Shown here piece after piece: positions 1-64,000 of a DNA stretch of 64,000 nt. The stretch's first letter is position 1. Each line of letters begins with the position of its first letter. Origin of the DNA: Paenibacillus jilunlii (lineage in GTDB: Bacteria > Bacillota > Bacilli > Paenibacillales > Paenibacillaceae); the NCBI RefSeq assembly GCF_900102965.1, contig NZ_FNGM01000006.1, positions 1 to 64,000 on the forward strand. The letters run 5' to 3'. Below the pieces are notes generated by a model. It was not told where the DNA came from and did no database searches. It worked only from the letters and a program-made list of their open reading frames with translations. The translations under genes were made by a program, and so were the position numbers.

Positions 1-93
1 TCCTTTCTTGGTGGTTTCGCAATCCCGAGAATACCCTACTTTTTTGTTGCCTGCTAGGCTCCAAATTTTGGTACACAACTTACTTTACGCCAT

Positions 94-256
94 CCCTGTG
101 GTGAATTCAGAGGTATTTTTACCTCTCATTTCCGCATATAGCCCGCCTGTGGCGAATTCAGAGGTATTTTTACCTCTCATTTCCTCGATAGGCCCGCCTG
201 CGGCGAATTCAGAGGTATTTTTACCTTTCATTTCCTCGTATAGGGCCGCCTGCGGC
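94..256. repeat. 51-bp tandem repeat with internal hairpins
   Basis: Three near-identical 51-bp units follow one another, with GAATTC at 103, 154 and 205, and a fourth begins near 245 and breaks off. Each unit contains the inverted repeat AGAGGTA-(4-5 nt)-TACCTCT (109-126, 160-177, and 211-228 with one change). Fifty-one is a multiple of three, so both strands stay open and show a 17-residue repeat, but the only ATG on the minus strand sits inside the helicase terminator. I therefore read this as a non-coding repeat, not a gene. Confidence 0.85.
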
Positions 257-274
257 AATTTCTCTCCCAAAAAA

Positions 275-307
275 GCAAAAAACAGCTCCCCCATCCAGGG
301 AAGCTGT
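275..307 (-). terminator. Rho-independent terminator of the DEAD-box helicase gene
   Basis: On the minus strand ACAGCT-t-CCC pairs with GGG-g-AGCTGT around a short loop and is followed by TTTTTT. It begins about 20 nt after the helicase stop codon. Confidence 0.85.
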
Positions 308-328
308 AGTCCACAAATCTAGCCGCAG

Positions 329-1918
329 CTACTGTGATCTGCCGGCTTTGGCAGCAGGTCTGCCGCTGGGGCGGCTGCTGTAGTTATTGCCCGGTCTGCC
401 GCCTTGGGTGCCAGCAGATCTGCTGTTCTGCCCGGCGCTTGTCCGTTCACCCGTTCTCCCGCTAGCGCTGCCGCCGGGGCGGCTGCCTGCACCAGCTCCG
501 CCGCCGTTCCCTCCGCTTGGTCTCCCGCTAGCACCGGCTCCGCCAGACCTTGCTCCACTGGCGGGAGCACTTCCAGAGCTTGCGCCAGCATGGTGGGCCG
601 GCTTCCCGTCCGGTCTGCTTCCCGCGCGGCTATTGGCTCCGCCGCCAGAGCTGTTGCCCGGACGGTTGCCCTGCGTGAACCACTCGGACTTTGGCTTGCG
701 GGCCGGATTGGACTTCGCTTTTGCCGCCGGTTTCGCCGGTGACTTGACCGGACGATCATTCAGCAGCGCCAGAGTACTTTGAGACATCGGATAGGCGTGG
801 TCTGTCACTTGCGGTATCGTCTTGCCGATCAGCTTCTGGATATCCTTCAGGTACGGAATCTCTTCTGCTTCGCATAAGGAAATGGCAATTCCGCTCATCC
901 CGGCACGGCCGGTGCGGCCGATCCGGTGTACATAGGTCTCCGGAATGTTCGGCAAGTTGAAATTAATAACATGCGACAGTTCATCAATATCAATCCCGCG
1001 CGCGGCTATGTCCGTGGCAACGAGTACACGGGTGGCCCCGCTTTTGAAGTTGCGCAGCGCATTTTGCCGGTCATTCTGGGATTTGTTCCCATGTATCGCC
1101 TGAGCGGTAATATTAATGCGGGTCAAATCACGGGTCACCCGGTCAGCCCCCCGTTTCGTGCGGGTGAAGACCAGTGCAGACACAATCGATTTGTCCTGCA
1201 GCAGACGGTTCAATTGATTTTGCTTATTGCCGTTCTCCAGCAGGTAGACTGATTGTTCGATTCTGTCCACGGTAGAGGAAACCGGGGTAATTTCGATCTT
1301 CACCGGGTTTACCAGCAGCGTTTTGATCAAATTTGAAATTTCTGTCGGCATCGTTGCCGAGAAGAACAATGTTTGCTTTTTGCTTGGCATTTTGGCGATT
1401 ATCCGCTTTACATCATGAATGAAACCCATGTCAAGCATGCGGTCCGCTTCGTCCAGCACAAGGATCTGCACATATTGCAAATCGACATGCTTTTGGGTAA
1501 TCAGGTCAATCAGCCGTCCTGGTGTGGCAATCAGGATGTCTGTACCCTGGCTTAATGCCCGCTCTTGAGCTTTTTGGGACACACCGCCGACAATAGCTGT
1601 TGAACGGATATTGGTGAATTTACTGTAAGCCTGAATATTTTCCGAGATTTGCAGGGCAAGCTCTCTTGTCGGTGTGAGAATCAGCGAGCGGATGCGGCGT
1701 TTGCCGCCTGTTACGGAAGGCTGCTGGCTTAACAGCTGAATAATCGGCAACGAAAAAGCCGCTGTTTTACCCGTACCGGTCTGTGCGCAGCCAAGGACAT
1801 CCCGGCCAGCCAGAGCCGCTGGAATGGATTCCTCCTGAATGGGGGTGGGGGATGTATAATTTTCTTGGCTTAACGCCTTGAGGATTGCCGGGATTAAATT
1901 CAAATCATTAAAAGTCAT
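329..1918 (-). CDS. DEAD-box ATP-dependent RNA helicase (CshA/RhlE-like)
   Basis: 529 aa ATP-dependent RNA helicase, probably acting in RNA decay, ribosome assembly or cold adaptation. Visible motifs: Q motif (about 22-35), AQTGTGKT Walker A (45-52), PTRELA (83-88), DEAD (156-159), SAT (187-189), ARGID (306-310) and HRIGRTGR (331-338), so both RecA-like domains are complete. Residues from about 395 form a Gly/Ser/Arg/Pro-rich tail of about 130 aa, typical of the RNA-binding, poorly structured tails of this group. AAGGAG lies 5 nt before the ATG. The gene stands alone: a hairpin separates it from upstream ymaF and a terminator follows it. Whether it is the cshA orthologue or a RhlE-type paralogue cannot be decided here. 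Confidence 0.93.
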   Translation of the reverse strand: MTFNDLNLIPAILKALSQENYTSPTPIQEESIPAALAGRDVLGCAQTGTGKTAAFSLPIIQLLSQQPSVTGGKRRIRSLILTPTRELALQISENIQAYSKFTNIRSTAIVGGVSQKAQERALSQGTDILIATPGRLIDLITQKHVDLQYVQILVLDEADRMLDMGFIHDVKRIIAKMPSKKQTLFFSATMPTEISNLIKTLLVNPVKIEITPVSSTVDRIEQSVYLLENGNKQNQLNRLLQDKSIVSALVFTRTKRGADRVTRDLTRINITAQAIHGNKSQNDRQNALRNFKSGATRVLVATDIAARGIDIDELSHVINFNLPNIPETYVHRIGRTGRAGMSGIAISLCEAEEIPYLKDIQKLIGKTIPQVTDHAYPMSQSTLALLNDRPVKSPAKPAAKAKSNPARKPKSEWFTQGNRPGNSSGGGANSRAGSRPDGKPAHHAGASSGSAPASGARSGGAGASGRPSGGNGGGAGAGSRPGGSASGRTGERTSAGQNSRSAGTQGGRPGNNYSSRPSGRPAAKAGRSQ

Positions 1919-2101
1919 GTTGTCTCCTTAATGTTAAATACATATATTTTCAGATCATGTGCGAGCATATTCAGCTTATTCCTGCGTCTCCACATAGCGC
2001 AGTTGTAAGTCATAACACATAATGATACCACAGATCCGCATAATAGATAACCCTACAAACTGGGATTGAAATTTCAAGGGCCCTGTCCAAGAGATTTCCA
2101 G

Positions 2102-2148
2102 AAAAAAAAGCAGTTCCCTTATAAAAGAACGAGGGGACTACTTTTTTT
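2102..2148. terminator. Bidirectional terminator-like hairpin after ymaF
   Basis: AAAAAAGcAGTtCCC pairs imperfectly with GGGgACTaCTTTTTTT, giving a U-tract on either strand. It overlaps the last codons of the broken ymaF and lies upstream of the helicase leader. Confidence 0.6.
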
Positions 2149-2559
2149 GAACCCAATTCAGTCCATTTGCCAGTATAATCTCTGACGGGACAATGATCTG
2201 ATGCGCTTGGATCAATGTTGCAAAATTAAATTGATGCTGATGACCATCATTTACAGTAGTGAGACCGGTAACAAAATGTACATGCTTGCCATTACCAACC
2301 GGAATAGCCGGTCCGGTTCTACTCTTTTTCAGATTATGAAAATGGTTCAAAAAATCGGTTTTATTAAGATCAATTTCATGGACATGGCTGTTCCCTGCCC
2401 GGATTGCCTGCCCCGTCACACCTGCGAACCGATGGTTATGCCGATCTGCGCCTGCTTCGGCCAGTTTAGTACTACCTTCAAATTCATGTACATGCCGCTG
2501 TGCCTGTTTAAGAAGATGTACCTTTCAACCTTCTGAGATTTTTCTTCTGCATCCGTCAC
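2138..2559 (-). pseudogene. ymaF: YmaF family protein, frameshifted
   Basis: The minus strand encodes a YmaF-like protein in two frames. The N-terminal frame (GTG at 2559, AAGGAGG three bases upstream; open back to a TTG at 2625) reads to NRHSG. The frame then slips by one base near 2494, and the other frame continues HVHEFEGSTKL ... DRHNHRF ... HVHEI ... GPAIPVGNGKHVHFV ... FATLIQA to a stop at 2138. The His-rich HVHEF, HNHRF and HVHF motifs are the family signature and are all kept downstream. Adding one C in GGCATG would restore a single frame of about 140 aa. The family function is unknown. A base-calling error is the main alternative to a true pseudogene. Confidence 0.8.
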
Positions 2560-2675
2560 TTGCCTCCTTACAATAGTGGACTCCACAACATCATATTGAG
2601 GCAAAAATATGTATGTGCTAGGCAACTGTCAGTGATCAGAATGTTATTTCCCCGGCTTCGCGAGGCTTTTGCATG

Positions 2676-2697
2676 GAAGCTGGTTCAGGTACTTTGC
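2676..2697. repeat. 22-nt copy of a dispersed element
   Basis: GAAGCTGGTTCAGGTACTTT and the next two bases match the right arm of the proS-leader inverted repeat (50491-50512) at 20 of 22 positions. It lies in the gap between pduL and ymaF. Confidence 0.55.
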
Positions 2698-2707
2698 TGA
2701 TGATATG

Positions 2708-2738
2708 CAAAAAAAGCGGAGGATCGCTCCCCCGCTCT
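2708..2738 (-). terminator. Terminator of pduL
   Basis: Read on the minus strand, AGCGG-g-GGA pairs with TCC-t-CCGCT and a run of seven T follows. It starts about 25 nt after the pduL stop. Confidence 0.85.
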
Positions 2739-2762
2739 CTTCCTTCTTATAAAAAATAAAGA

Positions 2763-3335
2763 CTAATCCACAATTTCAGCAGTATCGCCATTGTTGGCGC
2801 CTGCAGCGTTGGCTTCGTCGGTGTCGATATGCATGTCGAGCTTAAAGTTGTCGGATACACGTGCAATCACGTTCTCAAGTACCAGACCACGTTCACCGCC
2901 AAGGCGTACCTTCAGCATTTGCTTGTCGGCGATACCCCAGGCTTCAGCTTCAGAGGTATGGAAGTGGATGTGGCGTGCTGCCACAATAACGCCTGTTTCC
3001 AGCTCAACTTCGCCGGCAGGTCCTTTGATCGTAATGCCTGGTGTGCCTTCAATGTGGCCGGATTCGCGGACAGGGGCTTTCACGCCGAGGCTGAATGCGT
3101 CTGTGCGGGATACTTCCAGCTGCGATTGCGGACGGACAGGTCCAAGAATTCTGACCTTGTCGAATTTTCCTTTGGTGCCGATTACGGCTACTTGCTCATT
3201 TGCTGCAAATTGTCCGGGTTGGGACAGCGGTTTGAACTCCGTTAATTGATAGCCTGGGCCAAACAATGCTTCTACGTGCTCCTGCGTAAGGTGAATATGC
3301 CGGGCCGACACACCTACGGATACAGTCTTGCTCAT
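2763..3335 (-). CDS. pduL: Phosphate propanoyltransferase (PduL-type phosphotransacylase)
   Basis: 190 aa, matching the PduL family, which moves acyl groups between CoA and phosphate (propanoyl-CoA or acetyl-CoA). Two tandem PduL repeats are seen, each carrying the metal-binding ARHIH motif: SARHIHLT near the N terminus and AARHIHFH near residue 125. The start is the ATG at 3335 because AAGGAG lies about 10 nt upstream; the frame is open further up but without an RBS. There is no microcompartment operon around it, so it more likely serves as a free phosphotransacylase in acetate/propionate metabolism. It has its own terminator and follows the terminator of the dipeptidase gene. Confidence 0.92.
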   Translation of the reverse strand: MSKTVSVGVSARHIHLTQEHVEALFGPGYQLTEFKPLSQPGQFAANEQVAVIGTKGKFDKVRILGPVRPQSQLEVSRTDAFSLGVKAPVRESGHIEGTPGITIKGPAGEVELETGVIVAARHIHFHTSEAEAWGIADKQMLKVRLGGERGLVLENVIARVSDNFKLDMHIDTDEANAAGANNGDTAEIVD

Positions 3336-3410
3336 TGTAATGTCACTCCTTGTATTTTCTCTAGTATCTGTACAAGCCACTGAACATTATACATCTATTT
3401 CTCTGAAAAT

Positions 3411-3444
3411 AAAAAGCCCCTCTTCACATAGAGGGAGCTTTTTT
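3411..3444. terminator. Terminator between dipeptidase gene and pduL
   Basis: AAAAAGC-c-CCTCT, loop TCACAT, AGAGG-ga-GCTTTTTT: U-tracts on both strands, but only the minus strand has genes feeding it. Confidence 0.85.
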
Positions 3445-3509
3445 CGACATTTTACGATATTGGAACAGGATTGTCAAAAAATCGCCACTTGCGGGACCGG
3501 TATTCACAG

Positions 3510-4478
3510 CTACGGTTGGATTGTCTTGGATGGCAGATTTTTGGCGAGAAAAGACAGGGCATTCCCGTGAAGCCAGCTCTTCACCGCATCTTCAGGGTAA
3601 CGGGCGAGCAGCAGCTCGGCGAACTCTGCATATTTTCCCGGATGCTCCAGGCCCTCCACCCAGCAATCGATGCCGTCAAAATCCGATCCGAACATGATCT
3701 GCCCGGAGCCGCCGAGCGAACAAATATGCTCAATATGCCGGAGGACATCCTCAACCTTCGCCTCCCCGCCATCCCGGACAAACCAGGGGACAAATGTCAC
3801 TCCGATCCGCCCGTCCATTGCGATCAATGCCTGAATCTGCTCATCGCTCAGATTGCGCGGATGTCCGCACACAGCAGCAGCATTGGAGTGAGAGGCAATA
3901 AAGGGACGCACACTCCGCTCCGCAAGCTCCCAGAACCCGGCAGGCGCCAGATGCGACACATCCAGCAGCATTCCGCTCTCATTGCACCAATCTATTAGTT
4001 TCCGGCCCTGTTCCGTAAAACCACCGTTCCGCTGCTCCAGCACGCCGTCCGCTGCCCAGTTGGCATAATTCCAGGTTACGCCTATGAACCGTACTCCCAG
4101 TTCAAAGCACAGCTGGGCATAGAACAGATTGCCCTCCAGACCGTCCACACCTTCCAGGGAGAGCATTCCCCGGCCTGTAGGTGTATTTATCTGTTCTGCT
4201 GCCTCCTCCTTCCAGCGCAGCCACTGCAGGCCTCCTGAACCGGCTACTTTATTGCGGAACGACTCGATTTGACCCAGAATGCGCTCAAAGCCCGCCTTTT
4301 CCCGCCGGGTAGACAGATAGACGGCAAAAACCTGCAGTTCGACACCCCCCGCCTGCAAACGGTCCAGGGTCACATCCAGCCGGCTGTCATTCCTGAAATC
4401 TATATCCGGTGAAGCCTGCAGCTTGCTAAGCACATCACAGTGAAAATCCGCCACTCTCCGTTGCCTGTTTCTCACCAC
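3510..4478 (-). CDS. Membrane dipeptidase (peptidase M19 family)
   Basis: 322 aa zinc dipeptidase of the renal-dipeptidase type, hydrolysing dipeptides including some with a D-residue. Metal-site motifs are visible: DFHCD (11-15), the metal-bridging Glu in LEGVDGL, LDVSHL, IASHSNA and GSDFDGI near the C terminus. There is no signal peptide, so it is probably cytoplasmic. The start is the GTG at 4478, with GAGG 8 nt upstream; an ATG 5 nt further up is out of frame and stops at once. It is a separate unit between the spoVS terminator and its own terminator. The same family is common downstream of spoVS in Paenibacillus (recollection, not checked). Confidence 0.9.
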   Translation of the reverse strand: MVRNRQRRVADFHCDVLSKLQASPDIDFRNDSRLDVTLDRLQAGGVELQVFAVYLSTRREKAGFERILGQIESFRNKVAGSGGLQWLRWKEEAAEQINTPTGRGMLSLEGVDGLEGNLFYAQLCFELGVRFIGVTWNYANWAADGVLEQRNGGFTEQGRKLIDWCNESGMLLDVSHLAPAGFWELAERSVRPFIASHSNAAAVCGHPRNLSDEQIQALIAMDGRIGVTFVPWFVRDGGEAKVEDVLRHIEHICSLGGSGQIMFGSDFDGIDCWVEGLEHPGKYAEFAELLLARYPEDAVKSWLHGNALSFLAKNLPSKTIQP

Positions 4479-4577
4479 TGCATAAACCTCGCTTTCGTTT
4501 GGGCTTATAGCCTATTACTAAGCTTATGCTCCCATAACTTAACTCTCAACTTGGAACCAGTAATTTCTATATGCACA

Positions 4578-4611
4578 GCAAAAAACCTGCTTACTGGAGT
4601 AAACAGGTTCA
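4578..4611 (-). terminator. Terminator of spoVS
   Basis: AACCTG-t-TTACT, loop CC, AGTAA-g-CAGGTT then TTTT on the minus strand. It is the strongest hairpin in this stretch, about 80 nt after the spoVS stop. Confidence 0.88.
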
Positions 4612-4630
4612 TTCAAAAGTTTTGCGGGGA
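4611..4630. repeat. Partial copy of a dispersed element
   Basis: ATTCAAAAGTTTTGCGGGGA matches 16 of 20 bases of 50498-50517 in the proS leader, including the exact run TTTGCGGGGA. It lies in the spoVS 3' region. Confidence 0.4.
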
Positions 4631-4690
4631 TGACTCCAACAATTGGACTTCACGCAAAACTCACTTCGAAAATCTACTTATGGCTATCTA

Positions 4691-4951
4691 TTATCTAGGT
4701 TCTACAATCAGTTTAATCGCGGTCCGATCCTCTCCATCGATCACTATGTCTGTAAAAGCGGGAATGCAGATCAAATCGACGCCGCTGGGTGCGACAAATC
4801 CCCGGGCAATGGCAACTGCTTTGACGGCTTGGTTCAGTGCTCCGGCTCCAATAGCTTGCAGCTCGGCCGATCCACGTTCACGAAGAACACCTGCTAACGC
4901 GCCGGCGACGGAATTAGGATTGGATTTAGCTGATACTTTTAATACATCCAT
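4691..4951 (-). CDS. spoVS: Stage V sporulation protein S
   Basis: 86 aa, the normal length of SpoVS, a small nucleic-acid-binding (Alba-like) protein needed for spore coat assembly and for passing stage V. The sequence from MDVLKVSAKSNPNSVAGALA to the C-terminal IKLIVEPR is highly conserved in the family. GGGGAGG lies 8 nt before the ATG. It follows rny and ymdB as in B. subtilis, but has its own sigma-H-like promoter (5005-5031) and terminator, so it can be switched on separately at the onset of sporulation. Confidence 0.97.
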   Translation of the reverse strand: MDVLKVSAKSNPNSVAGALAGVLRERGSAELQAIGAGALNQAVKAVAIARGFVAPSGVDLICIPAFTDIVIDGEDRTAIKLIVEPR

Positions 4952-5004
4952 AGTAAGTACCTCCCCTGGGAAAATGATGGTGTTCTTCCACTACTGTAGA
5001 TGTT

Positions 5005-5031
5005 ATTCGCGTTAGAAGAATTAATTCCTTC
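5005..5031 (-). promoter_or_regulatory. Candidate sigma-H promoter of spoVS
   Basis: Minus strand GAAGGAATT, then 11 nt, then CGC-GAATAA. This fits the sigma-H pattern RNAGGAWWW-N11-12-RNNGAAT except for one purine position. Transcription would start about 50 nt before the spoVS ATG. B. subtilis spoVS is known to be sigma-H dependent. Confidence 0.65.
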
Positions 5032-5151
5032 TTTTTGCGGACCATTCCGGAGAAATTAGGACAAAAGATACTCTTTCTCGATATAATAAATATCACACTT
5101 TACCCAAAACCAGCGATTATTCTCGAAAAACCTATTTACTTGGAACCCAAA

Positions 5152-5946
5152 CTAGCTCATTACCCATTCGCCTTCACGCATCCGGATCTTCTCAACACGT
5201 GTCGCCTTACCCGTAGCTTCATCAAGTTCTGCGAACAACCCATGCAGCTGCCACTTCCCTTCATCCACTACAAATCTTGCCGGAAGCTGGGTAGTAAATT
5301 TATACAGTACCGCATCCTTTTCCATACCCAGAATCCCTTCTCTTGAACCAACCATCCCGGCATCGGTCAAATATGCAGTCCCTCCCGGCAGGATAACTTC
5401 GTCGTTGCTCTGCACATGGGTATGCGTCCCGACCACGATTGAAGCCAGTCCATCCATGAAATAACCCATGGCAATCTTTTCGGAAGTAGCTTCAGCATGA
5501 AAATCAACCAGGATACATTTGTGCTTCTGTCGCAGCTCCTGGGCAATCTCTTCGCCAATACGGAACGGGTCATCAATAGCCGGCAAAAACGTACGTCCCT
5601 GCAGATTGACAATTGCGAGCTGTTTGCCATTCGCTTTGATCACTGTGTAACCGCGGCCTGGCGTGCCTGGAGGGAAATTAGCCGGACGAATAAGCCTCGG
5701 CTCATCGTCGATAAATTCAAAAATATCCTTGTTGTCCCAAGTATGATTACCCATCGTAATGCCATGCACACCCCAATTGAAAAATTCATTGGCAATGGCT
5801 GAGGTAATCCCTCTGCCGGCAGCGGCGTTCTCTCCATTAACGATAATCACATGCGGCTGATATTTATCCTTTAGGGTAGGCAGCATTTCGCGCAGCGCTT
5901 TTCTGCCGGTATTCCCGCAAATGTCTCCGATAAATAGAACTTTAAT
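5152..5946 (-). CDS. ymdB: YmdB family metallophosphodiesterase (TIGR00282), ATT start
   Basis: 264 aa dinuclear-metal phosphodiesterase; B. subtilis YmdB hydrolyses cyclic nucleotides and affects biofilm and motility gene choice. Metal-site motifs: FIGDI-C-G near the N terminus, NGENAA, GNHTWD, FHAEATSEK and GTHTHVQ. The first ATG in frame (5886) would delete the FIGD metal ligand. The frame is open for 20 more codons to an ATT at 5944-5946, with AGGAGG 8 nt upstream, and the added residues match the family N terminus exactly. I therefore call ATT as the start, which is rare and best known from infC. It lies 52 nt downstream of rny with a terminator between them. Confidence 0.93.
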   Translation of the reverse strand: MKVLFIGDICGNTGRKALREMLPTLKDKYQPHVIIVNGENAAAGRGITSAIANEFFNWGVHGITMGNHTWDNKDIFEFIDDEPRLIRPANFPPGTPGRGYTVIKANGKQLAIVNLQGRTFLPAIDDPFRIGEEIAQELRQKHKCILVDFHAEATSEKIAMGYFMDGLASIVVGTHTHVQSNDEVILPGGTAYLTDAGMVGSREGILGMEKDAVLYKFTTQLPARFVVDEGKWQLHGLFAELDEATGKATRVEKIRMREGEWVMS

Positions 5947-5965
5947 GATGTTCTCCTCCTGAAAG

Positions 5966-5990
5966 AAAAAAGGCCCCGCAGAGGGGCCGA
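5966..5990 (-). terminator. Terminator between rny and ymdB
   Basis: GGCCCC-TCTGC-GGGGCC followed by TTTTTT on the minus strand. The U-tract ends a few bases before the ymdB RBS, so ymdB expression from the rny promoter depends on readthrough. Confidence 0.88.
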
Positions 5991-5998
5991 TTTCCTTG

Positions 5999-7540
5999 TT
6001 ATTTAGCGTATTCTACTGCCCGTGTCTCGCGGATTACGGTAACCTTGATATGACCCGGATAATCCAGTTCACTCTCGATCATCTTCGTAATGTCGCGGGC
6101 CAGACGGAAAGCTTCGGCATCGTCGATCTTCTCAGGCTGCACCATCACGCGAACCTCACGGCCCGCTTGAATGGCATAGGATTTCTCCACGCCTTCGAAG
6201 GATTCGGAGATCTCCTCCAGCTTTTCCAGACGCTTGATATACGTTTCCAGGGTCTCGCGGCGGGCGCCAGGGCGTGCGGCCGACAAAGCATCGGCTGCTC
6301 CAACCAGCATGGCGATAACCGAGGTAGCCTCGCAGTCTCCATGATGGGACGCGATACTGTTGATGACCACCGGATGTTCCTTGTATTTCTTCGCCAGTTC
6401 GACGCCGATTTCCACGTGCGAACCTTCCACTTCGTGATCCAGCGCTTTGCCGATATCATGCAGCAGTCCGGCGCGTTTTGCAAGCACGATGTCTTCCCCA
6501 AGCTCACCGGCCATCAGTCCAGTCAAATAAGCAACCTCCATGGAGTGCTTGAGTACGTTTTGACCATAGCTCGTACGGAATTTCAGACGGCCCAGGATCT
6601 TGATCAGATCCGGATGCAATCCGTGAACGCCTACCTCGAAGGTAGCCTGTTCGCCGTATTCACGGATTCGTTCATCTACTTCCTTACGGGACTTCTCTAC
6701 CATTTCCTCGATTCGGGCCGGATGGATACGTCCATCCGCTACCAGCTTCTCAAGTGCCGTACGGGCCACTTCGCGGCGAATCGGATCAAAGCCTGACAGA
6801 ATAACCGCTTCCGGCGTATCATCAATGATGAGATCAATACCAGTGAGAGTTTCCAGTGCACGAATGTTGCGGCCTTCACGGCCGATAATCCGGCCCTTCA
6901 TCTCTTCATTAGGCAGTGTTACGACCGACACGGTAGTTTCCGCCACATGATCAGCAGCGCAGCGCTGAATCGCCAAGGTAATGATTTCACGGGCCTTCTT
7001 GTCCGCTTCTTCTTTGGCCTGCTGCTCAATTTCCTTGATCATCTGTGCGGTTTCGTGGCGAACTTCCTGCTCAACATTGCTCAGAATGATACTTCTGGCA
7101 TCATCGATGCTCAAATTGGAGATGCGTTCCAGTTCAGTGACTTGATTCTTGTAAATAACATCAATTTGCTGCTGTGTTTCGTCAATTCGTTTCTCTTTGT
7201 TAGCTACTTGTTCTTCTTTTCGTTCGAGCGATTCCATTTTTTTATCCAGCGATTCTTCCTTTTGCAGCAAACGTCTCTCTTGCCGTTGGATTTCATTCCG
7301 ACGCTCACGAGTTTCTTTCTCAGCTTCGGTGCGGATTCTATGAACTTCGTCCTTAGCTTCAAGTACCGTTTCCTTCTTCAGCGCTTCTGCCTCTTTCTTC
7401 GCGTTCTCCACGATGACTACGGCTTCCTTCTCAGCACTGGAAATCTTAGCTTCTGCAAGGGATTTACGAATAAAATAACCGAATCCAAAGAATAATGCAG
7501 CTACAACGAGAACGATTATGACCCAGATTGCAGGATGCAT
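5999..7540 (-). CDS. rny: Ribonuclease Y
   Basis: 513 aa membrane-anchored endoribonuclease that starts mRNA decay. In order: one N-terminal transmembrane helix (about 3-25), a long charged coiled coil (about 30-190), a KH domain ([17 protein letters not shown], about 205-260) and an HD domain with [10 protein letters not shown] (about 350) and ASHHGD. The start is the ATG at 7540 (MHPAIWVII), with GAGGAGGTG 6 nt upstream; an ATG three codons earlier lacks that spacing. The long leader (about 230 nt) begins at a good sigma-A promoter. Neighbours recA/recX upstream and ymdB/spoVS downstream match B. subtilis. Confidence 0.97.
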
Positions 7541-7786
7541 TCTGTTCACCTCCTCGTTGGTTCCTCCAAGAACAAGCCTTGGGAATTTGTGCAGTTGTTA
7601 AACTAATCCGTTCATCACCATACAAAAAACCGGTAATACACCGATTGCCATACTGCACATGCTGCACATGCACACTGCCCGCCTTATCCGGCGATTACAT
7701 TTCATATGAGTTGTACGCGAACCGCACCATAAGAGTCTGCTTTTTGGGAAGGAAAAAGGATTCTTATTTAGGCCGATTCATGTTAT

Positions 7787-7816
7787 ATTTTATTATTTAT
7801 AAAAAGACATTGTCAA
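7787..7816 (-). promoter_or_regulatory. Sigma-A promoter of rny
   Basis: Minus strand TTGACA (7811-7816), 18-nt spacer, TAAAAT (7787-7792). The start would be near 7780, giving a 5' leader of roughly 240 nt. The leader contains a weak hairpin CGGT/ACCG with a TTTTTT tract at 7624-7643. Confidence 0.75.
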
Positions 7817-7848
7817 GAGAGTCGATAACCGCATTAAAGTCAAGACAA

Positions 7849-8583
7849 TCAGTCAGGGAAGTAAATCTCCTCTTCTTCGCCTTCAAAATCTTCTTCCTCG
7901 CGTAAAATGTTCAGCACCTGACGCACCATATCCCCAGAAAACCCCCGCCGCATGAGAAATGCGCCGGTCTTCCTGCGCTTGTCATTCACATCGCCGCGGA
8001 TCAGATTCCATTTCTTCCTTCCCGTCTGCAAAGCGCTCTCCAGCTCCTGCTCGGGAGTAATATTCTCCAGCGCCTCGGAAATCAGCGACTTGTCGATGCC
8101 CTTCTCGCGCAGCTCCTGGCGGATCCACAGCTTGCCTTTGCGCTGGTTCGTAATACGCTGCTCTGCCCATTGCTTGGCATACAAGGGATCATCCAGCAGA
8201 CGCTCCTGCTGCAGGCGCAGCAGAACTTCGGCAATAATAGTCTCTCCTATTTCCTTGTCCCGTAAACGGCGGGCCATCTCCTGGGATGTCCGGGGCTTGC
8301 GCTCCAGATACCGCAGTCCCTCCACATAAGCCCGCTGGCGTTCATCAGCGACAACGATCTCCTCCAGATCGGACTTCATGAAGGAGCTCCCGGTAATCAT
8401 CCGGTACTTAATCATGACATCTTCATGAACGGTCATCTGATACGCACCAAAATGAATGATGTAACGGTGGTCGGACTTCTTCTGGCGCTCCACCTTCGTA
8501 ATCACCAGCAGCTCATCCGCAGGAAAATCGGCCAGCATCTGCTCGTCCTGCTCTTCGGGTTCGGGATTTAATTGTATTACCAT
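7849..8583 (-). CDS. recX: Regulatory protein RecX
   Basis: 244 aa RecX, which binds RecA filaments and modulates recombinase activity. The helical-repeat core carries the family patterns LRYLERKPRTSQEMARRL, LLDDPLYAKQWAEQR and ALENITPEQE. The start is the ATG at 8583 (MVIQLNPE), with GAGGTG 9 nt upstream; an in-frame ATG 13 codons earlier lacks an RBS. The C terminus is very acidic (EEEDFEGEEEE). It follows recA by 123 nt with the recA terminator between, so it is read either by leakage or from its own weak promoter. Confidence 0.93.
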   Translation of the reverse strand: MVIQLNPEPEEQDEQMLADFPADELLVITKVERQKKSDHRYIIHFGAYQMTVHEDVMIKYRMITGSSFMKSDLEEIVVADERQRAYVEGLRYLERKPRTSQEMARRLRDKEIGETIIAEVLLRLQQERLLDDPLYAKQWAEQRITNQRKGKLWIRQELREKGIDKSLISEALENITPEQELESALQTGRKKWNLIRGDVNDKRRKTGAFLMRRGFSGDMVRQVLNILREEEDFEGEEEEIYFPD

Positions 8584-8628
8584 GATGGCTGTCACCTCAT
8601 TGCTATTGTAAGTCTGGTTCATTTTACG

Positions 8629-8662
8629 AAAAAACGCCCTGTCAGATCATTCACAGGGCGCT
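8629..8662 (-). terminator. Terminator of recA
   Basis: CGCCCTGT, 10-nt loop, ACAGGGCG, TTTTTT on the minus strand; an 8-bp perfect stem between recA and recX. Confidence 0.88.
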
Positions 8663-8706
8663 CGATATCTTACCTAGTATTCAATTTCAGAAGATTGAAT
8701 ATCAAG

Positions 8707-9771
8707 TTATTCGATTTCAAGCAGCAGCTTTTCTTCTTCCTCTTGCTCAGCCGCCACCTCAGATTCAGTTGGCGCAGCCACAATCGTTGACAGATTGCTT
8801 GCTTCACGAATCTTATTCTCAATCAACAGGGCAATATCCTGATGTTCCTTCAGGAACTGCTTGGAATTCTCACGGCCTTGTCCAAGACGCTCACCCTCAT
8901 AAGAGTACCAGGCACCGCTCTTGTTGACGATGTCCATTTCAGTACCGATGTCCACAAGGCTTCCTTCTTTGGAGATCCCTTCACCATACATGATATCAAC
9001 ATCAGCCTGCTTGAATGGAGGAGCTACCTTGTTCTTCACGACCTTGATCTTTGTGCGGTTACCCACCACATCGTTACCCATCTTAATGCTCTCAACGCGG
9101 CGTACATCCAGACGCACGGAAGAGTAGAATTTCAAGGCCCGGCCGCCGGGTGTTGTTTCCGGGTTACCGAACATTACACCAATCTTCTCACGAAGCTGGT
9201 TGATGAAGATAGCAATAGTATTCGACTTGTTGATTGCCCCCGACAGCTTCCGCAAAGCCTGAGACATCAGGCGGGCCTGCAAGCCTACATGGGAATCGCC
9301 CATGTCGCCTTCGATTTCTGCCTTCGGAACCAATGCTGCCACGGAGTCCACTACGATAATGTCGACCGCACCACTGCGGACAAGTGCTTCAGCGATTTCC
9401 AGCGCCTGCTCGCCCGTGTCCGGCTGGGACAGCAGCAGCTCATCGATGTTAACGCCAAGCGCGTTAGCGTATTTAGGATCAAGCGCATGCTCGGCATCGA
9501 TAAAGGCAGCTTGTCCGCCGACCTTTTGCACTTCTGCAATCGCATGCAAGGCAACTGTGGTCTTACCGGAAGATTCCGGTCCATATACTTCAATAATACG
9601 TCCTTTGGGAAGTCCGCCTATACCTAGTGCAATATCAAGTGCCAAAGATCCGCTAGGTACCACTTCCACCTTCATGTGGTTGGATTCTCCCAATTTCATG
9701 ATCGAACCTTTACCGAATTGTTTTTCTATTTGACGAAGCGCCATATCAAGCGCCGCACGACGATCTGACAA
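8707..9771 (-). CDS. recA: Recombinase RecA
   Basis: 354 aa DNA strand-exchange ATPase of recombination and the SOS response. Walker [10 protein letters not shown] (about 65-73), Walker [13 protein letters not shown], loop L1 around GDMGDSHVG and L2 around [20 protein letters not shown] are intact; the C-terminal tail is acidic ([13 protein letters not shown]) as expected. The start is a TTG at 9771: the protein aligns from [12 protein letters not shown], and there is no ATG in frame nearby. A promoter with a LexA-like box lies 30-85 nt upstream. It follows cinA, a common Firmicutes arrangement, but with its own promoter and terminator. Confidence 0.98.
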
Positions 9772-9802
9772 TCAGACCACTTCCTTCACTGTTTATAGTA
9801 CT

Positions 9803-9831
9803 ATAATAACGTGTTTTGGAGGTCTTGCCAA
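9803..9831 (-). promoter_or_regulatory. Sigma-A promoter of recA
   Basis: Minus strand TTGGCA (9826-9831), 17-nt spacer, TATTAT (9803-9808), placing the start about 25-30 nt before the TTG codon. Confidence 0.75.
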
Positions 9832-9840
9832 GCTTTTTTT

Positions 9841-9854
9841 CGAACATACATTCG
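9841..9854 (-). promoter_or_regulatory. Candidate LexA (SOS) box upstream of recA
   Basis: CGAATGTATGTTCG on the minus strand differs at one position from the Firmicutes SOS pattern CGAAC-N4-GTTCG. It lies 10 bp upstream of the recA -35 hexamer. Confidence 0.75.
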
Positions 9855-9995
9855 TTTTTTTTGTCCTGCGGGGGAATACTCCCTTTTATTGTAAGCCTCC
9901 TTCCGGATCTGGTGCTAACCCAGAATATTCGGTCACCGGACGCCGGACAGTGCCTTCTTCCAAAGGAAGGCTGCAGGTTCATGCCTATTAATATA

Positions 9996-10034
9996 ACAAA
10001 AAACCGCAGCAAGGATATCTCAGTGCCACGGTTC
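9996..10034 (-). terminator. Terminator of cinA
   Basis: Minus strand AACCGTGGCA pairs with TTGCTGCGGTT (10 pairs, two G-U) around a 12-nt loop and is followed by TTTTTT. It separates cinA from the recA promoter. The 140 bp between them (9855-9995) shows no other clear signal. Confidence 0.82.
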
Positions 10035-10069
10035 TTCCGTATACTTGAATTATATACTGGGCAATACGG

Positions 10070-11359
10070 TTATTGCAAGGCTGACCCTTCAAGCGGGGTA
10101 TCCACCTTGCGCTCCTCCAGTCTGCGCCAGAGACGGTACAGAAGCGACTTGACGGTCCGCAGACGGATGTTCTCCCGCGTACCCTTAAGATTGAGCTCAT
10201 AGACCTCGGTAGGCCGGCCCCGTTCCGCCAGTCCAACGAACACAAGCCCAACTGGCTTGCGTTCAGAATATCCCGGACCGGCTACACCGGTAACCGACAA
10301 CCCGAAATCACTGTCTGCAATCATTCTGACCTGATCCGCCAGCACCTCGGCCACTTCCCGGCTTACCGCGCCCGGCGCATCCGGCCCCTCCAGAAGGGCT
10401 GACGGCACATTCAGCAGCTTTTTCTTCATATCATTGGAATAGCATACGATTCCTCCGAGAAACATCGAGGCGCTGCCCGGAATACTCGTAATGCTCTCCA
10501 TCAGCAGGCCGCCAGTACAGCTCTCCGCCGCACTCACAGTCAATCCGGCATCCGCCATCCAATCGACGATCAGCTGTTCCAGAGGCACATCGATATTAGC
10601 GTACATATGCTCCGGCAGGATCTCCTGAATGGTTTTCTCCAGCACCTCCAGCTTCTGCATGGCCTCCCGTTCAGAAGGGGCTTTGGTGGATATGCGGACC
10701 GTTACCTCGCCCTCCTTGGCATAAGGAGCAATGGTCGGATCACTCTGATTCCTAATCAGATCAATCAGCTTATCCTCCAGAAGCGATTCTCCAATGCCGG
10801 CGAACTTAAGCATCTTCGAATAAATCGGCATTTCGCCGGTCAGTGCATGCTGCTGCAGCCAAGGCTTGGCCTGGCCTGTGAACATAGGCTTCATCTCACG
10901 CGGAGGACCGGGAAGTACAATGTAATACTTGCCTCCGTCTGCAAGCGCAAGGCCCACAGCAAGACCCGTTTCGTTCGGAAGCGGTGTGGTTCCATCAATG
11001 ATAAGTGCCTGTTTGCGGTTATTTTCGGTCATTACAATCTTGCGTTCATCAAAAAAACGCTGGACATGATCCATGGCAAGCTGATCAATATGCAGGCTGC
11101 GGCCCAGCGATGCGGCAAGCGCGTCCTTGGTAAGATCATCTTCTGTGGGGCCAATCCCGCCGGTGAACAGAATGACATCCGCACGGCTGCGAGCTATTTC
11201 AATGGCCTGCTGAAGGCGGCTGCTGTTATCCCCAACGACGGTCTGAAAGAACACATCGATTCCAAGCGCCGCCAGCTCCAGGGATAGAAACTGGGCATTG
11301 CTGTTTACGATCTGTCCGAGTAAAAGTTCTGTACCAACGGCAATAATTTCCGCTTTCAT
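10070..11359 (-). CDS. cinA: CinA family protein (competence/damage-inducible; NMN amidohydrolase type)
   Basis: 429 aa two-domain protein. The N-terminal molybdopterin-binding-like domain (about 1-170) shows EIIAVGTELLLGQ, FTGGIGPTEDD and LPGPPREMKPM; the C-terminal CinA domain (about 260-420) shows AESCTGGLL and GVAGPG, the region linked to NMN deamidation and pyridine-nucleotide recycling. The start is the ATG at 11359 with AGGAGG upstream; the frame is open 12 codons further without an RBS. It lies 55 nt after pgsA and probably shares its transcript, ending at the terminator before recA. Confidence 0.95.
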   Translation of the reverse strand: MKAEIIAVGTELLLGQIVNSNAQFLSLELAALGIDVFFQTVVGDNSSRLQQAIEIARSRADVILFTGGIGPTEDDLTKDALAASLGRSLHIDQLAMDHVQRFFDERKIVMTENNRKQALIIDGTTPLPNETGLAVGLALADGGKYYIVLPGPPREMKPMFTGQAKPWLQQHALTGEMPIYSKMLKFAGIGESLLEDKLIDLIRNQSDPTIAPYAKEGEVTVRISTKAPSEREAMQKLEVLEKTIQEILPEHMYANIDVPLEQLIVDWMADAGLTVSAAESCTGGLLMESITSIPGSASMFLGGIVCYSNDMKKKLLNVPSALLEGPDAPGAVSREVAEVLADQVRMIADSDFGLSVTGVAGPGYSERKPVGLVFVGLAERGRPTEVYELNLKGTRENIRLRTVKSLLYRLWRRLEERKVDTPLEGSALQ

Positions 11360-11414
11360 AGCTGGCTTTCTCCTCCTGGATGTAGAGTAACACAAGTAAT
11401 ATTGGTCTTAGCGG

Positions 11415-12002
11415 TCAGGCATTATGAAGCTCCAGCAAATCTTTATTTTTTACAAAATAGTCAATGCCGGAATAGATAGTAACAAGTGCTGCAGCCCAGA
11501 TGGCAATATCATCTACAGGAATGCTGACGAATTGAAACGGGAAGTTATTCAGCAGCAGCAGGGAAATTGCAACAATCTGAATAACAGTTTTTATCTTGCC
11601 CCACTTGCTGGCAGCAACCACTTTTCCTTCGAGCAGCGCTACCTGGCGCAGTCCGGTTACTGCGAACTCACGGCTGATAATAACGATTGCGATCCATGAG
11701 TCACATCTGCCCAGCTCCACCAGGGAAATCAGCACAGCCGAGACCAGCAGCTTGTCCGCAAGAGGGTCGAGCAGCTTGCCCAGATTGGTGACCATGTTGT
11801 ACTTCCGGGCGATATAACCGTCAATGCCATCGGTGCTGGCCGCAAGCAAAAAGATCACCGCTGCGATCAGATGATTAAAGGAAAGCTGGAACGAGCCCCA
11901 ATGAATCGGTTCCGGATAAAAGCTGAAATTCACCAGCAAAAAAAACATCATAATCGGGATAAGACAAATACGTGCCAGCGTAATGCGGTTAGGCAAATTC
12001 AC
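11415..12002 (-). CDS. pgsA: CDP-diacylglycerol-glycerol-3-phosphate 3-phosphatidyltransferase
   Basis: 195 aa integral membrane enzyme making phosphatidylglycerol phosphate, the committed step to PG and cardiolipin. The CDP-alcohol phosphotransferase signature D-G-(x)2-A-R-(x)8-G-(x)3-D-(x)3-D is visible as DGYIARKYNMVTNLGKLLDPLADK (the first Asp pair is TDGID), around residues 60-85, with several hydrophobic segments. It starts with GTG at 12002, GGAGG 7 nt upstream. The leader of about 170 nt carries a large inverted repeat (12050-12133). It precedes cinA and recA as in B. subtilis. Confidence 0.96.
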   Translation of the reverse strand: MNLPNRITLARICLIPIMMFFLLVNFSFYPEPIHWGSFQLSFNHLIAAVIFLLAASTDGIDGYIARKYNMVTNLGKLLDPLADKLLVSAVLISLVELGRCDSWIAIVIISREFAVTGLRQVALLEGKVVAASKWGKIKTVIQIVAISLLLLNNFPFQFVSIPVDDIAIWAAALVTIYSGIDYFVKNKDLLELHNA

Positions 12003-12049
12003 AGAAGTTCCTCCCTTGTTCCATACGAATCCGATATTCCAGTATTCAA

Positions 12050-12133
12050 GTTGAAACGGCTGCGCCGTCCTTATAAAAGCTTATGCTTCCGAAGCAGCGA
12101 TACAACGTATCGCTTTCAGGTACCCGTTTCAAC
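12050..12133 (-). promoter_or_regulatory. Nested inverted repeat in the pgsA leader
   Basis: Outer arms GTTGAAACGG and CCGTTTCAAC are perfectly complementary over 10 bp and 64 nt apart. Inside are AGCGATAC-gtt-GTATCGCT (8 bp) and a GCTT/AAGC hairpin. The element lies fully inside the predicted pgsA 5' UTR. It could be a structured regulatory RNA, or a mobile palindromic repeat that landed there. Confidence 0.6.
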
Positions 12134-12177
12134 GAGAAATATAAATTCTTTATATTTTCTAAAAAACGGCTTACGCA

Positions 12178-12206
12178 AGTATATTATAGCCCTATGTAGG
12201 TGTCAA
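12178..12206 (-). promoter_or_regulatory. Sigma-A promoter of pgsA
   Basis: TTGACA (12201-12206), 17-nt spacer, TATACT (12178-12183) on the minus strand. The -35 overlaps the T-tract of the upstream yajQ terminator. Confidence 0.82.
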
Positions 12207-12257
12207 AAAAACACAAAGCACCCCGCAGGCGAGAAATCAGCAAGCAGTGCGGGGTAC
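12207..12257 (-). terminator. Terminator of yajQ
   Basis: ACCCCGCA pairs with TGCGGGGT across a 23-nt loop, with a T-rich tract ending in seven T about 10 nt downstream. Convincing stem, somewhat distant U-tract. Confidence 0.65.
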
Positions 12258-12264
12258 GAAAATC

Positions 12265-12756
12265 TTACTTTAAGTTATTAAACTGCAGATCCAGCGGCAA
12301 ATCGGCTTTGCGCAGAATCTGGATAATCTGCTGCAGATCATCACGGCTTTTGCCGGTTACGCGGATTTGGTCCCCCTGGATTTGGCTCTTCACTTTCAGC
12401 TTCGAATCACGGATCAGAATGTTGATTTTTTTGGCATTTTCCTGATCAATTCCCTGCTTAAGACCCAGACGCTGGCGCACAGTGCCCAGAGAAGCCGGCT
12501 CAACCTTGCCGAAATCCAGATTCTTCAGTGTAATGCCGCGCTTGACCATCTTCGACTGTAAAATATCGATGACGGCATTCAGCTTGTATTCGTCCTCCGA
12601 AGCGATGATAAGCGCATCCTTCTCCAGCTTCAGACTGCTCTTGCTGTTCTTGAAGTCGAAGCGGTTATCGATCTCCTTCTCCGTCTGGTGAACGGCATTG
12701 GTCAACTCCTGCATGTCCATTTTGGACACGATATCAAATGAACTTTCCGAACTCAA
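12265..12756 (-). CDS. yajQ: YajQ family nucleotide-binding protein
   Basis: 163 aa, the usual YajQ (UPF0234) length. Members bind nucleotides and, in some species, cyclic di-GMP. The body from SSESSFDIVSKMDMQELTNA to DLPLDLQFNN is strongly conserved. The start is a TTG at 12756, chosen because AAAGGAAG sits 8 nt upstream and the family begins MSSE-S-FD; an open frame of eight more codons lacks family similarity. It is monocistronic between two hairpins. Confidence 0.92.
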   Translation of the reverse strand: MSSESSFDIVSKMDMQELTNAVHQTEKEIDNRFDFKNSKSSLKLEKDALIIASEDEYKLNAVIDILQSKMVKRGITLKNLDFGKVEPASLGTVRQRLGLKQGIDQENAKKINILIRDSKLKVKSQIQGDQIRVTGKSRDDLQQIIQILRKADLPLDLQFNNLK

Positions 12757-12845
12757 TTCATCCACTTCCTTTGTTAGCAAATATTCTTTTCCTATTATAT
12801 GAGAAAGGAACTCTTAAGTCTAATTTGACAGGTAAAGCCCGACAT

Positions 12846-12875
12846 ACAAAACAGCCCCACCAAAGTGGAGCCATT
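12846..12875 (-). terminator. Terminator after the small membrane protein gene
   Basis: GGCTCCAC, short loop, GTGGGGCT (with G-U pairs) then GTTTTGT on the minus strand. A second, bulged hairpin, CCCG-ATTCA/TGAAT-CCGGG, lies at 12901-12922 just after the stop codon. Confidence 0.7.
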
Positions 12876-12927
12876 CTGTGTAAAGGCAGAAACCCCCTTC
12901 CCCGGATTCAATGAATCGGGAGACGCG

Positions 12928-13137
12928 CTACTGCCTGCTGCGTGAGGGGGCCCGGAACATATCCAAAATCCCGAGCAGAATATGTGCCAGTCCAAAGCCC
13001 AGAATACCATAACCCCAGACACTTGGTGTCAGATAATATCCGAGGAGACTGACGATAATACCAAGCCCTGTTACGATCCAGCTTGCGGTCATGAGAGAAT
13101 ACACCTCACTTTGGCGTAAGAACTGTAAATCAGTCAT
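12928..13137 (-). CDS. Small membrane protein of unknown function
   Basis: 69 aa with two hydrophobic segments (about 18-38 and 42-60), WIVTGLGIIVSLLGYYL and YGILGFGLAHILLGIL, joined by a short TPSVWG turn, and a basic C terminus. The start is the ATG at 13137 (MTDLQFLRQ), with AGGAG 5 nt upstream. I do not recognise a named family. It follows the RodZ-like gene by 37 nt and is probably cotranscribed with it. Confidence 0.75.
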   Translation of the reverse strand: MTDLQFLRQSEVYSLMTASWIVTGLGIIVSLLGYYLTPSVWGYGILGFGLAHILLGILDMFRAPSRSRQ

Positions 13138-13174
13138 AGGTTCTCCTAAAAGCCAAAGTCTATACATCAGATGA

Positions 13175-14191
13175 TCATTCAGCAGTTGAATTCTCCTGAT
13201 TTGTATTCTCCTGATTGGTTACATTGTCCTGGCTTCCCTCAGTACCGCTGTTCTGTGTTCCTGTTGTATCTCCGGACGCTGAGCTATCATCCAGCTCCAG
13301 GAGAAGCCGGGATGAGGTTTTGCCGTCTGTGACTACTTGTCCATTGACTGTAATTTCCGTAGCCGGGGAGTACCCGGACTTGATGTACATTCCTTCACTG
13401 TCGAGCGTGAAGCTCAAGTTGTCCCCGGCAGCAGTATTGCCGAAGCTTAGCTTCTCTCCTTTGGAATTCTCGCCTTTGTAGACTTCAAGCCAGCTCACCC
13501 CGCTCGCAGCGATCTGCACCTGAACGGCGCTTCCAGCAGGGGCTGACACCTTGTACACCGTCGTTTTTCCCGATTTGCGGTCCTGAGTGACCGTAACCTC
13601 CTGGGAGGATGGGGATGGTGATGGAGATGGTGAAGCCGATGGAGCTGTTGTCGCCTCAGGAGTCGCTGTGCCCGAACCGGCATCTGCCGAAGCGGAAGGC
13701 GCCGCAACGCCACCTCCCACAGCAGTCGGTGAAGGCTGAACCTTCGACGGATCCTGTGTAGCCGTGGTCAGATTGCCAGGTTCGGCTTTGTCTGGTTCCG
13801 GTTTGTTCATATTGGAAGAAGCGTACATGTAAATCACTACGATAATAAGCACGGGAAAGGTCCACATCAGAACTGTAGGCAGCCATTTCGCATTCCGTTC
13901 CGTTTCTGGTCTGCGGCTGCGCTTCTGTATCACCGTTTCCATCGGTGTCTCTACCGGAGCGGCAGGCACGTTGCCGTGTTCCTCCATCAGCTCGTCGGGA
14001 TTTACATCCACGGCTTCCGCATAGGTTTTGATAAATGCCCGGACGTAAAAGCTTCCCGGCAGCACCTTATAATCCCCCGCTTCGATGGCTTCTAAATATT
14101 TTTTGCGGATTTTTGTTACTTCCTGGACATCATCAAGGCTCATCCCTTTTTGCAGACGCGCCTCCTTCAAATGCCGGCCCAGTTCCGACAT
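13175..14191 (-). CDS. RodZ-like helix-turn-helix membrane protein
   Basis: 338 aa. N-terminal Xre/Cro-type HTH (about 4-65, LGRHLKEARLQKGMSLDDVQ), basic juxtamembrane stretch, one transmembrane helix (about 108-125, WTFPVLIIVVIYMYAS), a Ser/Pro/Thr-rich external linker (about 135-195) and a C-terminal beta domain of the DUF4115 type (about 195-300). This is the layout of RodZ (YmfM in B. subtilis), which links MreB to the cell wall elongation machinery. A good RBS (AGGAGGTG) precedes the ATG. It follows the DUF3388 gene by 42 nt, as ymfM follows ymfK/ymfL. Confidence 0.88.
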   Translation of the reverse strand: MSELGRHLKEARLQKGMSLDDVQEVTKIRKKYLEAIEAGDYKVLPGSFYVRAFIKTYAEAVDVNPDELMEEHGNVPAAPVETPMETVIQKRSRRPETERNAKWLPTVLMWTFPVLIIVVIYMYASSNMNKPEPDKAEPGNLTTATQDPSKVQPSPTAVGGGVAAPSASADAGSGTATPEATTAPSASPSPSPSPSSQEVTVTQDRKSGKTTVYKVSAPAGSAVQVQIAASGVSWLEVYKGENSKGEKLSFGNTAAGDNLSFTLDSEGMYIKSGYSPATEITVNGQVVTDGKTSSRLLLELDDSSASGDTTGTQNSGTEGSQDNVTNQENTNQENSTAE

Positions 14192-14233
14192 ACCATCACC
14201 TCCTAAGTGTGTAGTGCCGCTATCAGCAGCTAT

Positions 14234-15001
14234 TTATAGATCATCACTGTAGCTCGTCGTGAACGAGTCATACAATATCTCTTCGCTTGGTATATTGCGC
14301 AGCTCGATAATAATATCGAAATCATCATAGGTGTATTCGGATTCCCGTACAAAAATATCCGGGTGCTCAATCACCTTCGTGCTTGGCATGCTCATCACAT
14401 GCTGCAGCAGATTATAGTGCTTCTCGTTGGAACGGATCGTGCTGACAATACCGTCAATAATGAATACATTGTGCGGGTTCATTTCATCTTCAGCGAGCTG
14501 GCTGCGCACCGTCTGGCGCAACAGCGTCGAAGAGACAAACGTCCAGCGCTTCATGGCGCAGACACTGCCGGCGATAATCGATTCCGTCTTGCCGACGCGG
14601 GGCATGCCCCGAAGACCAATAACCTGATTTCCTTCCCTTTTAAACAGCTCACCGAGAAAATCAACCAGCAGCCCCAGTTCATCCCTGGTGAACCGGAACG
14701 TCTTGCGGTCATCCGAGTCACGGTCGATATAGCGCCCATGCCGTACGGCCAGCTTGTCAACAAGCCGCGGGGAACGGAGCGCGGTCACTGTTATATTATC
14801 AACTTTTTTGAGCATTTCGCCCATCAGCATGATTTTTTCATCATCACTTGTTTCCAGCAGCATTCCGCGGGTCTTGCCTTCTACCCCGTTAATGGTCAGG
14901 ATATTAACCTCCAGCATTCCGAGCATTGAAGCGATATCACCAAGCAGACCAGGTCTGTTCTTATGTATCTTATACTCCATGTACCATTGTTTATATTCCA
15001 C
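14234..15001 (-). CDS. ymfK: DUF3388 protein: ACT-like domain plus P-loop (YmfK family)
   Basis: 255 aa, matching the YmfK/DUF3388 group, whose function is unknown. Residues about 10-75 look like an ACT domain (NRPGLLGDIASMLGMLEVNILTI), the kind that senses amino acids. Residues 132-139, GMPRVGKT, fit Walker A, and ESIIAGS follows; the later FIIDGIVS could be the Walker B strand. It would thus be a small-molecule-sensing nucleotide-binding protein (inference). GTG start with GAGGTG 6 nt upstream. It lies between two hairpins and the RodZ-like gene. Confidence 0.82.
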   Translation of the reverse strand: MEYKQWYMEYKIHKNRPGLLGDIASMLGMLEVNILTINGVEGKTRGMLLETSDDEKIMLMGEMLKKVDNITVTALRSPRLVDKLAVRHGRYIDRDSDDRKTFRFTRDELGLLVDFLGELFKREGNQVIGLRGMPRVGKTESIIAGSVCAMKRWTFVSSTLLRQTVRSQLAEDEMNPHNVFIIDGIVSTIRSNEKHYNLLQHVMSMPSTKVIEHPDIFVRESEYTYDDFDIIIELRNIPSEEILYDSFTTSYSDDL

Positions 15002-15049
15002 TTGCTACACCTCATAGATTCCTTTTCCCATAACTTTGCGGTATACACC

Positions 15050-15069
15050 AAAAAAAGCCGGCTTCGGCA
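15050..15069 (-). terminator. Short GC hairpin before ymfK
   Basis: GCCG-AAGC-CGGC followed by TTTTTTT on the minus strand, 50 nt upstream of ymfK. The stem is only 4 bp but the U-tract is good; it may be an attenuator for ymfK. Confidence 0.5.
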
Positions 15070-15146
15070 AAGTGTTCTGAACACGGGTCATGTTAATGAT
15101 ATATAAAATAAATTTGAAAGGCAAGGACACTATTGTAATAATTGCA

Positions 15147-15171
15147 GAAAAGCTCCCGCGAGGGGAGCTTG
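15147..15171 (-). terminator. Terminator of the DUF3243 gene
   Basis: AAGCTCCC-CTCGC-GGGAGCTT then TTC on the minus strand, ten nt after the stop. Confidence 0.8.
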
Positions 15172-15180
15172 TTCCGCGAG

Positions 15181-15441
15181 CTATGCGTTTTTCTTCGCCA
15201 GCTTCACCATGAGGGAAGCAATGGTCTGCTTCTCATCATCCGTGCCGACATCCCACAGCTCTTTGATCGCCCGGTTGGAGTAGTTGCCCGGATCGACTTT
15301 CTTATCGAGAAACTCCCCGATTTCAAAAGCCAGCTTGGAAATGGTTTCGTCGCTCATCCCCATTTTTTCAGCCTGAATGACCCGCTCTCCCAGAAAGCTT
15401 TTCCAGGTATCAAAGTTCTTCACTACGGAGTCTGTTGACAT
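15181..15441 (-). CDS. ymfJ: DUF3243 family protein (YmfJ)
   Basis: 86 aa helical cytoplasmic protein of the DUF3243 family, function unknown. The recognisable core is FDTWKSFLGERVIQAEKMGM and DKKVDPGNYSNRAIKELWDV. The RBS GAGGAGG lies well placed before the ATG. The position after the SDR gene and before DUF3388 matches ymfI-ymfJ-ymfK of B. subtilis. Confidence 0.9.
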   Translation of the reverse strand: MSTDSVVKNFDTWKSFLGERVIQAEKMGMSDETISKLAFEIGEFLDKKVDPGNYSNRAIKELWDVGTDDEKQTIASLMVKLAKKNA

Positions 15442-15551
15442 CTTAAATCCTCCTCAAAATGTTGTGGGTTACGTGAGATTTAAAAGCAACAGTTATAATA
15501 TGTCTCCGTCCGGATATTCTTATGCTGGAGTATTTCTCCAAGGGTACAGCT

Positions 15552-16319
15552 TCAGGTAATCCAACCGCCGTTCGGACTGATGATCTGCCCGGTGATATAA
15601 CCGGATTCCGGAAGCGCCAGAAAATACACCAGCGAAGAAATCTCCTCTGGAGAAGCGAGACGTCCTGCCGGAATCTCATCCTCCAGCATCCGCATCTCAT
15701 CCGCCTGCAGGTTGGCAAGCATCGCCGTCTGAACGGCTCCAGGGGCTACGGCGTTGACTGTGACACCCGATGGGGCCAGTTCCTTCGCAAGTGCCTTGGT
15801 GAAGGCATTCACACCGCCTTTGCTGGCGGAATAAGCGACTTCACAGGAGGCGCCGGAAATTCCCCAGACCGAGGATACATTGATAATCCGCCCATACCGC
15901 TGGGACACCATATATGGCATAAAAATCTGGCTGCACAGGAAGGTGCCTTTGAGATTGACTGCCATAATCTCGTCCCATTCTTCCTCAGTCACATCCGCCA
16001 GCATCCCGTAATGCGCCTTACCGGCGTTATTTACCAGAATATCCGGCTGCATTCCGCTCGCCGTGAGCCTTTCGGCCATCCGCACCAGCTGGCTGCGGTC
16101 CTTCATATCCGCAGCCACTGTCATTACCTTGGCTCCAAGCGCCATACAGCGCCGGGCCACATCATTCGCCGCTTCGTGCGAATTCATATAATGAATAACA
16201 ATGTTCATTCCGACTGAGGCAAAACGTTCGGCAATTGCACCGCCGATTCCCCCGCTGCCTCCGGTAATGAGTACGGTCATTTCCCCGATTGGTTTGCTGT
16301 TCTCTCCCGGAAGCGTCAT
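15552..16319 (-). CDS. ymfI: SDR family oxidoreductase (YmfI-like, FabG-like)
   Basis: 255 aa NAD(P)-dependent short-chain dehydrogenase. Cofactor motif TGGSGGIGGA (about 19-28), NNAG (about 95), catalytic Ser in INVSSVWG and the YSASKGG Tyr/Lys pair (about 162-166), then PGAVQTAM. It resembles 3-oxoacyl-ACP reductases, but the true substrate is unknown. Its ATG overlaps the stop of the preceding M16 gene by one base (TAATG), so translation is probably coupled; a second ATG 13 codons in also fits the family start. Confidence 0.9.
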   Translation of the reverse strand: MTLPGENSKPIGEMTVLITGGSGGIGGAIAERFASVGMNIVIHYMNSHEAANDVARRCMALGAKVMTVAADMKDRSQLVRMAERLTASGMQPDILVNNAGKAHYGMLADVTEEEWDEIMAVNLKGTFLCSQIFMPYMVSQRYGRIINVSSVWGISGASCEVAYSASKGGVNAFTKALAKELAPSGVTVNAVAPGAVQTAMLANLQADEMRMLEDEIPAGRLASPEEISSLVYFLALPESGYITGQIISPNGGWIT

Positions 16320-17599
16320 TAAGGGCTCACCACAAGCGACACTGCAAGCTGCTCCCAGTCGACATGCGAGCGCAGACGTTCGTTGACTTCTTCCAGTGTG
16401 ATCGATTCATAAAGCGGAAGCACTTCAAAAAGGTCCCCTCCGCGGAACTGGTACCGCGTGAATTCATGGGCAATGCTCTCAGGCGAATTCAGCATGCGCA
16501 GATAGCCGCCGATTTTCTTTTTGCGGGCCCGTTCAAAATCCTTCTCCGCAAAACCGGACGCCAGCACGAGATTGATTTCTTCCTTAATCCGCTTCAGCAG
16601 CAGATCAGTGTCTTTGGTATCGCCGCCGATAGCCGAAAACGCGTATTGCGGCGAGCTGTTGAATTCATGTCCGAAGCTGTCCGAGATCAGCTCTTCGTCA
16701 TACAGTTTCTGGTACAGTGCCGTACTGCTCCCGAGCAGCAGGTCCAGCATCAGCTTGGTCGTCAAATCGCGGCGCACCGCAGCTTCCCCGGTCAGGCCCT
16801 CCACCTTTTCCTTGAAGCCGAACAGCAGCTTCGGCATGGACACCGCCAGCTTGCTCTCCTTGACTTTTGTGGCTACCTGAGCAGGCTCTTCCTCAAAAAT
16901 GCGCTGGATTTCTCCCTGTTTGCCGTAAGATTTGCCCTTCTGGTTGTTGCGGATCAGCTCGAACACCTTCTCCGGATCGACTCCGCCGACTACAAACAAC
17001 AGCATATTGCTGGGATGGTAGAAGGAATTGTAGCAGGTATACAAGGTTTCTTTGGTGATCGTGGCAATCGATTCGATGGTACCGGCAATATCGATATGGA
17101 CCGGGTGTTTGGAATACATGGCTTCGATTAAACCAAAATAAACGCGCCAGTCGGGATTATCCGCATACATATTGATTTCCTGGCCGATGATGCCCTTTTC
17201 CTTCTCCACATTCTCATCGGTGAAATAAGGCCGCTGCACGAAATCCACAAGCGTACTAAGGTTGGTTTCGATATTTTCGGTTGCCGAAAAGAGGTATACC
17301 GTCTGGTCAAAGCTGGTAAACGCATTTGCTGAAGCTCCGTTGGATGCAAAGGTGGCGAAAATATCGCCTTCCGGCTCCTCGAACATTTTATGCTCCAGGA
17401 AGTGGGCAATGCCGTCAGGAACTGTCGTTTCTTCGCCTCCTGCAACCTTGAAGTGATTGTCCACGGACCCGTATTTGGTCGCAAAGGTGGCATAGGTTTT
17501 GAGAAAAGCCGGCTTCGGCAGCACATACACCTGCAGACCGTTATCCATAACCTCGTGATACAGCGTTTCTTGAAGTTTCTCGTAATGAATCTTCTCCAC
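16319..17599 (-). CDS. ymfH: M16 family zinc peptidase (YmfH-like), active-site motif intact
   Basis: 426 aa pitrilysin/insulinase-type metalloprotease. The inverted zinc motif HxxEH is present as AHFLEHKMF (about residue 68), with the downstream glutamate region EKGIIGQEINMY. The C-terminal half is the second M16 domain without zinc. GTG start with AGGGGGAA upstream. It lies 2 nt after the degenerate partner ymfF, a pairing like AlbE/AlbF or mitochondrial MPP, so the two probably form a heterodimer (inference). The substrate is unknown. Confidence 0.92.
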   Translation of the reverse strand: MEKIHYEKLQETLYHEVMDNGLQVYVLPKPAFLKTYATFATKYGSVDNHFKVAGGEETTVPDGIAHFLEHKMFEEPEGDIFATFASNGASANAFTSFDQTVYLFSATENIETNLSTLVDFVQRPYFTDENVEKEKGIIGQEINMYADNPDWRVYFGLIEAMYSKHPVHIDIAGTIESIATITKETLYTCYNSFYHPSNMLLFVVGGVDPEKVFELIRNNQKGKSYGKQGEIQRIFEEEPAQVATKVKESKLAVSMPKLLFGFKEKVEGLTGEAAVRRDLTTKLMLDLLLGSSTALYQKLYDEELISDSFGHEFNSSPQYAFSAIGGDTKDTDLLLKRIKEEINLVLASGFAEKDFERARKKKIGGYLRMLNSPESIAHEFTRYQFRGGDLFEVLPLYESITLEEVNERLRSHVDWEQLAVSLVVSP

Positions 17600-17601
17600 C
17601 G

Positions 17602-18879
17602 TTATTCCCCCTTCCCTGTCAGGAAATAAATCGTATCCAGCTCAAAGGTGCCGGCTGCAGCCTTCACATCTTCTGCCCCCGTGCTGTCAACCTGAGCCAG
17701 GAGTTCCTGGGCGGAGCGGTCTTTTCCGGACAACTGGCGGTTGAAGTCAAAGGATATCATTTCAAAAGCGGAGTCCTGAATTTCGGAGAGCAGATTGCGG
17801 ATCATGGCTTTGGTCTGGCTCAGCTCCAGCTCACTGATATTCCCGGCCTGGAGTTCATCCAGCTGCTTGCGGATAATGTCCACGGCTTTGCTGTAGTTCT
17901 GTGTCTCAATCCCCGATTGAATGGTGCCAATGCCTTTATGGCCGTCATAACGCGAGGATGCGTAATAAGCCAGGCTCTCTTTCTCGCGCACGTTCACAAA
18001 CAGCTTGGAGTGCGGATATCCGCCCAGAATACCGTTGTACATGAGCGCTGAAGCATACCTGTCGTCTTTGTAGGTTATCGGGGTGCGCAGACCCATGTTG
18101 AGCTTCCCCTGATTGACATCGAGCTTCTCTTCCACCGTGCGGACCTCCGTAACGGTTACCGGTGAAAAATTAGAGGAATACTCCGCTGATTCCCCGTGGG
18201 CACGGCCGAAATGGCGGGTTACCAGCTTCTCTACTTCCTCAGGGGTGGTGTCACCTACGACATACAGGTCGAGAATGGCTCCGCCCAGCCAGGAATTATA
18301 GGACTGATAGAGCGATTCCGGAGTAATGCCGTCGAGATCGGCTCTTTGGCCCAGCGGGTGAAGACGGTACGGTTCGTGCCGGCACATTTCTTCAATGCAG
18401 CGTTCGGCTGCATAACGGATTTTGTCGTTGACGATGGCTTCCAGCTTCTTGCGCACGGTTTCGCGCTCGGTTGCTACATAGGAAGCACGGAAACTCCCTG
18501 CCTCCAGCAGCGGTTTTGTCAGCACCTCTCCGAGAAACGCAAACGATTCGCCCAGCAGGCTTTCTTTGCTCTGGACAAAGGAATCATTGATCGTATCCAT
18601 ACGAAACTGGACAATCTGATAGTCGCCTCTTTTATAAATGTCAAAACCGAAACCGGCCCCGTACAGCTCCTCCAGACGTTCGCGGAACTGTGTGGTTTCG
18701 GGATAATTCGCCGTCCCTCTGCGCAGCACAAAGGGAATCAGCGCTGTCGGGGTCACCGTGTTTTCATCAAGCGGAACACCGGCATAGAGTGAGATGGCGA
18801 ATGTCTTGAACGCCTTGGTCGGCAGGACATGAATACGCATACCTGCGGCGCTGCCATGTTGAAATCCATTATTTGTCAA
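17602..18879 (-). CDS. ymfF: M16 family peptidase-like subunit (YmfF-like), lacking HxxEH
   Basis: 425 aa with both M16 domains, but the position where the zinc motif should stand reads ALIPFVLRRG, with no HxxEH, so it is almost surely not catalytic on its own. The start is the TTG at 18879 (TNNGFQHGSAAGMRIHVL), chosen because AAAGGAG is 8 nt upstream; the frame stays open 27 codons further with no family similarity. It would supply the non-catalytic half of a complex with the next gene. A strong inverted repeat (18921-18959) lies in its leader. Confidence 0.88.
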   Translation of the reverse strand: MTNNGFQHGSAAGMRIHVLPTKAFKTFAISLYAGVPLDENTVTPTALIPFVLRRGTANYPETTQFRERLEELYGAGFGFDIYKRGDYQIVQFRMDTINDSFVQSKESLLGESFAFLGEVLTKPLLEAGSFRASYVATERETVRKKLEAIVNDKIRYAAERCIEEMCRHEPYRLHPLGQRADLDGITPESLYQSYNSWLGGAILDLYVVGDTTPEEVEKLVTRHFGRAHGESAEYSSNFSPVTVTEVRTVEEKLDVNQGKLNMGLRTPITYKDDRYASALMYNGILGGYPHSKLFVNVREKESLAYYASSRYDGHKGIGTIQSGIETQNYSKAVDIIRKQLDELQAGNISELELSQTKAMIRNLLSEIQDSAFEMISFDFNRQLSGKDRSAQELLAQVDSTGAEDVKAAAGTFELDTIYFLTGKGE

Positions 18880-18920
18880 GTCCAAAACTCCTTTGCGGCG
18901 GGGATAACTGCCATATAAGC

Positions 18921-18959
18921 TGAACTTAAGAGCAATAACAAGCCGGATTCTTAAGTTCA
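18921..18959. repeat. Inverted repeat upstream of ymfF
   Basis: TGAACTTAAGA and TCTTAAGTTCA are perfect 11-bp arms with a 17-nt loop. There is no U-tract. It sits about 40 nt before the ymfF start: an operator-like palindrome, leader hairpin or small repeat. Confidence 0.65.
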
Positions 18960-19017
18960 CTCTCTATACAACAAGTTTATGAAGTATTATCCATTCTAAA
19001 CCATTCCAAAGTAAGGA

Positions 19018-19045
19018 AGCAACCGGAAGCAGGCTGCCGGTTGCT
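19018..19045 (-). terminator. Terminator-like hairpin after sleB
   Basis: AGCAACCGG and CCGGTTGCT, a perfect 9-bp stem with a 10-nt loop, then TTCCTT on the minus strand. Confidence 0.65.
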
Positions 19046-19087
19046 CTTGGTCGATTTTTGACTTATATGGTGCTGCCATATTGCCGG

Positions 19088-19951
19088 CTACATGCAGAAA
19101 ATATGCTCGCCGATGGTCTTCACCTGCGGACGGCTCCAAATCCATTTGGATGTGGCTGTCTTCGGATTGAAGTAATAAATGCAGCCGCCGGAAGGGTCCC
19201 AGCCGTTAAGGGCCTGCTGCACCGCCTTGCGCGCCTGTTCATTCGGCTCCAGATAAATCTGTCCATCTGCCACTGCGGTGAAGGCGCCCGGCTGAAAAAT
19301 CACACCGGAAGGTGTATTCGGAAAGTTTGGTGATTTCACACGGTTCAGAATGACCGCAGCTACTGCAACCTGGCCTTCAAACGGTTCACCGCGCGACTCT
19401 CCATATACGGCATTGGCCATAATTTTGAGATCATTCTCCGACAAGCCCATGGTGTTGCCGGAGCTAAGCTCGGCTGTATTCTTGTTAGCCGCATTTGAAG
19501 CTCCGGTGTTCCCGTTGCCTCCCGTCTTCTTAGCAGTGCTGGTTGACGGTTCTGTAGGCTTCCAGGCTTTGGTGGCGTTATAGAGCTTCAGCTTTGTTTT
19601 GGCCCCGACAATACCGTCAGCCTTCATCCCAAATTTCCACTGGAACCACGTAACTGCATTTTTAGTTTTGGCTCCAAATTGGCTGTCTATGGCACCCGCA
19701 TAAAATCCGAGATGCTTGAGCCTGCCCTGCAGCTCGTAGACATCCTGTCCGGAAGAACCCACCTTAAGCAGGGTCGTCCCAAACGCAGGCAGCGCCTCTT
19801 CTTCAGGCACAGTGCTCTCCGTCATTGGAGATGTATGATTATTCTGATTCGCATAAACTGCACCTGGTTCCTTGATGAGTATAGCTGTGAACGGTGCAGC
19901 TGCCAGTGCAAGGGTTAGTGCGGCAAATATCCATTGCGTGTGCTTTTTCAT
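19088..19951 (-). CDS. sleB: Spore cortex-lytic enzyme SleB
   Basis: 287 aa lytic transglycosylase that degrades the spore cortex (muramic-lactam peptidoglycan) at germination. N-terminal signal peptide (about 1-35), a peptidoglycan-binding domain (about 62-125, GSSGQDVYELQGRLKHLGFY), an Asn/Ser/Thr linker, and the catalytic Hydrolase_2 domain (about 170-287, IMANAVYGESRGEPFEGQVAVAAVILNR; the Glu in YGESRGEP is catalytic). No ypeB follows, unlike the usual sleB-ypeB pair. A sigma-G-like promoter precedes it. The RBS is weak and distant, so the exact ATG is less certain. Confidence 0.93.
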   Translation of the reverse strand: MKKHTQWIFAALTLALAAAPFTAILIKEPGAVYANQNNHTSPMTESTVPEEEALPAFGTTLLKVGSSGQDVYELQGRLKHLGFYAGAIDSQFGAKTKNAVTWFQWKFGMKADGIVGAKTKLKLYNATKAWKPTEPSTSTAKKTGGNGNTGASNAANKNTAELSSGNTMGLSENDLKIMANAVYGESRGEPFEGQVAVAAVILNRVKSPNFPNTPSGVIFQPGAFTAVADGQIYLEPNEQARKAVQQALNGWDPSGGCIYYFNPKTATSKWIWSRPQVKTIGEHIFCM

Positions 19952-20001
19952 TGGGGATCGCTCTACCTTTCTCTTGTAAGTTCTGCATGGATGGCTAAAG
20001 T

Positions 20002-20032
20002 TATTATGACGACTGGCAGGGCATCCTATGCA
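20002..20032 (-). promoter_or_regulatory. Candidate sigma-G promoter of sleB
   Basis: Minus strand TGCATA (20027-20032), 18-nt spacer, CATAATA (20002-20008), a close fit to the sigma-F/G pattern. SleB is known to be made in the forespore under sigma-G in Bacillus. Confidence 0.72.
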
Positions 20033-20082
20033 TTACCGGCTTCGAAACAAGCGGTCCCGGTGAATCCGGTTTAACTTGAAAT

Positions 20083-20116
20083 ACAACAAACCCCCTTCCA
20101 ATAAGGAAGAGGGCTT
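20083..20116 (-). terminator. Terminator of spoIIIE
   Basis: CCCTCTTCC-TTATT-GGAAGGGGG then TTTGTTGT on the minus strand, about 25 nt after the stop. Confidence 0.85.
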
Positions 20117-20141
20117 GATCCCTAATAAATAATACCAATAG

Positions 20142-22802
20142 TTAAGAGCTAATCCGGTTATGCTGGTATTGTTCCAGCGACATCAACACTTCGCGGGGTT
20201 TACTGCCTTCGTATGGTCCGATCACGCTCCGCGCCTCCATAGCATCGATCAGCCTCGCAGCGCGAGTATAACCGACACGCATGCGCCGCTGAAGCAGTGA
20301 TACCGAAGCTTGCTTCGCTTCCAGCACAATCTGCACCGCCTGCTCATACAATTCATCTTGCGGCTCATCGTCTTCAGTCACCGTGTCATCCACTTCAGGA
20401 ACAATGGACTCATCGTAATTGGCTTCCCCTTGACTGCTGACATACTGGACAATCGTTTCCACTTCCTGATCGCTCATAAAAGCACCCTGGACGCGTATCG
20501 GCTTAGAAGCGCCCATAGGCAGGAAAAGCATGTCGCCACGGCCCAGCAGCTTCTCCGCTCCCGGCATATCCAGAATGGTCCGCGAATCAACGTTAGAGGA
20601 TACCCCGAACGCAATGCGTGAAGGAATATTGGCCTTAATGAGTCCTGTGATGACATCGACTGACGGACGCTGGGTTGCAATGATTAAGTGGATGCCTGCT
20701 GCGCGGGCCATCTGGGCCAGGCGGCAGATCGCGTCCTCGACATCGTTAGCCGCAACCATCATGAGATCGGCAAGCTCGTCCACGATCACAACAATATAGG
20801 GCAGCACGGCAGCCGGGTTATCCTTCATCAGGTTATTGTAGCCTTCCACATTGCGTGTACCCGATTTGGAGAAGAGTTCATATCTTTTCTCCATTTCAAC
20901 CACAATTTTCTTCAGCGCCAGACTTGCTCTTTTGGGATCTGTGACGACTGGAGCAAGCAGATGAGGTATTCCGTTATACACATTAAGCTCAACCATCTTG
21001 GGGTCAACCATCAGAAACTTAACCTCATTCGGTTTGGCTTTATATAAAATACTGGTAATAATGCCGTTAATGCAGACAGACTTCCCGGAACCCGTTGCTC
21101 CCGCTACAAGGAGATGGGGCATCTTCGCCAGATTGCCGACAATCGTCTGCCCGGAAATATCTCGCCCGAAGGCAATCGATAACCTGGATTCGGCATCCTG
21201 GAAAATCTGCGTCTCCATGACCTCGCGCATGGTTACGACCGACACTTCCGGATTAGGCACCTCAATCCCTATGGCAGACTTGCCTGGGATAGGCGCCTCC
21301 ATACGGATATCCTTGGCCGCCAGGGCCAGCGCAATATCATCCGTCAGATTCACAATGCGGCTGACCTTGACGCCGATATCCGGTTGAATCTCGTACCTGG
21401 TAACGGCTGGTCCTCTGACAACCTCCAGCACTTTCGCCCGCACGCCAAAGCTCTCCAGTGTGGCTTCCAGCTTGCGTGCCGTCTGCATGTAATCATTCTG
21501 GTCACCGGACTTGGCTCCGTTGTTAGGCTTAGCCAAGAGCCGGAAAGGCGGCAGCTTGTACGGCTTGGGCGGAGGAGGCAGCGGTACGGGAACCGGTTCT
21601 CCGCCCTCCGCCGAATCCAGCAGCCCGTTCAGTTCGAGCGGTGCCAGTTCCTCTTCCGGCACGTCCTCCACAGCCGGGATACCTCCGTTAACCGGGGGTG
21701 TCCCGGAAACGGCTTCCCTGACCGCTCCGCTGCGCGCTGCAGGAGAAAATTCGCTCCATTCTTCTCGATCCTCCGCATTCAAGCCTTCCGCACGGATGTG
21801 CTCAAAGAAATCACGAATAATCGGAGTAACAGGCTCTGTATCATCACCTAGATAATCCTCGTCATCGTCCAGCTGTGACAGGTCTCCTCCGGGGTAACCC
21901 GAAATAATTGGACCGGAAGGTGTACCGCTCAGCACCACATCTGCATCTTCATCCGCAGAATGGCCTTCGCCAGCAGGTTGTCCAGTTCTTGCCCCTCCGC
22001 TGAACCAGCCACCGATTCTACGCAGGAACTGCGGCTGGCTGCGGCTTGGAAGCTGCTGTTCGTCCTCATCCTCATCGTCGTCATCCTGCACAGGCTGTGG
22101 AGCAGGTGTCCTTGCGGTTCTGGCCGTTCTGGCAGGTCTGGAGTTTACCGGGACGGCAGCCGGCCGGTTGGCGGCCTTCTGCCGGATGCCTTCCACCAGC
22201 TTCACTACCCGGACGCGCAGCAATGTAAACAGTTCTACATAGGAGAGGTTCGTGATCAGCATAAAGCTGATCGCCAGCATAACAATCATCAGCAGCTTGG
22301 CGCCCAGACTCCCGAACAGCCACAGCAATGCGGCGTATTCCAGTGCCCCGACATACCCTCCGCTGATGTCCTTGCCCAGCATATATACATCACTGCCGTC
22401 TACACCCGGTGAAAGCGAGCCTGACAGATCATTATGTATTTGGGCCAGCACATTGCCGGGATGGAGCATCGATAATGGGCCCAGTTTCTGCTCCATGGCT
22501 GAAATTGTACTCATCAGGCACATAGACAGCACCAGCAGCAGTGCGCCGGAATGGCGGCTTGTCCATTTGGAAGGCCACCTCCGGTGAATCATTACCATCA
22601 ATCCATAAAAAATCCCTACCAGCGGCAGCACAAAATAGAATCTGCCGAATAAATAGCCTGACATATTCGAGAGAGAGCGTCCTACCGCTGCCTCACCGGA
22701 TAATGCGATGACGGAGATTGTAATCAGCATGATCCCGTAGATTTCATATTTTAAAACGCTGCCGAGCAGCGCTTTTTTCTTTTTCTTTCTTCGTTTAGCC
22801 AC
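20142..22802 (-). CDS. spoIIIE: FtsK/SpoIIIE family DNA translocase
   Basis: 886 aa septal DNA pump that moves the chromosome into the forespore and clears DNA from division septa. Lysine-rich N terminus, four transmembrane helices (about 15-175), a Pro/acidic linker (about 190-420), then the motor: GATGSGKS Walker [12 protein letters not shown] Walker B, and [18 protein letters not shown]. The last 65 residues form the gamma winged-helix that reads SRS/KOPS sites ([18 protein letters not shown]). The start is the GTG at 22802 ([10 protein letters not shown]), spaced from GGGGG; the ORF opens three codons earlier. It has an extended -10 promoter. Confidence 0.97.
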
Positions 22803-22823
22803 AACAGCCACCCCCGGAACAAT

Positions 22824-22832
22824 ATTATACCA
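22824..22832 (-). promoter_or_regulatory. Extended -10 promoter of spoIIIE
   Basis: TGGTATAAT on the minus strand (TG-N-TATAAT) without a recognisable -35. The implied start is only about 15 nt from the GTG codon. Confidence 0.55.
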
Positions 22833-22931
22833 TATAATGGCGTGGCGTACCTATGTTCTCTTTTGTCAGAAAATGCATCTTTCTGCATGTTGTTCGCATT
22901 TTCTGCAAAAGTTCCGGGGGGAATGGTTTAT

Positions 22932-23144
22932 TTATTTCCAGCTGATGATGGCTCCCGGTGAAAATGCCGGGTCCAGATACTTTTCCAGCGGACAATCCAG
23001 CAGCCTGACGATACGCGCCCGTCCGCGGTCCAGCGGTTCCACCTGCAGCAGCAGCCCCTGGAAGCTGACCTCCTCCAACGGCTCCATGAAGCTGACCGCC
23101 CCTTCAAACACCTGTTCCAGCGGAATAACAGTATACAAGGTCAT
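22932..23144 (-). CDS. ylzJ: YlzJ-like protein
   Basis: 70 aa, matching the YlzJ-like family of unknown function: it starts [15 protein letters not shown] and carries a central [13 protein letters not shown]. Its ATG overlaps the tepA stop (ATGA, 23141-23144), so the two are translationally coupled, the order also seen in B. subtilis between tepA and spoIIIE. No membrane segment. Confidence 0.88.
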
Positions 23145-23920
23145 TGCGTAAGCCCTCCTTGAACAATCTGTTCCGGCGGCTGCCCCATCTCAGCGGCAAT
23201 CATTCCGTTCAACCGGGACATCGCTGCACCGATTCCGCCTACCTCATCCATCAGTCCGTACTTAACGGCATCATGACCGCCGACTGCCGTACCGATATCC
23301 CGGTTCAGCTCACCCGTACGGAACATCAGATCCTTGAACTGCTGTTCGGAAATCCGTGAATGGGAGGTTACAAACCTCACCATCCTCTCCTGCATCCGCT
23401 CCATATATTCGAAGGTCTGCGGTACCCCGATCACCAGACCGTTCATTCGGATCGGATGAATCGTCATCGTCGCGCTCTCGGCAATGATGGAGTAGCTGGA
23501 GGCTACGGCAATCGGCACACCGATGCTGTGTCCTCCGCCAATGACCACAGTCACCGTAGGCTTCGACAGCGAAGCGATCATTTCCGCAATTGCAAGCCCG
23601 GCCTCAACATCGCCGCCGACAGTATTCAGAATAATCAGCAGGCCTTTGATGGTTTTACTCTGCTCTGCGGCAACCAGCTGCGGAATAATATGTTCGTATT
23701 TGGTGGTTTTATTATGCGGCGGCAGCACAAAATGCCCCTCAATCTGTCCGATAATTGTCATGCAGAAAATGTCCGGCTCGCCGGTCGGTACAGCGGTCTG
23801 ACCCAGCTCTTTCACAATTCCAGCCGTTCCCGGAAGTACCGGCTCGCTGGTTTGCGGTTTCACCACATCCGGGAGGACCTCCTCATTTGTGCCGACATTT
23901 GTCCCTTCAGTTTCTTCCAT
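23141..23920 (-). CDS. tepA: Translocation-enhancing protein TepA (ClpP-fold serine protease-like)
   Basis: 259 aa cytoplasmic ClpP/SppA-fold protein; in B. subtilis TepA (YmfB) is needed in sporulation and was linked to protein export. Family signatures: [58 protein letters not shown] (probable nucleophile Ser) and [12 protein letters not shown]. The start is the ATG at 23920 (MEETEG), as in B. subtilis TepA, which begins MEE; an upstream in-frame ATG at 23968 has no RBS. It follows the RNase J terminator. Confidence 0.92.
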
Positions 23921-24079
23921 TGTTCGCAGCGCTCCCTTTTTGCTTGCAGCACTCGCGGCTGCAGCCATACTAGCTTTGGTTAGTATGACATTTCAGGGGA
24001 CCTGCTTATACACCCGGCCTTGATATTTGTCCACAACAGCTCCAAGCAGAGCGTTGAGGTTACAGGATCAAAATACAGC

Positions 24080-24131
24080 AAAAGCCCCTCCAACCCTGGA
24101 AACCGTCCAATATTTCCGGGAAGAAGGGGCG
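24080..24131 (-). terminator. Terminator of the RNase J gene
   Basis: GCCCCTTC ... GGAGGGGC with a second internal stem CCCGGAAA/TTTCCaGGG, followed by TTTT on the minus strand. Confidence 0.82.
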
Positions 24132-24181
24132 TTTGGCCCTGCATATTTATTTATTTATTTATTAAGAAGCTGGCTTCTTGA

Positions 24182-25861
24182 TTACACTTCCATGATGATC
24201 GGAAGAATCATCGGTCTGCGGCGTGTTTGCTCATAGAGGAAACGGCCTAGTGAATCCTTAACACTTGTTTTCAGTGAAGCCCACTCATTGACCTTCTCGC
24301 TCATCAGACGCTGCAGCGTGCCGGATACAATCCGGTTTGCTTCGTCCAAGAGCCCTTCGGATTCCCGTACATACACAAAGCCGCGGGAGATAATATCCGG
24401 TCCGGAAACAATAGCGCCGTTCTGCTTGCTCAGCGTGACAACCACTACAAGAATACCGTCCTGGGACAGCAGCTTGCGGTCACGCAATACAATGTTGCCT
24501 ACATCCCCTACACCCAGTCCATCAATCAGCACGTTGCCTGCTGTTACCTTGCCGGCTCTGCGTGCTGAACCGCCGGAAATCTCAATGACTTCACCCAGTT
24601 CAGTGATGAAGATGTTGGCTGGTTCTACACCTACGGATTCCGCAAGCAGTGCATGTCTACGCTGCATCCGGAATTCACCGTGAATAGGAAGGAAGTATTT
24701 CGGTTTCATCAGGTTGAGCATAAGCTTCAGTTCTTCCTGGCTCCCGTGTCCAGATACGTGAACACCGGAATTGGATCCGCTGTAAATTACGTTGGCGCCC
24801 AGCCGGAACAGTTCATCAATGGTACGGCCGACATATTTCTCATTGCCTGGTACCGGGGTTGCCGCAATAATTACGGTGTCGCCCGGCAGGATGTCAACTT
24901 TGCGGTGACTGGAGCGCGCCATACGGGTAAGCGCCGACATAGGCTCACCCTGGCTGCCTGTGCACAATACCACTACGCGGTTGCCAGCCATTCTGTTCAT
25001 TTCTTCCGGCTCAATCAGCATGCCGTCTGGAACGTGGAGATACCCAAGCTCGGAAGCAATGGATACTACATTGACCATACTGCGTCCGATAACGGTAATC
25101 TTGCGTCCCGTAGATTCTGCAGCATTTACTACCTGTTGGATACGATGCACGTTGGAAGCGAAGGTTGCAACCACCACACGCTGTTCGGCTTTGCGGAAAA
25201 TGTCCTCCAGAACGATGCCGACATTCTTCTCCGAAGGAGTAAAGCCCGGCTTCTCAGCATTTGTGCTGTCTGACATGAGTGCGAGCACGCCTTTTTGTCC
25301 GATTTCAGCCATCCGGTGCAAATTGGCAAACTGGCCATTCACTGGAGTATGGTCAAATTTGAAGTCACCAGTGTGAACAACATTGCCCTCCGGCGTCTCG
25401 ATGCATACGCCGACCGAGTCGGGAATACTATGATTTGTTCTGAAGAAAGTTACTTTGAGCGAGCTGCCCAGTTCAATTTCCGAATCCTCATTAATCAGAA
25501 TCCGTTTGGTTTCGCCAAGCAGGTTCGCTTCCTTGAGCTTGTTCTCTACAAGGCCCAGCGTAAGTCTTGTTCCGTAAACCGGAACATTCAGGTTCTTGAG
25601 CACGTACGATAACCCGCCAATGTGATCCTCGTGTCCGTGGGTAAGAACAATACCTCTGACTTTGTCACGGTTCTCAGTTAAGTAAGAGATGTCAGGAATA
25701 ACAATGTCAATCCCGAGCATATCTTCTTCCGGGAACTTAAGTCCCGCATCCACGACCACAATATCGTTTCCGTATTGTACCACATACATGTTTTTTCCGA
25801 TCTCTCCGACTCCGCCCAAAGCGAAAATCGTCAATTTATCGTTGTTGTTTTTTTTGGACAA
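24182..25861 (-). CDS. rnjB: Ribonuclease J (beta-CASP metallo-beta-lactamase RNase)
   Basis: 559 aa 5'-3' exo- and endoribonuclease of mRNA decay and rRNA maturation. The metallo-beta-lactamase motif LTHGHEDHIGG (about 72-82), MSDSTNAEKPG and the beta-CASP motifs (VVLCTGSQGEPMSAL, SGHGSQEEL, LPIHGE) are all intact. The locus (before tepA, after dapA) is that of rnjB in B. subtilis, hence the symbol, but the full zinc motif makes it look catalytically competent, so it may equally be called rnjA. TTG start with AGGAGG upstream. The leader is about 350 nt and highly structured. Confidence 0.94.
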   Translation of the reverse strand: MSKKNNNDKLTIFALGGVGEIGKNMYVVQYGNDIVVVDAGLKFPEEDMLGIDIVIPDISYLTENRDKVRGIVLTHGHEDHIGGLSYVLKNLNVPVYGTRLTLGLVENKLKEANLLGETKRILINEDSEIELGSSLKVTFFRTNHSIPDSVGVCIETPEGNVVHTGDFKFDHTPVNGQFANLHRMAEIGQKGVLALMSDSTNAEKPGFTPSEKNVGIVLEDIFRKAEQRVVVATFASNVHRIQQVVNAAESTGRKITVIGRSMVNVVSIASELGYLHVPDGMLIEPEEMNRMAGNRVVVLCTGSQGEPMSALTRMARSSHRKVDILPGDTVIIAATPVPGNEKYVGRTIDELFRLGANVIYSGSNSGVHVSGHGSQEELKLMLNLMKPKYFLPIHGEFRMQRRHALLAESVGVEPANIFITELGEVIEISGGSARRAGKVTAGNVLIDGLGVGDVGNIVLRDRKLLSQDGILVVVVTLSKQNGAIVSGPDIISRGFVYVRESEGLLDEANRIVSGTLQRLMSEKVNEWASLKTSVKDSLGRFLYEQTRRRPMILPIIMEV

Positions 25862-25989
25862 ATGAATCTAACCCTCCTATGATGTTGGACGTCATACTTT
25901 TATTTGCAAACAATAAGCTTCATTATCTCAGCGGCGCTGAACACTTCTTCAAATTGCTGATAGCTTCCACGATCAACAAGGAAATTCCA

Positions 25990-26121
25990 TAAGTCTGTAA
26001 AATTTCGCCTTGCGAAAATACCTGAATCGGGCAGTGAAACCCTTCTTGAGCGGAAAAACCCCGTCAAAATTCACTGCCCGCGCCCCTTGCGCGAAAATCT
26101 GGCAACATTAGCACAGACTTA
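25990..26121 (-). promoter_or_regulatory. Multi-stem structured element in the RNase J leader
   Basis: Outer arms ATAAGTCTGT (25990-25999) and ACAGACTTAT (26112-26121) enclose three further stems. These are the long arm CGGGCAGTGAA/TTCACTGCCCG (26029-26039 with 26070-26080, 11 bp), an AATTTCGC/GCGAAAAT hairpin (near 26002-26019), and CGCGC/GCGCG (near 26078-26095). Read as RNA on the minus strand it folds as a multi-branch junction about 130 nt long, ending 129 nt before the rnj start. No known riboswitch family is recognised. Confidence 0.65.
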
Positions 26122-26144
26122 TTCAAGGACCTATCCTGTCTCAC

Positions 26145-26162
26145 AATGTAAAAATACATTGA
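26145..26162. repeat. Small AT-rich hairpin in the RNase J leader
   Basis: CAATGTA-aaaa-TACATTG, a 7-bp perfect inverted repeat about 25 nt upstream of the multi-stem element. There is no U-tract. Confidence 0.5.
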
Positions 26163-26212
26163 CGGAAGATTACCGCATATTTAATTTTAACCGCACCCAG
26201 TCACTTAATGAC

Positions 26213-26242
26213 ATTATACATGATTTTTTTGGCAAAAGACAA
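26213..26242 (-). promoter_or_regulatory. Sigma-A promoter of the RNase J gene
   Basis: TTGTCT (26237-26242), 18-nt spacer, TATAAT (26213-26218) on the minus strand. The start near 26206 gives a leader of about 345 nt. Between here and the dapA terminator (26243-26326) no further signal is seen. Confidence 0.75.
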
Positions 26243-26326
26243 GTCATCGGCTCCGCAACCCTTTTCTTTCCTAAATTTCAGGGCTGGAACTTAATACTGC
26301 GTTAATATTTTTGACATAAAATATAC

Positions 26327-26363
26327 AAAAGCCGGCACCCCTTTAACGAGGAATGCCGGCTTA
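26327..26363 (-). terminator. Terminator of dapA
   Basis: AAGCCGGCATT, 12-nt loop, TGCCGGCTTTTG on the minus strand. Confidence 0.88.
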
Positions 26364-26386
26364 AAACTGATTATGAATAAAATGCG

Positions 26387-27262
26387 CTACTTCAACAGCG
26401 CAGCAATAAATGACGCTTCTTCTTCTGTAGGAGAAACCAGCGGGAGCCGTACCGTTCCTACATCCACACCACGGAGGCCAAGTGCATACTTCACGGCAGA
26501 GGGATTCGGAAGCGGATGCGGACATTCAAACAGCCCCTTGAACACCGGGAACAGCTTGCGGTGAAGTTCGCCTGCCCGTTGTACGTTGCCCGAGATATAG
26601 GCTTCAACCATCTCCGCCATCTGCTCACCAACCACATGGCTGGCTACACTGATAATACCGTAGGCCCCTACAGCAAGCGCAGCAAGTCCGGCGGAATCAT
26701 CCCCTGAATACACACGGAAATCAGCCGGACAGGCTGAAACAATCTGTGTAACCTGATCCACTGACTGGCATTCCTTCGTTGCCACAATGTTCGGAATCTC
26801 GGCAAGCCTCAGTGTCGTGGCTGCGCTCATGCTGACGCTGGTCCGGCTGGGCACATTATAGAGAATAACAGGCAGCGCTGTCTCCCATGCTATGGCAGCA
26901 AAATGCCGGTACAGCCCTTCCTGATTCGGTTTGTTGTAATAGGGAACAACGAGAAGCACACCGTCCACACCAATCTTCTCCGCTTCCTTCGTCAGATGAA
27001 TGGAATGTCTGGTGCTGTTGGTGCCTGTTCCGGCGATGATTTTACAGCGGCCTGCGGCCTTCTTCAGCACATAAGCGAATAACTCCAGCTTCTCCTCATC
27101 GCTTAAGGTAGGGGATTCTCCCGTCGTCCCGCAGACCACCAGCGCTTCCGATTTCTTTTGCTCAATGAGATAGTCAATTAAGCGTGAGGTAGCTTCCCAA
27201 TTGATTTCGCCAGAACTGTCAAAGGGAGTTACCATAGCGGTGATTAATCTTCCGAAGTCCAC
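26387..27262 (-). CDS. dapA: 4-hydroxy-tetrahydrodipicolinate synthase
   Basis: 291 aa TIM-barrel Schiff-base aldolase joining pyruvate and aspartate semialdehyde, the branch to lysine, meso-DAP and dipicolinate. TTGESPTL phosphate/substrate loop, GVLLVVPYYNKPNQEG with the catalytic-relay Tyr, and the Schiff-base Lys in IVATKECQ are visible. The start is the GTG at 27262 with AAGGAGG upstream, 16 nt after dapG; the much longer open frame (to 27547) is only an overlap with dapG. Cotranscribed with dapG. Confidence 0.96.
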   Translation of the reverse strand: MDFGRLITAMVTPFDSSGEINWEATSRLIDYLIEQKKSEALVVCGTTGESPTLSDEEKLELFAYVLKKAAGRCKIIAGTGTNSTRHSIHLTKEAEKIGVDGVLLVVPYYNKPNQEGLYRHFAAIAWETALPVILYNVPSRTSVSMSAATTLRLAEIPNIVATKECQSVDQVTQIVSACPADFRVYSGDDSAGLAALAVGAYGIISVASHVVGEQMAEMVEAYISGNVQRAGELHRKLFPVFKGLFECPHPLPNPSAVKYALGLRGVDVGTVRLPLVSPTEEEASFIAALLK

Positions 27263-27278
27263 TTTGAATTCCTCCTTG

Positions 27279-28499
27279 TCAGCGGTGTAATTCAAATTTG
27301 GCATGCAACGCGCGCAGCGACTGCACCATATCTTCTTTTTTGACCAGAACCCAAATGGTTGTATTGGAATCGGCAGACTGGAGAATCTGAATATTCTCCG
27401 AGCTAAGGGCCTCAACGATGCGGGCCATGATGCCCGGAACGCCGTTGATCCCGCCTCCGATAACCGAGACTTTGGCGCAGCCGGACAGGCTCGAAGGACG
27501 CAGCCCCAGCTCCTGAAGTGCAGCAATCGCCTGTTCCGATTTGTCATCGTTCACCGTATACAGCGCTTCAGTTGGCGTTACATTGATGAAATCCACACTG
27601 ATGCCATTGTCGGCCATGCTTTTAAAAATCTGCAGCTGTACACCGGTTCCGTTGCCATCGGGGCATTCCACAGATATCTGGGTCACGTTGCTGACATAAG
27701 CGATCCCCGTGACAAAGCGGTCGACCACTCCATGTGAAACATCGCTGAACCCCTCCGGATGAGTCACGAGCGTACCTTCGGCTTCAGAAAATGTAGACCG
27801 GACTCGCACAGGAATCTGGGCCTGCATGGCAATCTCGACGGCACGGGGATGAATGACCTTGGCGCCTTGGTAAGCCATGTTGCAGATTTCGGTATAGCTG
27901 ACATATGTCAGCTGCTTCGCATCCTCAACAATCCGCGGATCAGCGGTCAGGATGCCGTCCACATCAGTATAGATATCGACCATATCTGCCCGCAGCGCAG
28001 CGCCTAGCGCCGTAGCCGAAGTGTCACTGCCGCCGCGTCCAAGGGTCGTAAAATCACCGGCTTCGGTCTGCCCCTGGAACCCGGTTACAATAACTACTTT
28101 GTGTTCGCGCAATTCGCGCAGAATACGTTCGGTCCGCACATCCAGAATCCGGGCGTTGCCGTAGTTGTTATCGGTCAGAAAACCGGCCTGAGCTCCTGTC
28201 AGCACAGTGGCCGGGACTCCTTCATGCTCCAGTAAGCCGCACAAGGTTGTGGCAGAAATAATCTCACCGCAGCACATCAGAAGATCCTTCTCCCGGCTGG
28301 GCAGAGCATCCCCATTCTGCACCGCCCAGTCCAGCAATGTATCGGTCGCATAAGGTTCCCCTTTGCGCCCCATGGCCGACACGACCACGACCAGACTGAA
28401 GCCGCTGGCCAGTTCACGTTTGACATGACGGATCACGTGTTCTCTGGCCGCTGGTGTAGAGAGTGAGGTTCCGCCAAATTTTTGTACCAAAATACCCAT
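27279..28499 (-). CDS. dapG: Aspartokinase
   Basis: 406 aa aspartate kinase, the first step to lysine/DAP/threonine. N-terminal kinase domain with LVQKFGGTSLS and FTTLGRGGSDTSATAL; two C-terminal ACT domains (about 265-405) for feedback control. Position before dapA and after dpaAB identifies it as DapG (the DAP-controlled isozyme I of B. subtilis) rather than lysC. The start is the ATG at 28499, GGAGG 8 nt upstream. The asd gene that stands between dpaB and dapG in B. subtilis is missing here; a structured leader fills the gap. Confidence 0.94.
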   Translation of the reverse strand: MGILVQKFGGTSLSTPAAREHVIRHVKRELASGFSLVVVVSAMGRKGEPYATDTLLDWAVQNGDALPSREKDLLMCCGEIISATTLCGLLEHEGVPATVLTGAQAGFLTDNNYGNARILDVRTERILRELREHKVVIVTGFQGQTEAGDFTTLGRGGSDTSATALGAALRADMVDIYTDVDGILTADPRIVEDAKQLTYVSYTEICNMAYQGAKVIHPRAVEIAMQAQIPVRVRSTFSEAEGTLVTHPEGFSDVSHGVVDRFVTGIAYVSNVTQISVECPDGNGTGVQLQIFKSMADNGISVDFINVTPTEALYTVNDDKSEQAIAALQELGLRPSSLSGCAKVSVIGGGINGVPGIMARIVEALSSENIQILQSADSNTTIWVLVKKEDMVQSLRALHAKFELHR

Positions 28500-28546
28500 G
28501 TATAATTCCTCCATTACTTCTCTAAGCAAGCACGCTAATACGTACA

Positions 28547-28669
28547 CACTCTATCCATACTGTAAATGGAAAGAATCCGCCTGTGCGGTTCCGTATTCAG
28601 GTAGCTGAATAAAGTGTTGAACCGCCCTCGGAATGAGGACGGCAGATGTATACCTGTATGGTCAGAGTG
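28547..28669 (-). promoter_or_regulatory. Structured element in the dapG leader
   Basis: Outer stem CACTCT-at-CCATAC (28547-28560) pairs with GTATGG-tc-AGAGTG (28656-28669), 12 pairs with one internal mismatch pair. Inside, on the minus strand, are GCCGTCCTC/GAGGGCGG-type and GAACCGC/GCGG-TTC hairpins, giving a three-way junction of about 120 nt directly before dapG. The conserved bulges of the lysine riboswitch are not seen. Confidence 0.6.
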
Positions 28670-28687
28670 CCTGCATGAAACATATGT

Positions 28688-29284
28688 CTATGCTGAATGA
28701 AACCGTTCGATAATCATCGGCTGCAGCTGGTTGCCCTGCAGAGCCGCGTAGCAGGTTTCGGGAATGAGGTCCATCTGCGCCACAAGCGAATTCGGCTTGC
28801 CCTGCGGATTATCCTGGCCGAACGGAACGAAATAAATGTTCTTCGTAACCAGGAGCTTCGCGATATTCGCCGCATTCAGGCCAAGTCCATCATTGGTGGA
28901 GATTGCCAGCACCAGTGGGCGGCTGTTGCGCATTTGCGATTTGGCGGCCATCAGCACGGGGCTGTCGGTCATGGCATTAGCCAATTTACTTGTCGTATTC
29001 CCAGTGCAGGGCGCGATAGTAAGCACATCCAGCAGCTTGGAAGGACCCAGCGGTTCCGCTTCAACAATTGTAGAAATGATATCATTCCCTGTTATATCTT
29101 TCAACTGTTTTAGCCAATTTTCCGATGCGCCAAAGCGGGTGTCCGTATTCAGCACGGATGCGGACACAATCGGCACCACACTGGCTCCGCCATCCATAAA
29201 CCGCTGAATCTGCGGCATGACCTCGGCAAACGTGCAGTGAGAGCCGGTAATTGCATAACCTACTGTTTTTCCATGCCAATCCAT
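28688..29284 (-). CDS. dpaB: Dipicolinate synthase subunit B
   Basis: 198 aa flavoprotein-fold subunit (SpoVFB) of dipicolinate synthase, which converts dihydrodipicolinate into DPA in the mother cell. N-terminal GKTVGYAITGSHCTFAEVMPQ and TIAPCTGNTTSKLANAMTDSPVLMA are family hallmarks. Its ATG shares one base with the dpaA stop (TAATG), so subunits are coupled. Confidence 0.96.
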   Translation of the reverse strand: MDWHGKTVGYAITGSHCTFAEVMPQIQRFMDGGASVVPIVSASVLNTDTRFGASENWLKQLKDITGNDIISTIVEAEPLGPSKLLDVLTIAPCTGNTTSKLANAMTDSPVLMAAKSQMRNSRPLVLAISTNDGLGLNAANIAKLLVTKNIYFVPFGQDNPQGKPNSLVAQMDLIPETCYAALQGNQLQPMIIERFHSA

Positions 29285-30180
29285 TAAACGTCCCCCCTGT
29301 TAAAAGTCTCGTCTGATATCGACTGTACCAGCGCACCCGCCATAATGATCCCGGCAGTTTTGGGAGCAACGACTCCGGGCAGTCCCGGTGCCAGCATGGC
29401 CTTGATCCCGCGTTTTTCCGCGTAGCGGAAATCGCATCCGCCCGGGGCGGAAGCCAGATCGATAATTACACAGTGTCTGGGAAGACGCGATAACACCTGT
29501 GCGGTGATAATCATACTAGGGATGGTGTTGAAAATAAGATCCGCCTCCGGCGCATGCGCCACCAGCTCCCCGGTCATAAAGGGCTTCCAGCCCATCTCCT
29601 CGGCCCGTGCGTAATGCTCCTGTTTTCTTACGCCCACTTTCACGTTTGAACCGAGGCCCTGCAACACTCTGGCCATAGTAAACCCGGTTCTGCCCATACC
29701 CAGAACCATTGAGGTAGAACCATGGATTGTAAAATCCGTATTCTGAATAGCCATAACCAATGCTCCCTCTGCTGTAGGGATGGAATTGTAGATCGCTACA
29801 TCGTCCCTGCTCAGCAGCTCCACCAGCTTCAGCGAATGTCTCTCGCACAGGCCGCGCAAGTAGCCTTTGGCCATACCGGTATAGACCATACAGTTTGGCG
29901 GAAGCGCGGCAATATGTTCCTCCAGCAGCTGCAGGCGCTCCGTAGACAAGAGGGCATTGATATTGCCTTCATCATCACACCCCACCGTTGGCAGCACCAG
30001 CACATCCGCGCGGCTCAGCAGCTCTACCGACATTTGTTCCAGGCTCACCCCTGGGCTTGGGGCGTCCCACTTGTCGAACCCGGCAGCGCTTACCGTAGCA
30101 TCCATTTCCACACATTTCCGAATCACTTCAATCTGTCTCGCGTCCCCGCCCAGGAACACGATCCTGATGCCAGTAAGCAT
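29284..30180 (-). CDS. dpaA: Dipicolinate synthase subunit A
   Basis: 298 aa NAD(P)-binding subunit (SpoVFA) of dipicolinate synthase. N-terminal domain starting MLTGIRIVFLGGDARQIEVI, then a Rossmann fold with VLGMGRTGFTMARVLQGLG and DLASAPGGCDF. The start is the ATG at 30180 with AAAGGAG 10 nt upstream; the frame is open 93 codons more, with no similarity. A sigma-K-like promoter lies just upstream, as expected for a mother-cell gene. Confidence 0.95.
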   Translation of the reverse strand: MLTGIRIVFLGGDARQIEVIRKCVEMDATVSAAGFDKWDAPSPGVSLEQMSVELLSRADVLVLPTVGCDDEGNINALLSTERLQLLEEHIAALPPNCMVYTGMAKGYLRGLCERHSLKLVELLSRDDVAIYNSIPTAEGALVMAIQNTDFTIHGSTSMVLGMGRTGFTMARVLQGLGSNVKVGVRKQEHYARAEEMGWKPFMTGELVAHAPEADLIFNTIPSMIITAQVLSRLPRHCVIIDLASAPGGCDFRYAEKRGIKAMLAPGLPGVVAPKTAGIIMAGALVQSISDETFNRGDV

Positions 30181-30223
30181 AGGGATGACGCTCCTTTCCA
30201 CATACACACTATCGACTATAGAG

Positions 30224-30251
30224 CATCTTATGCCGCAGGCTGCGGATGGGT
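30224..30251 (-). promoter_or_regulatory. Possible sigma-K promoter of dpaA
   Basis: ACC, 16 nt, CATAAGATG on the minus strand, against the sigma-K pattern AC-N16/17-CATANNNTA (one mismatch at the end). Start about 35 nt before dpaA. Confidence 0.4.
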
Positions 30252-30293
30252 GATGAGCGGAGAAGAAATAATGGGCACTGCAATGTAAGATAA

Positions 30294-30341
30294 AAAAGCC
30301 TGCGGATAAATACCGGTAACGGTATCTCCGCAAGCTTATTG
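30294..30341 (-). terminator. Terminator of dut
   Basis: AGCtTGCGGA ... TCCGCAgGCT with an inner ATACCG/CGGTAT stem and TTTTTTATC on the minus strand. Confidence 0.85.
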
Positions 30342-30391
30342 TGCAGCTATTGATGAAAGCGCGCCTTAAAGAAAAGACGGTGAAGCCCTTG

Positions 30392-30838
30392 TTATTTGCC
30401 CGTATGGCCAAAGCCGCCGGCACCGCGCTCAGTTTCCGACAGCTCCTCCACTTGGACAAGTGTCACAGCCGGAACCGCCTGAAAAACCATTTGGGCAATC
30501 CGTTCATTCCGGGCAATGGCAAACGGCTCCTGGCCGAGATTGATCAGCAGCACCTTAATCTCTCCCCGGTAATCGGCATCGATCGTTCCCGGCGTGTTCA
30601 GGCAGGTAATGCCGTGCTTCAGCGCCAGCCCGCTGCGCGGCCGGATTTGTGCCTCCAAGCCGTCCGGCATGGCCAGGGATATCCCGGTAGGGATTAGTGC
30701 ACGCTCCCCCGGAGCGAGGACAACCGCTTCGCCCACGGCGGCATACAGGTCATAACCCGAAGCCTGTTCCGACATTTTACGGGGCAGCTCCACATCCTCA
30801 TTCCCCGAAAGCTTGTTAATTTGAACGTAATAAGACAA
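30392..30838 (-). CDS. dut: dUTP diphosphatase
   Basis: 148 aa trimeric dUTPase, hydrolysing dUTP to dUMP to keep uracil out of DNA. All five motifs are visible: [37 protein letters not shown] and the C-terminal [10 protein letters not shown] arm. The start is most likely the TTG at 30838 ([12 protein letters not shown]), with AGGAG 8 nt upstream; an ATG two codons earlier is too close to it. The start lies inside the end of the M16 gene (23-nt overlap). In B. subtilis this spot holds ymxH instead. Confidence 0.94.
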
Positions 30839-32081
30839 GATCATCTCTCCTAACATTGGCAATAGCTTTGTCTGTTGCGCCCACCATCGCTAAAGCGAGC
30901 GGCTGTGCAAACATATGATCCAGCAGCTGATTCACGTCATCCATGGTTACCTGCTGGATTTTGGCGATCATATCATCCAGTGTATCATGTCTTCCCAGCA
31001 TCAGCTCGTTTTTTCCGATACGGTTCATCCGGCTGCTGGTGCTTTCGAGGCTGAGGATCAGGCTGCCTTTGAGCTGCTCCTTGCCTTTTCTCAGTTCATC
31101 CTCGCTGAGCCCCTTGACGGCAAGCTCATGCATCATTTCTTTGATCAGCTCGGTAACCTCTTTGGTCTGCTTCGGCGCAGTCCCCGCATATACCGTGAAC
31201 ATCCCGCTATCCGACTGGGAGCTGTGGTAGGAGTAGACCGAATAGGCTAACCCGCGTTTTTCGCGGATTTCCTGGAACATCCGTGAGCTCATGCCGCCAC
31301 CGATGGCATTGTTCAGCAGCACCATCGGATATTGCAGCGGTCCCCCGCTTTGGACACCCGGGAGAGAGAGGCAAATATGGTTTTGCTCTGTTTTTTTGCG
31401 GTGGAACAGCAGTTCGCCATGGAAATCGGGTACCGCCAGCGCTGCGGATTCGCCATGATTCTGAAAAGAACCGAAGTGCTTCTCCAGCAGCTCTTGCAGC
31501 CCGTCATTGATGTTGCCGGCTACGCTGATCACTGTGTTCTCAATCGTATACTGTGCCTTCATGTAGGCCCGGAGATCATCCGGGGTCATTTCCTGAAGCC
31601 GCTCCTTGAGTCCCAGAATGGAATAGGCCAGCGGGTGCTCACCGTAGGCTGCGGCGCACATCAGATCATGCACCAGATCATCCGGTGTGTCCTCGCACAT
31701 GGCGATTTCCTCAAGAATGACATTTTTCTCCTTCGCCAGCTCTTCGGCATCCAACCGCGAACGGAAAAACATATCGGCCAGCACATCCACCGCAATCGGC
31801 AGATGCTCATCCAGCACTTTGGCATAATAGCATGTATATTCCTTAGAGGTAAACGCATTGACGTTGCCGCCAATAGCGTCGAACTGTTCAGCAATATCCT
31901 TGGCGCTGTACCGGTCGGTTCCTTTGAACAGCATATGCTCAATAAAATGAGAAATCCCGTTGTTCAGCGGAGTCTCATTGCGGGAGCCTGTTTTGACCCA
32001 TATTCCAAAGGAAACGGATCGGCCGGTGGGAATTTTTTCAGTTACCACCCTGAGGCCGTTTGACAACACTATTTTTTCCAC
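30816..32081 (-). CDS. mlpA: M16 family processing peptidase (MlpA/YmxG-like)
   Basis: 421 aa zinc metallopeptidase resembling the beta subunit of mitochondrial processing peptidase. HxxEH is intact as [12 protein letters not shown] (about 50-61) and the third ligand lies in [11 protein letters not shown]; the second domain shows [12 protein letters not shown]. The start is the GTG at 32081 ([20 protein letters not shown]) with AGGAGG upstream; the open frame runs 35 codons further without similarity. It sits between a NodB-like gene and dut. Confidence 0.94.
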
Positions 32082-32160
32082 TTCTAAATCCTCCTGGCAT
32101 AGCCCTGGTTCTATCTGTATTTTGGTATACGCGCCTCTTATCCTACCAGAATTAGGCGGC

Positions 32161-33147
32161 TCACTCAACATCCGCAGGCAGCACACGCTCCGCTGAGAGC
32201 GTCTGGCTGACCGTTCCCAGCTGCAAGCCTTTAGCTTTTATTCCCCGGATCATCCCCAGGAGCGCCTGCGATGAAGAAGCTGTCGGGTGCATTAGAATTA
32301 AGGTTCCCGGCTCCGCTTTGCTGCTGATTTTGGAAATGATCGAATCCGGAGAAGGATTGCGCCAGTCCACTGTATCCAGCGTCCACAACACTGTTTTCAG
32401 CCCCAACGAGGCGGCAATGTCTACAGTCTCCTGGTCAAAGTCGCCGGATGGAGGGGCAAACCAGATATTGGTCACTCCCAGGCTTTCTTTGAGCAGGTTT
32501 TGCGTTTTCTGGATTTCGGCTGTGGCCCGCGCCCGGCTCAAAGTGCTCATATTGGGATGGGTATAGGCGTGATTTTCCATTTCATGCCCGCGTTTCAGCA
32601 TTTCCGCGGCCAGCTCTTTATTGCGGCTGAGCCAGCTGCCGTCCAGGAAAAAGGTGACTTTCACCTTTTCCTGATCTAAGATGTCCAGCATTGGGATAAT
32701 GTACGGGTTGCCCCAAGCCACATTGATCATCAGGGATACCATCGGCTTCGCCGGATTGCCCCGGTAGATCGGCTGAGCCCCCAGGTCATCCAGTGAAATC
32801 TTAGGTTTAATCTGGCGGTACAGCAGCTTTAAGCCAGCATTAGGCCCCTTCAGCTTAGCATTCCGGTATGTTGCCTCCACATCCACTTCCAGCCCGTTAT
32901 AACCCGGTATAGCCTTCCATACCCGGTCAACGGTTGCATCCACAGGCGGGCTGTTCAGCTTGGCGGCCTTACTCTCGATGCTTGTGCGCAAATCATCCTG
33001 GGTTTCTGTGTAGACCCTGCTCCATACAGCCAGCCCAGTCTGCGGCTTAAGCTGGGCCAGCATTTCCTTCACCGGCCCATATGTACTGCCGATCCCGATC
33101 ACCACAGCAATACAGGCCAGCACAAGTGCCGCTTTTTCCGTCTTCAT
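32161..33147 (-). CDS. ylxY: YlxY-type NodB-domain protein, catalytic Asp replaced
   Basis: 328 aa exported polysaccharide-deacetylase-fold protein. N-terminal signal/anchor (about 5-22), a PepSY-like region (about 45-130), then a NodB domain (about 140-325). The metal-binding HExENHAYTHPN is kept (H-x3-H), but the first motif, normally TFDDG, reads MINVAWG, so the catalytic Asp and metal Asp are lost; activity as a deacetylase is doubtful. The start is the ATG at 33147 after GGGGAGG. Order pnp-ylxY-mlpA is as in B. subtilis, where ylxY is a sporulation gene. Confidence 0.88.
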   Translation of the reverse strand: MKTEKAALVLACIAVVIGIGSTYGPVKEMLAQLKPQTGLAVWSRVYTETQDDLRTSIESKAAKLNSPPVDATVDRVWKAIPGYNGLEVDVEATYRNAKLKGPNAGLKLLYRQIKPKISLDDLGAQPIYRGNPAKPMVSLMINVAWGNPYIIPMLDILDQEKVKVTFFLDGSWLSRNKELAAEMLKRGHEMENHAYTHPNMSTLSRARATAEIQKTQNLLKESLGVTNIWFAPPSGDFDQETVDIAASLGLKTVLWTLDTVDWRNPSPDSIISKISSKAEPGTLILMHPTASSSQALLGMIRGIKAKGLQLGTVSQTLSAERVLPADVE

Positions 33148-33265
33148 GACGTCTTTCCTCCCCGGCCGAAACGGTTCATTTGTCCGTCCCGGCACAAGAC
33201 AGGTGCAGAGACGCTTTGTCCCAGCCTATGAATCCATGAAGAAAAATATGTCCAATGTCTGCAAT

Positions 33266-33301
33266 TTAAAAAAGAGCCAGAACAAAACTGCTTCTGTCTC
33301 T
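33266..33301 (-). terminator. Terminator of pnp
   Basis: AGAGaCAGAA, loop, TTCTGgCTCT, TTTTTT on the minus strand. Confidence 0.85.
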
Positions 33302-33341
33302 TCCGTTCATGTATTTAATTCGTTTCAGGCTTATGGTGAAA

Positions 33342-35444
33342 TTACGCCTTGGCTGCGCCTTCTGAAGTGAGCACAGCTTTGCGCGACAGATTGACGCGGC
33401 CCTGCTGGTCGATTTCAGTGACTTTTACAGTAATTGTGTCGCCGATAGCCACTACATCTTCAACCTTGGCTACACGTTCTGTGGACAGCTGGGAAATATG
33501 CACCAGTCCGTCTTTACCCGGAATCAGTTCGACAAAGGCACCAAACTTCTCGATGCGTCTGACTGTACCCACATAAATTTCGCCGACCTGTACCTCACGC
33601 ACAATGCCTTCGATAATGCCGCGGGCTTTTTGAATCATCGCTTCGTCCGAAGAACCGATGAAGACACGGCCATCCTGCTCGATATCGATCTTTACGCCGG
33701 TTTCTTCAATGATTTTGTTAATGATCTTGCCGCCTGCACCGATGACATCACGGATTTTGTCCGGATTGATGTTGATGATAATGATTTTTGGAGCGTATTT
33801 GGACAGACTTTGTCTAGGCTCGGAGATGGCTTCCATCATTTTACCCAAGATGAACATCCGTCCTTCTTTGGCCTGCTGCAGCGCATCCTGAAGAATCTTA
33901 CGGTCAATACCGGCGATCTTGATATCCATCTGAATCGCTGTAACCCCTTCAGCCGTACCTGCCACCTTGAAGTCCATATCGCCCAGATGATCTTCCATTC
34001 CCTGAATATCTGTCAGGATCGATACATGCTCTCCGTCTTTGATCAGACCCATAGCTACACCGGCTACAGGCGCCTTAATCGGCACACCCGCATCCATCAT
34101 GGCCAAGATGCTGGCGCAAATACTCGCTTGGGAAGTTGAACCATTGGATTCAATGGCTTCTGACACCAGGCGAATTGTGTACGGGAATTCAGTTTCACTT
34201 GGAATCACTTTGGACAATGCGCGTTCCCCAAGGGCTCCGTGTCCAATCTCGCGGCGTCCCGGTGCTCTAAGCGGGCGGGCTTCCCCTACGCTGAACGGCG
34301 GAAAGTTGTAGTGGTGCATGAAACGTTTCGTTTCGGCCGGATCAATCCCGTCCAGAATCTGCACATCTCCAAGCGCACCAAGCGTACATACGCTAAGGAT
34401 CTGAGTCTGTCCGCGTGTGAAGAGCCCGGAACCATGGGTGCGCGGCAGCAAAGCCGTATCGCATTCGATAGGACGGATTTCATCCAGCTTGCGCCCATCC
34501 GGACGGATCTTGTCATGTGTGATCAGACGTCTTACTTCATCCTTGACGATATCATGCAATACTTCCTTGACATCCTTCAGCAGCTCCGGTGTTTCTATGT
34601 ATTTCTCTGCGAAATACTCCACCGTTTCATTGTTGATCAGGTCGATGGCATCCTGGCGGGCATGTTTCTCGGCAATTTTTACAGCTTCGACCAGACGGAT
34701 CTGTGCATAAGCGCGGACCTCTGCATTCACTTCGCTGTCTACCGTGTGCAGCTTCACGGCCATTTTTTCTTTACCGGCAACTGCAACCAGTTCCTCAATC
34801 ACAGCTACGATCTTGCGGATTTCATCATGTCCGAACATGATAGCTTCCAGCATAACATCTTCCGGCACTTCATTGGCTTCAGCTTCCACCATCATGATGG
34901 CGTCCTTGGTTCCGGCTACGACTACATAAATATCGCTGACCGCTTGCTGCGCAACGTCCGGATTAATGACGAATTCACCGTTAATTCGGCCCACAGCCAC
35001 ACCACCGATCGGTCCGTCAAACGGCACATCGGAAATGCTGAGCGCAGCGGAGGTACCAATCATAGCGGCAATATCCGGCGCACAATCCTGATCCACGCTC
35101 ATTACCAGATTAAGCACCTGGACGTCGTTGCGGAATCCTTCGGGAAACAGCGGGCGGATTGGACGGTCTGTCAGACGGCTGGACAGAATCGCTTTTTCAC
35201 TGGGTCTGCCCTCACGTTTGATGAAGCCTCCAGGAATTTTACCAACCGCATATAATCTTTCCTCATAGTTAACTGTAAGCGGGAAAAAATCAAGATCTTT
35301 GGGTTCGCTGGAAGCTGTAACCGTACACAATACTGAAGTGTCACCATATCGTACCATAACTGCAGCATTTGCCTGTTTGGCAAGGCGGCCCGTTTCAAGC
35401 ACAAGGCGTCTTCCGCCAAGCTGCATTTCTACACGTTTTTCCAT
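33342..35444 (-). CDS. pnp: Polyribonucleotide nucleotidyltransferase (PNPase)
   Basis: 700 aa phosphate-dependent 3'-5' exoribonuclease. Two RNase PH domains (about 10-210 and 310-540), an all-alpha linker between them, a KH domain (about 555-615, [16 protein letters not shown]) and an S1 domain (about 620-690, [20 protein letters not shown]). The length is standard. ATG start with AAGGAGG upstream. It follows rpsO, separated by a terminator and a leader of about 170 nt with two hairpins. Confidence 0.98.
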
Positions 35445-35470
35445 AAAATCCCTCCTTAAATGGTAGTAGA

Positions 35471-35573
35471 CCTGTCTTTATCATCACAGGTTTCAGCATA
35501 ACGCCTAATAAATTCTTATCTTTCAAGCAAAAACGGCTTGTCCCCAAGCAGAGGTTAAATAGCCGTTTTGTGC
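35471..35573 (-). promoter_or_regulatory. pnp leader with two hairpins
   Basis: GCAAAAACGGCT (35527-35538) pairs with AGCCGTTTTGTGC (35561-35573), and CCTGT/ACAGG (35471-35475 with 35486-35490) forms a second, smaller hairpin just before the RBS. PNPase leaders are sites of autoregulation in enteric bacteria; whether this one works likewise is inference. Confidence 0.55.
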
Positions 35574-35618
35574 AAATCATATCCACTTGCCGCCTGCAAT
35601 AGTTTTCCCTAAATTTTC

Positions 35619-35685
35619 AAAAAGCAACCCGGCTGTCCCGCTGTCGCTCGTAAGAAGGACATACGGTATACAACCAGGCTGCTTT
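35619..35685 (-). terminator. Terminator of rpsO
   Basis: AAGCAgCCtGGtTGT pairs with ACAGCCGGgTTGCTT across about 35 nt, and TTTTTG follows on the minus strand. Confidence 0.75.
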
Positions 35686-35705
35686 AGGGTAATGATTATG
35701 GAAAA

Positions 35706-35975
35706 TTAGCGACGCAATCCCAGTTTTTCGATCAGGGCGCTGTAACGTCTGATGTCTTTGTTCTTCAAATACGCCAGCAGTTTACGACGTTGTCCAACCA
35801 TCTTCAGCAGTCCGCGGCGGGAATGGTGATCCTTCTTGTGCGTACGCAAGTGGTCAGTCAAATTAACGATGTTCTCCGTTAGGATAGCAACTTGCACCTC
35901 AGGGGATCCAGTATCGGATTCATGAGTTTTGTGCTCGTCAATCAATTGATGTTTACGTTCTTGAGTTAATGCCAT
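35706..35975 (-). CDS. rpsO: 30S ribosomal protein S15
   Basis: 89 aa, the exact family length. S15 binds the 16S central domain three-way junction early in assembly. [39 protein letters not shown] and KLLAYLK are signature stretches. The start is the ATG at 35975 with GAAGGAGGTGA upstream; the frame is open 19 more codons without similarity. It has its own promoter and a leader resembling S15 autoregulatory sites. Confidence 0.98.
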
Positions 35976-36076
35976 CCTGTTCACCTCCTTCAATATAATC
36001 GCCAATAGCCTCGTCACCGTCGGTGAGAACATGCAACCAAGCTAAGGTTATGATGCTGTCATTCCAGCAACGTTAA
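35976..36076 (-). promoter_or_regulatory. Probable S15 autoregulatory leader
   Basis: On the minus strand the leader contains AACC-N7-GGTT, CACCG-ac-GGTG, then GGCTATTGGCGATTATATT before the RBS. Stacked hairpins plus a GGCGAT segment near the RBS are features of known Bacillus-group S15 leaders that mimic the 16S site. Confidence 0.5.
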
Positions 36077-36078
36077 TC

Positions 36079-36107
36079 AGTATAGCACCTTCGAAGACAA
36101 ATGTAAA
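36079..36107 (-). promoter_or_regulatory. Sigma-A promoter of rpsO
   Basis: TTTACA (36102-36107), 17-nt spacer, TATACT (36079-36084) on the minus strand, lying directly after the ribF stop. Confidence 0.78.
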
Positions 36108-36125
36108 CGGCATGTCCACAGTGAA

Positions 36126-37073
36126 TCAGGATTCTTTTTCCAGCAAGTCTTTGGCGGTGTTGGCATCTTCCCTAATCTGCGCGATCAAGGCATGAATGGA
36201 GTCGAACTTGCGTTCAGGACGGATGAAGGAAACCAGCTCCACCTTAAGCTCCTGCCCGTAGATATCTCCCGCAAAATCAAACAGATGCACCTCAAAGCTG
36301 GGCGCTGTTACCCCTTCGTGGAAGGTAGGCTTCACACCTACGTTCATTACCCCGTGCAGAACTTCATCCTTATAAAAGACTCTGACCGCGTAGACCCCCT
36401 TGGCGGGAATAACATACCGGTCTTCGAGCTGCACATTGGCTGTAGGAAAACCTATAGTGCGTCCGCGCTTCTCGCCATGAACTACCGTTCCCCGCAGATG
36501 ATAACAGCGCCCGAACCATGTATTCGCCAGGGTAAGATCACCATTCTGGAGACTCTTGCGTATCCCGGAGCTGCTTACCTTCTGTCCTTCAATCAGGAAC
36601 GGAGGGGCAGTTAGGACATTCATCATCCCATCCCCCAGCTCACGGAGCCGGTCTGGATCACCTTTGCCCAGATAGCCGAAATGGAAATCAAAGCCAACCA
36701 CGGCAGTTGCAATCTGCAGCGGCAGCAGCATCACAGACACAAAGTCCTCCGGACTTACCCGGGACAACTGCTCGTTAAATTCAATAATATACAAAATATC
36801 GACACCCATGCCGGCAAGAATCTCCTGCTTGTCCTTCGCCGGGGTCAAATATCCGTCATAATCCCCCTTGCCCATAACATCCTTGGGATGCGGATGGAAG
36901 GTCATGACTGCAGCCGGTATGCCTTCTTTGCGGGCCAGTGCAACAGCGGATTCTATGACACTGGCGTGTCCGCGGTGCAGCCCGTCAAACTGCCCCAGGG
37001 CAGCTACTTGCGGCTGTGCCCACTTCGCTGCAGTCTCCGGCGGCAACGGATAGCTTAAGGTTATGGTTCTCAC
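36126..37073 (-). CDS. ribF: Bifunctional riboflavin kinase/FAD synthetase
   Basis: 315 aa, making FMN then FAD. N-terminal nucleotidyltransferase domain with ALGQFDGLHRGHASV (HxGH-type motif, about 28-42); C-terminal flavokinase with RGTVVHGEKRGRTIGFPTANV and KGVYAVRV. The start is the GTG at 37073 because AGGTGAG lies 7 nt upstream; another GTG four codons earlier has a poorer site. Last gene of the rimP-nusA operon as in B. subtilis (truB-ribC). Confidence 0.95.
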   Translation of the reverse strand: MRTITLSYPLPPETAAKWAQPQVAALGQFDGLHRGHASVIESAVALARKEGIPAAVMTFHPHPKDVMGKGDYDGYLTPAKDKQEILAGMGVDILYIIEFNEQLSRVSPEDFVSVMLLPLQIATAVVGFDFHFGYLGKGDPDRLRELGDGMMNVLTAPPFLIEGQKVSSSGIRKSLQNGDLTLANTWFGRCYHLRGTVVHGEKRGRTIGFPTANVQLEDRYVIPAKGVYAVRVFYKDEVLHGVMNVGVKPTFHEGVTAPSFEVHLFDFAGDIYGQELKVELVSFIRPERKFDSIHALIAQIREDANTAKDLLEKES

Positions 37074-37111
37074 GCTGTTTCTCACCTACAATTCACTAAT
37101 GAAATTAATAG

Positions 37112-38026
37112 TCAAGCTTGTGCGAATACTTTTACAGGCGCGATGGCTCCGGTTTCTTCCAATTCATATATTCCCAGAAACCCGCCCTGCTCATCATAAA
37201 GCCGAAAATGCCCGTTCCGCTTTACTTCGGGTGCTACATGGCGGGGAGACAGACGCTGCCCCTGCAGCGCTGCTTTTTTCTTCTCGTCCATCACTGTATG
37301 TCTGGGCAGATGCGGGATCGCCTCGTCCGCCGCAATCAAATGCTCCTCCAGGGTACCAGCCTCTTTGTGTTCAGCGATTTGTTCGAGGGTCAGGCAATGG
37401 CTTGCGGATATCCCGGCAGACATCGTCCGCTCAAGCTTCACCATGACACCAGGTAGTCCAAGCGCACGGCCGATATCCACGCATAGGGTGCGGATGTACG
37501 TGCCTTTAGAGCACAGCACACGGAACGTAACATCCGGATGATTACCGTTCCAGACCATGCCGGTCATTTCAATTTCATAGATTTCCACTTCTCGGCTCTT
37601 ACGCTCAACGGTTTTCCCTTCCCTTGCGAGCTCATAGAGACGTTTGCCGTCAACCTTGACAGCAGAATACATGGGCGGAACCTGAGAAATCACACCTTGA
37701 AAAGACTTAAGCACTGCGAGCACTTCCGCTTCCGTAACATGCACCTCATCTACAGTTTCCGTAATCGTTCCGGTTAAATCCTCGGTATCACTGGATAGGC
37801 CGAGCCGCAGTGTGGCTACATACTCTTTGGGCAGTTCCTGGATGTATTCCACGACACGCGTAGCCCGTCCAAGACAAAGAGGCAGGACACCTGTTACCTG
37901 GGGATCAAGTGTCCCCGTGTGGCCGATCCGCTTCATGCCGAGAATGCGCCGGGCCTTGGCAACAACATCATGTGAAGTGAAGCCGGCAGGCTTATAGACA
38001 GCCAGAACACCTGTAAGCTCACTCAT
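37112..38026 (-). CDS. truB: tRNA pseudouridine(55) synthase TruB
   Basis: 304 aa, modifies U55 in the T loop of tRNAs. The catalytic Asp lies in RIGHTGTLDPQVTGVLPLCLG (about 34-54); KPAGFTSHDVV and SKGTYIRTLCVDIG are further motifs, and a C-terminal PUA-like part follows. Its ATG overlaps the stop of nrnA (ATGA). Confidence 0.97.
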   Translation of the reverse strand: MSELTGVLAVYKPAGFTSHDVVAKARRILGMKRIGHTGTLDPQVTGVLPLCLGRATRVVEYIQELPKEYVATLRLGLSSDTEDLTGTITETVDEVHVTEAEVLAVLKSFQGVISQVPPMYSAVKVDGKRLYELAREGKTVERKSREVEIYEIEMTGMVWNGNHPDVTFRVLCSKGTYIRTLCVDIGRALGLPGVMVKLERTMSAGISASHCLTLEQIAEHKEAGTLEEHLIAADEAIPHLPRHTVMDEKKKAALQGQRLSPRHVAPEVKRNGHFRLYDEQGGFLGIYELEETGAIAPVKVFAQA

Positions 38027-39000
38027 AAATGACGTCTGACCTCCTGCAGCACTATTGGAATAGCATCTTCCAGTGTCGCATCGATGCGCGCACCCGCAGC
38101 CCGGGTATGCCCGCCTCCGCCAAACACTTGCGCCAAAGCGGCCACATCTACCTTACCTGCAGACCGGAAACTTGCTTTTACGGCACGCTCATGAATAACC
38201 TTGAACAGAATTCCTACCTCTACGCCACGGATATTGCGCGGATAGTTAACGATGCCTTCAAGATCTTCGTTTGCGGCTTCGCAATCCAGCATATCCTGAG
38301 GTGTTACGGATACCCAGGCAATATCGCCTTCCGGGGAGAGCTGCAATGTACTCAGCGCCCGGTTCAGCACCTTGACCTGCCCCAGTGTCATCTCCTCCAG
38401 CAGCGTTTCCGCAAGCGTCGGACCATTGACACCGAGCTCAAGCAGCTCAGACACCGCCGCCATCACTTTAGGAGAAGTATTGCTGTAGCGAAAGCCTCCG
38501 GTATCCGTGAGCAGTCCGGTATAGAGGGCGGTCGCGATATCAATATCCCATTCCACCTCAAATGTCTTCAGCAGATCGAATAAAATCTCCGCAGTTGCAG
38601 CAGCATCGGGTTTAATCAAATTAATGAAGCCATAACCGTTGTTCGTAGGATGATGATCAATATTTACGATGAGGGCATCGGGGGCAAAATGGCGCTGGGT
38701 CAGTCCTACACGCTGAAAATCGGCGCAATCAACGCAAATGACATGGCTGTACCCGCGGGGAAGCTCCCCTTCTGCCAGATTGACTATCTCACCGGCATGC
38801 CACAAGTATTCCATCCGCTGCGGGATCGGCCCTTCGTTCAGCATAGTATATTTTTTGCCCAGACATGAGAGAAGCCAGCCCACCGCGAGGGTGGAGCTGA
38901 CTGCATCTCCGTCCGGCTGAATATGCGACACTACAAGATAGTCGTCGTGTTCCAGCAGAAACTTACGGGTCTGCTGGAGACTTTGTTCATAGCTCTGCAT
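38023..39000 (-). CDS. nrnA: DHH/DHHA1 phosphoesterase NrnA (oligoribonuclease/pAp phosphatase)
   Basis: 325 aa; degrades 2-5 nt RNA fragments and dephosphorylates pAp. DHH motif in VNIDHHPTNN (about 110), ISHIQPDGDAVSS-type N-terminal motif (SHIQPDGDA), and the DHHA1 glycine motif GGGGHTRAAG near residue 300. In B. subtilis nrnA lies elsewhere; here it is inserted in the infB-rbfA-truB operon with a 4-nt overlap to truB. Confidence 0.95.
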   Translation of the reverse strand: MQSYEQSLQQTRKFLLEHDDYLVVSHIQPDGDAVSSTLAVGWLLSCLGKKYTMLNEGPIPQRMEYLWHAGEIVNLAEGELPRGYSHVICVDCADFQRVGLTQRHFAPDALIVNIDHHPTNNGYGFINLIKPDAAATAEILFDLLKTFEVEWDIDIATALYTGLLTDTGGFRYSNTSPKVMAAVSELLELGVNGPTLAETLLEEMTLGQVKVLNRALSTLQLSPEGDIAWVSVTPQDMLDCEAANEDLEGIVNYPRNIRGVEVGILFKVIHERAVKASFRSAGKVDVAALAQVFGGGGHTRAAGARIDATLEDAIPIVLQEVRRHL

Positions 39001-39021
39001 TCGCCGTCTCCTTTATGTTTC

Positions 39022-39375
39022 CTAGCTTTCTTCATTCTTGCCGATTTCACCAAGCAGCTTCTCGATATGGCTTCCGTAAGCAACGGATTCGTCAATCTTG
39101 AAGATCAGCTCAGGCGTATGGCGCAGGCGGATCGCTTTGCCAAGCTCCGAGCGGAGAAAGCCATTGGCCTTCTCAATCGCTTTTAGGGAACCTGTGACCT
39201 GCTCTTGGTCCCCGAAAACACTCAGGTACACTTTGGCCTGTGACAGATCGTTCGTCACATCCACGCCGGTAACAGTTACAAACCCGACGCGGGGGTCTTT
39301 AAGACCGCTTTGGATCAGCTGGCTAAGTTCTTTTTTGATCTGCTCGCCAACCCGTCCGGCTCTGATTTTAGACAT
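39022..39375 (-). CDS. rbfA: Ribosome-binding factor A
   Basis: 117 aa KH-like 30S maturation factor. RAGRVGEQIKKELSQLIQ and DPRVGFVTVTGVDVTNDLSQAKVY are typical. It follows infB by 17 nt; the ylxP gene found between them in B. subtilis is absent. Confidence 0.97.
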   Translation of the reverse strand: MSKIRAGRVGEQIKKELSQLIQSGLKDPRVGFVTVTGVDVTNDLSQAKVYLSVFGDQEQVTGSLKAIEKANGFLRSELGKAIRLRHTPELIFKIDESVAYGSHIEKLLGEIGKNEES

Positions 39376-39392
39376 CTATATCACCTCTTCGC

Positions 39393-42044
39393 TTAGCGCT
39401 CAACCGTCTCCATGATAAACGCTTCGATAATGTCGCCTTCGACGACATCATTATAGCGTTCCAAAGTTATGCCACATTCATAACCCTGTGCCACTTCTTT
39501 GGCATCATCCTTGAAACGCTTCAAGGTGTCGATCTTGCCTTGGAAGACAACAATACCGCTGCGGATCAGGCGCATTTCGGCATTGCGGGTAATTTTGCCT
39601 GAAGTAACCATACAACCTGCAATGGTTCCCACTTTGCTGATTTTGAAGACGTTGCGCACTTCGGCATGGCCGATAATGTTCTCTTTGTAGACGGGATCAA
39701 GCATGCCTTTCATGGCACTTTCAATTTCTTCGATTACATTGTAAATGATGTTATGCAGACGGACATCAACTTTTTCCTGCTCGGCTGCGGCTTTGGTCTG
39801 GGCATCCGGACGCACGTTAAAGCCGATTACAATCGCATTGGAAGCCGCCGCCAGGGTAATGTCGGATTCCGTAATCGCACCCGCACCACTATGGATAATC
39901 TTCACACGCACGCCTTCAACTTCAATTTTGGCTAAGGAGCCTTTGAGTGCTTCAACTGAACCCTGCACGTCACCTTTGATGATCACGTTCAGGTCTTTGA
40001 TCTCGCCTTCTTTGATGTGCTTGAACAGATCATCCAGCGTTACCCGGGTGTTCGTATTCAGCTCAGACTGGCGCTGTGTTGTGGAACGTCTGTCTGCAAT
40101 CGCACGGGCTTTACGCTCATCTTCAAACGCCATGAACGGATCGCCGGCTTGCGGAACTTCAGTCAGACCCGTGATTTCCACTGGTGTGGAAGGACCTGCT
40201 TCCTTGATCTTGCGTCCTTTGTCATTCACCATGGCGCGTACACGTCCAAAGCAGTTCCCTGCTACAAAGGCGTCGCCGACCTTCAGCGTACCATTCTGTA
40301 CCAGAATCCGGGCAACTGGTCCACGGTTCTTATCAAGCTCTGCTTCGATGACGGTACCGCGTGCCCGTTTGTCAGGGTTTGCTTTGTACTCATTCACTTC
40401 GGCAACGAGCAGAATCATTTCCAGCAGCTCTTCAAGGTTGATGCGCTGTTTGGCTGACAGGTTAACGAAAATCGTATCTCCGCCCCACTCTTCCGGCACC
40501 AGCTCATAGTTGGTAAGCTCCTGCTTCACCCGGTCAGGGTCTGCACCCGGTTTGTCGATCTTGTTGACAGCAACAATGATCGGCAGGCCTGCAGCCTTGG
40601 CATGGTTGATTGCTTCCACCGTCTGCGGCATCACGCCGTCATCGGCGGCAACTACGATAATGGTCATATCCGTTACCTGGGCACCACGGGCACGCATCGC
40701 GGTAAACGCTTCGTGGCCCGGTGTATCGAGGAACGTGATCTTTTTGTGGTTGATTTCGACTTGATAAGCACCGATATGCTGGGTAATCCCGCCGGCTTCG
40801 CCGCCGGTTACATTCGTTGAGCGAATGGCATCCAGCAAGGTCGTTTTACCATGGTCAACGTGACCCATGATGGTTACGACCGGAGGACGAGTCTGCAGAT
40901 CCTCTTCGGAATCGTTCTCTTCCACTGTCTCAAAGCTGTCTTCATCCACTGGAATCTTGACTTCAACTTCCACTCCGAATTCGCTGGAGAGCAGCAGAAT
41001 CGTGTCAATGTCGAGCTCCTGGTTAATTGTAGCCATAACCCCCATGGATATCAGCTTCTTGATGACTTCAGAAGCGTCCTTATGAAGCAGCTTAGCAGTT
41101 TCACCGACAGTCATGCTGCCGCGGACAATGATTTTCTTAGGGGTGTTGTCGATTTTTTCACGGACCGGCTGATTGCTTCGGCCACGGTTGTTTTTACCGC
41201 CCCGGCCGCGGAAATTACCGCCTTTGCCGTCTTCAAAACGTTTTTGACCGCTGTTGTTGTTCGGTCTGCCGCCGTTAGTGTTCTTCTTGGGTCCTCTGTC
41301 GCCGCCACGGGAGAAATCTCCGCCGCCTTGGCCTTGCGGACGGCTGTCAGCGGTACGCGCTCCGCCTTGACCCTGTGGACGGTCTCCAGTACGTGGCGCA
41401 CCGCCGCCTTGGCCTTGCGGGCGGCTGCCTGTAGAGCTGCCTTGCGGACGGCTGCCCGTGGAGCTGCCCTGCGGACGGTTGCCCGTAGAGCTGCCTTGCG
41501 GACGGCTGCCCGTGGAATTGCCTTGCGGACGATTGCCGCCTGTGGAATTGCCTTGCGTGCGTCCGCTAGTGGAACTGCCCTGCGGGCGGCTGCCTGTGGA
41601 GCTGCCTTGCGGACGGTTGCCGCTTGCACTGCTTTGCGGGCGTGAATTTTGTGCTGAACCTGATGTTGCTCTGCGGGAATCTTGTCCGCTTTGGGGCCTT
41701 GGGGACGTCGTCGATTGGTTGTTGTTTTGGTTACTGTTCATACCTACCTGCTTTTCCGGTTGATTTTTGTTGGCATTCTGAGCGCTTTGGGGTTCAGCGG
41801 TTACCGTTCCGGCAGATGCCGGACGGCTGCTGGTTCCGCTATCCCGCTTGGCTGCAGCATTTGACTTGATATCCTTGAAGAACTGTTCAACTTTGCTCAC
41901 GGAGCCATTCTCCATGACACTCATATGATTATTCACAGGAACATTCAAACGCTTCAGAATTGTAATAATTTCTTTACTGCTCATGTTGAGCGATTTCGCG
42001 TATTCATACACGCGCAGCTTATCCTTATTGTCTTCTTTAGTCAA
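39393..42044 (-). CDS. infB: Translation initiation factor IF-2
   Basis: 883 aa GTPase placing initiator tRNA on the 30S. N-terminal IF2_N (about 5-55, [18 protein letters not shown]), a long disordered linker (about 60-300) with a 9-residue repeat of the type RPQGSSTGS, a second IF2_N (about 315-365), the G domain ([30 protein letters not shown]; about 390-560) and C-terminal domains II-IV. The start is the TTG at 42044 with GGAGG 8 nt upstream; a GTG three codons before lacks an RBS. It overlaps ylxQ by 8 nt. Confidence 0.97.
41392..41640 (-). repeat. 27-bp tandem repeat inside infB
   Basis: About eight to ten degenerate copies of a 27-bp unit coding for [18 protein letters not shown] in the IF-2 linker. 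It keeps two other frames open, which creates long false ORFs on both strands. Confidence 0.85.
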
Positions 42045-42360
42045 TAACTCCACCTCCGACAGTATCTCCCAGCACTCTGGAGATCATTTCCGCGAATCCT
42101 TTATCCGTAACGGCCAGCACTACGCGCTGGTCTTTACCAATACTTGCACCGAGTTCATCCCGGTGAAATGCGATTACTAGTGGAATATCGTAGGTCCCGC
42201 ACTTGTCGCGGAACTTTTTCTGAGTATTTTCTGAAGCATCACCAGCCAGGACGACCAGCTTCGCCTCCGAAGACCGTACCGCTTTCAGCACAGCTTCGTC
42301 GCCGGTGACAATCTTGCCCGCTCTCATGGCAAGCCCTAAATAAGAAAGTGCCTTACTCAT
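42037..42360 (-). CDS. ylxQ: L7Ae/L30e family RNA-binding protein (YlxQ)
   Basis: 107 aa single-domain K-turn-binding-type protein. [36 protein letters not shown] is the L7Ae-family core. ATG at 42360, overlapping the ylxR stop by 8 nt; longer upstream frame is the ylxR shadow. Probably binds structured RNA; target unknown. Confidence 0.93.
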
Positions 42361-42661
42361 TGTCCTCACTATCCTTTGCTGCCAGAAACTGCTCCTCCAC
42401 GGATGCAAAATCCCGGGCAAGCTGGGCATAAATTTCCGGACTCACTTGACATTTGAGTGCACGGTCAAGTGCTTTGTTCTTTTGTGCCAGCTTAAAACAT
42501 TCCAGTTTGCCGCATATATAAGCGCCACGGCCCGACTTTTTGCCTGTCAGGTCAATCAGCACTTCGCCCTCCGGCGTTCTCACCACGCGAATCAGCTCTT
42601 TTTTGGGCATCATCTCCTGGCTGGCAACGCATTTGCGCAGCGGCACCTTACGCTGTTTCAT
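42353..42661 (-). CDS. rnpM: YlxR family RNase P modulator RnpM
   Basis: 102 aa, DUF448/YlxR. RKCVASQEMMPKKELIRVVR near the N terminus and KKSGRGAYICGKLECFKLA are the family signatures. YlxR proteins have been reported to bind RNase P RNA and modulate it. It lies between nusA (36 nt) and ylxQ (overlap). Confidence 0.94.
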   Translation of the reverse strand: MKQRKVPLRKCVASQEMMPKKELIRVVRTPEGEVLIDLTGKKSGRGAYICGKLECFKLAQKNKALDRALKCQVSPEIYAQLARDFASVEEQFLAAKDSEDNE

Positions 42662-42696
42662 GTCAATCGCCTCCCCTCTAAAATAGAGCAGGTTGA

Positions 42697-43794
42697 TTAG
42701 TCAATGGAGACGGAATCCTGATGCATTTCATCATTAGAAGTTCTTGGTCTGCCGTATTCCTGCTCTGCCTGGCTTTCGCTCTTGATATCAATTTTCCAGC
42801 CGGTCAGCTTGGCGGCAAGACGGGCATTCTGCCCTTTAATGCCGATTGCCAGCGACAATTGATAGTCAGGAACAATGACACGCGCCATTTTCTCCGCTTC
42901 AAAGACCTGAACCTCAAGCACCTTGGATGGACTAAGCGCATTAGCCACATACTCCTGAACCGCATCGGAATAACGGACGATATCAATTTTCTCACCGCGA
43001 AGCTCCGTAACGATCGTCTGAACGCGTGTGCCTCTAGGGCCTACACATGAACCAACAGGATCCACTTCCGGGTTGCGCGAAAAGACGGCAATCTTGGAAC
43101 GGAAGCCCGCTTCCCGGGCAACGGAACGAATTTCGACAACACCGTCAAAAATTTCCGGGACCTCAAGCTCGAACAGGCGTTTCAAGAGCCCGGGATGACT
43201 GCGGGACAGCATGATCTGCGGCCCTTTGGTCGTGTTCTCAACCTTGGTGATATAAGCCTTGATACGTTCGCTTTGCTTGAATTTCTCACCCGGCATCAGT
43301 TCGCTGAGCGGCAGAACCGCTTCGATCTTGCCCAGGTCAACATAGATGTTGCGCATATCCTGGCGCTGTACAAGGCCGGTAACAATGTCATCTTCCTTGT
43401 CGATAAAAGCGTTATAGATCAGTCCGCGCTCTGCTTCACGAATGCGCTGGGTGACCACCTGCTTGGCCGTCTGGGCGGCAATGCGGCCGAAATCACGCGG
43501 CGTTACTTCAAGCTCGGCGATATCCTCCAGCTGGAAATGCGGGTTGATTTCACGCGCAGACATCAGCGAGATTTCGGTGCGGGTATCCAGCACCTCCTCG
43601 ACAATCAGCTTGCGGGCGAACACCTTGATTACGCCTGTGTTGCGGTTCATGTCGACACGCACATTCTGCGCGGCATTGAAGTTGCGTTTATAACTCGAGA
43701 TCAGCGCAGCTTCAATGGCTTCGAACAACACATCCTTGCTGATGCCCTTCTCTCTTTCCAGTTCATTCATAGCTTCAATAAAATCCATACTCAT
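42697..43794 (-). CDS. nusA: Transcription termination/antitermination factor NusA
   Basis: 365 aa. N-terminal RNAP-binding domain (about 1-125), S1 (about 130-200, [23 protein letters not shown]), KH1 and KH2 (about 205-345, [18 protein letters not shown] and [18 protein letters not shown]). The C-terminal acidic repeats of E. coli NusA are absent, normal for Firmicutes. ATG at 43794; a second ATG two codons in is also possible. Confidence 0.97.
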
Positions 43795-43820
43795 GAAATT
43801 CCGGTCCCCCTTTCAAGACG

Positions 43821-44288
43821 TTAAAAAATAATGGCCAATCTCGCACTGGCGACTTTGGCGTACGGTACAACATGTTCTTTTTTGCCCGCGGAGATGAGCA
43901 GTTCCTCGTTCTCGAACGAGAGCAAACGACCTTCGAATTCCTTGAGTCCCTGAATCGGCTCATATACCGTTACATAGACGTCCTTGCCAACCGCTTTGGC
44001 AACATCCGCAGCCTTTTTGAGCGGACGCTCAGCACCAGGTGAGGAAACTTCAAGAAAATACGCCTCAGGTATAGGATCATTCTCATCCAGCTTCTGGCTG
44101 AAATATTCGCTGATGGCACCACAGTCATCAATATCAATGCCGCCTTCTTTGTCAACAAATATGCGCAAAAACCAGTTGGAGCCTTCCTTCACATATTCAA
44201 CGTCCACCAGTTCGAAACCATTGTCCTCGAGATAGGGCCCGAGCATCTGCTCTACCGTTTGTTTAATTTTGGATTTGGGTGTGCTCAA
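43821..44288 (-). CDS. rimP: Ribosome maturation factor RimP
   Basis: 155 aa 30S maturation factor. GFELVDVEYVKEGSNWFLRI, DIDDCGAISEYFSQKLDE and YFLEVSSPGAERPL are conserved. The start is the TTG at 44288, with GGAGG 9 nt upstream; the frame is open 14 codons more without similarity. First gene of the operon. Confidence 0.95.
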   Translation of the reverse strand: MSTPKSKIKQTVEQMLGPYLEDNGFELVDVEYVKEGSNWFLRIFVDKEGGIDIDDCGAISEYFSQKLDENDPIPEAYFLEVSSPGAERPLKKAADVAKAVGKDVYVTVYEPIQGLKEFEGRLLSFENEELLISAGKKEHVVPYAKVASARLAIIF

Positions 44289-44334
44289 AAGAAGATAACC
44301 TCCACGAACTTGTCTTTTGCTATATACCAAAGAT

Positions 44335-44358
44335 AAAGAGTGGGTTTCCCCACTCTTT
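44335..44358 (-). promoter_or_regulatory. GAAA-loop hairpin in the rimP-nusA leader
   Basis: AAAGAGTGGG and CCCACTCTTT are perfect 10-bp arms closing a GAAA tetraloop on the minus strand, 27-50 nt after the predicted start. What follows (ATCTTTGG) is not a clean U-tract, so it is either a leader attenuator or a stabilising 5' hairpin. Confidence 0.65.
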
Positions 44359-44391
44359 ACACAACGGACTTATCTCATTATTACCAAAAAA

Positions 44392-44420
44392 ATTATACCA
44401 TAGTGCATCTGCACTGACAA
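44392..44420 (-). promoter_or_regulatory. Sigma-A promoter of the rimP-nusA-infB operon
   Basis: TTGTCA (44415-44420), 17-nt spacer ending TGG, TATAAT (44392-44397). It has a consensus -10 with extended TG-N and a one-off -35. Confidence 0.88.
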
Positions 44421-44488
44421 GTGCCGGCCCTTGACTGCCTTATTCGGCAGGGCATAAAAGGAGGTTCAGCTCCACTTTGTAGGGTAGT

Positions 44489-47400
44489 TTAGAACAGGGA
44501 CAGCTGGTTGCTCTCCGGCAATCCGCGGAAGCAGCCCATGCTGTTCAGCAGTTCGATAACCGTCTTGCTCGCCTTCGATTTCTGCTGGAAATCCTCAATG
44601 GACAGGAACTCTCCGGCTTCCTTGGCAGCAGCGATATTGATGGCGGCATTATCCCCGATTCCGGCAAGCGAAGAGAATGGGGGAATCAGGCTGGTGCCGT
44701 CAACGGTAAATTTGGTGGCGTCGGAACGGTACAGATCAATATTTTTGAAGGTGAAGCCGCGCGCGGTCATCTCCAGAGCCATTTCCAGCACAGGCAGCAT
44801 CGCTTTTTCCTTCGGCAGCGCCTGGAAGCCCTTCTGCTCAATTTCGACGATTTGCCGGCCGATCGCCTCATAGCCTTTGCAGCATAATTCAATGTCAAAA
44901 TCGGCCGCCCGGACCGAAAAATAGGTCGCATAATATTCAATAGGATGATACAGCTTGAAGTAAGCCGTGCGTACTGCGGAAATAACATAGGCGGCAGCAT
45001 GCGCCTTCGGGAACATGTACTGGATCTTCAGACAGGAATCAATATACCATCCCGGAACCTTGCATTTCTTCATTTCCTCAATCCATTCGGCAGACAAGCC
45101 CTTGCCCTTACGGACACTCTCGGTAATTTTGAAGGCCAGGCCTGCATCCATTCCCGCCTTGTAAATCAGGTAGAGCATGATATCATCGCGGCAGCCAATA
45201 ACCGTCTTGATGTTGCAGGTGTTGTTCTTGATAAGCTCCTGGGCATTCCCCAGCCATACCCCTGTGCCGTGGGACAATCCGGAGATCTGCAGCAGGTCGG
45301 CAAAGCTTGACGGCTTCGACTCTACAAGCATCTGCCGGACAAACTTGGTGCCCATCTCCGGCACTCCATAGGTGGCTACCGGTGTGCGGATCTGGTCCGG
45401 TCTGACTCCCAGCGCCTCCGTGGAATTGAACATGCTCATCACCTTGGGATCATTCATCGGAATGGTCGTCGGGTCAACGCCTGTCAAATCCTGAAGCATA
45501 CGCATCATGGTCGGATCATCGTGTCCCAGAATATCGAGCTTCAGCAGGTTCGCATCGAACGCGTGATAATCGAAATGGGTTGTTTTCCATTCGGCAGTGA
45601 CGTCATCTGCAGGATACTGCACCGGAGTGATATCTTCAATCTCCATATAATCCGGCAAAACGACGATACCGCCGGGATGCTGGCCTGTACTTCGTTTCAC
45701 TCCTGTGCAGCCTGCCGCCAGACGCCCGACCTCGGCTCCGCGCCAGCGCTTCTGATGATGCTCCTCATATTTCTTCGTAAAACCGAAGGCGGTCTTTTCA
45801 GCTACTGTACCGATAGTCCCTGCCCGGAAAACATTGTCCGGCCCGAACATGGTCTTGGTGAAATTATGGGCATTCGGCTGATATTCACCCGAAAAGTTAA
45901 GATCGATATCGGGAACCTTATCTCCCTTAAACCCGAGGAAGGTTTCAAAGGGAATATCCTGCCCTTCTCCTCTGAGTTTGCCTCCACAGTCCGGGCAGTC
46001 CTTGTCCGGAAGGTCGAAGCCGCTCGGCACACTGCCGTCAAGGAACCACTCACTGTGCCGGCACTCCGGATTGGCGCAGATATAATGGGCAGGCAGCGGA
46101 TTTACCTCGGAGATCCCGAGGAAGGTGGCTACTACTGACGAGCCTACGGAACCACGGGAGCCTACCAGATAGCCGTCCTGGTTCGATTTTTTCACCAGCC
46201 GCTCCGAAATCAGATAGTTGGCAGAGAAGCCATATTTGATAATCGGCGCCAGTTCTTTTTCAAGACGGGCGACGACAACCTCGGGCAGCTCTTCCCCATA
46301 GATCGATTTTGCCGTATTGTAGCAGGTATTGCGGATTTCTTCGTCGGCACCTTCAATAATAGGTGTGAACAGCTCGCTTGGGAAAAGCGGATATTCCTCA
46401 AAACGTTCAGCCAGTGCTACAGTGTTAGTGACAACAACCTCCAGCGCTTTTTCCGCACCGAGGAATTCAAATTCAGCCAGCATCTCATCCGTTGTGCGGA
46501 AATGGGCGTCCGGCTTGCGCTGGTCCTTCAGCGGGCTGAAGCCGGTAATTCCATGAATCGTAATATCGCGGAACAGCTTGTCCCGCGGCTCCAGATAATG
46601 CACATTCCCGGTGGCAATAACCGGCTTGTTCAGCTGATCGCCAATCTCACAGATCTTGCGCACAACGTCACGCAAATCATCCGGACTGGCCACAAACCCC
46701 TTGTCCACCAGGTGCATGTACATGGTCAGCGGCTGTATCTCAAGCACATCGTAAAATTGTGCAACTTCCATCGCTTCTTCAGTGGTCTTGTTCAGCACCG
46801 CTTCGAAAAACTCTCCCCGTTCACAGCCGGAAATCACTATCAAGCCGTCCCTGTGCTCTTCAAGCTTGGACTTTGGAATGCAAGGTACACGTTTGTAATA
46901 CTCCGTATGTGACATGGAAATCAGCTTATACAGATTCTTTTTGCCGGTCGGATTAAGCGCATAAATGCCGCAGTGAAACGGCCGCACATTGGAGAGGTCG
47001 TTGCCGACATAATCATTCAGCCGCTCCAGACGGGTGATGTTCTTCAGCTTCTCCGCGTCAGCCAGCAAGCCGTTCAAAATGCCACCCAGTGCAACGGTAT
47101 CGTCCACCGCACGGTGATGGCTCTCCAGCAGTACTTTATATTTATCCGCCAATGTGTTCAGCCGGTGATTCTTCATGCTCGGGAACAAGAGACGGGCCAG
47201 CTCCAGTGTATCCAGCGAGGGGTTGGGCAATACCGGCTTGCCCAGCTTCGTCAGTGATGCCTGGATAAAACCCATATCAAATCTGGCATTGTGGGCGACC
47301 AGGATGCTGTCCCCGACAAATTCCACGAACTCCTCCAGCACAGGCTCCAGATCCGGCGCATCCTTCACCATTTCATCGGTGATGTTGGTCAGCTGCTGAA

Positions 47401-48814
47401 TATGGTAAGGGATCTTTTCATGCGGATTGACAAATGTCGTATAACGGTCCAGCTCCTTGCCTTCGCACATTTTGATTGCCGCAAGCTCGGTAATATTGTT
47501 GCGCGTAATCGATAAACCGGTGGTCTCGATATCGAACACAACATAGGTAGCTTTCTTCAGGTCCAGCGGCTGCGGATTCTCAACAATATTCACCGAGTCA
47601 TTAACGACATTGGCTTCCACGCCGTAGAGCATTTTGATTTTGTGCTTGTGGGCGGCGTGATCTGCATCAGGGAAACTCTGGACTACACCGTGATCCGAGA
47701 CGGCAATCGCCGGATGCCCCCATTTTGCGGCTGTTTTAACATAGGCATCAATGGGTGTGACCGCATCCATTGTGCTCATCGTCGTATGCAGATGGAATTC
47801 TACCCGTTTTACTGGAGCCAAATCTTTACGTGCAGGCGGCGCCTGCACCTCGGACAGATCCGAAGGAATCATGACCAGCTCGGGAATCTGCATAAAACGG
47901 TCGTATTCCACTTTGCCGCGTGCTCTGACCCATTTGCCGTTCGCCAGTTGTCCCATGACCTTCAGATCTTCCTTAGTCTTGGCAAACATCTTGATTTGCA
48001 GCGAATCCGTAAAGTCCGTGATACAGAAGGTGAACAGCGTATTGCCGTTGCGCAGCTCTTTGCTCTCAAGGCCAAAGATGGTTCCCTGGATGGTGATTTT
48101 CTTTTCTTCATCCTGGATTTCAATGATCGGTACAGCCTGCTCCTTGATCTCATATCCAACCTGGAGCTTGATCACTTCGTTCGGATCCCCTTCGTCTTCA
48201 GGCTCGTCCGGCTCGCTGGCCATCATCATCATTTCCACCAGCTCCCGCTGCTCCTGCTGCAGCTTCTGCTGGAACTCCTCATAGGCATCCGCTTTGCTCT
48301 CATTCTCGGCAATCTGCAGCTTAACCTTCAGGGAGAGGCCGAAAAATTTATCGTAAAATTTCACAATCGCGCCTTCGATGCCTTTCTTACGGGCCAATTC
48401 GAGGGACATGGAGTCGTTCAGGCTCAGCAGCAGCGTACCGTCCTGCAGTTCTTGGGTGGAACGCGTCAGCCAGCCATTAACAGAAGGAATCTCCCGCTGC
48501 ACCCATTCCAGAAAAAGCCCCCAATATTCCTGCACAAGCTCCGCTCTGCTGATTTTTTCATCATATAGGAACAAAAAGCTGACTTTGGCAATATGCTGCA
48601 GCTTCTCACGCATTCTGAGTATAAAGGTCCGGTACGTCTGGGCCGGAACCAAACTTTCTTTGACAATAACAATGTGCCAGTCACGATTGCCGCGGCTGAT
48701 CTCCACACGTTCAATATGTCCGTCCAAGAAGTAGGGATCAATGATTGCGGGCGGAATTTCTCCCTGCTTCATTAAAAGCTCGAACCGCTTTCTTCTCTCC
48801 ACGTTCTGTTCCAT
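44489..48814 (-). CDS. polC: DNA polymerase III subunit alpha, PolC type
   Basis: 1441 aa replicative polymerase of Firmicutes with built-in proofreading. N-terminal domain (about 1-200), OB domain (about 235-320), first half of the PHP domain (HLHTTMSTMDAVTP, about 340), DEDD exonuclease (YVVFDIETTGLS, about 425-590), second PHP part, then the C-family polymerase core (VPDIDLNFSGEYQ), a zinc-binding insert (CANPECRHSEW and CPDCGG) and the tail. The start is the ATG at 48814 (MEQNVERRKRFE); upstream open frame has no similarity. Confidence 0.98.
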   Translation of the reverse strand: MEQNVERRKRFELLMKQGEIPPAIIDPYFLDGHIERVEISRGNRDWHIVIVKESLVPAQTYRTFILRMREKLQHIAKVSFLFLYDEKISRAELVQEYWGLFLEWVQREIPSVNGWLTRSTQELQDGTLLLSLNDSMSLELARKKGIEGAIVKFYDKFFGLSLKVKLQIAENESKADAYEEFQQKLQQEQRELVEMMMMASEPDEPEDEGDPNEVIKLQVGYEIKEQAVPIIEIQDEEKKITIQGTIFGLESKELRNGNTLFTFCITDFTDSLQIKMFAKTKEDLKVMGQLANGKWVRARGKVEYDRFMQIPELVMIPSDLSEVQAPPARKDLAPVKRVEFHLHTTMSTMDAVTPIDAYVKTAAKWGHPAIAVSDHGVVQSFPDADHAAHKHKIKMLYGVEANVVNDSVNIVENPQPLDLKKATYVVFDIETTGLSITRNNITELAAIKMCEGKELDRYTTFVNPHEKIPYHIQQLTNITDEMVKDAPDLEPVLEEFVEFVGDSILVAHNARFDMGFIQASLTKLGKPVLPNPSLDTLELARLLFPSMKNHRLNTLADKYKVLLESHHRAVDDTVALGGILNGLLADAEKLKNITRLERLNDYVGNDLSNVRPFHCGIYALNPTGKKNLYKLISMSHTEYYKRVPCIPKSKLEEHRDGLIVISGCERGEFFEAVLNKTTEEAMEVAQFYDVLEIQPLTMYMHLVDKGFVASPDDLRDVVRKICEIGDQLNKPVIATGNVHYLEPRDKLFRDITIHGITGFSPLKDQRKPDAHFRTTDEMLAEFEFLGAEKALEVVVTNTVALAERFEEYPLFPSELFTPIIEGADEEIRNTCYNTAKSIYGEELPEVVVARLEKELAPIIKYGFSANYLISERLVKKSNQDGYLVGSRGSVGSSVVATFLGISEVNPLPAHYICANPECRHSEWFLDGSVPSGFDLPDKDCPDCGGKLRGEGQDIPFETFLGFKGDKVPDIDLNFSGEYQPNAHNFTKTMFGPDNVFRAGTIGTVAEKTAFGFTKKYEEHHQKRWRGAEVGRLAAGCTGVKRSTGQHPGGIVVLPDYMEIEDITPVQYPADDVTAEWKTTHFDYHAFDANLLKLDILGHDDPTMMRMLQDLTGVDPTTIPMNDPKVMSMFNSTEALGVRPDQIRTPVATYGVPEMGTKFVRQMLVESKPSSFADLLQISGLSHGTGVWLGNAQELIKNNTCNIKTVIGCRDDIMLYLIYKAGMDAGLAFKITESVRKGKGLSAEWIEEMKKCKVPGWYIDSCLKIQYMFPKAHAAAYVISAVRTAYFKLYHPIEYYATYFSVRAADFDIELCCKGYEAIGRQIVEIEQKGFQALPKEKAMLPVLEMALEMTARGFTFKNIDLYRSDATKFTVDGTSLIPPFSSLAGIGDNAAINIAAAKEAGEFLSIEDFQQKSKASKTVIELLNSMGCFRGLPESNQLSLF

Positions 48815-48883
48815 GCTTCCCCCACCTAACTTACGCAATGATAAAAATGCCCAATCCCAGAATAAAATAAATAAACAGATTGT

Positions 48884-48910
48884 AAAAAGCTTCCGGGTCA
48901 AAAAGCTTTG
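48884..48910 (-). terminator. Terminator-like hairpin after proS
   Basis: AAAGCTT, 10-nt loop, AAGCTTTTT on the minus strand, in the 179 bp between proS and polC. Stem weak in GC. Nothing else is seen in that gap. Confidence 0.5.
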
Positions 48911-48993
48911 GGTTCTTTCGGCCCGCCGACTCCTCTCTCCAGAAGCTAGATTTACGTGACTTGCATCATAATCATAAACAATGCTGAAGCAAA

Positions 48994-50442
48994 TTAATAG
49001 GCTTTGGCAAAAACAACCGTGTGCTCGGCAGGCTTGCCGCAGCAGATGCAGACCTGCTTCGTTTCGGCCGGATTAAATGGAATGTTGCGGCTGGTTGCGC
49101 CGGTTTCTTCCTTGACCTTGGATTCGCATTCCTCAGAGCCGCACCAGCCTGCCAGTGCAAAGCCGCGTTTCTCTTCCATGGAAGCCTTCATTTCATCAAG
49201 GGTATCCACCGAATAGAAGTGATCTTCACGGAATTTCAGCGCGCGCTCGAACATCTCGTTATGCACCTGCTCCAGCATCGCCTGCACTTCTTCTACAAGG
49301 TTCTCCTGCTGGATAACCTTCTTCTCTCCGCTAATCCGCGAGACCAGTACACAGACTCCATTCTCCATATCACGCGGTCCCAGCTCCAGGCGGACTGGCA
49401 CTCCGCGCATTTCATATTCATTGAACTTCCAGCCGGGAGTTACATCACTCCGGTCATCGACACGCACGCGGATGCCTGCGCGTTTAAGTTCCTTGAACAA
49501 TTCATCCGTACGTCCGATGACGGCTTCGCGGGTTTTGGGAGGGCCGATCGGAATCATAATAACTTGAGTAGGCGCAACTTTTGGCGGCAGTGCAAGCCCG
49601 CGGTCATCACCATGAACCATAATCATCGAACCGATCAGGCGTGTGCTTGTCCCCCATGAAGTGGTATGTACATACTCAAGTACGTTGTCCCGGCTCAGAT
49701 ACTGGATTTCAAAAGCAACCGCAAATTTGGTGCCCAGATAATGCGAGGTTCCCGCTTGAACGGCACGTCCATCCTTCATCATCGCTTCGATGGAATACGT
49801 ATCCACCGCACCCGCAAAACGTTCCGAAGGCGTCTTCTGACCGGTAATAACCGGTATCGCCAGATAGCCTTCTACAAAATCACGGTAGATCTCCAGCATC
49901 TGCATCGTTTCTTCACGCGCTTCCGTTTCATTCTCATGGGCGGTGTGGCCTTCCTGCCAGAGAAACTCACTCGTGCGGATGAATGGCAGCGTCCGTTTCT
50001 CCCAGCGGACTACGTTGGCCCATTGATTGATCAGGACCGGCAGATCACGGTAAGACTGAATCCATTTGGAATACATATGGCCGATCATCGTTTCTGAAGT
50101 CGGACGGATCGCCAGACGTTCTTCCAATTGATCCCCGCCTGCTTCCGTCACCCATGGCAATTCGGGGTTGAAGCCTTCAATATGATCCTTTTCCTTCTGG
50201 AAAAAGCTCTCCGGAATAAACATCGGAAAATAGGCGTTGCGGTGTCCGGTCTCCTTGAAGCGGCGGTTCATTTCCTCCTGGATATGCTCCCAGATTTCAA
50301 AACCATCCGGTTTGAACACAATACAGCCGCGGACCGGTGAATAGTCCATCAAATCCGCTTTTTTGATTACATCAATATACCAGCGTGAGAAATCCTCGCC
50401 CTGCGGCGTGATCTCCGTAACGAACTGCTTATCTTTGGCCAT
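48994..50442 (-). CDS. proS: Prolyl-tRNA synthetase, short (archaeal/eukaryotic-like) form
   Basis: 482 aa class II synthetase. Motif 2/3 regions RWEKRTLPFIRTSEFLWQEGHTAH and GTSTRLIGSMIMVHGDDRG are visible; no bacterial insertion (editing) domain lies between motifs 2 and 3, and the end has the C-terminal domain CICCGKPAEHTVVFAKAY typical of the archaeal/eukaryotic-type enzyme, ending in Tyr. B. subtilis carries the long bacterial-type ProS (about 560 aa) in the same rseP-proS-polC spot. RBS AGGAGG before the ATG. Confidence 0.96.
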   Translation of the reverse strand: MAKDKQFVTEITPQGEDFSRWYIDVIKKADLMDYSPVRGCIVFKPDGFEIWEHIQEEMNRRFKETGHRNAYFPMFIPESFFQKEKDHIEGFNPELPWVTEAGGDQLEERLAIRPTSETMIGHMYSKWIQSYRDLPVLINQWANVVRWEKRTLPFIRTSEFLWQEGHTAHENETEAREETMQMLEIYRDFVEGYLAIPVITGQKTPSERFAGAVDTYSIEAMMKDGRAVQAGTSHYLGTKFAVAFEIQYLSRDNVLEYVHTTSWGTSTRLIGSMIMVHGDDRGLALPPKVAPTQVIMIPIGPPKTREAVIGRTDELFKELKRAGIRVRVDDRSDVTPGWKFNEYEMRGVPVRLELGPRDMENGVCVLVSRISGEKKVIQQENLVEEVQAMLEQVHNEMFERALKFREDHFYSVDTLDEMKASMEEKRGFALAGWCGSEECESKVKEETGATSRNIPFNPAETKQVCICCGKPAEHTVVFAKAY

Positions 50443-50465
50443 GTCGTGAAATCCTCCTAAAATTG

Positions 50466-50516
50466 CCCCACAAAGTGTTGAATAATTCTCGAAGCTGATT
50501 CAAGTACTTTGCGGGG
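50466..50516 (-). promoter_or_regulatory. Long inverted repeat in the proS leader
   Basis: CCCC-a-CAAAGT-gt-TTGAAT (50466-50483) pairs with ATTCAA-gt-ACTTTG-c-GGGG (50498-50516). On the minus strand this gives about 17 bp with a G-U pair, directly before the proS RBS. Its right arm has partial copies at 2676-2697 and 4611-4630, so it belongs to a dispersed element. Confidence 0.65.
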
Positions 50517-50581
50517 ACCCCAAAAGAATGTAAAACCATACGAAAAATATAAGGATAAAGATTAGGTAAAGCAAGGTAAGA

Positions 50582-51856
50582 TCAACCGCTAATGAGCCGT
50601 AATATATCATTATACGTAACGGCAATCATCACCAGGAACAGCAGTGCAAAGCCCACGAAATGAACCATGCCTTCCCGGCTTGGATCAACCGGCTTGCCGC
50701 GCAGCGCCTCAACACCCAGGAAGACGAGACGGCTTCCGTCCAGCGCCGGAATAGGCAGCAGATTGAATATTCCCAGATACAGGCTTAGAATTGCCGCCCA
50801 ATAGGTTAGATATTGAATCCCCTGCTGCGCAATCTGGCCGGTCATCTGGAATGTGCCTACAGGACCGGAAATGTCGTCCATGTTGAACTTGTTGATCAGC
50901 TGCTTGAATCCGATGAAGATCAGCTTGGTGGTATCCACCATAGCCGTGCCTGATTTGGTTATCGTCTCTCCAAAACCTGCTGGCCGGGTAGGCAGTTCAG
51001 GGGTTATCCCCACTTTGCCGCCTTCTTCATTCTCCATGCTGCGGGGAATCATAGATACGTTATAGGTTTCTGCGCCGCGCTGAAGTGTCCATTGCATTTC
51101 CTTGCCTTTGGACGCCGATGTTAGCGAAATCATCTTTTGGTAATCTCCGCCAATCTTCTCCCCATTTATAGATACGACGATATCGCCCTTCTGCAGTCCA
51201 GCTTCTTCTGCCGGCATGTTCGCACTTACATCACCAATCTTCACATACGTAGGGTTTTCAATCTTAATTCCGGCCATTTGCAGATGGATGGCGAACAGCA
51301 CAAAGGCCAGCAGGAAGTTCATCACCGGTCCGGCAAAAATCGCTATTGCACGCTGACCCACCGTTTTGCTGCCAAACTGGCGGTCCTTGGGCGCAATCTG
51401 TGTCTGCTGGGTACCCTTGATCAGCATAGCTTGGGGATGAACATCATAAACCGTTACTTCCCCATCCACATCGAGGCGGATTTTCAGTTCATTCTCCAGA
51501 TCTGTATACTGCGCTTCCCCACGGATAACATTTCTGCGTGTATCGAGGGAATCCAGGTATATGTTCTTGACTTTGTTATCTTGTCCCAGTCTTACGGCTA
51601 TGGTCTGCCCAGGACCAATCTCAATGATCTCCGGGTCTTCGCCAGCCATCCGCGCATATCCCCCAAAGGGCAGCAGACGAAGGGTGAACTGAGTTTCATT
51701 GCGTTTATAAGAAAACAGTTTCGGGCCGAAACCGATAGCAAATTCCCGCACGAGAATACCGGCGCGTTTGGCAAAATAATAATGCCCCCACTCATGTACT
51801 GTCACCAGTACAAAGAACATAAGCACCGTTAAAAAAACGACTCTTACCATTTCCAT
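50582..51856 (-). CDS. rseP: RIP metalloprotease RseP/RasP (site-2 protease)
   Basis: 424 aa membrane zinc protease that cleaves transmembrane anti-sigma factors and signal-peptide remnants. HEWGH zinc motif at 21-25 within the first helix, a large loop with a PDZ domain (about 195-275, LQKGDIVVSINGEKIGG), and the LDG motif in LLPIPALDGSR (about 360). Four hydrophobic segments in all. It follows dxr with a 148-bp gap in which no signal is clear. Confidence 0.95.
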   Translation of the reverse strand: MEMVRVVFLTVLMFFVLVTVHEWGHYYFAKRAGILVREFAIGFGPKLFSYKRNETQFTLRLLPFGGYARMAGEDPEIIEIGPGQTIAVRLGQDNKVKNIYLDSLDTRRNVIRGEAQYTDLENELKIRLDVDGEVTVYDVHPQAMLIKGTQQTQIAPKDRQFGSKTVGQRAIAIFAGPVMNFLLAFVLFAIHLQMAGIKIENPTYVKIGDVSANMPAEEAGLQKGDIVVSINGEKIGGDYQKMISLTSASKGKEMQWTLQRGAETYNVSMIPRSMENEEGGKVGITPELPTRPAGFGETITKSGTAMVDTTKLIFIGFKQLINKFNMDDISGPVGTFQMTGQIAQQGIQYLTYWAAILSLYLGIFNLLPIPALDGSRLVFLGVEALRGKPVDPSREGMVHFVGFALLFLVMIAVTYNDILRLISG

Positions 51857-52004
51857 GCGTAACTTTCCCCCTTTAGGTGTAAGACCGAAGTATGTCCTCT
51901 TAATTTATCATTATTCCAAGACCTTGCACAAGAGAATCACCAGCTCCAGCCTATTTTTCAGGGTAAAGCAAAGCTTTCCGGTCTAAACCTTGATATCCAC
52001 GGTT

Positions 52005-53144
52005 TTATAGCTTGCTTGCGAGCTCACGGGCTGCCCGGTCACATTCCTCAATTTGCTCCAGATTCGGATGGGCTGCCGGTTCATGTTGCTGAAGCACCTT
52101 CTCAATAATCTCTTCAATCCGCACAAAAGGAATTTCATCACGCAGGAAGCGGGCAACCGCGATTTCGTTAGCGGCATTAAACGCAGTGGTTGCTGTCCCG
52201 CCGGCTTTGCCGCACTCGATCGCAAGCTTCAAGGCCGGAAAACGTTCATAGTCCATTTCCCGGAAAGTTAAGCGCTGGGCTTCTGCCAAAGACAACCGTT
52301 TCGCCGGTGAAGCCCAGCGGTCCGGATATGTGAGCGCATACTGGATAGGCACCCGCATATCCGGGTTGCCCAGCTGGGCAATAATACTGCTGTCCCGGAA
52401 CTCCACATAGGAATGGATAATGCTCTCCGGATGCAGCAGCACCTGAATCTGCTCATACGGCAGACCAAACAGCCAGTGCGCTTCAATGACTTCCAGTCCC
52501 TTATTAACCATGGTGGCAGAATCAATCGTGATTTTGGCTCCCATGCTCCAGTTGGGATGGCGGAGCGCATCTGCAACCGTGACATGCTTCAGCTGATCCC
52601 GTGTATAGTCACGGAAAGAGCCGCCTGAAGCAGTAAGGGTGATGCAGGCGATGTCTTCACGGTTCTCACCGTTCAGACATTGAAATATTGCGGAATGTTC
52701 GCTGTCGACCGGCAGCAGTTGAACGCCTTTGCGTTCAGCCAGCTCTGTCACCAGATGCCCGGCAGTTACAAGTGTCTCCTTATTGGCCAGTCCAATATGC
52801 CGTCCGGCTTCAATAGCCGCAAGCGTTGACCGCAGACCTACACTGCCCATCACGGCAGTTACAACGGTATCCGCCTCGCCTCCGGCAGCAATCTCCACCA
52901 TTCCTTCGTTTCCGCTGAACAATTCAACGCCGGACGGAAGACTGGATCTGATCTCCTCGGCCAGCTCTTTCGTCGATACCGAAACACGGCGCGGCTTGAA
53001 ACGCCGGACCTGCTCCAGCAGCAGGGCTGTATTGCTGCCTGCCGAGAGCCCGTCCACTTCGAAGGCATCCGGGTGCATGGCAATGACGTCCAGCGTCTGC
53101 GTGCCAATCGAACCCGTAGAGCCGAGAATACTTATTTTTTTCAA
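52005..53144 (-). CDS. dxr: 1-deoxy-D-xylulose 5-phosphate reductoisomerase
   Basis: 379 aa NADPH-dependent enzyme making MEP in the non-mevalonate isoprenoid route. GSTGSIGTQTLDV nucleotide-binding motif (8-20), LLPVDSEHSAIFQCL and TASGGSFRDY substrate/metal motifs. It lies 21 nt after cdsA; isoprenoid supply is followed here by the polyprenyl synthase uppS upstream in the operon. Confidence 0.97.
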   Translation of the reverse strand: MKKISILGSTGSIGTQTLDVIAMHPDAFEVDGLSAGSNTALLLEQVRRFKPRRVSVSTKELAEEIRSSLPSGVELFSGNEGMVEIAAGGEADTVVTAVMGSVGLRSTLAAIEAGRHIGLANKETLVTAGHLVTELAERKGVQLLPVDSEHSAIFQCLNGENREDIACITLTASGGSFRDYTRDQLKHVTVADALRHPNWSMGAKITIDSATMVNKGLEVIEAHWLFGLPYEQIQVLLHPESIIHSYVEFRDSSIIAQLGNPDMRVPIQYALTYPDRWASPAKRLSLAEAQRLTFREMDYERFPALKLAIECGKAGGTATTAFNAANEIAVARFLRDEIPFVRIEEIIEKVLQQHEPAAHPNLEQIEECDRAARELASKL

Positions 53145-53165
53145 AGTAGAACCTTCTCCCTGTCG

Positions 53166-53969
53166 TTAATAGTAAGGCATAAGCATTACGATATGTACGA
53201 AAGGAAATACGATAATCCAGCTGTCACAGCGGTCAAGAATCCCTCCATGACCAGGCAGCAGCGAGCCTGAATCCTTAATACCGTACACCCGTTTATAGGC
53301 TGACTGTACAAGATCTCCAAGCTGACCCAGAACCGCACATGAAAGCCCGATAAGCAGTGCGCGTCCAAACGTCAGCAGATCAGGAATAAATAAGGCAAAG
53401 CAGATGGCAATCAGCGTGGAGATCAAAACTCCTCCCAGTGCTCCCTCTACCGTTTTGTTGGGACTGATTGCCGGCCACAGCTTATTTTTGCCAAAGCTTC
53501 TGCCTACAAAATAGGCACCTGCATCACTTCCCCAAATACAGCACAACAGCAGGAAGGTCCAGACTACCCCATGCCCGTCATTCGCACCGCGGGCAATGGC
53601 CATATAGGAAAAACCCATTCCTATGTATACAATCCCAGTAAACATCAGAGCAGTAATTTTAATATCCTGCTTATTCTTGCTGAATACCGTAATCAAGAGG
53701 AACAGCAGCAGCAGCAGCCAAATCCCTTGTTCCCAAGACAAAAATTCAGCAACGCCCATTAAATCCCATGGGATCATAAAGCACATTATGGACAAATAAC
53801 CTAACAGGGCGGTACCGCCGAAGGTTTGCGTGCCCGTCATTTTCACAAATTCATAATAGCCGATGAGCGCCATAGCTGTAAGCAGCAGCTGGTACGGCCA
53901 GCCTCCCCAAAAGCACAATCCCAAAAACACCGCTCCGGCAACAATTCCGGTAATCAATCGCTGCTTCAA
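53166..53969 (-). CDS. cdsA: Phosphatidate cytidylyltransferase
   Basis: 267 aa, seven to eight transmembrane helices; makes CDP-diacylglycerol, the substrate of PgsA also encoded in this window. Family signature SPNKTVEGALGGV and the C-terminal KDSGSLLPGHGGILDRCDS with its Mg-binding Asp. Spacing of 21 nt to uppS upstream. Confidence 0.97.
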   Translation of the reverse strand: MKQRLITGIVAGAVFLGLCFWGGWPYQLLLTAMALIGYYEFVKMTGTQTFGGTALLGYLSIMCFMIPWDLMGVAEFLSWEQGIWLLLLLFLLITVFSKNKQDIKITALMFTGIVYIGMGFSYMAIARGANDGHGVVWTFLLLCCIWGSDAGAYFVGRSFGKNKLWPAISPNKTVEGALGGVLISTLIAICFALFIPDLLTFGRALLIGLSCAVLGQLGDLVQSAYKRVYGIKDSGSLLPGHGGILDRCDSWIIVFPFVHIVMLMPYY

Positions 53970-53990
53970 AGGTTCCCATCTCCCATCAGG

Positions 53991-54761
53991 CTACTTCAAT
54001 CCACCATAACGGCGTGTGCGGCGCTGATACTCCGCCACAGCCTGCAGCAAATGTGTTTTGTCAAACTCCGGCCAATAGGCATCTGTAAACCAAAATTCAC
54101 TATAGGCAACCTGCCAGAGCATAAAGTTGCTGAGACGCATCTCTCCACTCGTACGGATCAGAAGATCCGGATCGGGCAAACCTGACGTCAGCAGTCTGTT
54201 GTCTATCAGCTCAGAAGTAATATCCTCCGGTGACAATAAGCCCGCCTGAATGTCCCGGCCCAATCCGCGCATGCAGTCTTCGATTTCTTTACGAGAGCCA
54301 TAATTTAGCGCAAAATTTAAGATAAGACCTGTATTATGCTTAGTCCGGTCCACTGCCTCCTCCATCGCCTTGCGGGTATGGGCGGGCAGGGCATCGGTAT
54401 CGCCCATCACACGTACTTGCACGTTTTTTTCAATAAGTTCATCCAGCTCCAGAGCCAAAAACTCCACTGGCAGACGCATCAAAAAATCCACTTCTTCCTT
54501 CGGCCGTTTCCAGTTCTCGGTAGAGAAAGCGTACATGGTCAAGAACTCCACTCCCAGATCATTCGCAGCAATCGTGGTACGTTTGACTGCCTTCATCCCG
54601 TTCTGGTGCCCGACGATTCGCGGCAAGCCGCGCCGTTTAGCCCAGCGGCCATTCCCATCCATAATGACTGCGACATGCCGGGGGATGTTATCCGGTGAAA
54701 TCTCGACTGGCTGCTCCTGCCTGTCTTTACGGCTCAGCCACGCTTGAATCCGTTTGATCAT
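53991..54761 (-). CDS. uppS: Isoprenyl transferase (undecaprenyl diphosphate synthase)
   Basis: 256 aa cis-prenyltransferase making the C55 lipid carrier for cell-wall synthesis. HVAVIMDGNGRWAKRRGLPR carries the catalytic Asp; TLYAFSTENW-type motif appears as TMYAFSTENWKRP. The start is the ATG at 54761 with GGAGG 8 nt upstream; an upstream in-frame ATG (54797) falls in a terminator stem. Confidence 0.96.
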   Translation of the reverse strand: MIKRIQAWLSRKDRQEQPVEISPDNIPRHVAVIMDGNGRWAKRRGLPRIVGHQNGMKAVKRTTIAANDLGVEFLTMYAFSTENWKRPKEEVDFLMRLPVEFLALELDELIEKNVQVRVMGDTDALPAHTRKAMEEAVDRTKHNTGLILNFALNYGSRKEIEDCMRGLGRDIQAGLLSPEDITSELIDNRLLTSGLPDPDLLIRTSGEMRLSNFMLWQVAYSEFWFTDAYWPEFDKTHLLQAVAEYQRRTRRYGGLK

Positions 54762-54796
54762 TTCCGTTTCCTCCAAGCTCTTATCAGAAAGAGACA

Positions 54797-54819
54797 AACC
54801 CCACCATAAACGGAGGGGC
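54797..54819 (-). terminator. Terminator-like hairpin between frr and uppS
   Basis: CCCC-t-CC, loop, GG-t-GGGG then TTTGTCTCTTT on the minus strand; probably a partial terminator, since no clear promoter for uppS is seen. Confidence 0.6.
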
Positions 54820-54839
54820 CTGAAGTCTCTTGAATTCCA

Positions 54840-55393
54840 TTATACTTCCATAATCTCTTTTTCTTTGGCCAAGAGCACTTTATCAACTTCAGCTATGAAC
54901 TTATCCGTTGACTTCTGAATGTCCTCCTGGTGCCCGTGGGATTCATCTTCCGAAATCCCGTTTTTCTCCATCTTCTTGATGTCATCATTAGCATCACGGC
55001 GGATGTTGCGGATAGCCACCTTGGCTTCCTCACCAAATTTCTTGGTGAACTTCACCAGCTCGGTGCGGCGTTCTTCGGTCAGCGGCGGGATGGACAGGCG
55101 GATAATCGTTCCGTCGTTCGCCGGAGTAATCCCGATATCCGATTTCAGGATCGCACGTTCGATGTCGGACATCGAAGTTTTATCCCAAGGCTGAATCAGC
55201 AATGTCCGTGAATCCGGCGTGCTGATATTGGCCAGCTGGTTGACAGGGGTAGGCGCACCGTAATACTCAACTTGAATGCGGTCCAAAAGAGACGCAGAAG
55301 CGCGTCCCGCCCGCAATGTCGCCAAATCGCGTTTTAGCGATAAAATCGCTTTTTCCATACGCTCTTCGGCATTTTTCTTTACCGATTGTGGCA

Positions 55394-55394
<1 letters not shown>
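54840..55394 (-). CDS. frr: Ribosome recycling factor
   Basis: 184 aa, the standard length; frees ribosomes after termination together with [27 protein letters not shown] and [16 protein letters not shown] are signatures. ATG shares one base with the pyrH stop (TAATG). Confidence 0.98.
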
Positions 55395-56140
<746 letters not shown>

Positions 56141-56143
56141 TTA

Positions 56144-56183
56144 CAAAAGACGGAACACTACGTGTATGTGTTCCGCTCTTTTG
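56144..56183 (-). terminator. Terminator between tsf and pyrH
   Basis: AAAAGAgCGGAACAC pairs with GTGTTCCGtCTTTT, T-rich end on the minus strand. A 14-bp stem with one mismatch. Confidence 0.82.
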
Positions 56184-56227
56184 ATGCTTGCCATTATTCA
56201 ATTCTGTAAGCTGTGGACTGCGTGCTA

Positions 56228-56878
56228 TTATTGATTAACTTGCGCCATAACTTCTTCTACGAAGTTGTCAACTTTCTTTTCCAGGCCTTCGCCCAGCTCA
56301 TAACGGACAAAACGGCGGATAGAGATGTTTTCACCGATCGTGCTGATTTTTTCGTTCAGCAGCTGGGAGATCGTTTTGTCTTGGTCTTTAACAAAGGTTT
56401 GTTCCAGCAGACAGTGTTCTTCGTAGAACTTGCTGATGCGGCCTTCTACCATTTTTTCAACGATTTTTTCCGGTTTGCCTTCGTTCAGCGCCTGAGCCTT
56501 CAGAATTTCTTTTTCTTTTTCCACAGCTTCAGCCGGCACTTCTTCACGGCGAACATACAGCGGGTTGGCTGCTGCGATCTGCATGGCGATATCACGGGCA
56601 AATTCCTTGAAGGAATCCGTTTTACCTACGAAGTCAGTTTCGCAGTTGATTTCCACAAGCACGCCAATGCGTCCGCCAGCGTGGATGTAAGATTCAACAA
56701 CACCCTCAGTTGCAATACGCCCAGCTTTGTTAGCAGCTGCGGAAAGACCTTTTTCACGAAGCAATTCTGCTGCTTTGGTGATATCACCGTTAGCTTCTTC
56801 CAGCGCTTTTTTGCAATCCAGCATGCCCGCGCCAGTTCTTTCACGAAGTTCTTTTACTGCTTTTGCATCTACTGCCAT
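56228..56878 (-). CDS. tsf: Elongation factor Ts
   Basis: 216 aa, the short Bacillus-type EF-Ts that recycles EF-Tu-GDP. N-terminal UBA-like domain ([20 protein letters not shown]), the core [10 protein letters not shown] region and a C-terminal coiled part. Second gene of rpsB-tsf, with a hairpin between. Confidence 0.98.
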
Positions 56879-56933
56879 TGTTAATTCCCTCCAGATAGTT
56901 GTCGTTATGTTGCATTTCCAAGTCTATTATCCT

Positions 56934-56979
56934 AAAAAAAGGGCAGTGAGAGGTTATCCACCTGCCAACCACCCTTTTC
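56934..56979 (-). terminator. Terminator between rpsB and tsf
   Basis: AAGGGTGG ... CACTGCCCTT (with G-U pairs) and TTTTTTT on the minus strand. It probably sets the rpsB:tsf ratio. Confidence 0.75.
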
Positions 56980-57009
56980 ATTTAAGTTCTTGTTAAGTAC
57001 GGCTACTGC

Positions 57010-57711
57010 TTAAGCTGTAGTTGTATCTTCGCCCTGGTGAGCTTCAACCACTGCGTCAGCCATTTTACCGGTGAGCAATTTCACGGCGCGGATCGCGTCG
57101 TCATTACCCGGGATTACGTAGTCGATTTCATCCGGATCACAGTTGGTATCAACGATAGCCACGATAGGAATACCCAGTTTGCGGGCTTCCGCAACAGCGA
57201 TGCGCTCTTTACGCGGATCAATGATGAACAGCGCGCTAGGCAGGCCTTTCATGTTTTTGATACCGCCCAGGAATTTTTCAAGACGATCTTTCTCTTTGCG
57301 GAGAAGGATAACTTCTTTCTTAGGCAGAACTGCGAAGGTACCGTCTTCTTCCCAAAGTTCCAGTTTCTTCAGACGGTCAATCCGTTTCTGAATTGTCTGG
57401 AAGTTAGTCAGGGTACCACCCAACCAGCGTTGGTTAATGAAGAACATGCCAGAACGCTCGGCTTCTTCTTTAACAGAGTCTTGAGCTTGTTTCTTTGTTC
57501 CTACAAACAGGATTGTGCCGTTGTCGCCAGCGACGCTTTTTACAAAGTTGTAAGCTTCCTCTACTTTTTTAACCGTTTTTTGCAGGTCAATAATGTAAAT
57601 TCCGTTTCTTTCAGTGAAGATATAACGATCCATCTTTGGGTTCCAACGACGAGTCTGGTGACCGAAGTGTACCCCAGCTTCGAGAAGCTGTTTCATGGAG
57701 ATTACTGCCAT
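57010..57711 (-). CDS. rpsB: 30S ribosomal protein S2
   Basis: 233 aa. [34 protein letters not shown] and [23 protein letters not shown] are signatures. The start is the ATG at 57711 ([10 protein letters not shown]), AGGAGG 9 nt upstream; an ATG two codons earlier is too close. Own promoter and a structured leader. Confidence 0.98.
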
Positions 57712-57771
57712 CTTCACACACCTCCTAAATTTGGTTTATTGTGTGTCTCCTCCGCCGCGTGTCATTTTCCT

Positions 57772-57804
57772 ACAAGACTTTCTTCAGAAGAAAGCACCCC
57801 TTGT
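57772..57804 (-). promoter_or_regulatory. Hairpin in the rpsB leader
   Basis: ACAAG/CTTGT flank a stem CTTTCTTC/GAAGAAAG on the rpsB leader, about 60 nt before the ATG. Ribosomal protein S2 often regulates its own mRNA through a leader; whether this hairpin serves that is inference. Confidence 0.5.
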
Positions 57805-57840
57805 CGAAATCAACCGGCGTGTGTTTTAACACCGTTTATT

Positions 57841-57869
57841 ACTATAGCATATTAAAACAACGTATGCAA
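57841..57869 (-). promoter_or_regulatory. Sigma-A promoter of rpsB
   Basis: TTGCAT (57864-57869), 17-nt spacer, TATAGT (57841-57846) on the minus strand. Leader about 125 nt. Confidence 0.78.
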
Positions 57870-57910
57870 CGCTTCATGTTAATTTCTTAGAGCCCCTGCT
57901 ACGCGAACGT

Positions 57911-58555
57911 TTACTTCACGGTAATCAGCTTGTCGATGATAGAATCGATGCTTTCTCCCTTAGTAAAGCTGTAGCCGCCATATTGGATTTTTGTATTAAT
58001 TTTACGGCTGTTGGCGCTTTTGAGAAACTCCGCCTTATCCTTGATCACTCCAGCCTCTGCCAAAAGATCAGCGGTACCGGAGAGTGTTGCTCCTGTAGGG
58101 ATCTTTACCGGAATCCCGCCTGCTGCCGGTTCGGGTGTGGAGGGAGCTTGTACAGGCGACTCCTTTACCTTCGGTTTCACCGCGGCCGTGGTTTTTGGTG
58201 CAGCAGGTGCTGAAGGTTTCGCAGGTGTTACAGCATCGGTTGGCTGTGAAGCAGCCTTGGGCGATGCTGCAGGTGAGGCTTGCGGGGACGCGGAAGGTTG
58301 GGCCGAGCCTGCCGGAGCCTTCACGGCCGTATCTCCTGCCGCAGCGGGATCTTTGCCCTGCTGATCCACTTCTCCCTCTGCTGCCGGTGCATCGGCAGCT
58401 TTGCCGGTAACGGTCAGGTTCAGCTTGGCCGCTTCCTTGAGCAGCTGCTCTTTGGTCATAGGAGCAGCTCCAGCGGAGATCATCAATTGAAGCAGCAGCG
58501 CTCCGCTAATCAGTCCGGCACCAAGGCCAAGCATGAACGAGCGATTCTTGATCAT
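57911..58555 (-). CDS. MltG-like membrane protein (endolytic transglycosylase-like C-terminal domain)
   Basis: 214 aa. N-terminal membrane anchor (about 8-28), then an Ala/Pro/Ser-rich linker (about 50-145) and a C-terminal segment LSGTADLLAEAGVIKDKAEF ... IQYGGYSFTKGESIDSIIDKL that resembles the LysM-like half of YceG/MltG; the catalytic domain itself is missing. Overlaps the SwrB-like gene (4 nt). Probably extracytoplasmic peptidoglycan binding (inference). Confidence 0.72.
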   Translation of the reverse strand: MIKNRSFMLGLGAGLISGALLLQLMISAGAAPMTKEQLLKEAAKLNLTVTGKAADAPAAEGEVDQQGKDPAAAGDTAVKAPAGSAQPSASPQASPAASPKAASQPTDAVTPAKPSAPAAPKTTAAVKPKVKESPVQAPSTPEPAAGGIPVKIPTGATLSGTADLLAEAGVIKDKAEFLKSANSRKINTKIQYGGYSFTKGESIDSIIDKLITVK

Positions 58556-59118
58556 ACCGACTCCTCCTGCTTGGCCAGCTGCAGAATCAGCTGGACTTCT
58601 CCGCGCTGCAGTCCTGCCGTCTTAGCGATAGAGTCAATAGATTTGCCTTGCTCATGCAGCTCGAACAACCGGGGATAACGCTGTTTTATCGAACTGACAG
58701 GTTTGGGTTTGGGAGCAGGCTCTTCAGTTAATGGCTCCTTGACGCTCTGCTCAGCCGTCCCCGCAGCGCTGCCCTTGCCAAAGGCTGCTGACAGCTGGAG
58801 CAGGCTTTTTTCCTCGGCGGTCAGCCGGGCATCCAGGAGCAGCGAGCTTTTTTGCAGTTCGGCCACCTGCTCCCGCAGACCGGCAATCTCCTCCTGGAGG
58901 GCAGCCCGGTTATTCTGGGACTGCTGCTTGATGCCGCTGACCAGCTGCAGCAAGTTGTCATTATCACGCTCAATGTCTGCCATATACAGCTCAAGCGCGG
59001 CTTCAGTCTCTTTTAAACTTTGTCGGTCCGCTGTCTCATTCTTGCTGCGGGCTGGCAGTCTCAGGGCATAGACGATAGCGACAGCGCCAACCAGCACGAT
59101 GTATACCCATGGTTGCAA
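58552..59118 (-). CDS. SwrB-like coiled-coil membrane protein (DUF6115-type)
   Basis: 188 aa with one N-terminal transmembrane helix (about 4-20), a coiled coil (about 35-110) and a C-terminal helix-turn-helix-like end (YPRLFELHEQGKSIDSIAKTAGLQRGEVQLILQL). This layout and the position after sigD match SwrB (YlxL) of B. subtilis, which promotes flagellar assembly and sigma-D activity; sequence identity is low, so the symbol is left open. Confidence 0.72.
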   Translation of the reverse strand: MQPWVYIVLVGAVAIVYALRLPARSKNETADRQSLKETEAALELYMADIERDNDNLLQLVSGIKQQSQNNRAALQEEIAGLREQVAELQKSSLLLDARLTAEEKSLLQLSAAFGKGSAAGTAEQSVKEPLTEEPAPKPKPVSSIKQRYPRLFELHEQGKSIDSIAKTAGLQRGEVQLILQLAKQEESV

Positions 59119-59158
59119 GTGCCATATCTCCTTTTGCAGTTCAATTCAATACTATCCA

Positions 59159-59470
59159 TTACAGACTCAGGTCAATGCGGTGCCCCTTATAGGGATGCTC
59201 AGCATCGTGAGCGGTCTCCGTCTTTGGAGGTTTGGGCGGGGCAGAATGGCCGCCCGGCTGCTGGCCCCCGCCTCCATGATCGCGCAGAGCCGGTTCAGCG
59301 GATTCATCCACTTCACTGCTCCGCTGGGCGAGCTGTTCCGTCTGCTTCACATTCTGCCCGGCCAGCTGCTGCTGATCCAGAGCGGGGCGATGCTGCAGTC
59401 CATTTTGAATTTTGCCTGCCTCCGTTGTCCGGGGCACAGCAATTTGGAGTTCCACCGGTTTCAGACTCAT
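59159..59470 (-). CDS. Small hydrophilic protein of the flagellar operon, unknown
   Basis: 103 aa, no membrane segment, rich in Gln/Glu/His/Pro. It begins MSLKPVELQIAVPRTTEAGKIQ and ends HPYKGHRIDLSL. Not a family I can name. Placed between the DUF342 gene and the SwrB-like gene on the same strand with small gaps, so probably part of the operon. Confidence 0.7.
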   Translation of the reverse strand: MSLKPVELQIAVPRTTEAGKIQNGLQHRPALDQQQLAGQNVKQTEQLAQRSSEVDESAEPALRDHGGGGQQPGGHSAPPKPPKTETAHDAEHPYKGHRIDLSL

Positions 59471-59554
59471 AATACCCTCTCCTCCACTGAAATGTTCGCA
59501 GCGCTAAGCAGATGAATCCTGTTCCTCCGGTAAACCGCCACTGCTGATCCAGCT

Positions 59555-60958
59555 CTACAGATTAGGCGTCATGGTTATATCGCCCTCACTGTAAATGAAG
59601 GTCACCCGTTCCGTCGGGTCCTTCACAAAGCGGGTATACCTGCCGATAACAATCTTAGAGCCTCCATAGATGGTTTTAATAACCTCTACTCTGGCTCTGC
59701 CGGTATCCTCCAGCATTCTTTCAATTTCAAGGACGCGCTCTTTGATTTTTTTCTCCTCACGCATATGGGATTGCTTGGTAGCGTTCAGCTTCACACGAAG
59801 AGCCACCTTGTCAGGAGAGAGTTGACCGTTGTTTGCCAGCTGGTTAAGCAGATACAAAGCTTTGTTGGTCTTGTCCTCATTCTCCAGCAGATGGCGCAGC
59901 TCCTGACGCAGTTCGTTGATCTCATTTCTAAGCTCGGGAACCACGCCGACCTCAATTGCTGTTGCTGTCGACATGGTGTTGCCGATAGTTCGCGCCACAA
60001 CGCGTTCACCGGCCTGCACGATGCCCCCCACAATCAATCCCTTCGCACCATTGCACAGGACATCCCTGCCGGCCCTGATATTGGAATGCATCACGCTCTG
60101 TGACACGATCACATCCTCGCCGGCGACTACATTCCCGTCCTGGATGAAGGAAACCTTCACATTTTTACCGGCGCTTACAAGACCCTTGTTGTATCCGATA
60201 ATCCCTCCGGTAATTTCAATGGAGCCTCCGGAGATCAGATCTGCTCCTTCAACCCCGCCCACCACACGGATATCTCCTGCAGATTTGACGGTGAAGCCGG
60301 TCAGCACGTTTCCCCGGATCACAACTGTACCCACGAAATCAATGTTGCCCGTGCTGTAATCCACATCCCCATTGACTTCATAGACTGGAAAAACATTAAT
60401 TTTGCCTTTGTCTGTTAAGGTCACAAGTCCATCGATTGCTGCATACATCGCCGTTTCTTCCTGATCGACCAGCACGTTCTTGCCCACTTTGAAATGAGCC
60501 TCTTTGCCTGGTCTGAACGGCAGTTCCTCCCCAGTAACCATCGTGCCGCTTTTTCCCGGTTCTGGCGGAATGATTTTGGCGATAATCTGACCTTTCAGAA
60601 CATTATGAAGCCGTACCAGATCCTTGTAATCCACTTTCCCATCCGCCTTCTCCAGCGGTTTGCGGTCCTCTTCCAGATCGACGGTGAGTACTATTCTTCC
60701 GTCAGTACCATTTACAGCAGGCTCTCCTATTGCAATAGGCACTCTACTGAAAAAATACTCTTCTGGGTTGCTGCTGATGCGTTGAACGATGTCCCGCTGA
60801 ATCCCGTAGCGAATGTTGTGACTGTGCAGGAAGCTTTCCAGATCTTCAAACGTGCAGGAGAAATTTTCATCCTTCTTAGAAAACTGAAGGTAAGCAATCC
60901 CCTTATCCTCCGAAAAGGTGATACTAATATACTGGCTCAAAACATAATGACCGATCAA
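59555..60958 (-). CDS. DUF342 (FapA-like) protein
   Basis: 467 aa. N-terminal DUF342 domain (about 5-165), a right-handed beta-helix with glycine turns (about 190-335, VYEVNGDVDYSTGNIDFVGTVVIRG), and a coiled coil (about 345-440). FapA-type proteins affect polymerase/surface functions and often lie near flagellar genes; exact role unknown. TTG start with GGGGGAG 6 nt upstream. Follows sigD by 30 nt. Confidence 0.88.
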   Translation of the reverse strand: MIGHYVLSQYISITFSEDKGIAYLQFSKKDENFSCTFEDLESFLHSHNIRYGIQRDIVQRISSNPEEYFFSRVPIAIGEPAVNGTDGRIVLTVDLEEDRKPLEKADGKVDYKDLVRLHNVLKGQIIAKIIPPEPGKSGTMVTGEELPFRPGKEAHFKVGKNVLVDQEETAMYAAIDGLVTLTDKGKINVFPVYEVNGDVDYSTGNIDFVGTVVIRGNVLTGFTVKSAGDIRVVGGVEGADLISGGSIEITGGIIGYNKGLVSAGKNVKVSFIQDGNVVAGEDVIVSQSVMHSNIRAGRDVLCNGAKGLIVGGIVQAGERVVARTIGNTMSTATAIEVGVVPELRNEINELRQELRHLLENEDKTNKALYLLNQLANNGQLSPDKVALRVKLNATKQSHMREEKKIKERVLEIERMLEDTGRARVEVIKTIYGGSKIVIGRYTRFVKDPTERVTFIYSEGDITMTPNL

Positions 60959-60988
60959 TTTCTGCTCCCCCTTGTCACCGTCGCCCGG

Positions 60989-61777
60989 TTAGTCGTTTTG
61001 CATGAGAAGATCCCGGTTTTTCTCAAGTGTCCCTCTCAGCCGCAAAATAGCTTTGGAATGAAGCTGCGAAATCCGTGAAGGAGACAGTGACATCACCTCG
61101 GCGATCTCGCTCAAAGACAAATCTTCATAATATAAAAGGGACACAACTGTCCGTTCTTTCACTGTTAATTTCTCGATGCCTTTGGTCAGGGTATCTCGTA
61201 GATAAAATTCATTCACTTTCCGATCCGGGTTCTTGGCTTTATCGTCCACCAATATGGACATACGGGTCTCTGATTCTTCTTCACGGATGGGATCCTCAAG
61301 CGAGCATAGCGACATGACCGCCACATCCTGCAGCATATTCTGAAATTCCGGCTCCGTAATGTTCAAATACTGGCTCATTTCCTCGTCACTCACAGATCTC
61401 AAGTATTTCTGTTCCAGCTGCTGGTAGGCATCCTCGATTTTTTTGGCTTTTTCCCGCACCGATCTGGGAACCCAGTCACTTTGCCGCAACGAGTCAAGGA
61501 TCGCTCCGCGCACACGCCAGGAAGCATAGGTCTGAAACTGCAGCCCCCGCTTATAATCAAACTTCTCAATCGCGTCAATCAAGCCCATCACACCATTGCT
61601 GGCCAAATCGTCTTTGGATACATTCTTAGGCAGTCCCACTGCCAAACGGCTGGATACGTAGTCAACAATATGGAGATAACTCTCAATCAGCTTCTTTTTG
61701 GCTTCAGGATTCCCGTGCTCTTTCCACTGCTCCCAGAGCCCGTCGGTTTCTGATTGAGAAGCTTTATGCTCGTTCAA
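60989..61777 (-). CDS. sigD: RNA polymerase sigma factor SigD (FliA/WhiG family)
   Basis: 262 aa sigma factor for late flagellar, chemotaxis and autolysin genes. Region 2 (about 30-100, GVMGLIDAIEKFDYKRGLQFQTYASWRVRGAILD), region 3 (about 105-180) and region 4 (about 200-255, LTVKERTVVSLLYYEDLSLSEIAEVMSLSPSRISQLHSKA). TTG start with GGAAGGGTG upstream. Gene order cheW-cheC-cheD-...-sigD matches B. subtilis. Confidence 0.97.
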   Translation of the reverse strand: MNEHKASQSETDGLWEQWKEHGNPEAKKKLIESYLHIVDYVSSRLAVGLPKNVSKDDLASNGVMGLIDAIEKFDYKRGLQFQTYASWRVRGAILDSLRQSDWVPRSVREKAKKIEDAYQQLEQKYLRSVSDEEMSQYLNITEPEFQNMLQDVAVMSLCSLEDPIREEESETRMSILVDDKAKNPDRKVNEFYLRDTLTKGIEKLTVKERTVVSLLYYEDLSLSEIAEVMSLSPSRISQLHSKAILRLRGTLEKNRDLLMQND

Positions 61778-61827
61778 CGGCTTTCACCCTTCCCAAAGTG
61801 TAGTCAGCAGGCCCAAACGGAACCCGC

Positions 61828-62244
61828 TTATTCTTCTTTCAGGTGACGAACGGCCTTGGCCAATTCTTCAGGATCTTTCATAGAGACCAGCTTGGGAGGC
61901 TGCATCGGCGTAAAGCCCTCCGCATCCCCGCTTGCCTTTTCCGGCTTTTGCTTCAGCAGATTGATTAATTCTTCATCCTCGCCCGGAGTGCTGATATCGA
62001 GCTTGGAGCCAAGTTCCTCAGTCCCCTCAGCAGAGGCCGCCTCGCCGCTCTCCGGAGACCCGGATTGCTTAATAATAAAACCCAATACCCATCTTAAGAG
62101 GAAGGCAAGCAGAAACCAGACAATAAAACCAATAATTCCGCGAATAAGACTGGTTCCCAGTAAGTTATGCCCATAATTGGTAAGAAAGGTGAATCCAAAT
62201 CCAAGCAATCCGAACAACAGACTTAAGAGAATTTTACCCTTCAT
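61828..62244 (-). CDS. Small membrane protein in the che-sigD operon, unknown
   Basis: 138 aa with two transmembrane helices (about 4-22 and 30-60) and an acidic cytoplasmic tail (SPESGEAASAEGTEELGSK) ending MKDPEELAKAVRHLKEE. No named family recognised; it occupies a slot between cheD and sigD that is empty in B. subtilis. 2-nt gap to cheD, so firmly in the operon. Confidence 0.78.
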   Translation of the reverse strand: MKGKILLSLLFGLLGFGFTFLTNYGHNLLGTSLIRGIIGFIVWFLLAFLLRWVLGFIIKQSGSPESGEAASAEGTEELGSKLDISTPGEDEELINLLKQKPEKASGDAEGFTPMQPPKLVSMKDPEELAKAVRHLKEE

Positions 62245-62246
62245 GG

Positions 62247-62744
62247 CTATATTTCCTTCGTGCCTTTTTGAACACTGCGGATATACAATATTCCGGTGTT
62301 GCAGGCAATTTCTATAGTACGGCCGAAATTTCCGCCAGTATCCTCGGCGATAAGCGGTATGTTCAAGGCCTCAAGAGCAAGCTTGCAGGATTCCACATTA
62401 CGAGGCCCGATCCTCATGGTGTCACTCCCCCCGGCAAAAGCGAACATCTGGGACCCTCCAGCCATTTTGGCTACAAGACGGCTCCGGACGGCGCCAAGCG
62501 CGAGCAAGCGGGATAATAGCTCCGGCAGTGCGGTGTCCGCAAATTTGGCGATGTTCATCTGTCCCTCCCGGGCAATTTCGGATGAGGGCAGCATCACATG
62601 TGCCATCCCTGCAAGCTTTTTCCCTGGATCGAACAAAGTAACTCCTACGCAGGAGCCGAGGCCCGTTGTACGAACAAGACTTTCCTCACTGCCTACGTTA
62701 AGATCCGCCATACCTACTTTAATAACGCTTTGCTCTTCAATCAT
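62247..62744 (-). CDS. cheD: Chemoreceptor glutamine deamidase CheD
   Basis: 165 aa; deamidates receptors and partners CheC. Catalytic Cys in GLGSCVGVTLFD, His in GMAHVMLP, Thr in NFGRTIEIA. Overlaps cheC by 8 nt, typical of the pair. Confidence 0.96.
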   Translation of the reverse strand: MIEEQSVIKVGMADLNVGSEESLVRTTGLGSCVGVTLFDPGKKLAGMAHVMLPSSEIAREGQMNIAKFADTALPELLSRLLALGAVRSRLVAKMAGGSQMFAFAGGSDTMRIGPRNVESCKLALEALNIPLIAEDTGGNFGRTIEIACNTGILYIRSVQKGTKEI

Positions 62745-63363
62745 TATCGAACGGTACTCCTAATGCTTTGAAGATTTTGGGAAAAGATTCCGGATCGGGA
62801 ATAAGGAAAAATTGCCCTTCAATTTCGTTTTGCCCTTCAAGAAAAGTGGTATCGATCAGCAAAGCATCATCTCCCATTTGCCCGAACTGCAGCAGACCAT
62901 AGCTCAGAATCGCTCCAGCCATATCCATAGCCAGCGCAGGGACGGTCGGATACATGGACAGCGAGGTGAAATCCGCAAGAGAAGATAAATACGAGCCGGC
63001 CAGAATGTTGCCGATTTCGTTCAGTGCCGACAGCTCCATCTCGCCGAATTCTCCATTGCCTGTGAGCTCAATGCCGGCTATCCGGCTAAGCAGGTTAATT
63101 GCCGCCTCCGGTGTCAGGATGAAGAACAGATTGCCCGGTGCTTCTCCTTCAACCCGCAGGAACACAGCGTAGACCAGCTCTTCTGCCCCGCCGACCTTGT
63201 CCGTGATTTCATCAAAATTAAGCAGCTGAACTTTGGGGACAGCCATGTCAATCGGTTTGCCCAGAAGCTGTGACAGCGCGGTGGCAGCGTTGCCGGCTCC
63301 TATATTACCGACTTCCTTCAGCACATCCATTTTAAAATCCTTGAAGTTTTTGAATAGCTCCAC
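62737..63363 (-). CDS. cheC: CheY-P phosphatase CheC
   Basis: 208 aa CheC/FliY/CheX-fold phosphatase. Both ExxN motifs are present: KEVGNIGAGNAATAL (about 16-30) and NEIGNILAGSYLSSL (about 115). GTG start. Binds CheD for adaptation. Confidence 0.96.
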   Translation of the reverse strand: MELFKNFKDFKMDVLKEVGNIGAGNAATALSQLLGKPIDMAVPKVQLLNFDEITDKVGGAEELVYAVFLRVEGEAPGNLFFILTPEAAINLLSRIAGIELTGNGEFGEMELSALNEIGNILAGSYLSSLADFTSLSMYPTVPALAMDMAGAILSYGLLQFGQMGDDALLIDTTFLEGQNEIEGQFFLIPDPESFPKIFKALGVPFDND

Positions 63364-63366
63364 AGG

Positions 63367-63828
63367 TTAGCCCTCTAGACTTTCCAGCTGCACAATTTCA
63401 TTCTTGTTCAGCACCTCGGACAAGTTGAGCATGATGAGCAGACGGTCTTCTCCGATTTTGGCCACCCCGTCCAGATACTTCGCTTTGATGCCGCCCACTA
63501 CATCCGGAGGGGTATCAATAGCATCCTGGTTCAAATCAATCACATCGTTGGCCGAATCAACAATAAAGCCTACTTCCATTTCGTTGACTGCTACGATAAT
63601 GATACGGGTCTGGTCTGTATGCTCCGCCTCTTCAATCCCGAACCGGCCGCGCAAATCAATAACCGGAATTACTACTCCGCGCAGATTGATAACCCCTTTG
63701 ATAAAGGAATACGTCTTGGGCACGCGGGTAATCGGCATCATACGCTCGATCGTTTGCACCTTTTCCACTTCGATACCGTATTCTTCAGTTCCGAGTTTAA
63801 ACACAATCACCTTGATGTCTTCAGCCAT
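63367..63828 (-). CDS. cheW: Chemotaxis coupling protein CheW
   Basis: 153 aa SH3-like scaffold joining receptors and CheA. KVIVFKLGTEEYGIEVEKVQTIERM, NLRGVVIPVIDLRGRFG and VGFIVDSANDVI are typical. ATG with an AGGGAGG RBS. Confidence 0.97.
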   Translation of the reverse strand: MAEDIKVIVFKLGTEEYGIEVEKVQTIERMMPITRVPKTYSFIKGVINLRGVVIPVIDLRGRFGIEEAEHTDQTRIIIVAVNEMEVGFIVDSANDVIDLNQDAIDTPPDVVGGIKAKYLDGVAKIGEDRLLIMLNLSEVLNKNEIVQLESLEG

Positions 63829-63856
63829 GGAATGAACCTCCCTGTTCTATCCTAAA

Positions 63857-64000
63857 TTATTTAATAAAAGCATTCGGATCAATAATGAGTGCGACCTGCC
63901 CGTCACCAAGAATGGTGGCGCCGGATATGCCTTGAACCTCTGGCAAATATTTGCCGAGATTCTTGATGACAATTTCGTTCTGCCCGATAAAATCCTGAAC
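63857..64000 (-). CDS. cheA: Chemotaxis histidine kinase CheA, C-terminal end only
   Basis: The last 47 codons are in the window and run off its right edge. The sequence ends VQGISGATILGDGQVALIID then PNAFIK, the C-terminal end of the CheA P5 (CheW-like) domain. It precedes cheW with a 28-nt gap. Confidence 0.93.
   Translation of the reverse strand, partial: VQDFIGQNEIVIKNLGKYLPEVQGISGATILGDGQVALIIDPNAFIK

Follow-up and report, generated by a model that had tools for sequence, protein, structure and literature searches.

A conserved motif at the predicted 5' end and a lineage-specific structured insert in the rnj (RNase J) leader of Paenibacillus jilunlii

The rnj locus and its leader

The 64,000-nt stretch of the Paenibacillus jilunlii genome analyzed here (contig NZ_FNGM01000006.1, positions 1 to 64,000; hereafter, the window) carries on its minus strand rnj, a gene that encodes a 559-residue RNase J and begins with TTG (positions 24182 to 25861). 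RNase J is a central mRNA-decay enzyme of Gram-positive bacteria. The rnj product matches the RNase J model TIGR00649 at 689 bits and scores 802 against the RNase J1 model, for which the cut-off is 820; its best relative of solved structure is RNase J 1 (3zq4), and, among the named loci, those with the most similar proteins are from Paenibacillus species. A promoter conserved in relatives (26213 to 26242, minus strand) consists of TTGTCT (26242 to 26237) and TATAAT (26218 to 26213) with a spacer of 18 nt and represents the sole promoter-like match on the minus strand between positions 25800 and 26450. With transcription predicted to start at 26206, the leader extends for 345 nt to the TTG at 25861, which bears out the original prediction of a leader of about 345 nt behind a clear promoter. 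A strong terminator-like hairpin of 14 pairs is found on the same strand after dapA (26329 to 26362), so that most rnj transcription probably starts at the promoter described above.

Several features on the minus strand can be distinguished within this leader. A conserved motif, referred to as block 1, lies at its predicted 5' end; a hairpin of the form CAATGT...ACATTG, whose stem is conserved in the close clade, is found at positions 26144 to 26161, and a large structured element occupies positions 25989 to 26125. Further downstream there is an inverted repeat, TTCAGCGCCGCTGAG (25927 to 25941), with a core that is nearly invariant within the close clade. The 3' end of the leader contains block 2 (25884 to 25894), the Shine-Dalgarno (SD) sequence AGGAGG (25873 to 25878), and the TTG start codon (25859 to 25861).

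Block 2, TGACGTCCAAC, is invariant in nearly all close relatives, is represented by clade-specific forms elsewhere, and is absent in some lineages; it often stands just 5' of the SD sequence, as GACGTCCAAC in the window and as TCGTCGTCAAT or ACTACAACTGAATA in other genomes. It is less general than block 1. Four loci have a pair of SD-like stretches; the first, AGGAG, is continuous with block 2 and seemingly a part of it, and the second, AGGAGG, follows some 15 nt later, beside the start codon. In seven others, inverted repeats of the GAAGC...GCTTCGC type replace block 2 just 5' of the SD sequence, with several such repeats in a row in one of them. The leader also contains, at +35, a 9-nt complement of the SD region (25868 to 25876), TAATCTTCC (26164 to 26172), which is kept with almost no variation in 34 of 35 close relatives. 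In none of the 65 leaders was the best duplex between leader and SD sequence so good that at most 1 of 60 shuffles matched it, and in a divergent subclade the best such duplex is a different one. A switch in which TAATCTTCC pairs with the SD region is kept here as a possibility of little weight.

A structured insert at rnj

The original prediction described a large four-stem structure in this leader, and all of its parts are present on the minus strand. The outer stem pairs positions 26113 to 26121 with 25990 to 25998 in 9 Watson-Crick pairs, followed by a G-U pair (26112-25999). Within it lie hairpin 1 (26080 to 26092), an inner arm (26070 to 26080 with 26028 to 26038) that bears an apical stem (26061 to 26067 with 26046 to 26053), and hairpin 2 (26003 to 26017). 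The inner arm and hairpin 1 cannot both form at full length, as both claim the C at 26080. A 146-nt piece of the minus strand folds at -53.1 kcal/mol (z = -3.7, with 0 of 200 shuffles as good). The plus strand of the same piece also scores highly (z = -4.9, again with 0 of 200 shuffles as good), so that the folding energy does not choose between the strands; the whole leader, folded as 354 nt, stands out less (z = -2.05, equaled or bettered by 3 of 100 shuffles).

Conservation of the pairs was assessed in the close clade. The leader alignment A2 contains 35 of the 65 extracted leaders, with near-duplicates dropped and one locus left out at the extraction step; A5 is a subset of 31 of these 35. 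In an unfitted alignment of 35 leaders, the predicted pairs were formed in 85% of cells, ranging from 97% in hairpin 1, 89% in the inner arm, and 88% in the outer stem to 83% in the apical stem and 67% in hairpin 2. This compares with 36 to 45% when the partners were slid, which upholds the expectation that pairing would be conserved in the rnj leaders of relatives, and with 84.1% in shuffles of the 3' letters, none of which (0 of 500) reached the observed value. The covariation score of the unfitted alignment was reached by 2 of 500 shuffles, and pairs with double changes showed no excess (7 versus 5.2 in the shuffles). When 52 leaders were aligned to the covariance model, an alignment that leans to the structure, double changes appeared in 19 of 35 pairs versus 8.2 in the shuffles (0 of 500 as high). 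RNAalifold recovered, unaided, five outer-stem pairs and hairpin 1 from the model-fitted alignment; from A2, it recovered hairpin 1 but not the outer stem or the inner arm. The pairing is thus kept, with modest compensatory support.

The distribution of the element was traced with a covariance model built from 31 leaders (R3). It matched 55 of 100 genomes of the same genus, once in each, and all 55 matches lie inside the rnj leader, according to coordinates compared by eye with the promoter and leader alignments. Searches of two hand-chosen sets of loci gave matches in 16 of 59 and in 52 of 52, respectively. BLAST finds a single copy of the element in the P. jilunlii genome. Although the element is rich in inverted repeats and lineage-specific, as a palindromic mobile repeat might be, a repeat that sits in this leader by chance would hardly be confined to one copy per genome that is always at rnj; we therefore reject this suggestion of the original prediction as very improbable. 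The search of relatives proposed along with it gave a mixed answer: the matches do lie always at rnj, and the compensatory changes are modest, but 45 of the 100 genomes have no match.

Nine of these 45 genomes have long but diverged leaders, and one, from an assembly that is 71% complete, shows no alignment to the promoter or the leader either. In the remaining ones, the alignment is confined to the promoter with block 1, to the SD region, or to these two parts, and in nine of these genomes that were fetched the distance from block 1 to the SD sequence is 45 to 49 nt. The promoter and leader align over their full length in 53 of the 100 genomes, P. jilunlii included. Many other genera have leaders of just 30 to 95 nt that lack the structured element. 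Overall, the spacer between block 1 and the SD sequence is highly variable, from 30 to 365 nt.

Pairwise comparison of the 35 close relatives gives a mean identity of 0.95 for block 1 and of 0.98 for block 2 with the SD sequence. Inside the element it falls to 0.53 (98-120), 0.69 in the inner arm, and 0.62 and 0.65 in the 3' part, with hairpin 1 (0.89) and the 5' arm of the outer stem (0.91) as exceptions. We consider it improbable that the 132-nt structure is itself the control element, for example a landing site for RNase J. Its pairs are kept, also in the model-fitted alignment, and all matches to the model are in rnj leaders, but short leaders that retain block 1, both within the genus and in other families, lack the structure, its interior is more variable than its flanks, and its double changes do not exceed those of shuffles in the unfitted alignment. 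The proposal of a cis element at rnj is therefore retained in part: the element is single-copy and tied to the rnj leader, and a role as the general target of control is not supported. The structured element is real, cis-linked, and lineage-specific, the spacer of one lineage between block 1 and block 2.

A conserved motif at the predicted mRNA start

Much of the conservation in the leader lies outside the structured element and had been overlooked: a motif at the 5' end is common to nearly all leaders. In the window, this block 1 is AAGTGACTGGGTGCGGT (26190 to 26206, minus strand) and spans +1 to +17 of the predicted rnj mRNA; in RNA form, it reads AAGUGACUNG(G)UGCGG. Among 80 RNase J loci that were located solely through their protein, the mRNA often starts with AAGTGACTGG(G)TGCGG or a sequence near to it. 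Allowing at most three edits and requiring a -10-like box at the right distance, block 1 was called in 61 of the 80, including 57 of the 60 loci with at least 70% protein identity and 4 of the 20 below 70%; it is missing at this threshold from the other 3 and 16, respectively. The same call was made in 2 of 1,600 dinucleotide shuffles and in none of the 80 opposite strands or 80 gene interiors.

A larger set comprised 280 of the 299 loci with RNase J that were examined, a count that includes close relatives and some places fetched twice and represents 194 distinct promoter-plus-block-1 sequences. The distance from the -10 box to block 1 is 6 nt in 247 of these loci, 7 nt in a further 31, and 5 nt in the remaining 2. 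Across families, the start codon of rnj is TTG in 274 of the 280, GTG in 2, and ATG in 1, with 3 unassigned. TTG is a less used and weaker start codon, and at rnj it is unusually constant, which points to control of initiation.

How far block 1 reaches was examined with R1, a sequence-only profile of the promoter and block 1. At an E value of at most 0.01, it matched 295 of 295 genomes of the family, 292 of 296 of the order, and 213 of 398 of the class, mostly once per genome, in samples that overlap and with the weakest matches partly due to chance. Among the matches listed, RNase J is encoded downstream in 132 of the 135 loci fetched (a few places were fetched twice); the other three are weak partial matches with E values from 0.001 to 0.004. 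In 28 further loci from genomes with two matches, RNase J is found in all 17 with an E value of 2e-7 or better, including two paralogues at 70 to 71% identity, and in 0 of the 11 with an E value of 0.0015 or worse. In one genome of the order, both R1 matches lie away from RNase J. The idea that the motif also serves other genes was rejected: the 11 weak matches lie in loci that lack RNase J, and most of them stop short of a full block 1. Six loci encode RNases J with about 70 to 72% protein identity to that of the window and have block 1 behind a different promoter; some of these are the second RNase J copy of the same organism.

A shorter and more diverse profile, R2 (-17 to +24), matched 204 of 250 genomes of the class at a lax threshold (E ≤ 0.5), where the weak matches include chance ones. 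Outside the class, it gave no strong match, and the best one (E = 0.0024) is not at RNase J, among the matches listed. With the same scope, RNase J is found behind 5 of the 24 weak outside-class loci that were fetched, from three families. The mRNA starts of these five loci outside Bacilli resemble block 1, as in AAGTGGCAAGGGCGG and AAGCGATTTGGTTCGG. When genomes were chosen for a weak or silent R2 response and 30 of their RNase J loci were examined, 6 had the pattern AAGTGA-N(4-7)-NCGG beside a -10-like box, with at most one substitution. In one additional locus, a gene for a short protein, which we take to be rpoY, stands between the promoter and RNase J, and the mRNA starts with GAGTGTAACATACGG, perhaps a degenerate block 1. 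An alignment of diverse sequences (A4) contains 56 entries, 55 of them drawn from 75.

Other readings of the leader found little to recommend them. Pairing of block 1 with block 2 (for example, UGGGUG with CGUCCA) was judged by eye and set aside, with block 1 varying in the close clade and block 2 fixed. A transcription attenuator was dropped: there is no terminator-like site on the minus strand of the window leader and none common to the long leaders. A leader peptide starting from the GUG of block 1 was dismissed because its frame shifts between families, and a riboswitch because the compact leaders of 30 to 95 nt have no shared fold by inspection. Rfam 15 at the gathering threshold returned no family in the window and none in 16 related loci; nothing was found in the rnj leader up to an E value of 10 or in 12 loci with 3-mismatch copies of block 1.

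The fixed spacing of block 1 to the -10 box, and hence to the predicted +1, together with its persistence where the promoter sequence differs between families, suggests that it is read as RNA. A stretch conserved from +1 could also act in DNA, as the operator of a transcription factor or as an initially transcribed sequence governing how RNA polymerase escapes from, or pauses at, this one promoter. Such a DNA element is a possible but unlikely reading. It would explain why block 1 abuts the promoter at a fixed distance and would accommodate the TCATG just upstream of the -10 box, which is also conserved in Paenibacillaceae (1.25 to 1.76 bits); however, the upstream bases differ between families while block 1 stays constant, block 1 does not read as a palindrome, and the P. 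jilunlii genome has no second target, the rnj copy being the only one with fewer than 3 mismatches to block 1.

Possible control of RNase J synthesis

We propose that rnj is controlled in cis by its leader, with block 1 at the center of the control region, and that RNase J synthesis would thereby be subject to feedback at the mRNA 5' end; we hold this reading tentatively, at somewhat less than even confidence. The old core of this region would be the 5' end of the mRNA (block 1, from +1 to about +17), acting together with the weak UUG start and, in many lineages, with the SD-proximal block 2. A factor, most likely RNase J or its decay complex, would recognize the 5'-terminal motif on newly made rnj mRNA; with RNase J in excess, that mRNA would be attacked from its 5' end or initiation at UUG would be blocked, so that the supply of RNase J would track demand. 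In the clade of the window, the space between the blocks has presumably grown into the structured insert, which may tune access to the SD sequence or slow a 5' exonuclease. Control by RNase J of its own mRNA, as originally suggested, remains our best guess, with the 5'-terminal motif rather than the structure as its proposed route. This motif with the TTG start is a deeper finding than the structured insert.

RNase J is known to attack RNA from the 5' end, as PMC10303841 also states, and the constant position of block 1 at the predicted 5' end of rnj mRNA accordingly suggests feedback there. Neither energy nor alignment revealed a family-wide helix, and no pairing between the blocks was found, so that recognition would be of linear RNA or DNA. 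In its general form, the proposal is that AAGYGR-N(4-7)-NCGG at +1, within the first 15 to 17 nt, is an old "address label" by which RNase J senses and adjusts its own supply, a linear 5'-terminal autoregulatory motif used across Bacilli and probably in other classes of Bacillota. This generalization is offered with considerable doubt.

A reader of the RNA other than RNase J, such as a small molecule, another RNA-binding protein, a ribosomal factor acting at UUG, or a small RNA, is conceivable but not probable. The near-constant TTG and the position of block 2 beside the SD sequence in many lineages fit translational control of this kind. However, there is neither a conserved riboswitch-like fold nor an Rfam match, and the P. 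jilunlii genome contains no stretch elsewhere that is complementary to block 1 with fewer than 3 mismatches.

The 17-nt motif is linked to a single gene, keeping its place at the 5' end of the predicted mRNA, and it is present in all sampled genomes of the family and much of the class. No description of it was found in the portions of the open-licence literature covered, a limited set of papers and terms, or in the available text of PMC3937233. Likewise, open-licence papers of limited scope yielded nothing on how the amount of RNase J is set in Gram-positive bacteria, a question that the motif makes accessible to simple reporter tests. Leader-based control of an RNase is already known as a kind; the 5'-terminal motif is absent from Rfam.

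Two groups of Escherichia coli elements allow comparison. The infC and rpsT genes have weak start codons under translational feedback; rnj resembles them in the retention of a weak start codon in evolution and differs in that a role of the start codon as the sensor is not indicated. The other is rne5, the 5'-UTR element of RNase E, an internal stem-loop that is bound by the enzyme. As with rne5, the proposed control region sits in the leader of the very gene that encodes a principal mRNA-decay RNase, and through it the enzyme would adjust its own supply. Unlike rne5 with its internal stem-loop, the short and long rnj leaders have no helix in common, their stems are lineage-specific, and the constant part is a linear 5'-terminal motif; if the proposal is correct, such recognition by an RNase of its own message would be new. 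PMC10303841 draws a contrast with rne5 as well, credited to Schuck et al. 2009. The same source describes how RNase Y of Bacillus subtilis limits its own mRNA, partly by cutting within the initial 50 nt of the leader and so giving RNase J1 entry; rny thus offers a parallel from the same decay system, although it is a different gene and the part of the paper at hand describes no conserved motif for it. Helicobacter pylori shows increased activity of the rnj 5'-UTR promoter region when RNase J or RhpA is absent (PMC5874925). Although this organism belongs to a distant phylum and the accessible text gives no motif, it provides a case of RNase J feedback on rnj through the 5' region, and together with RNase Y it makes feedback on rnj plausible here.
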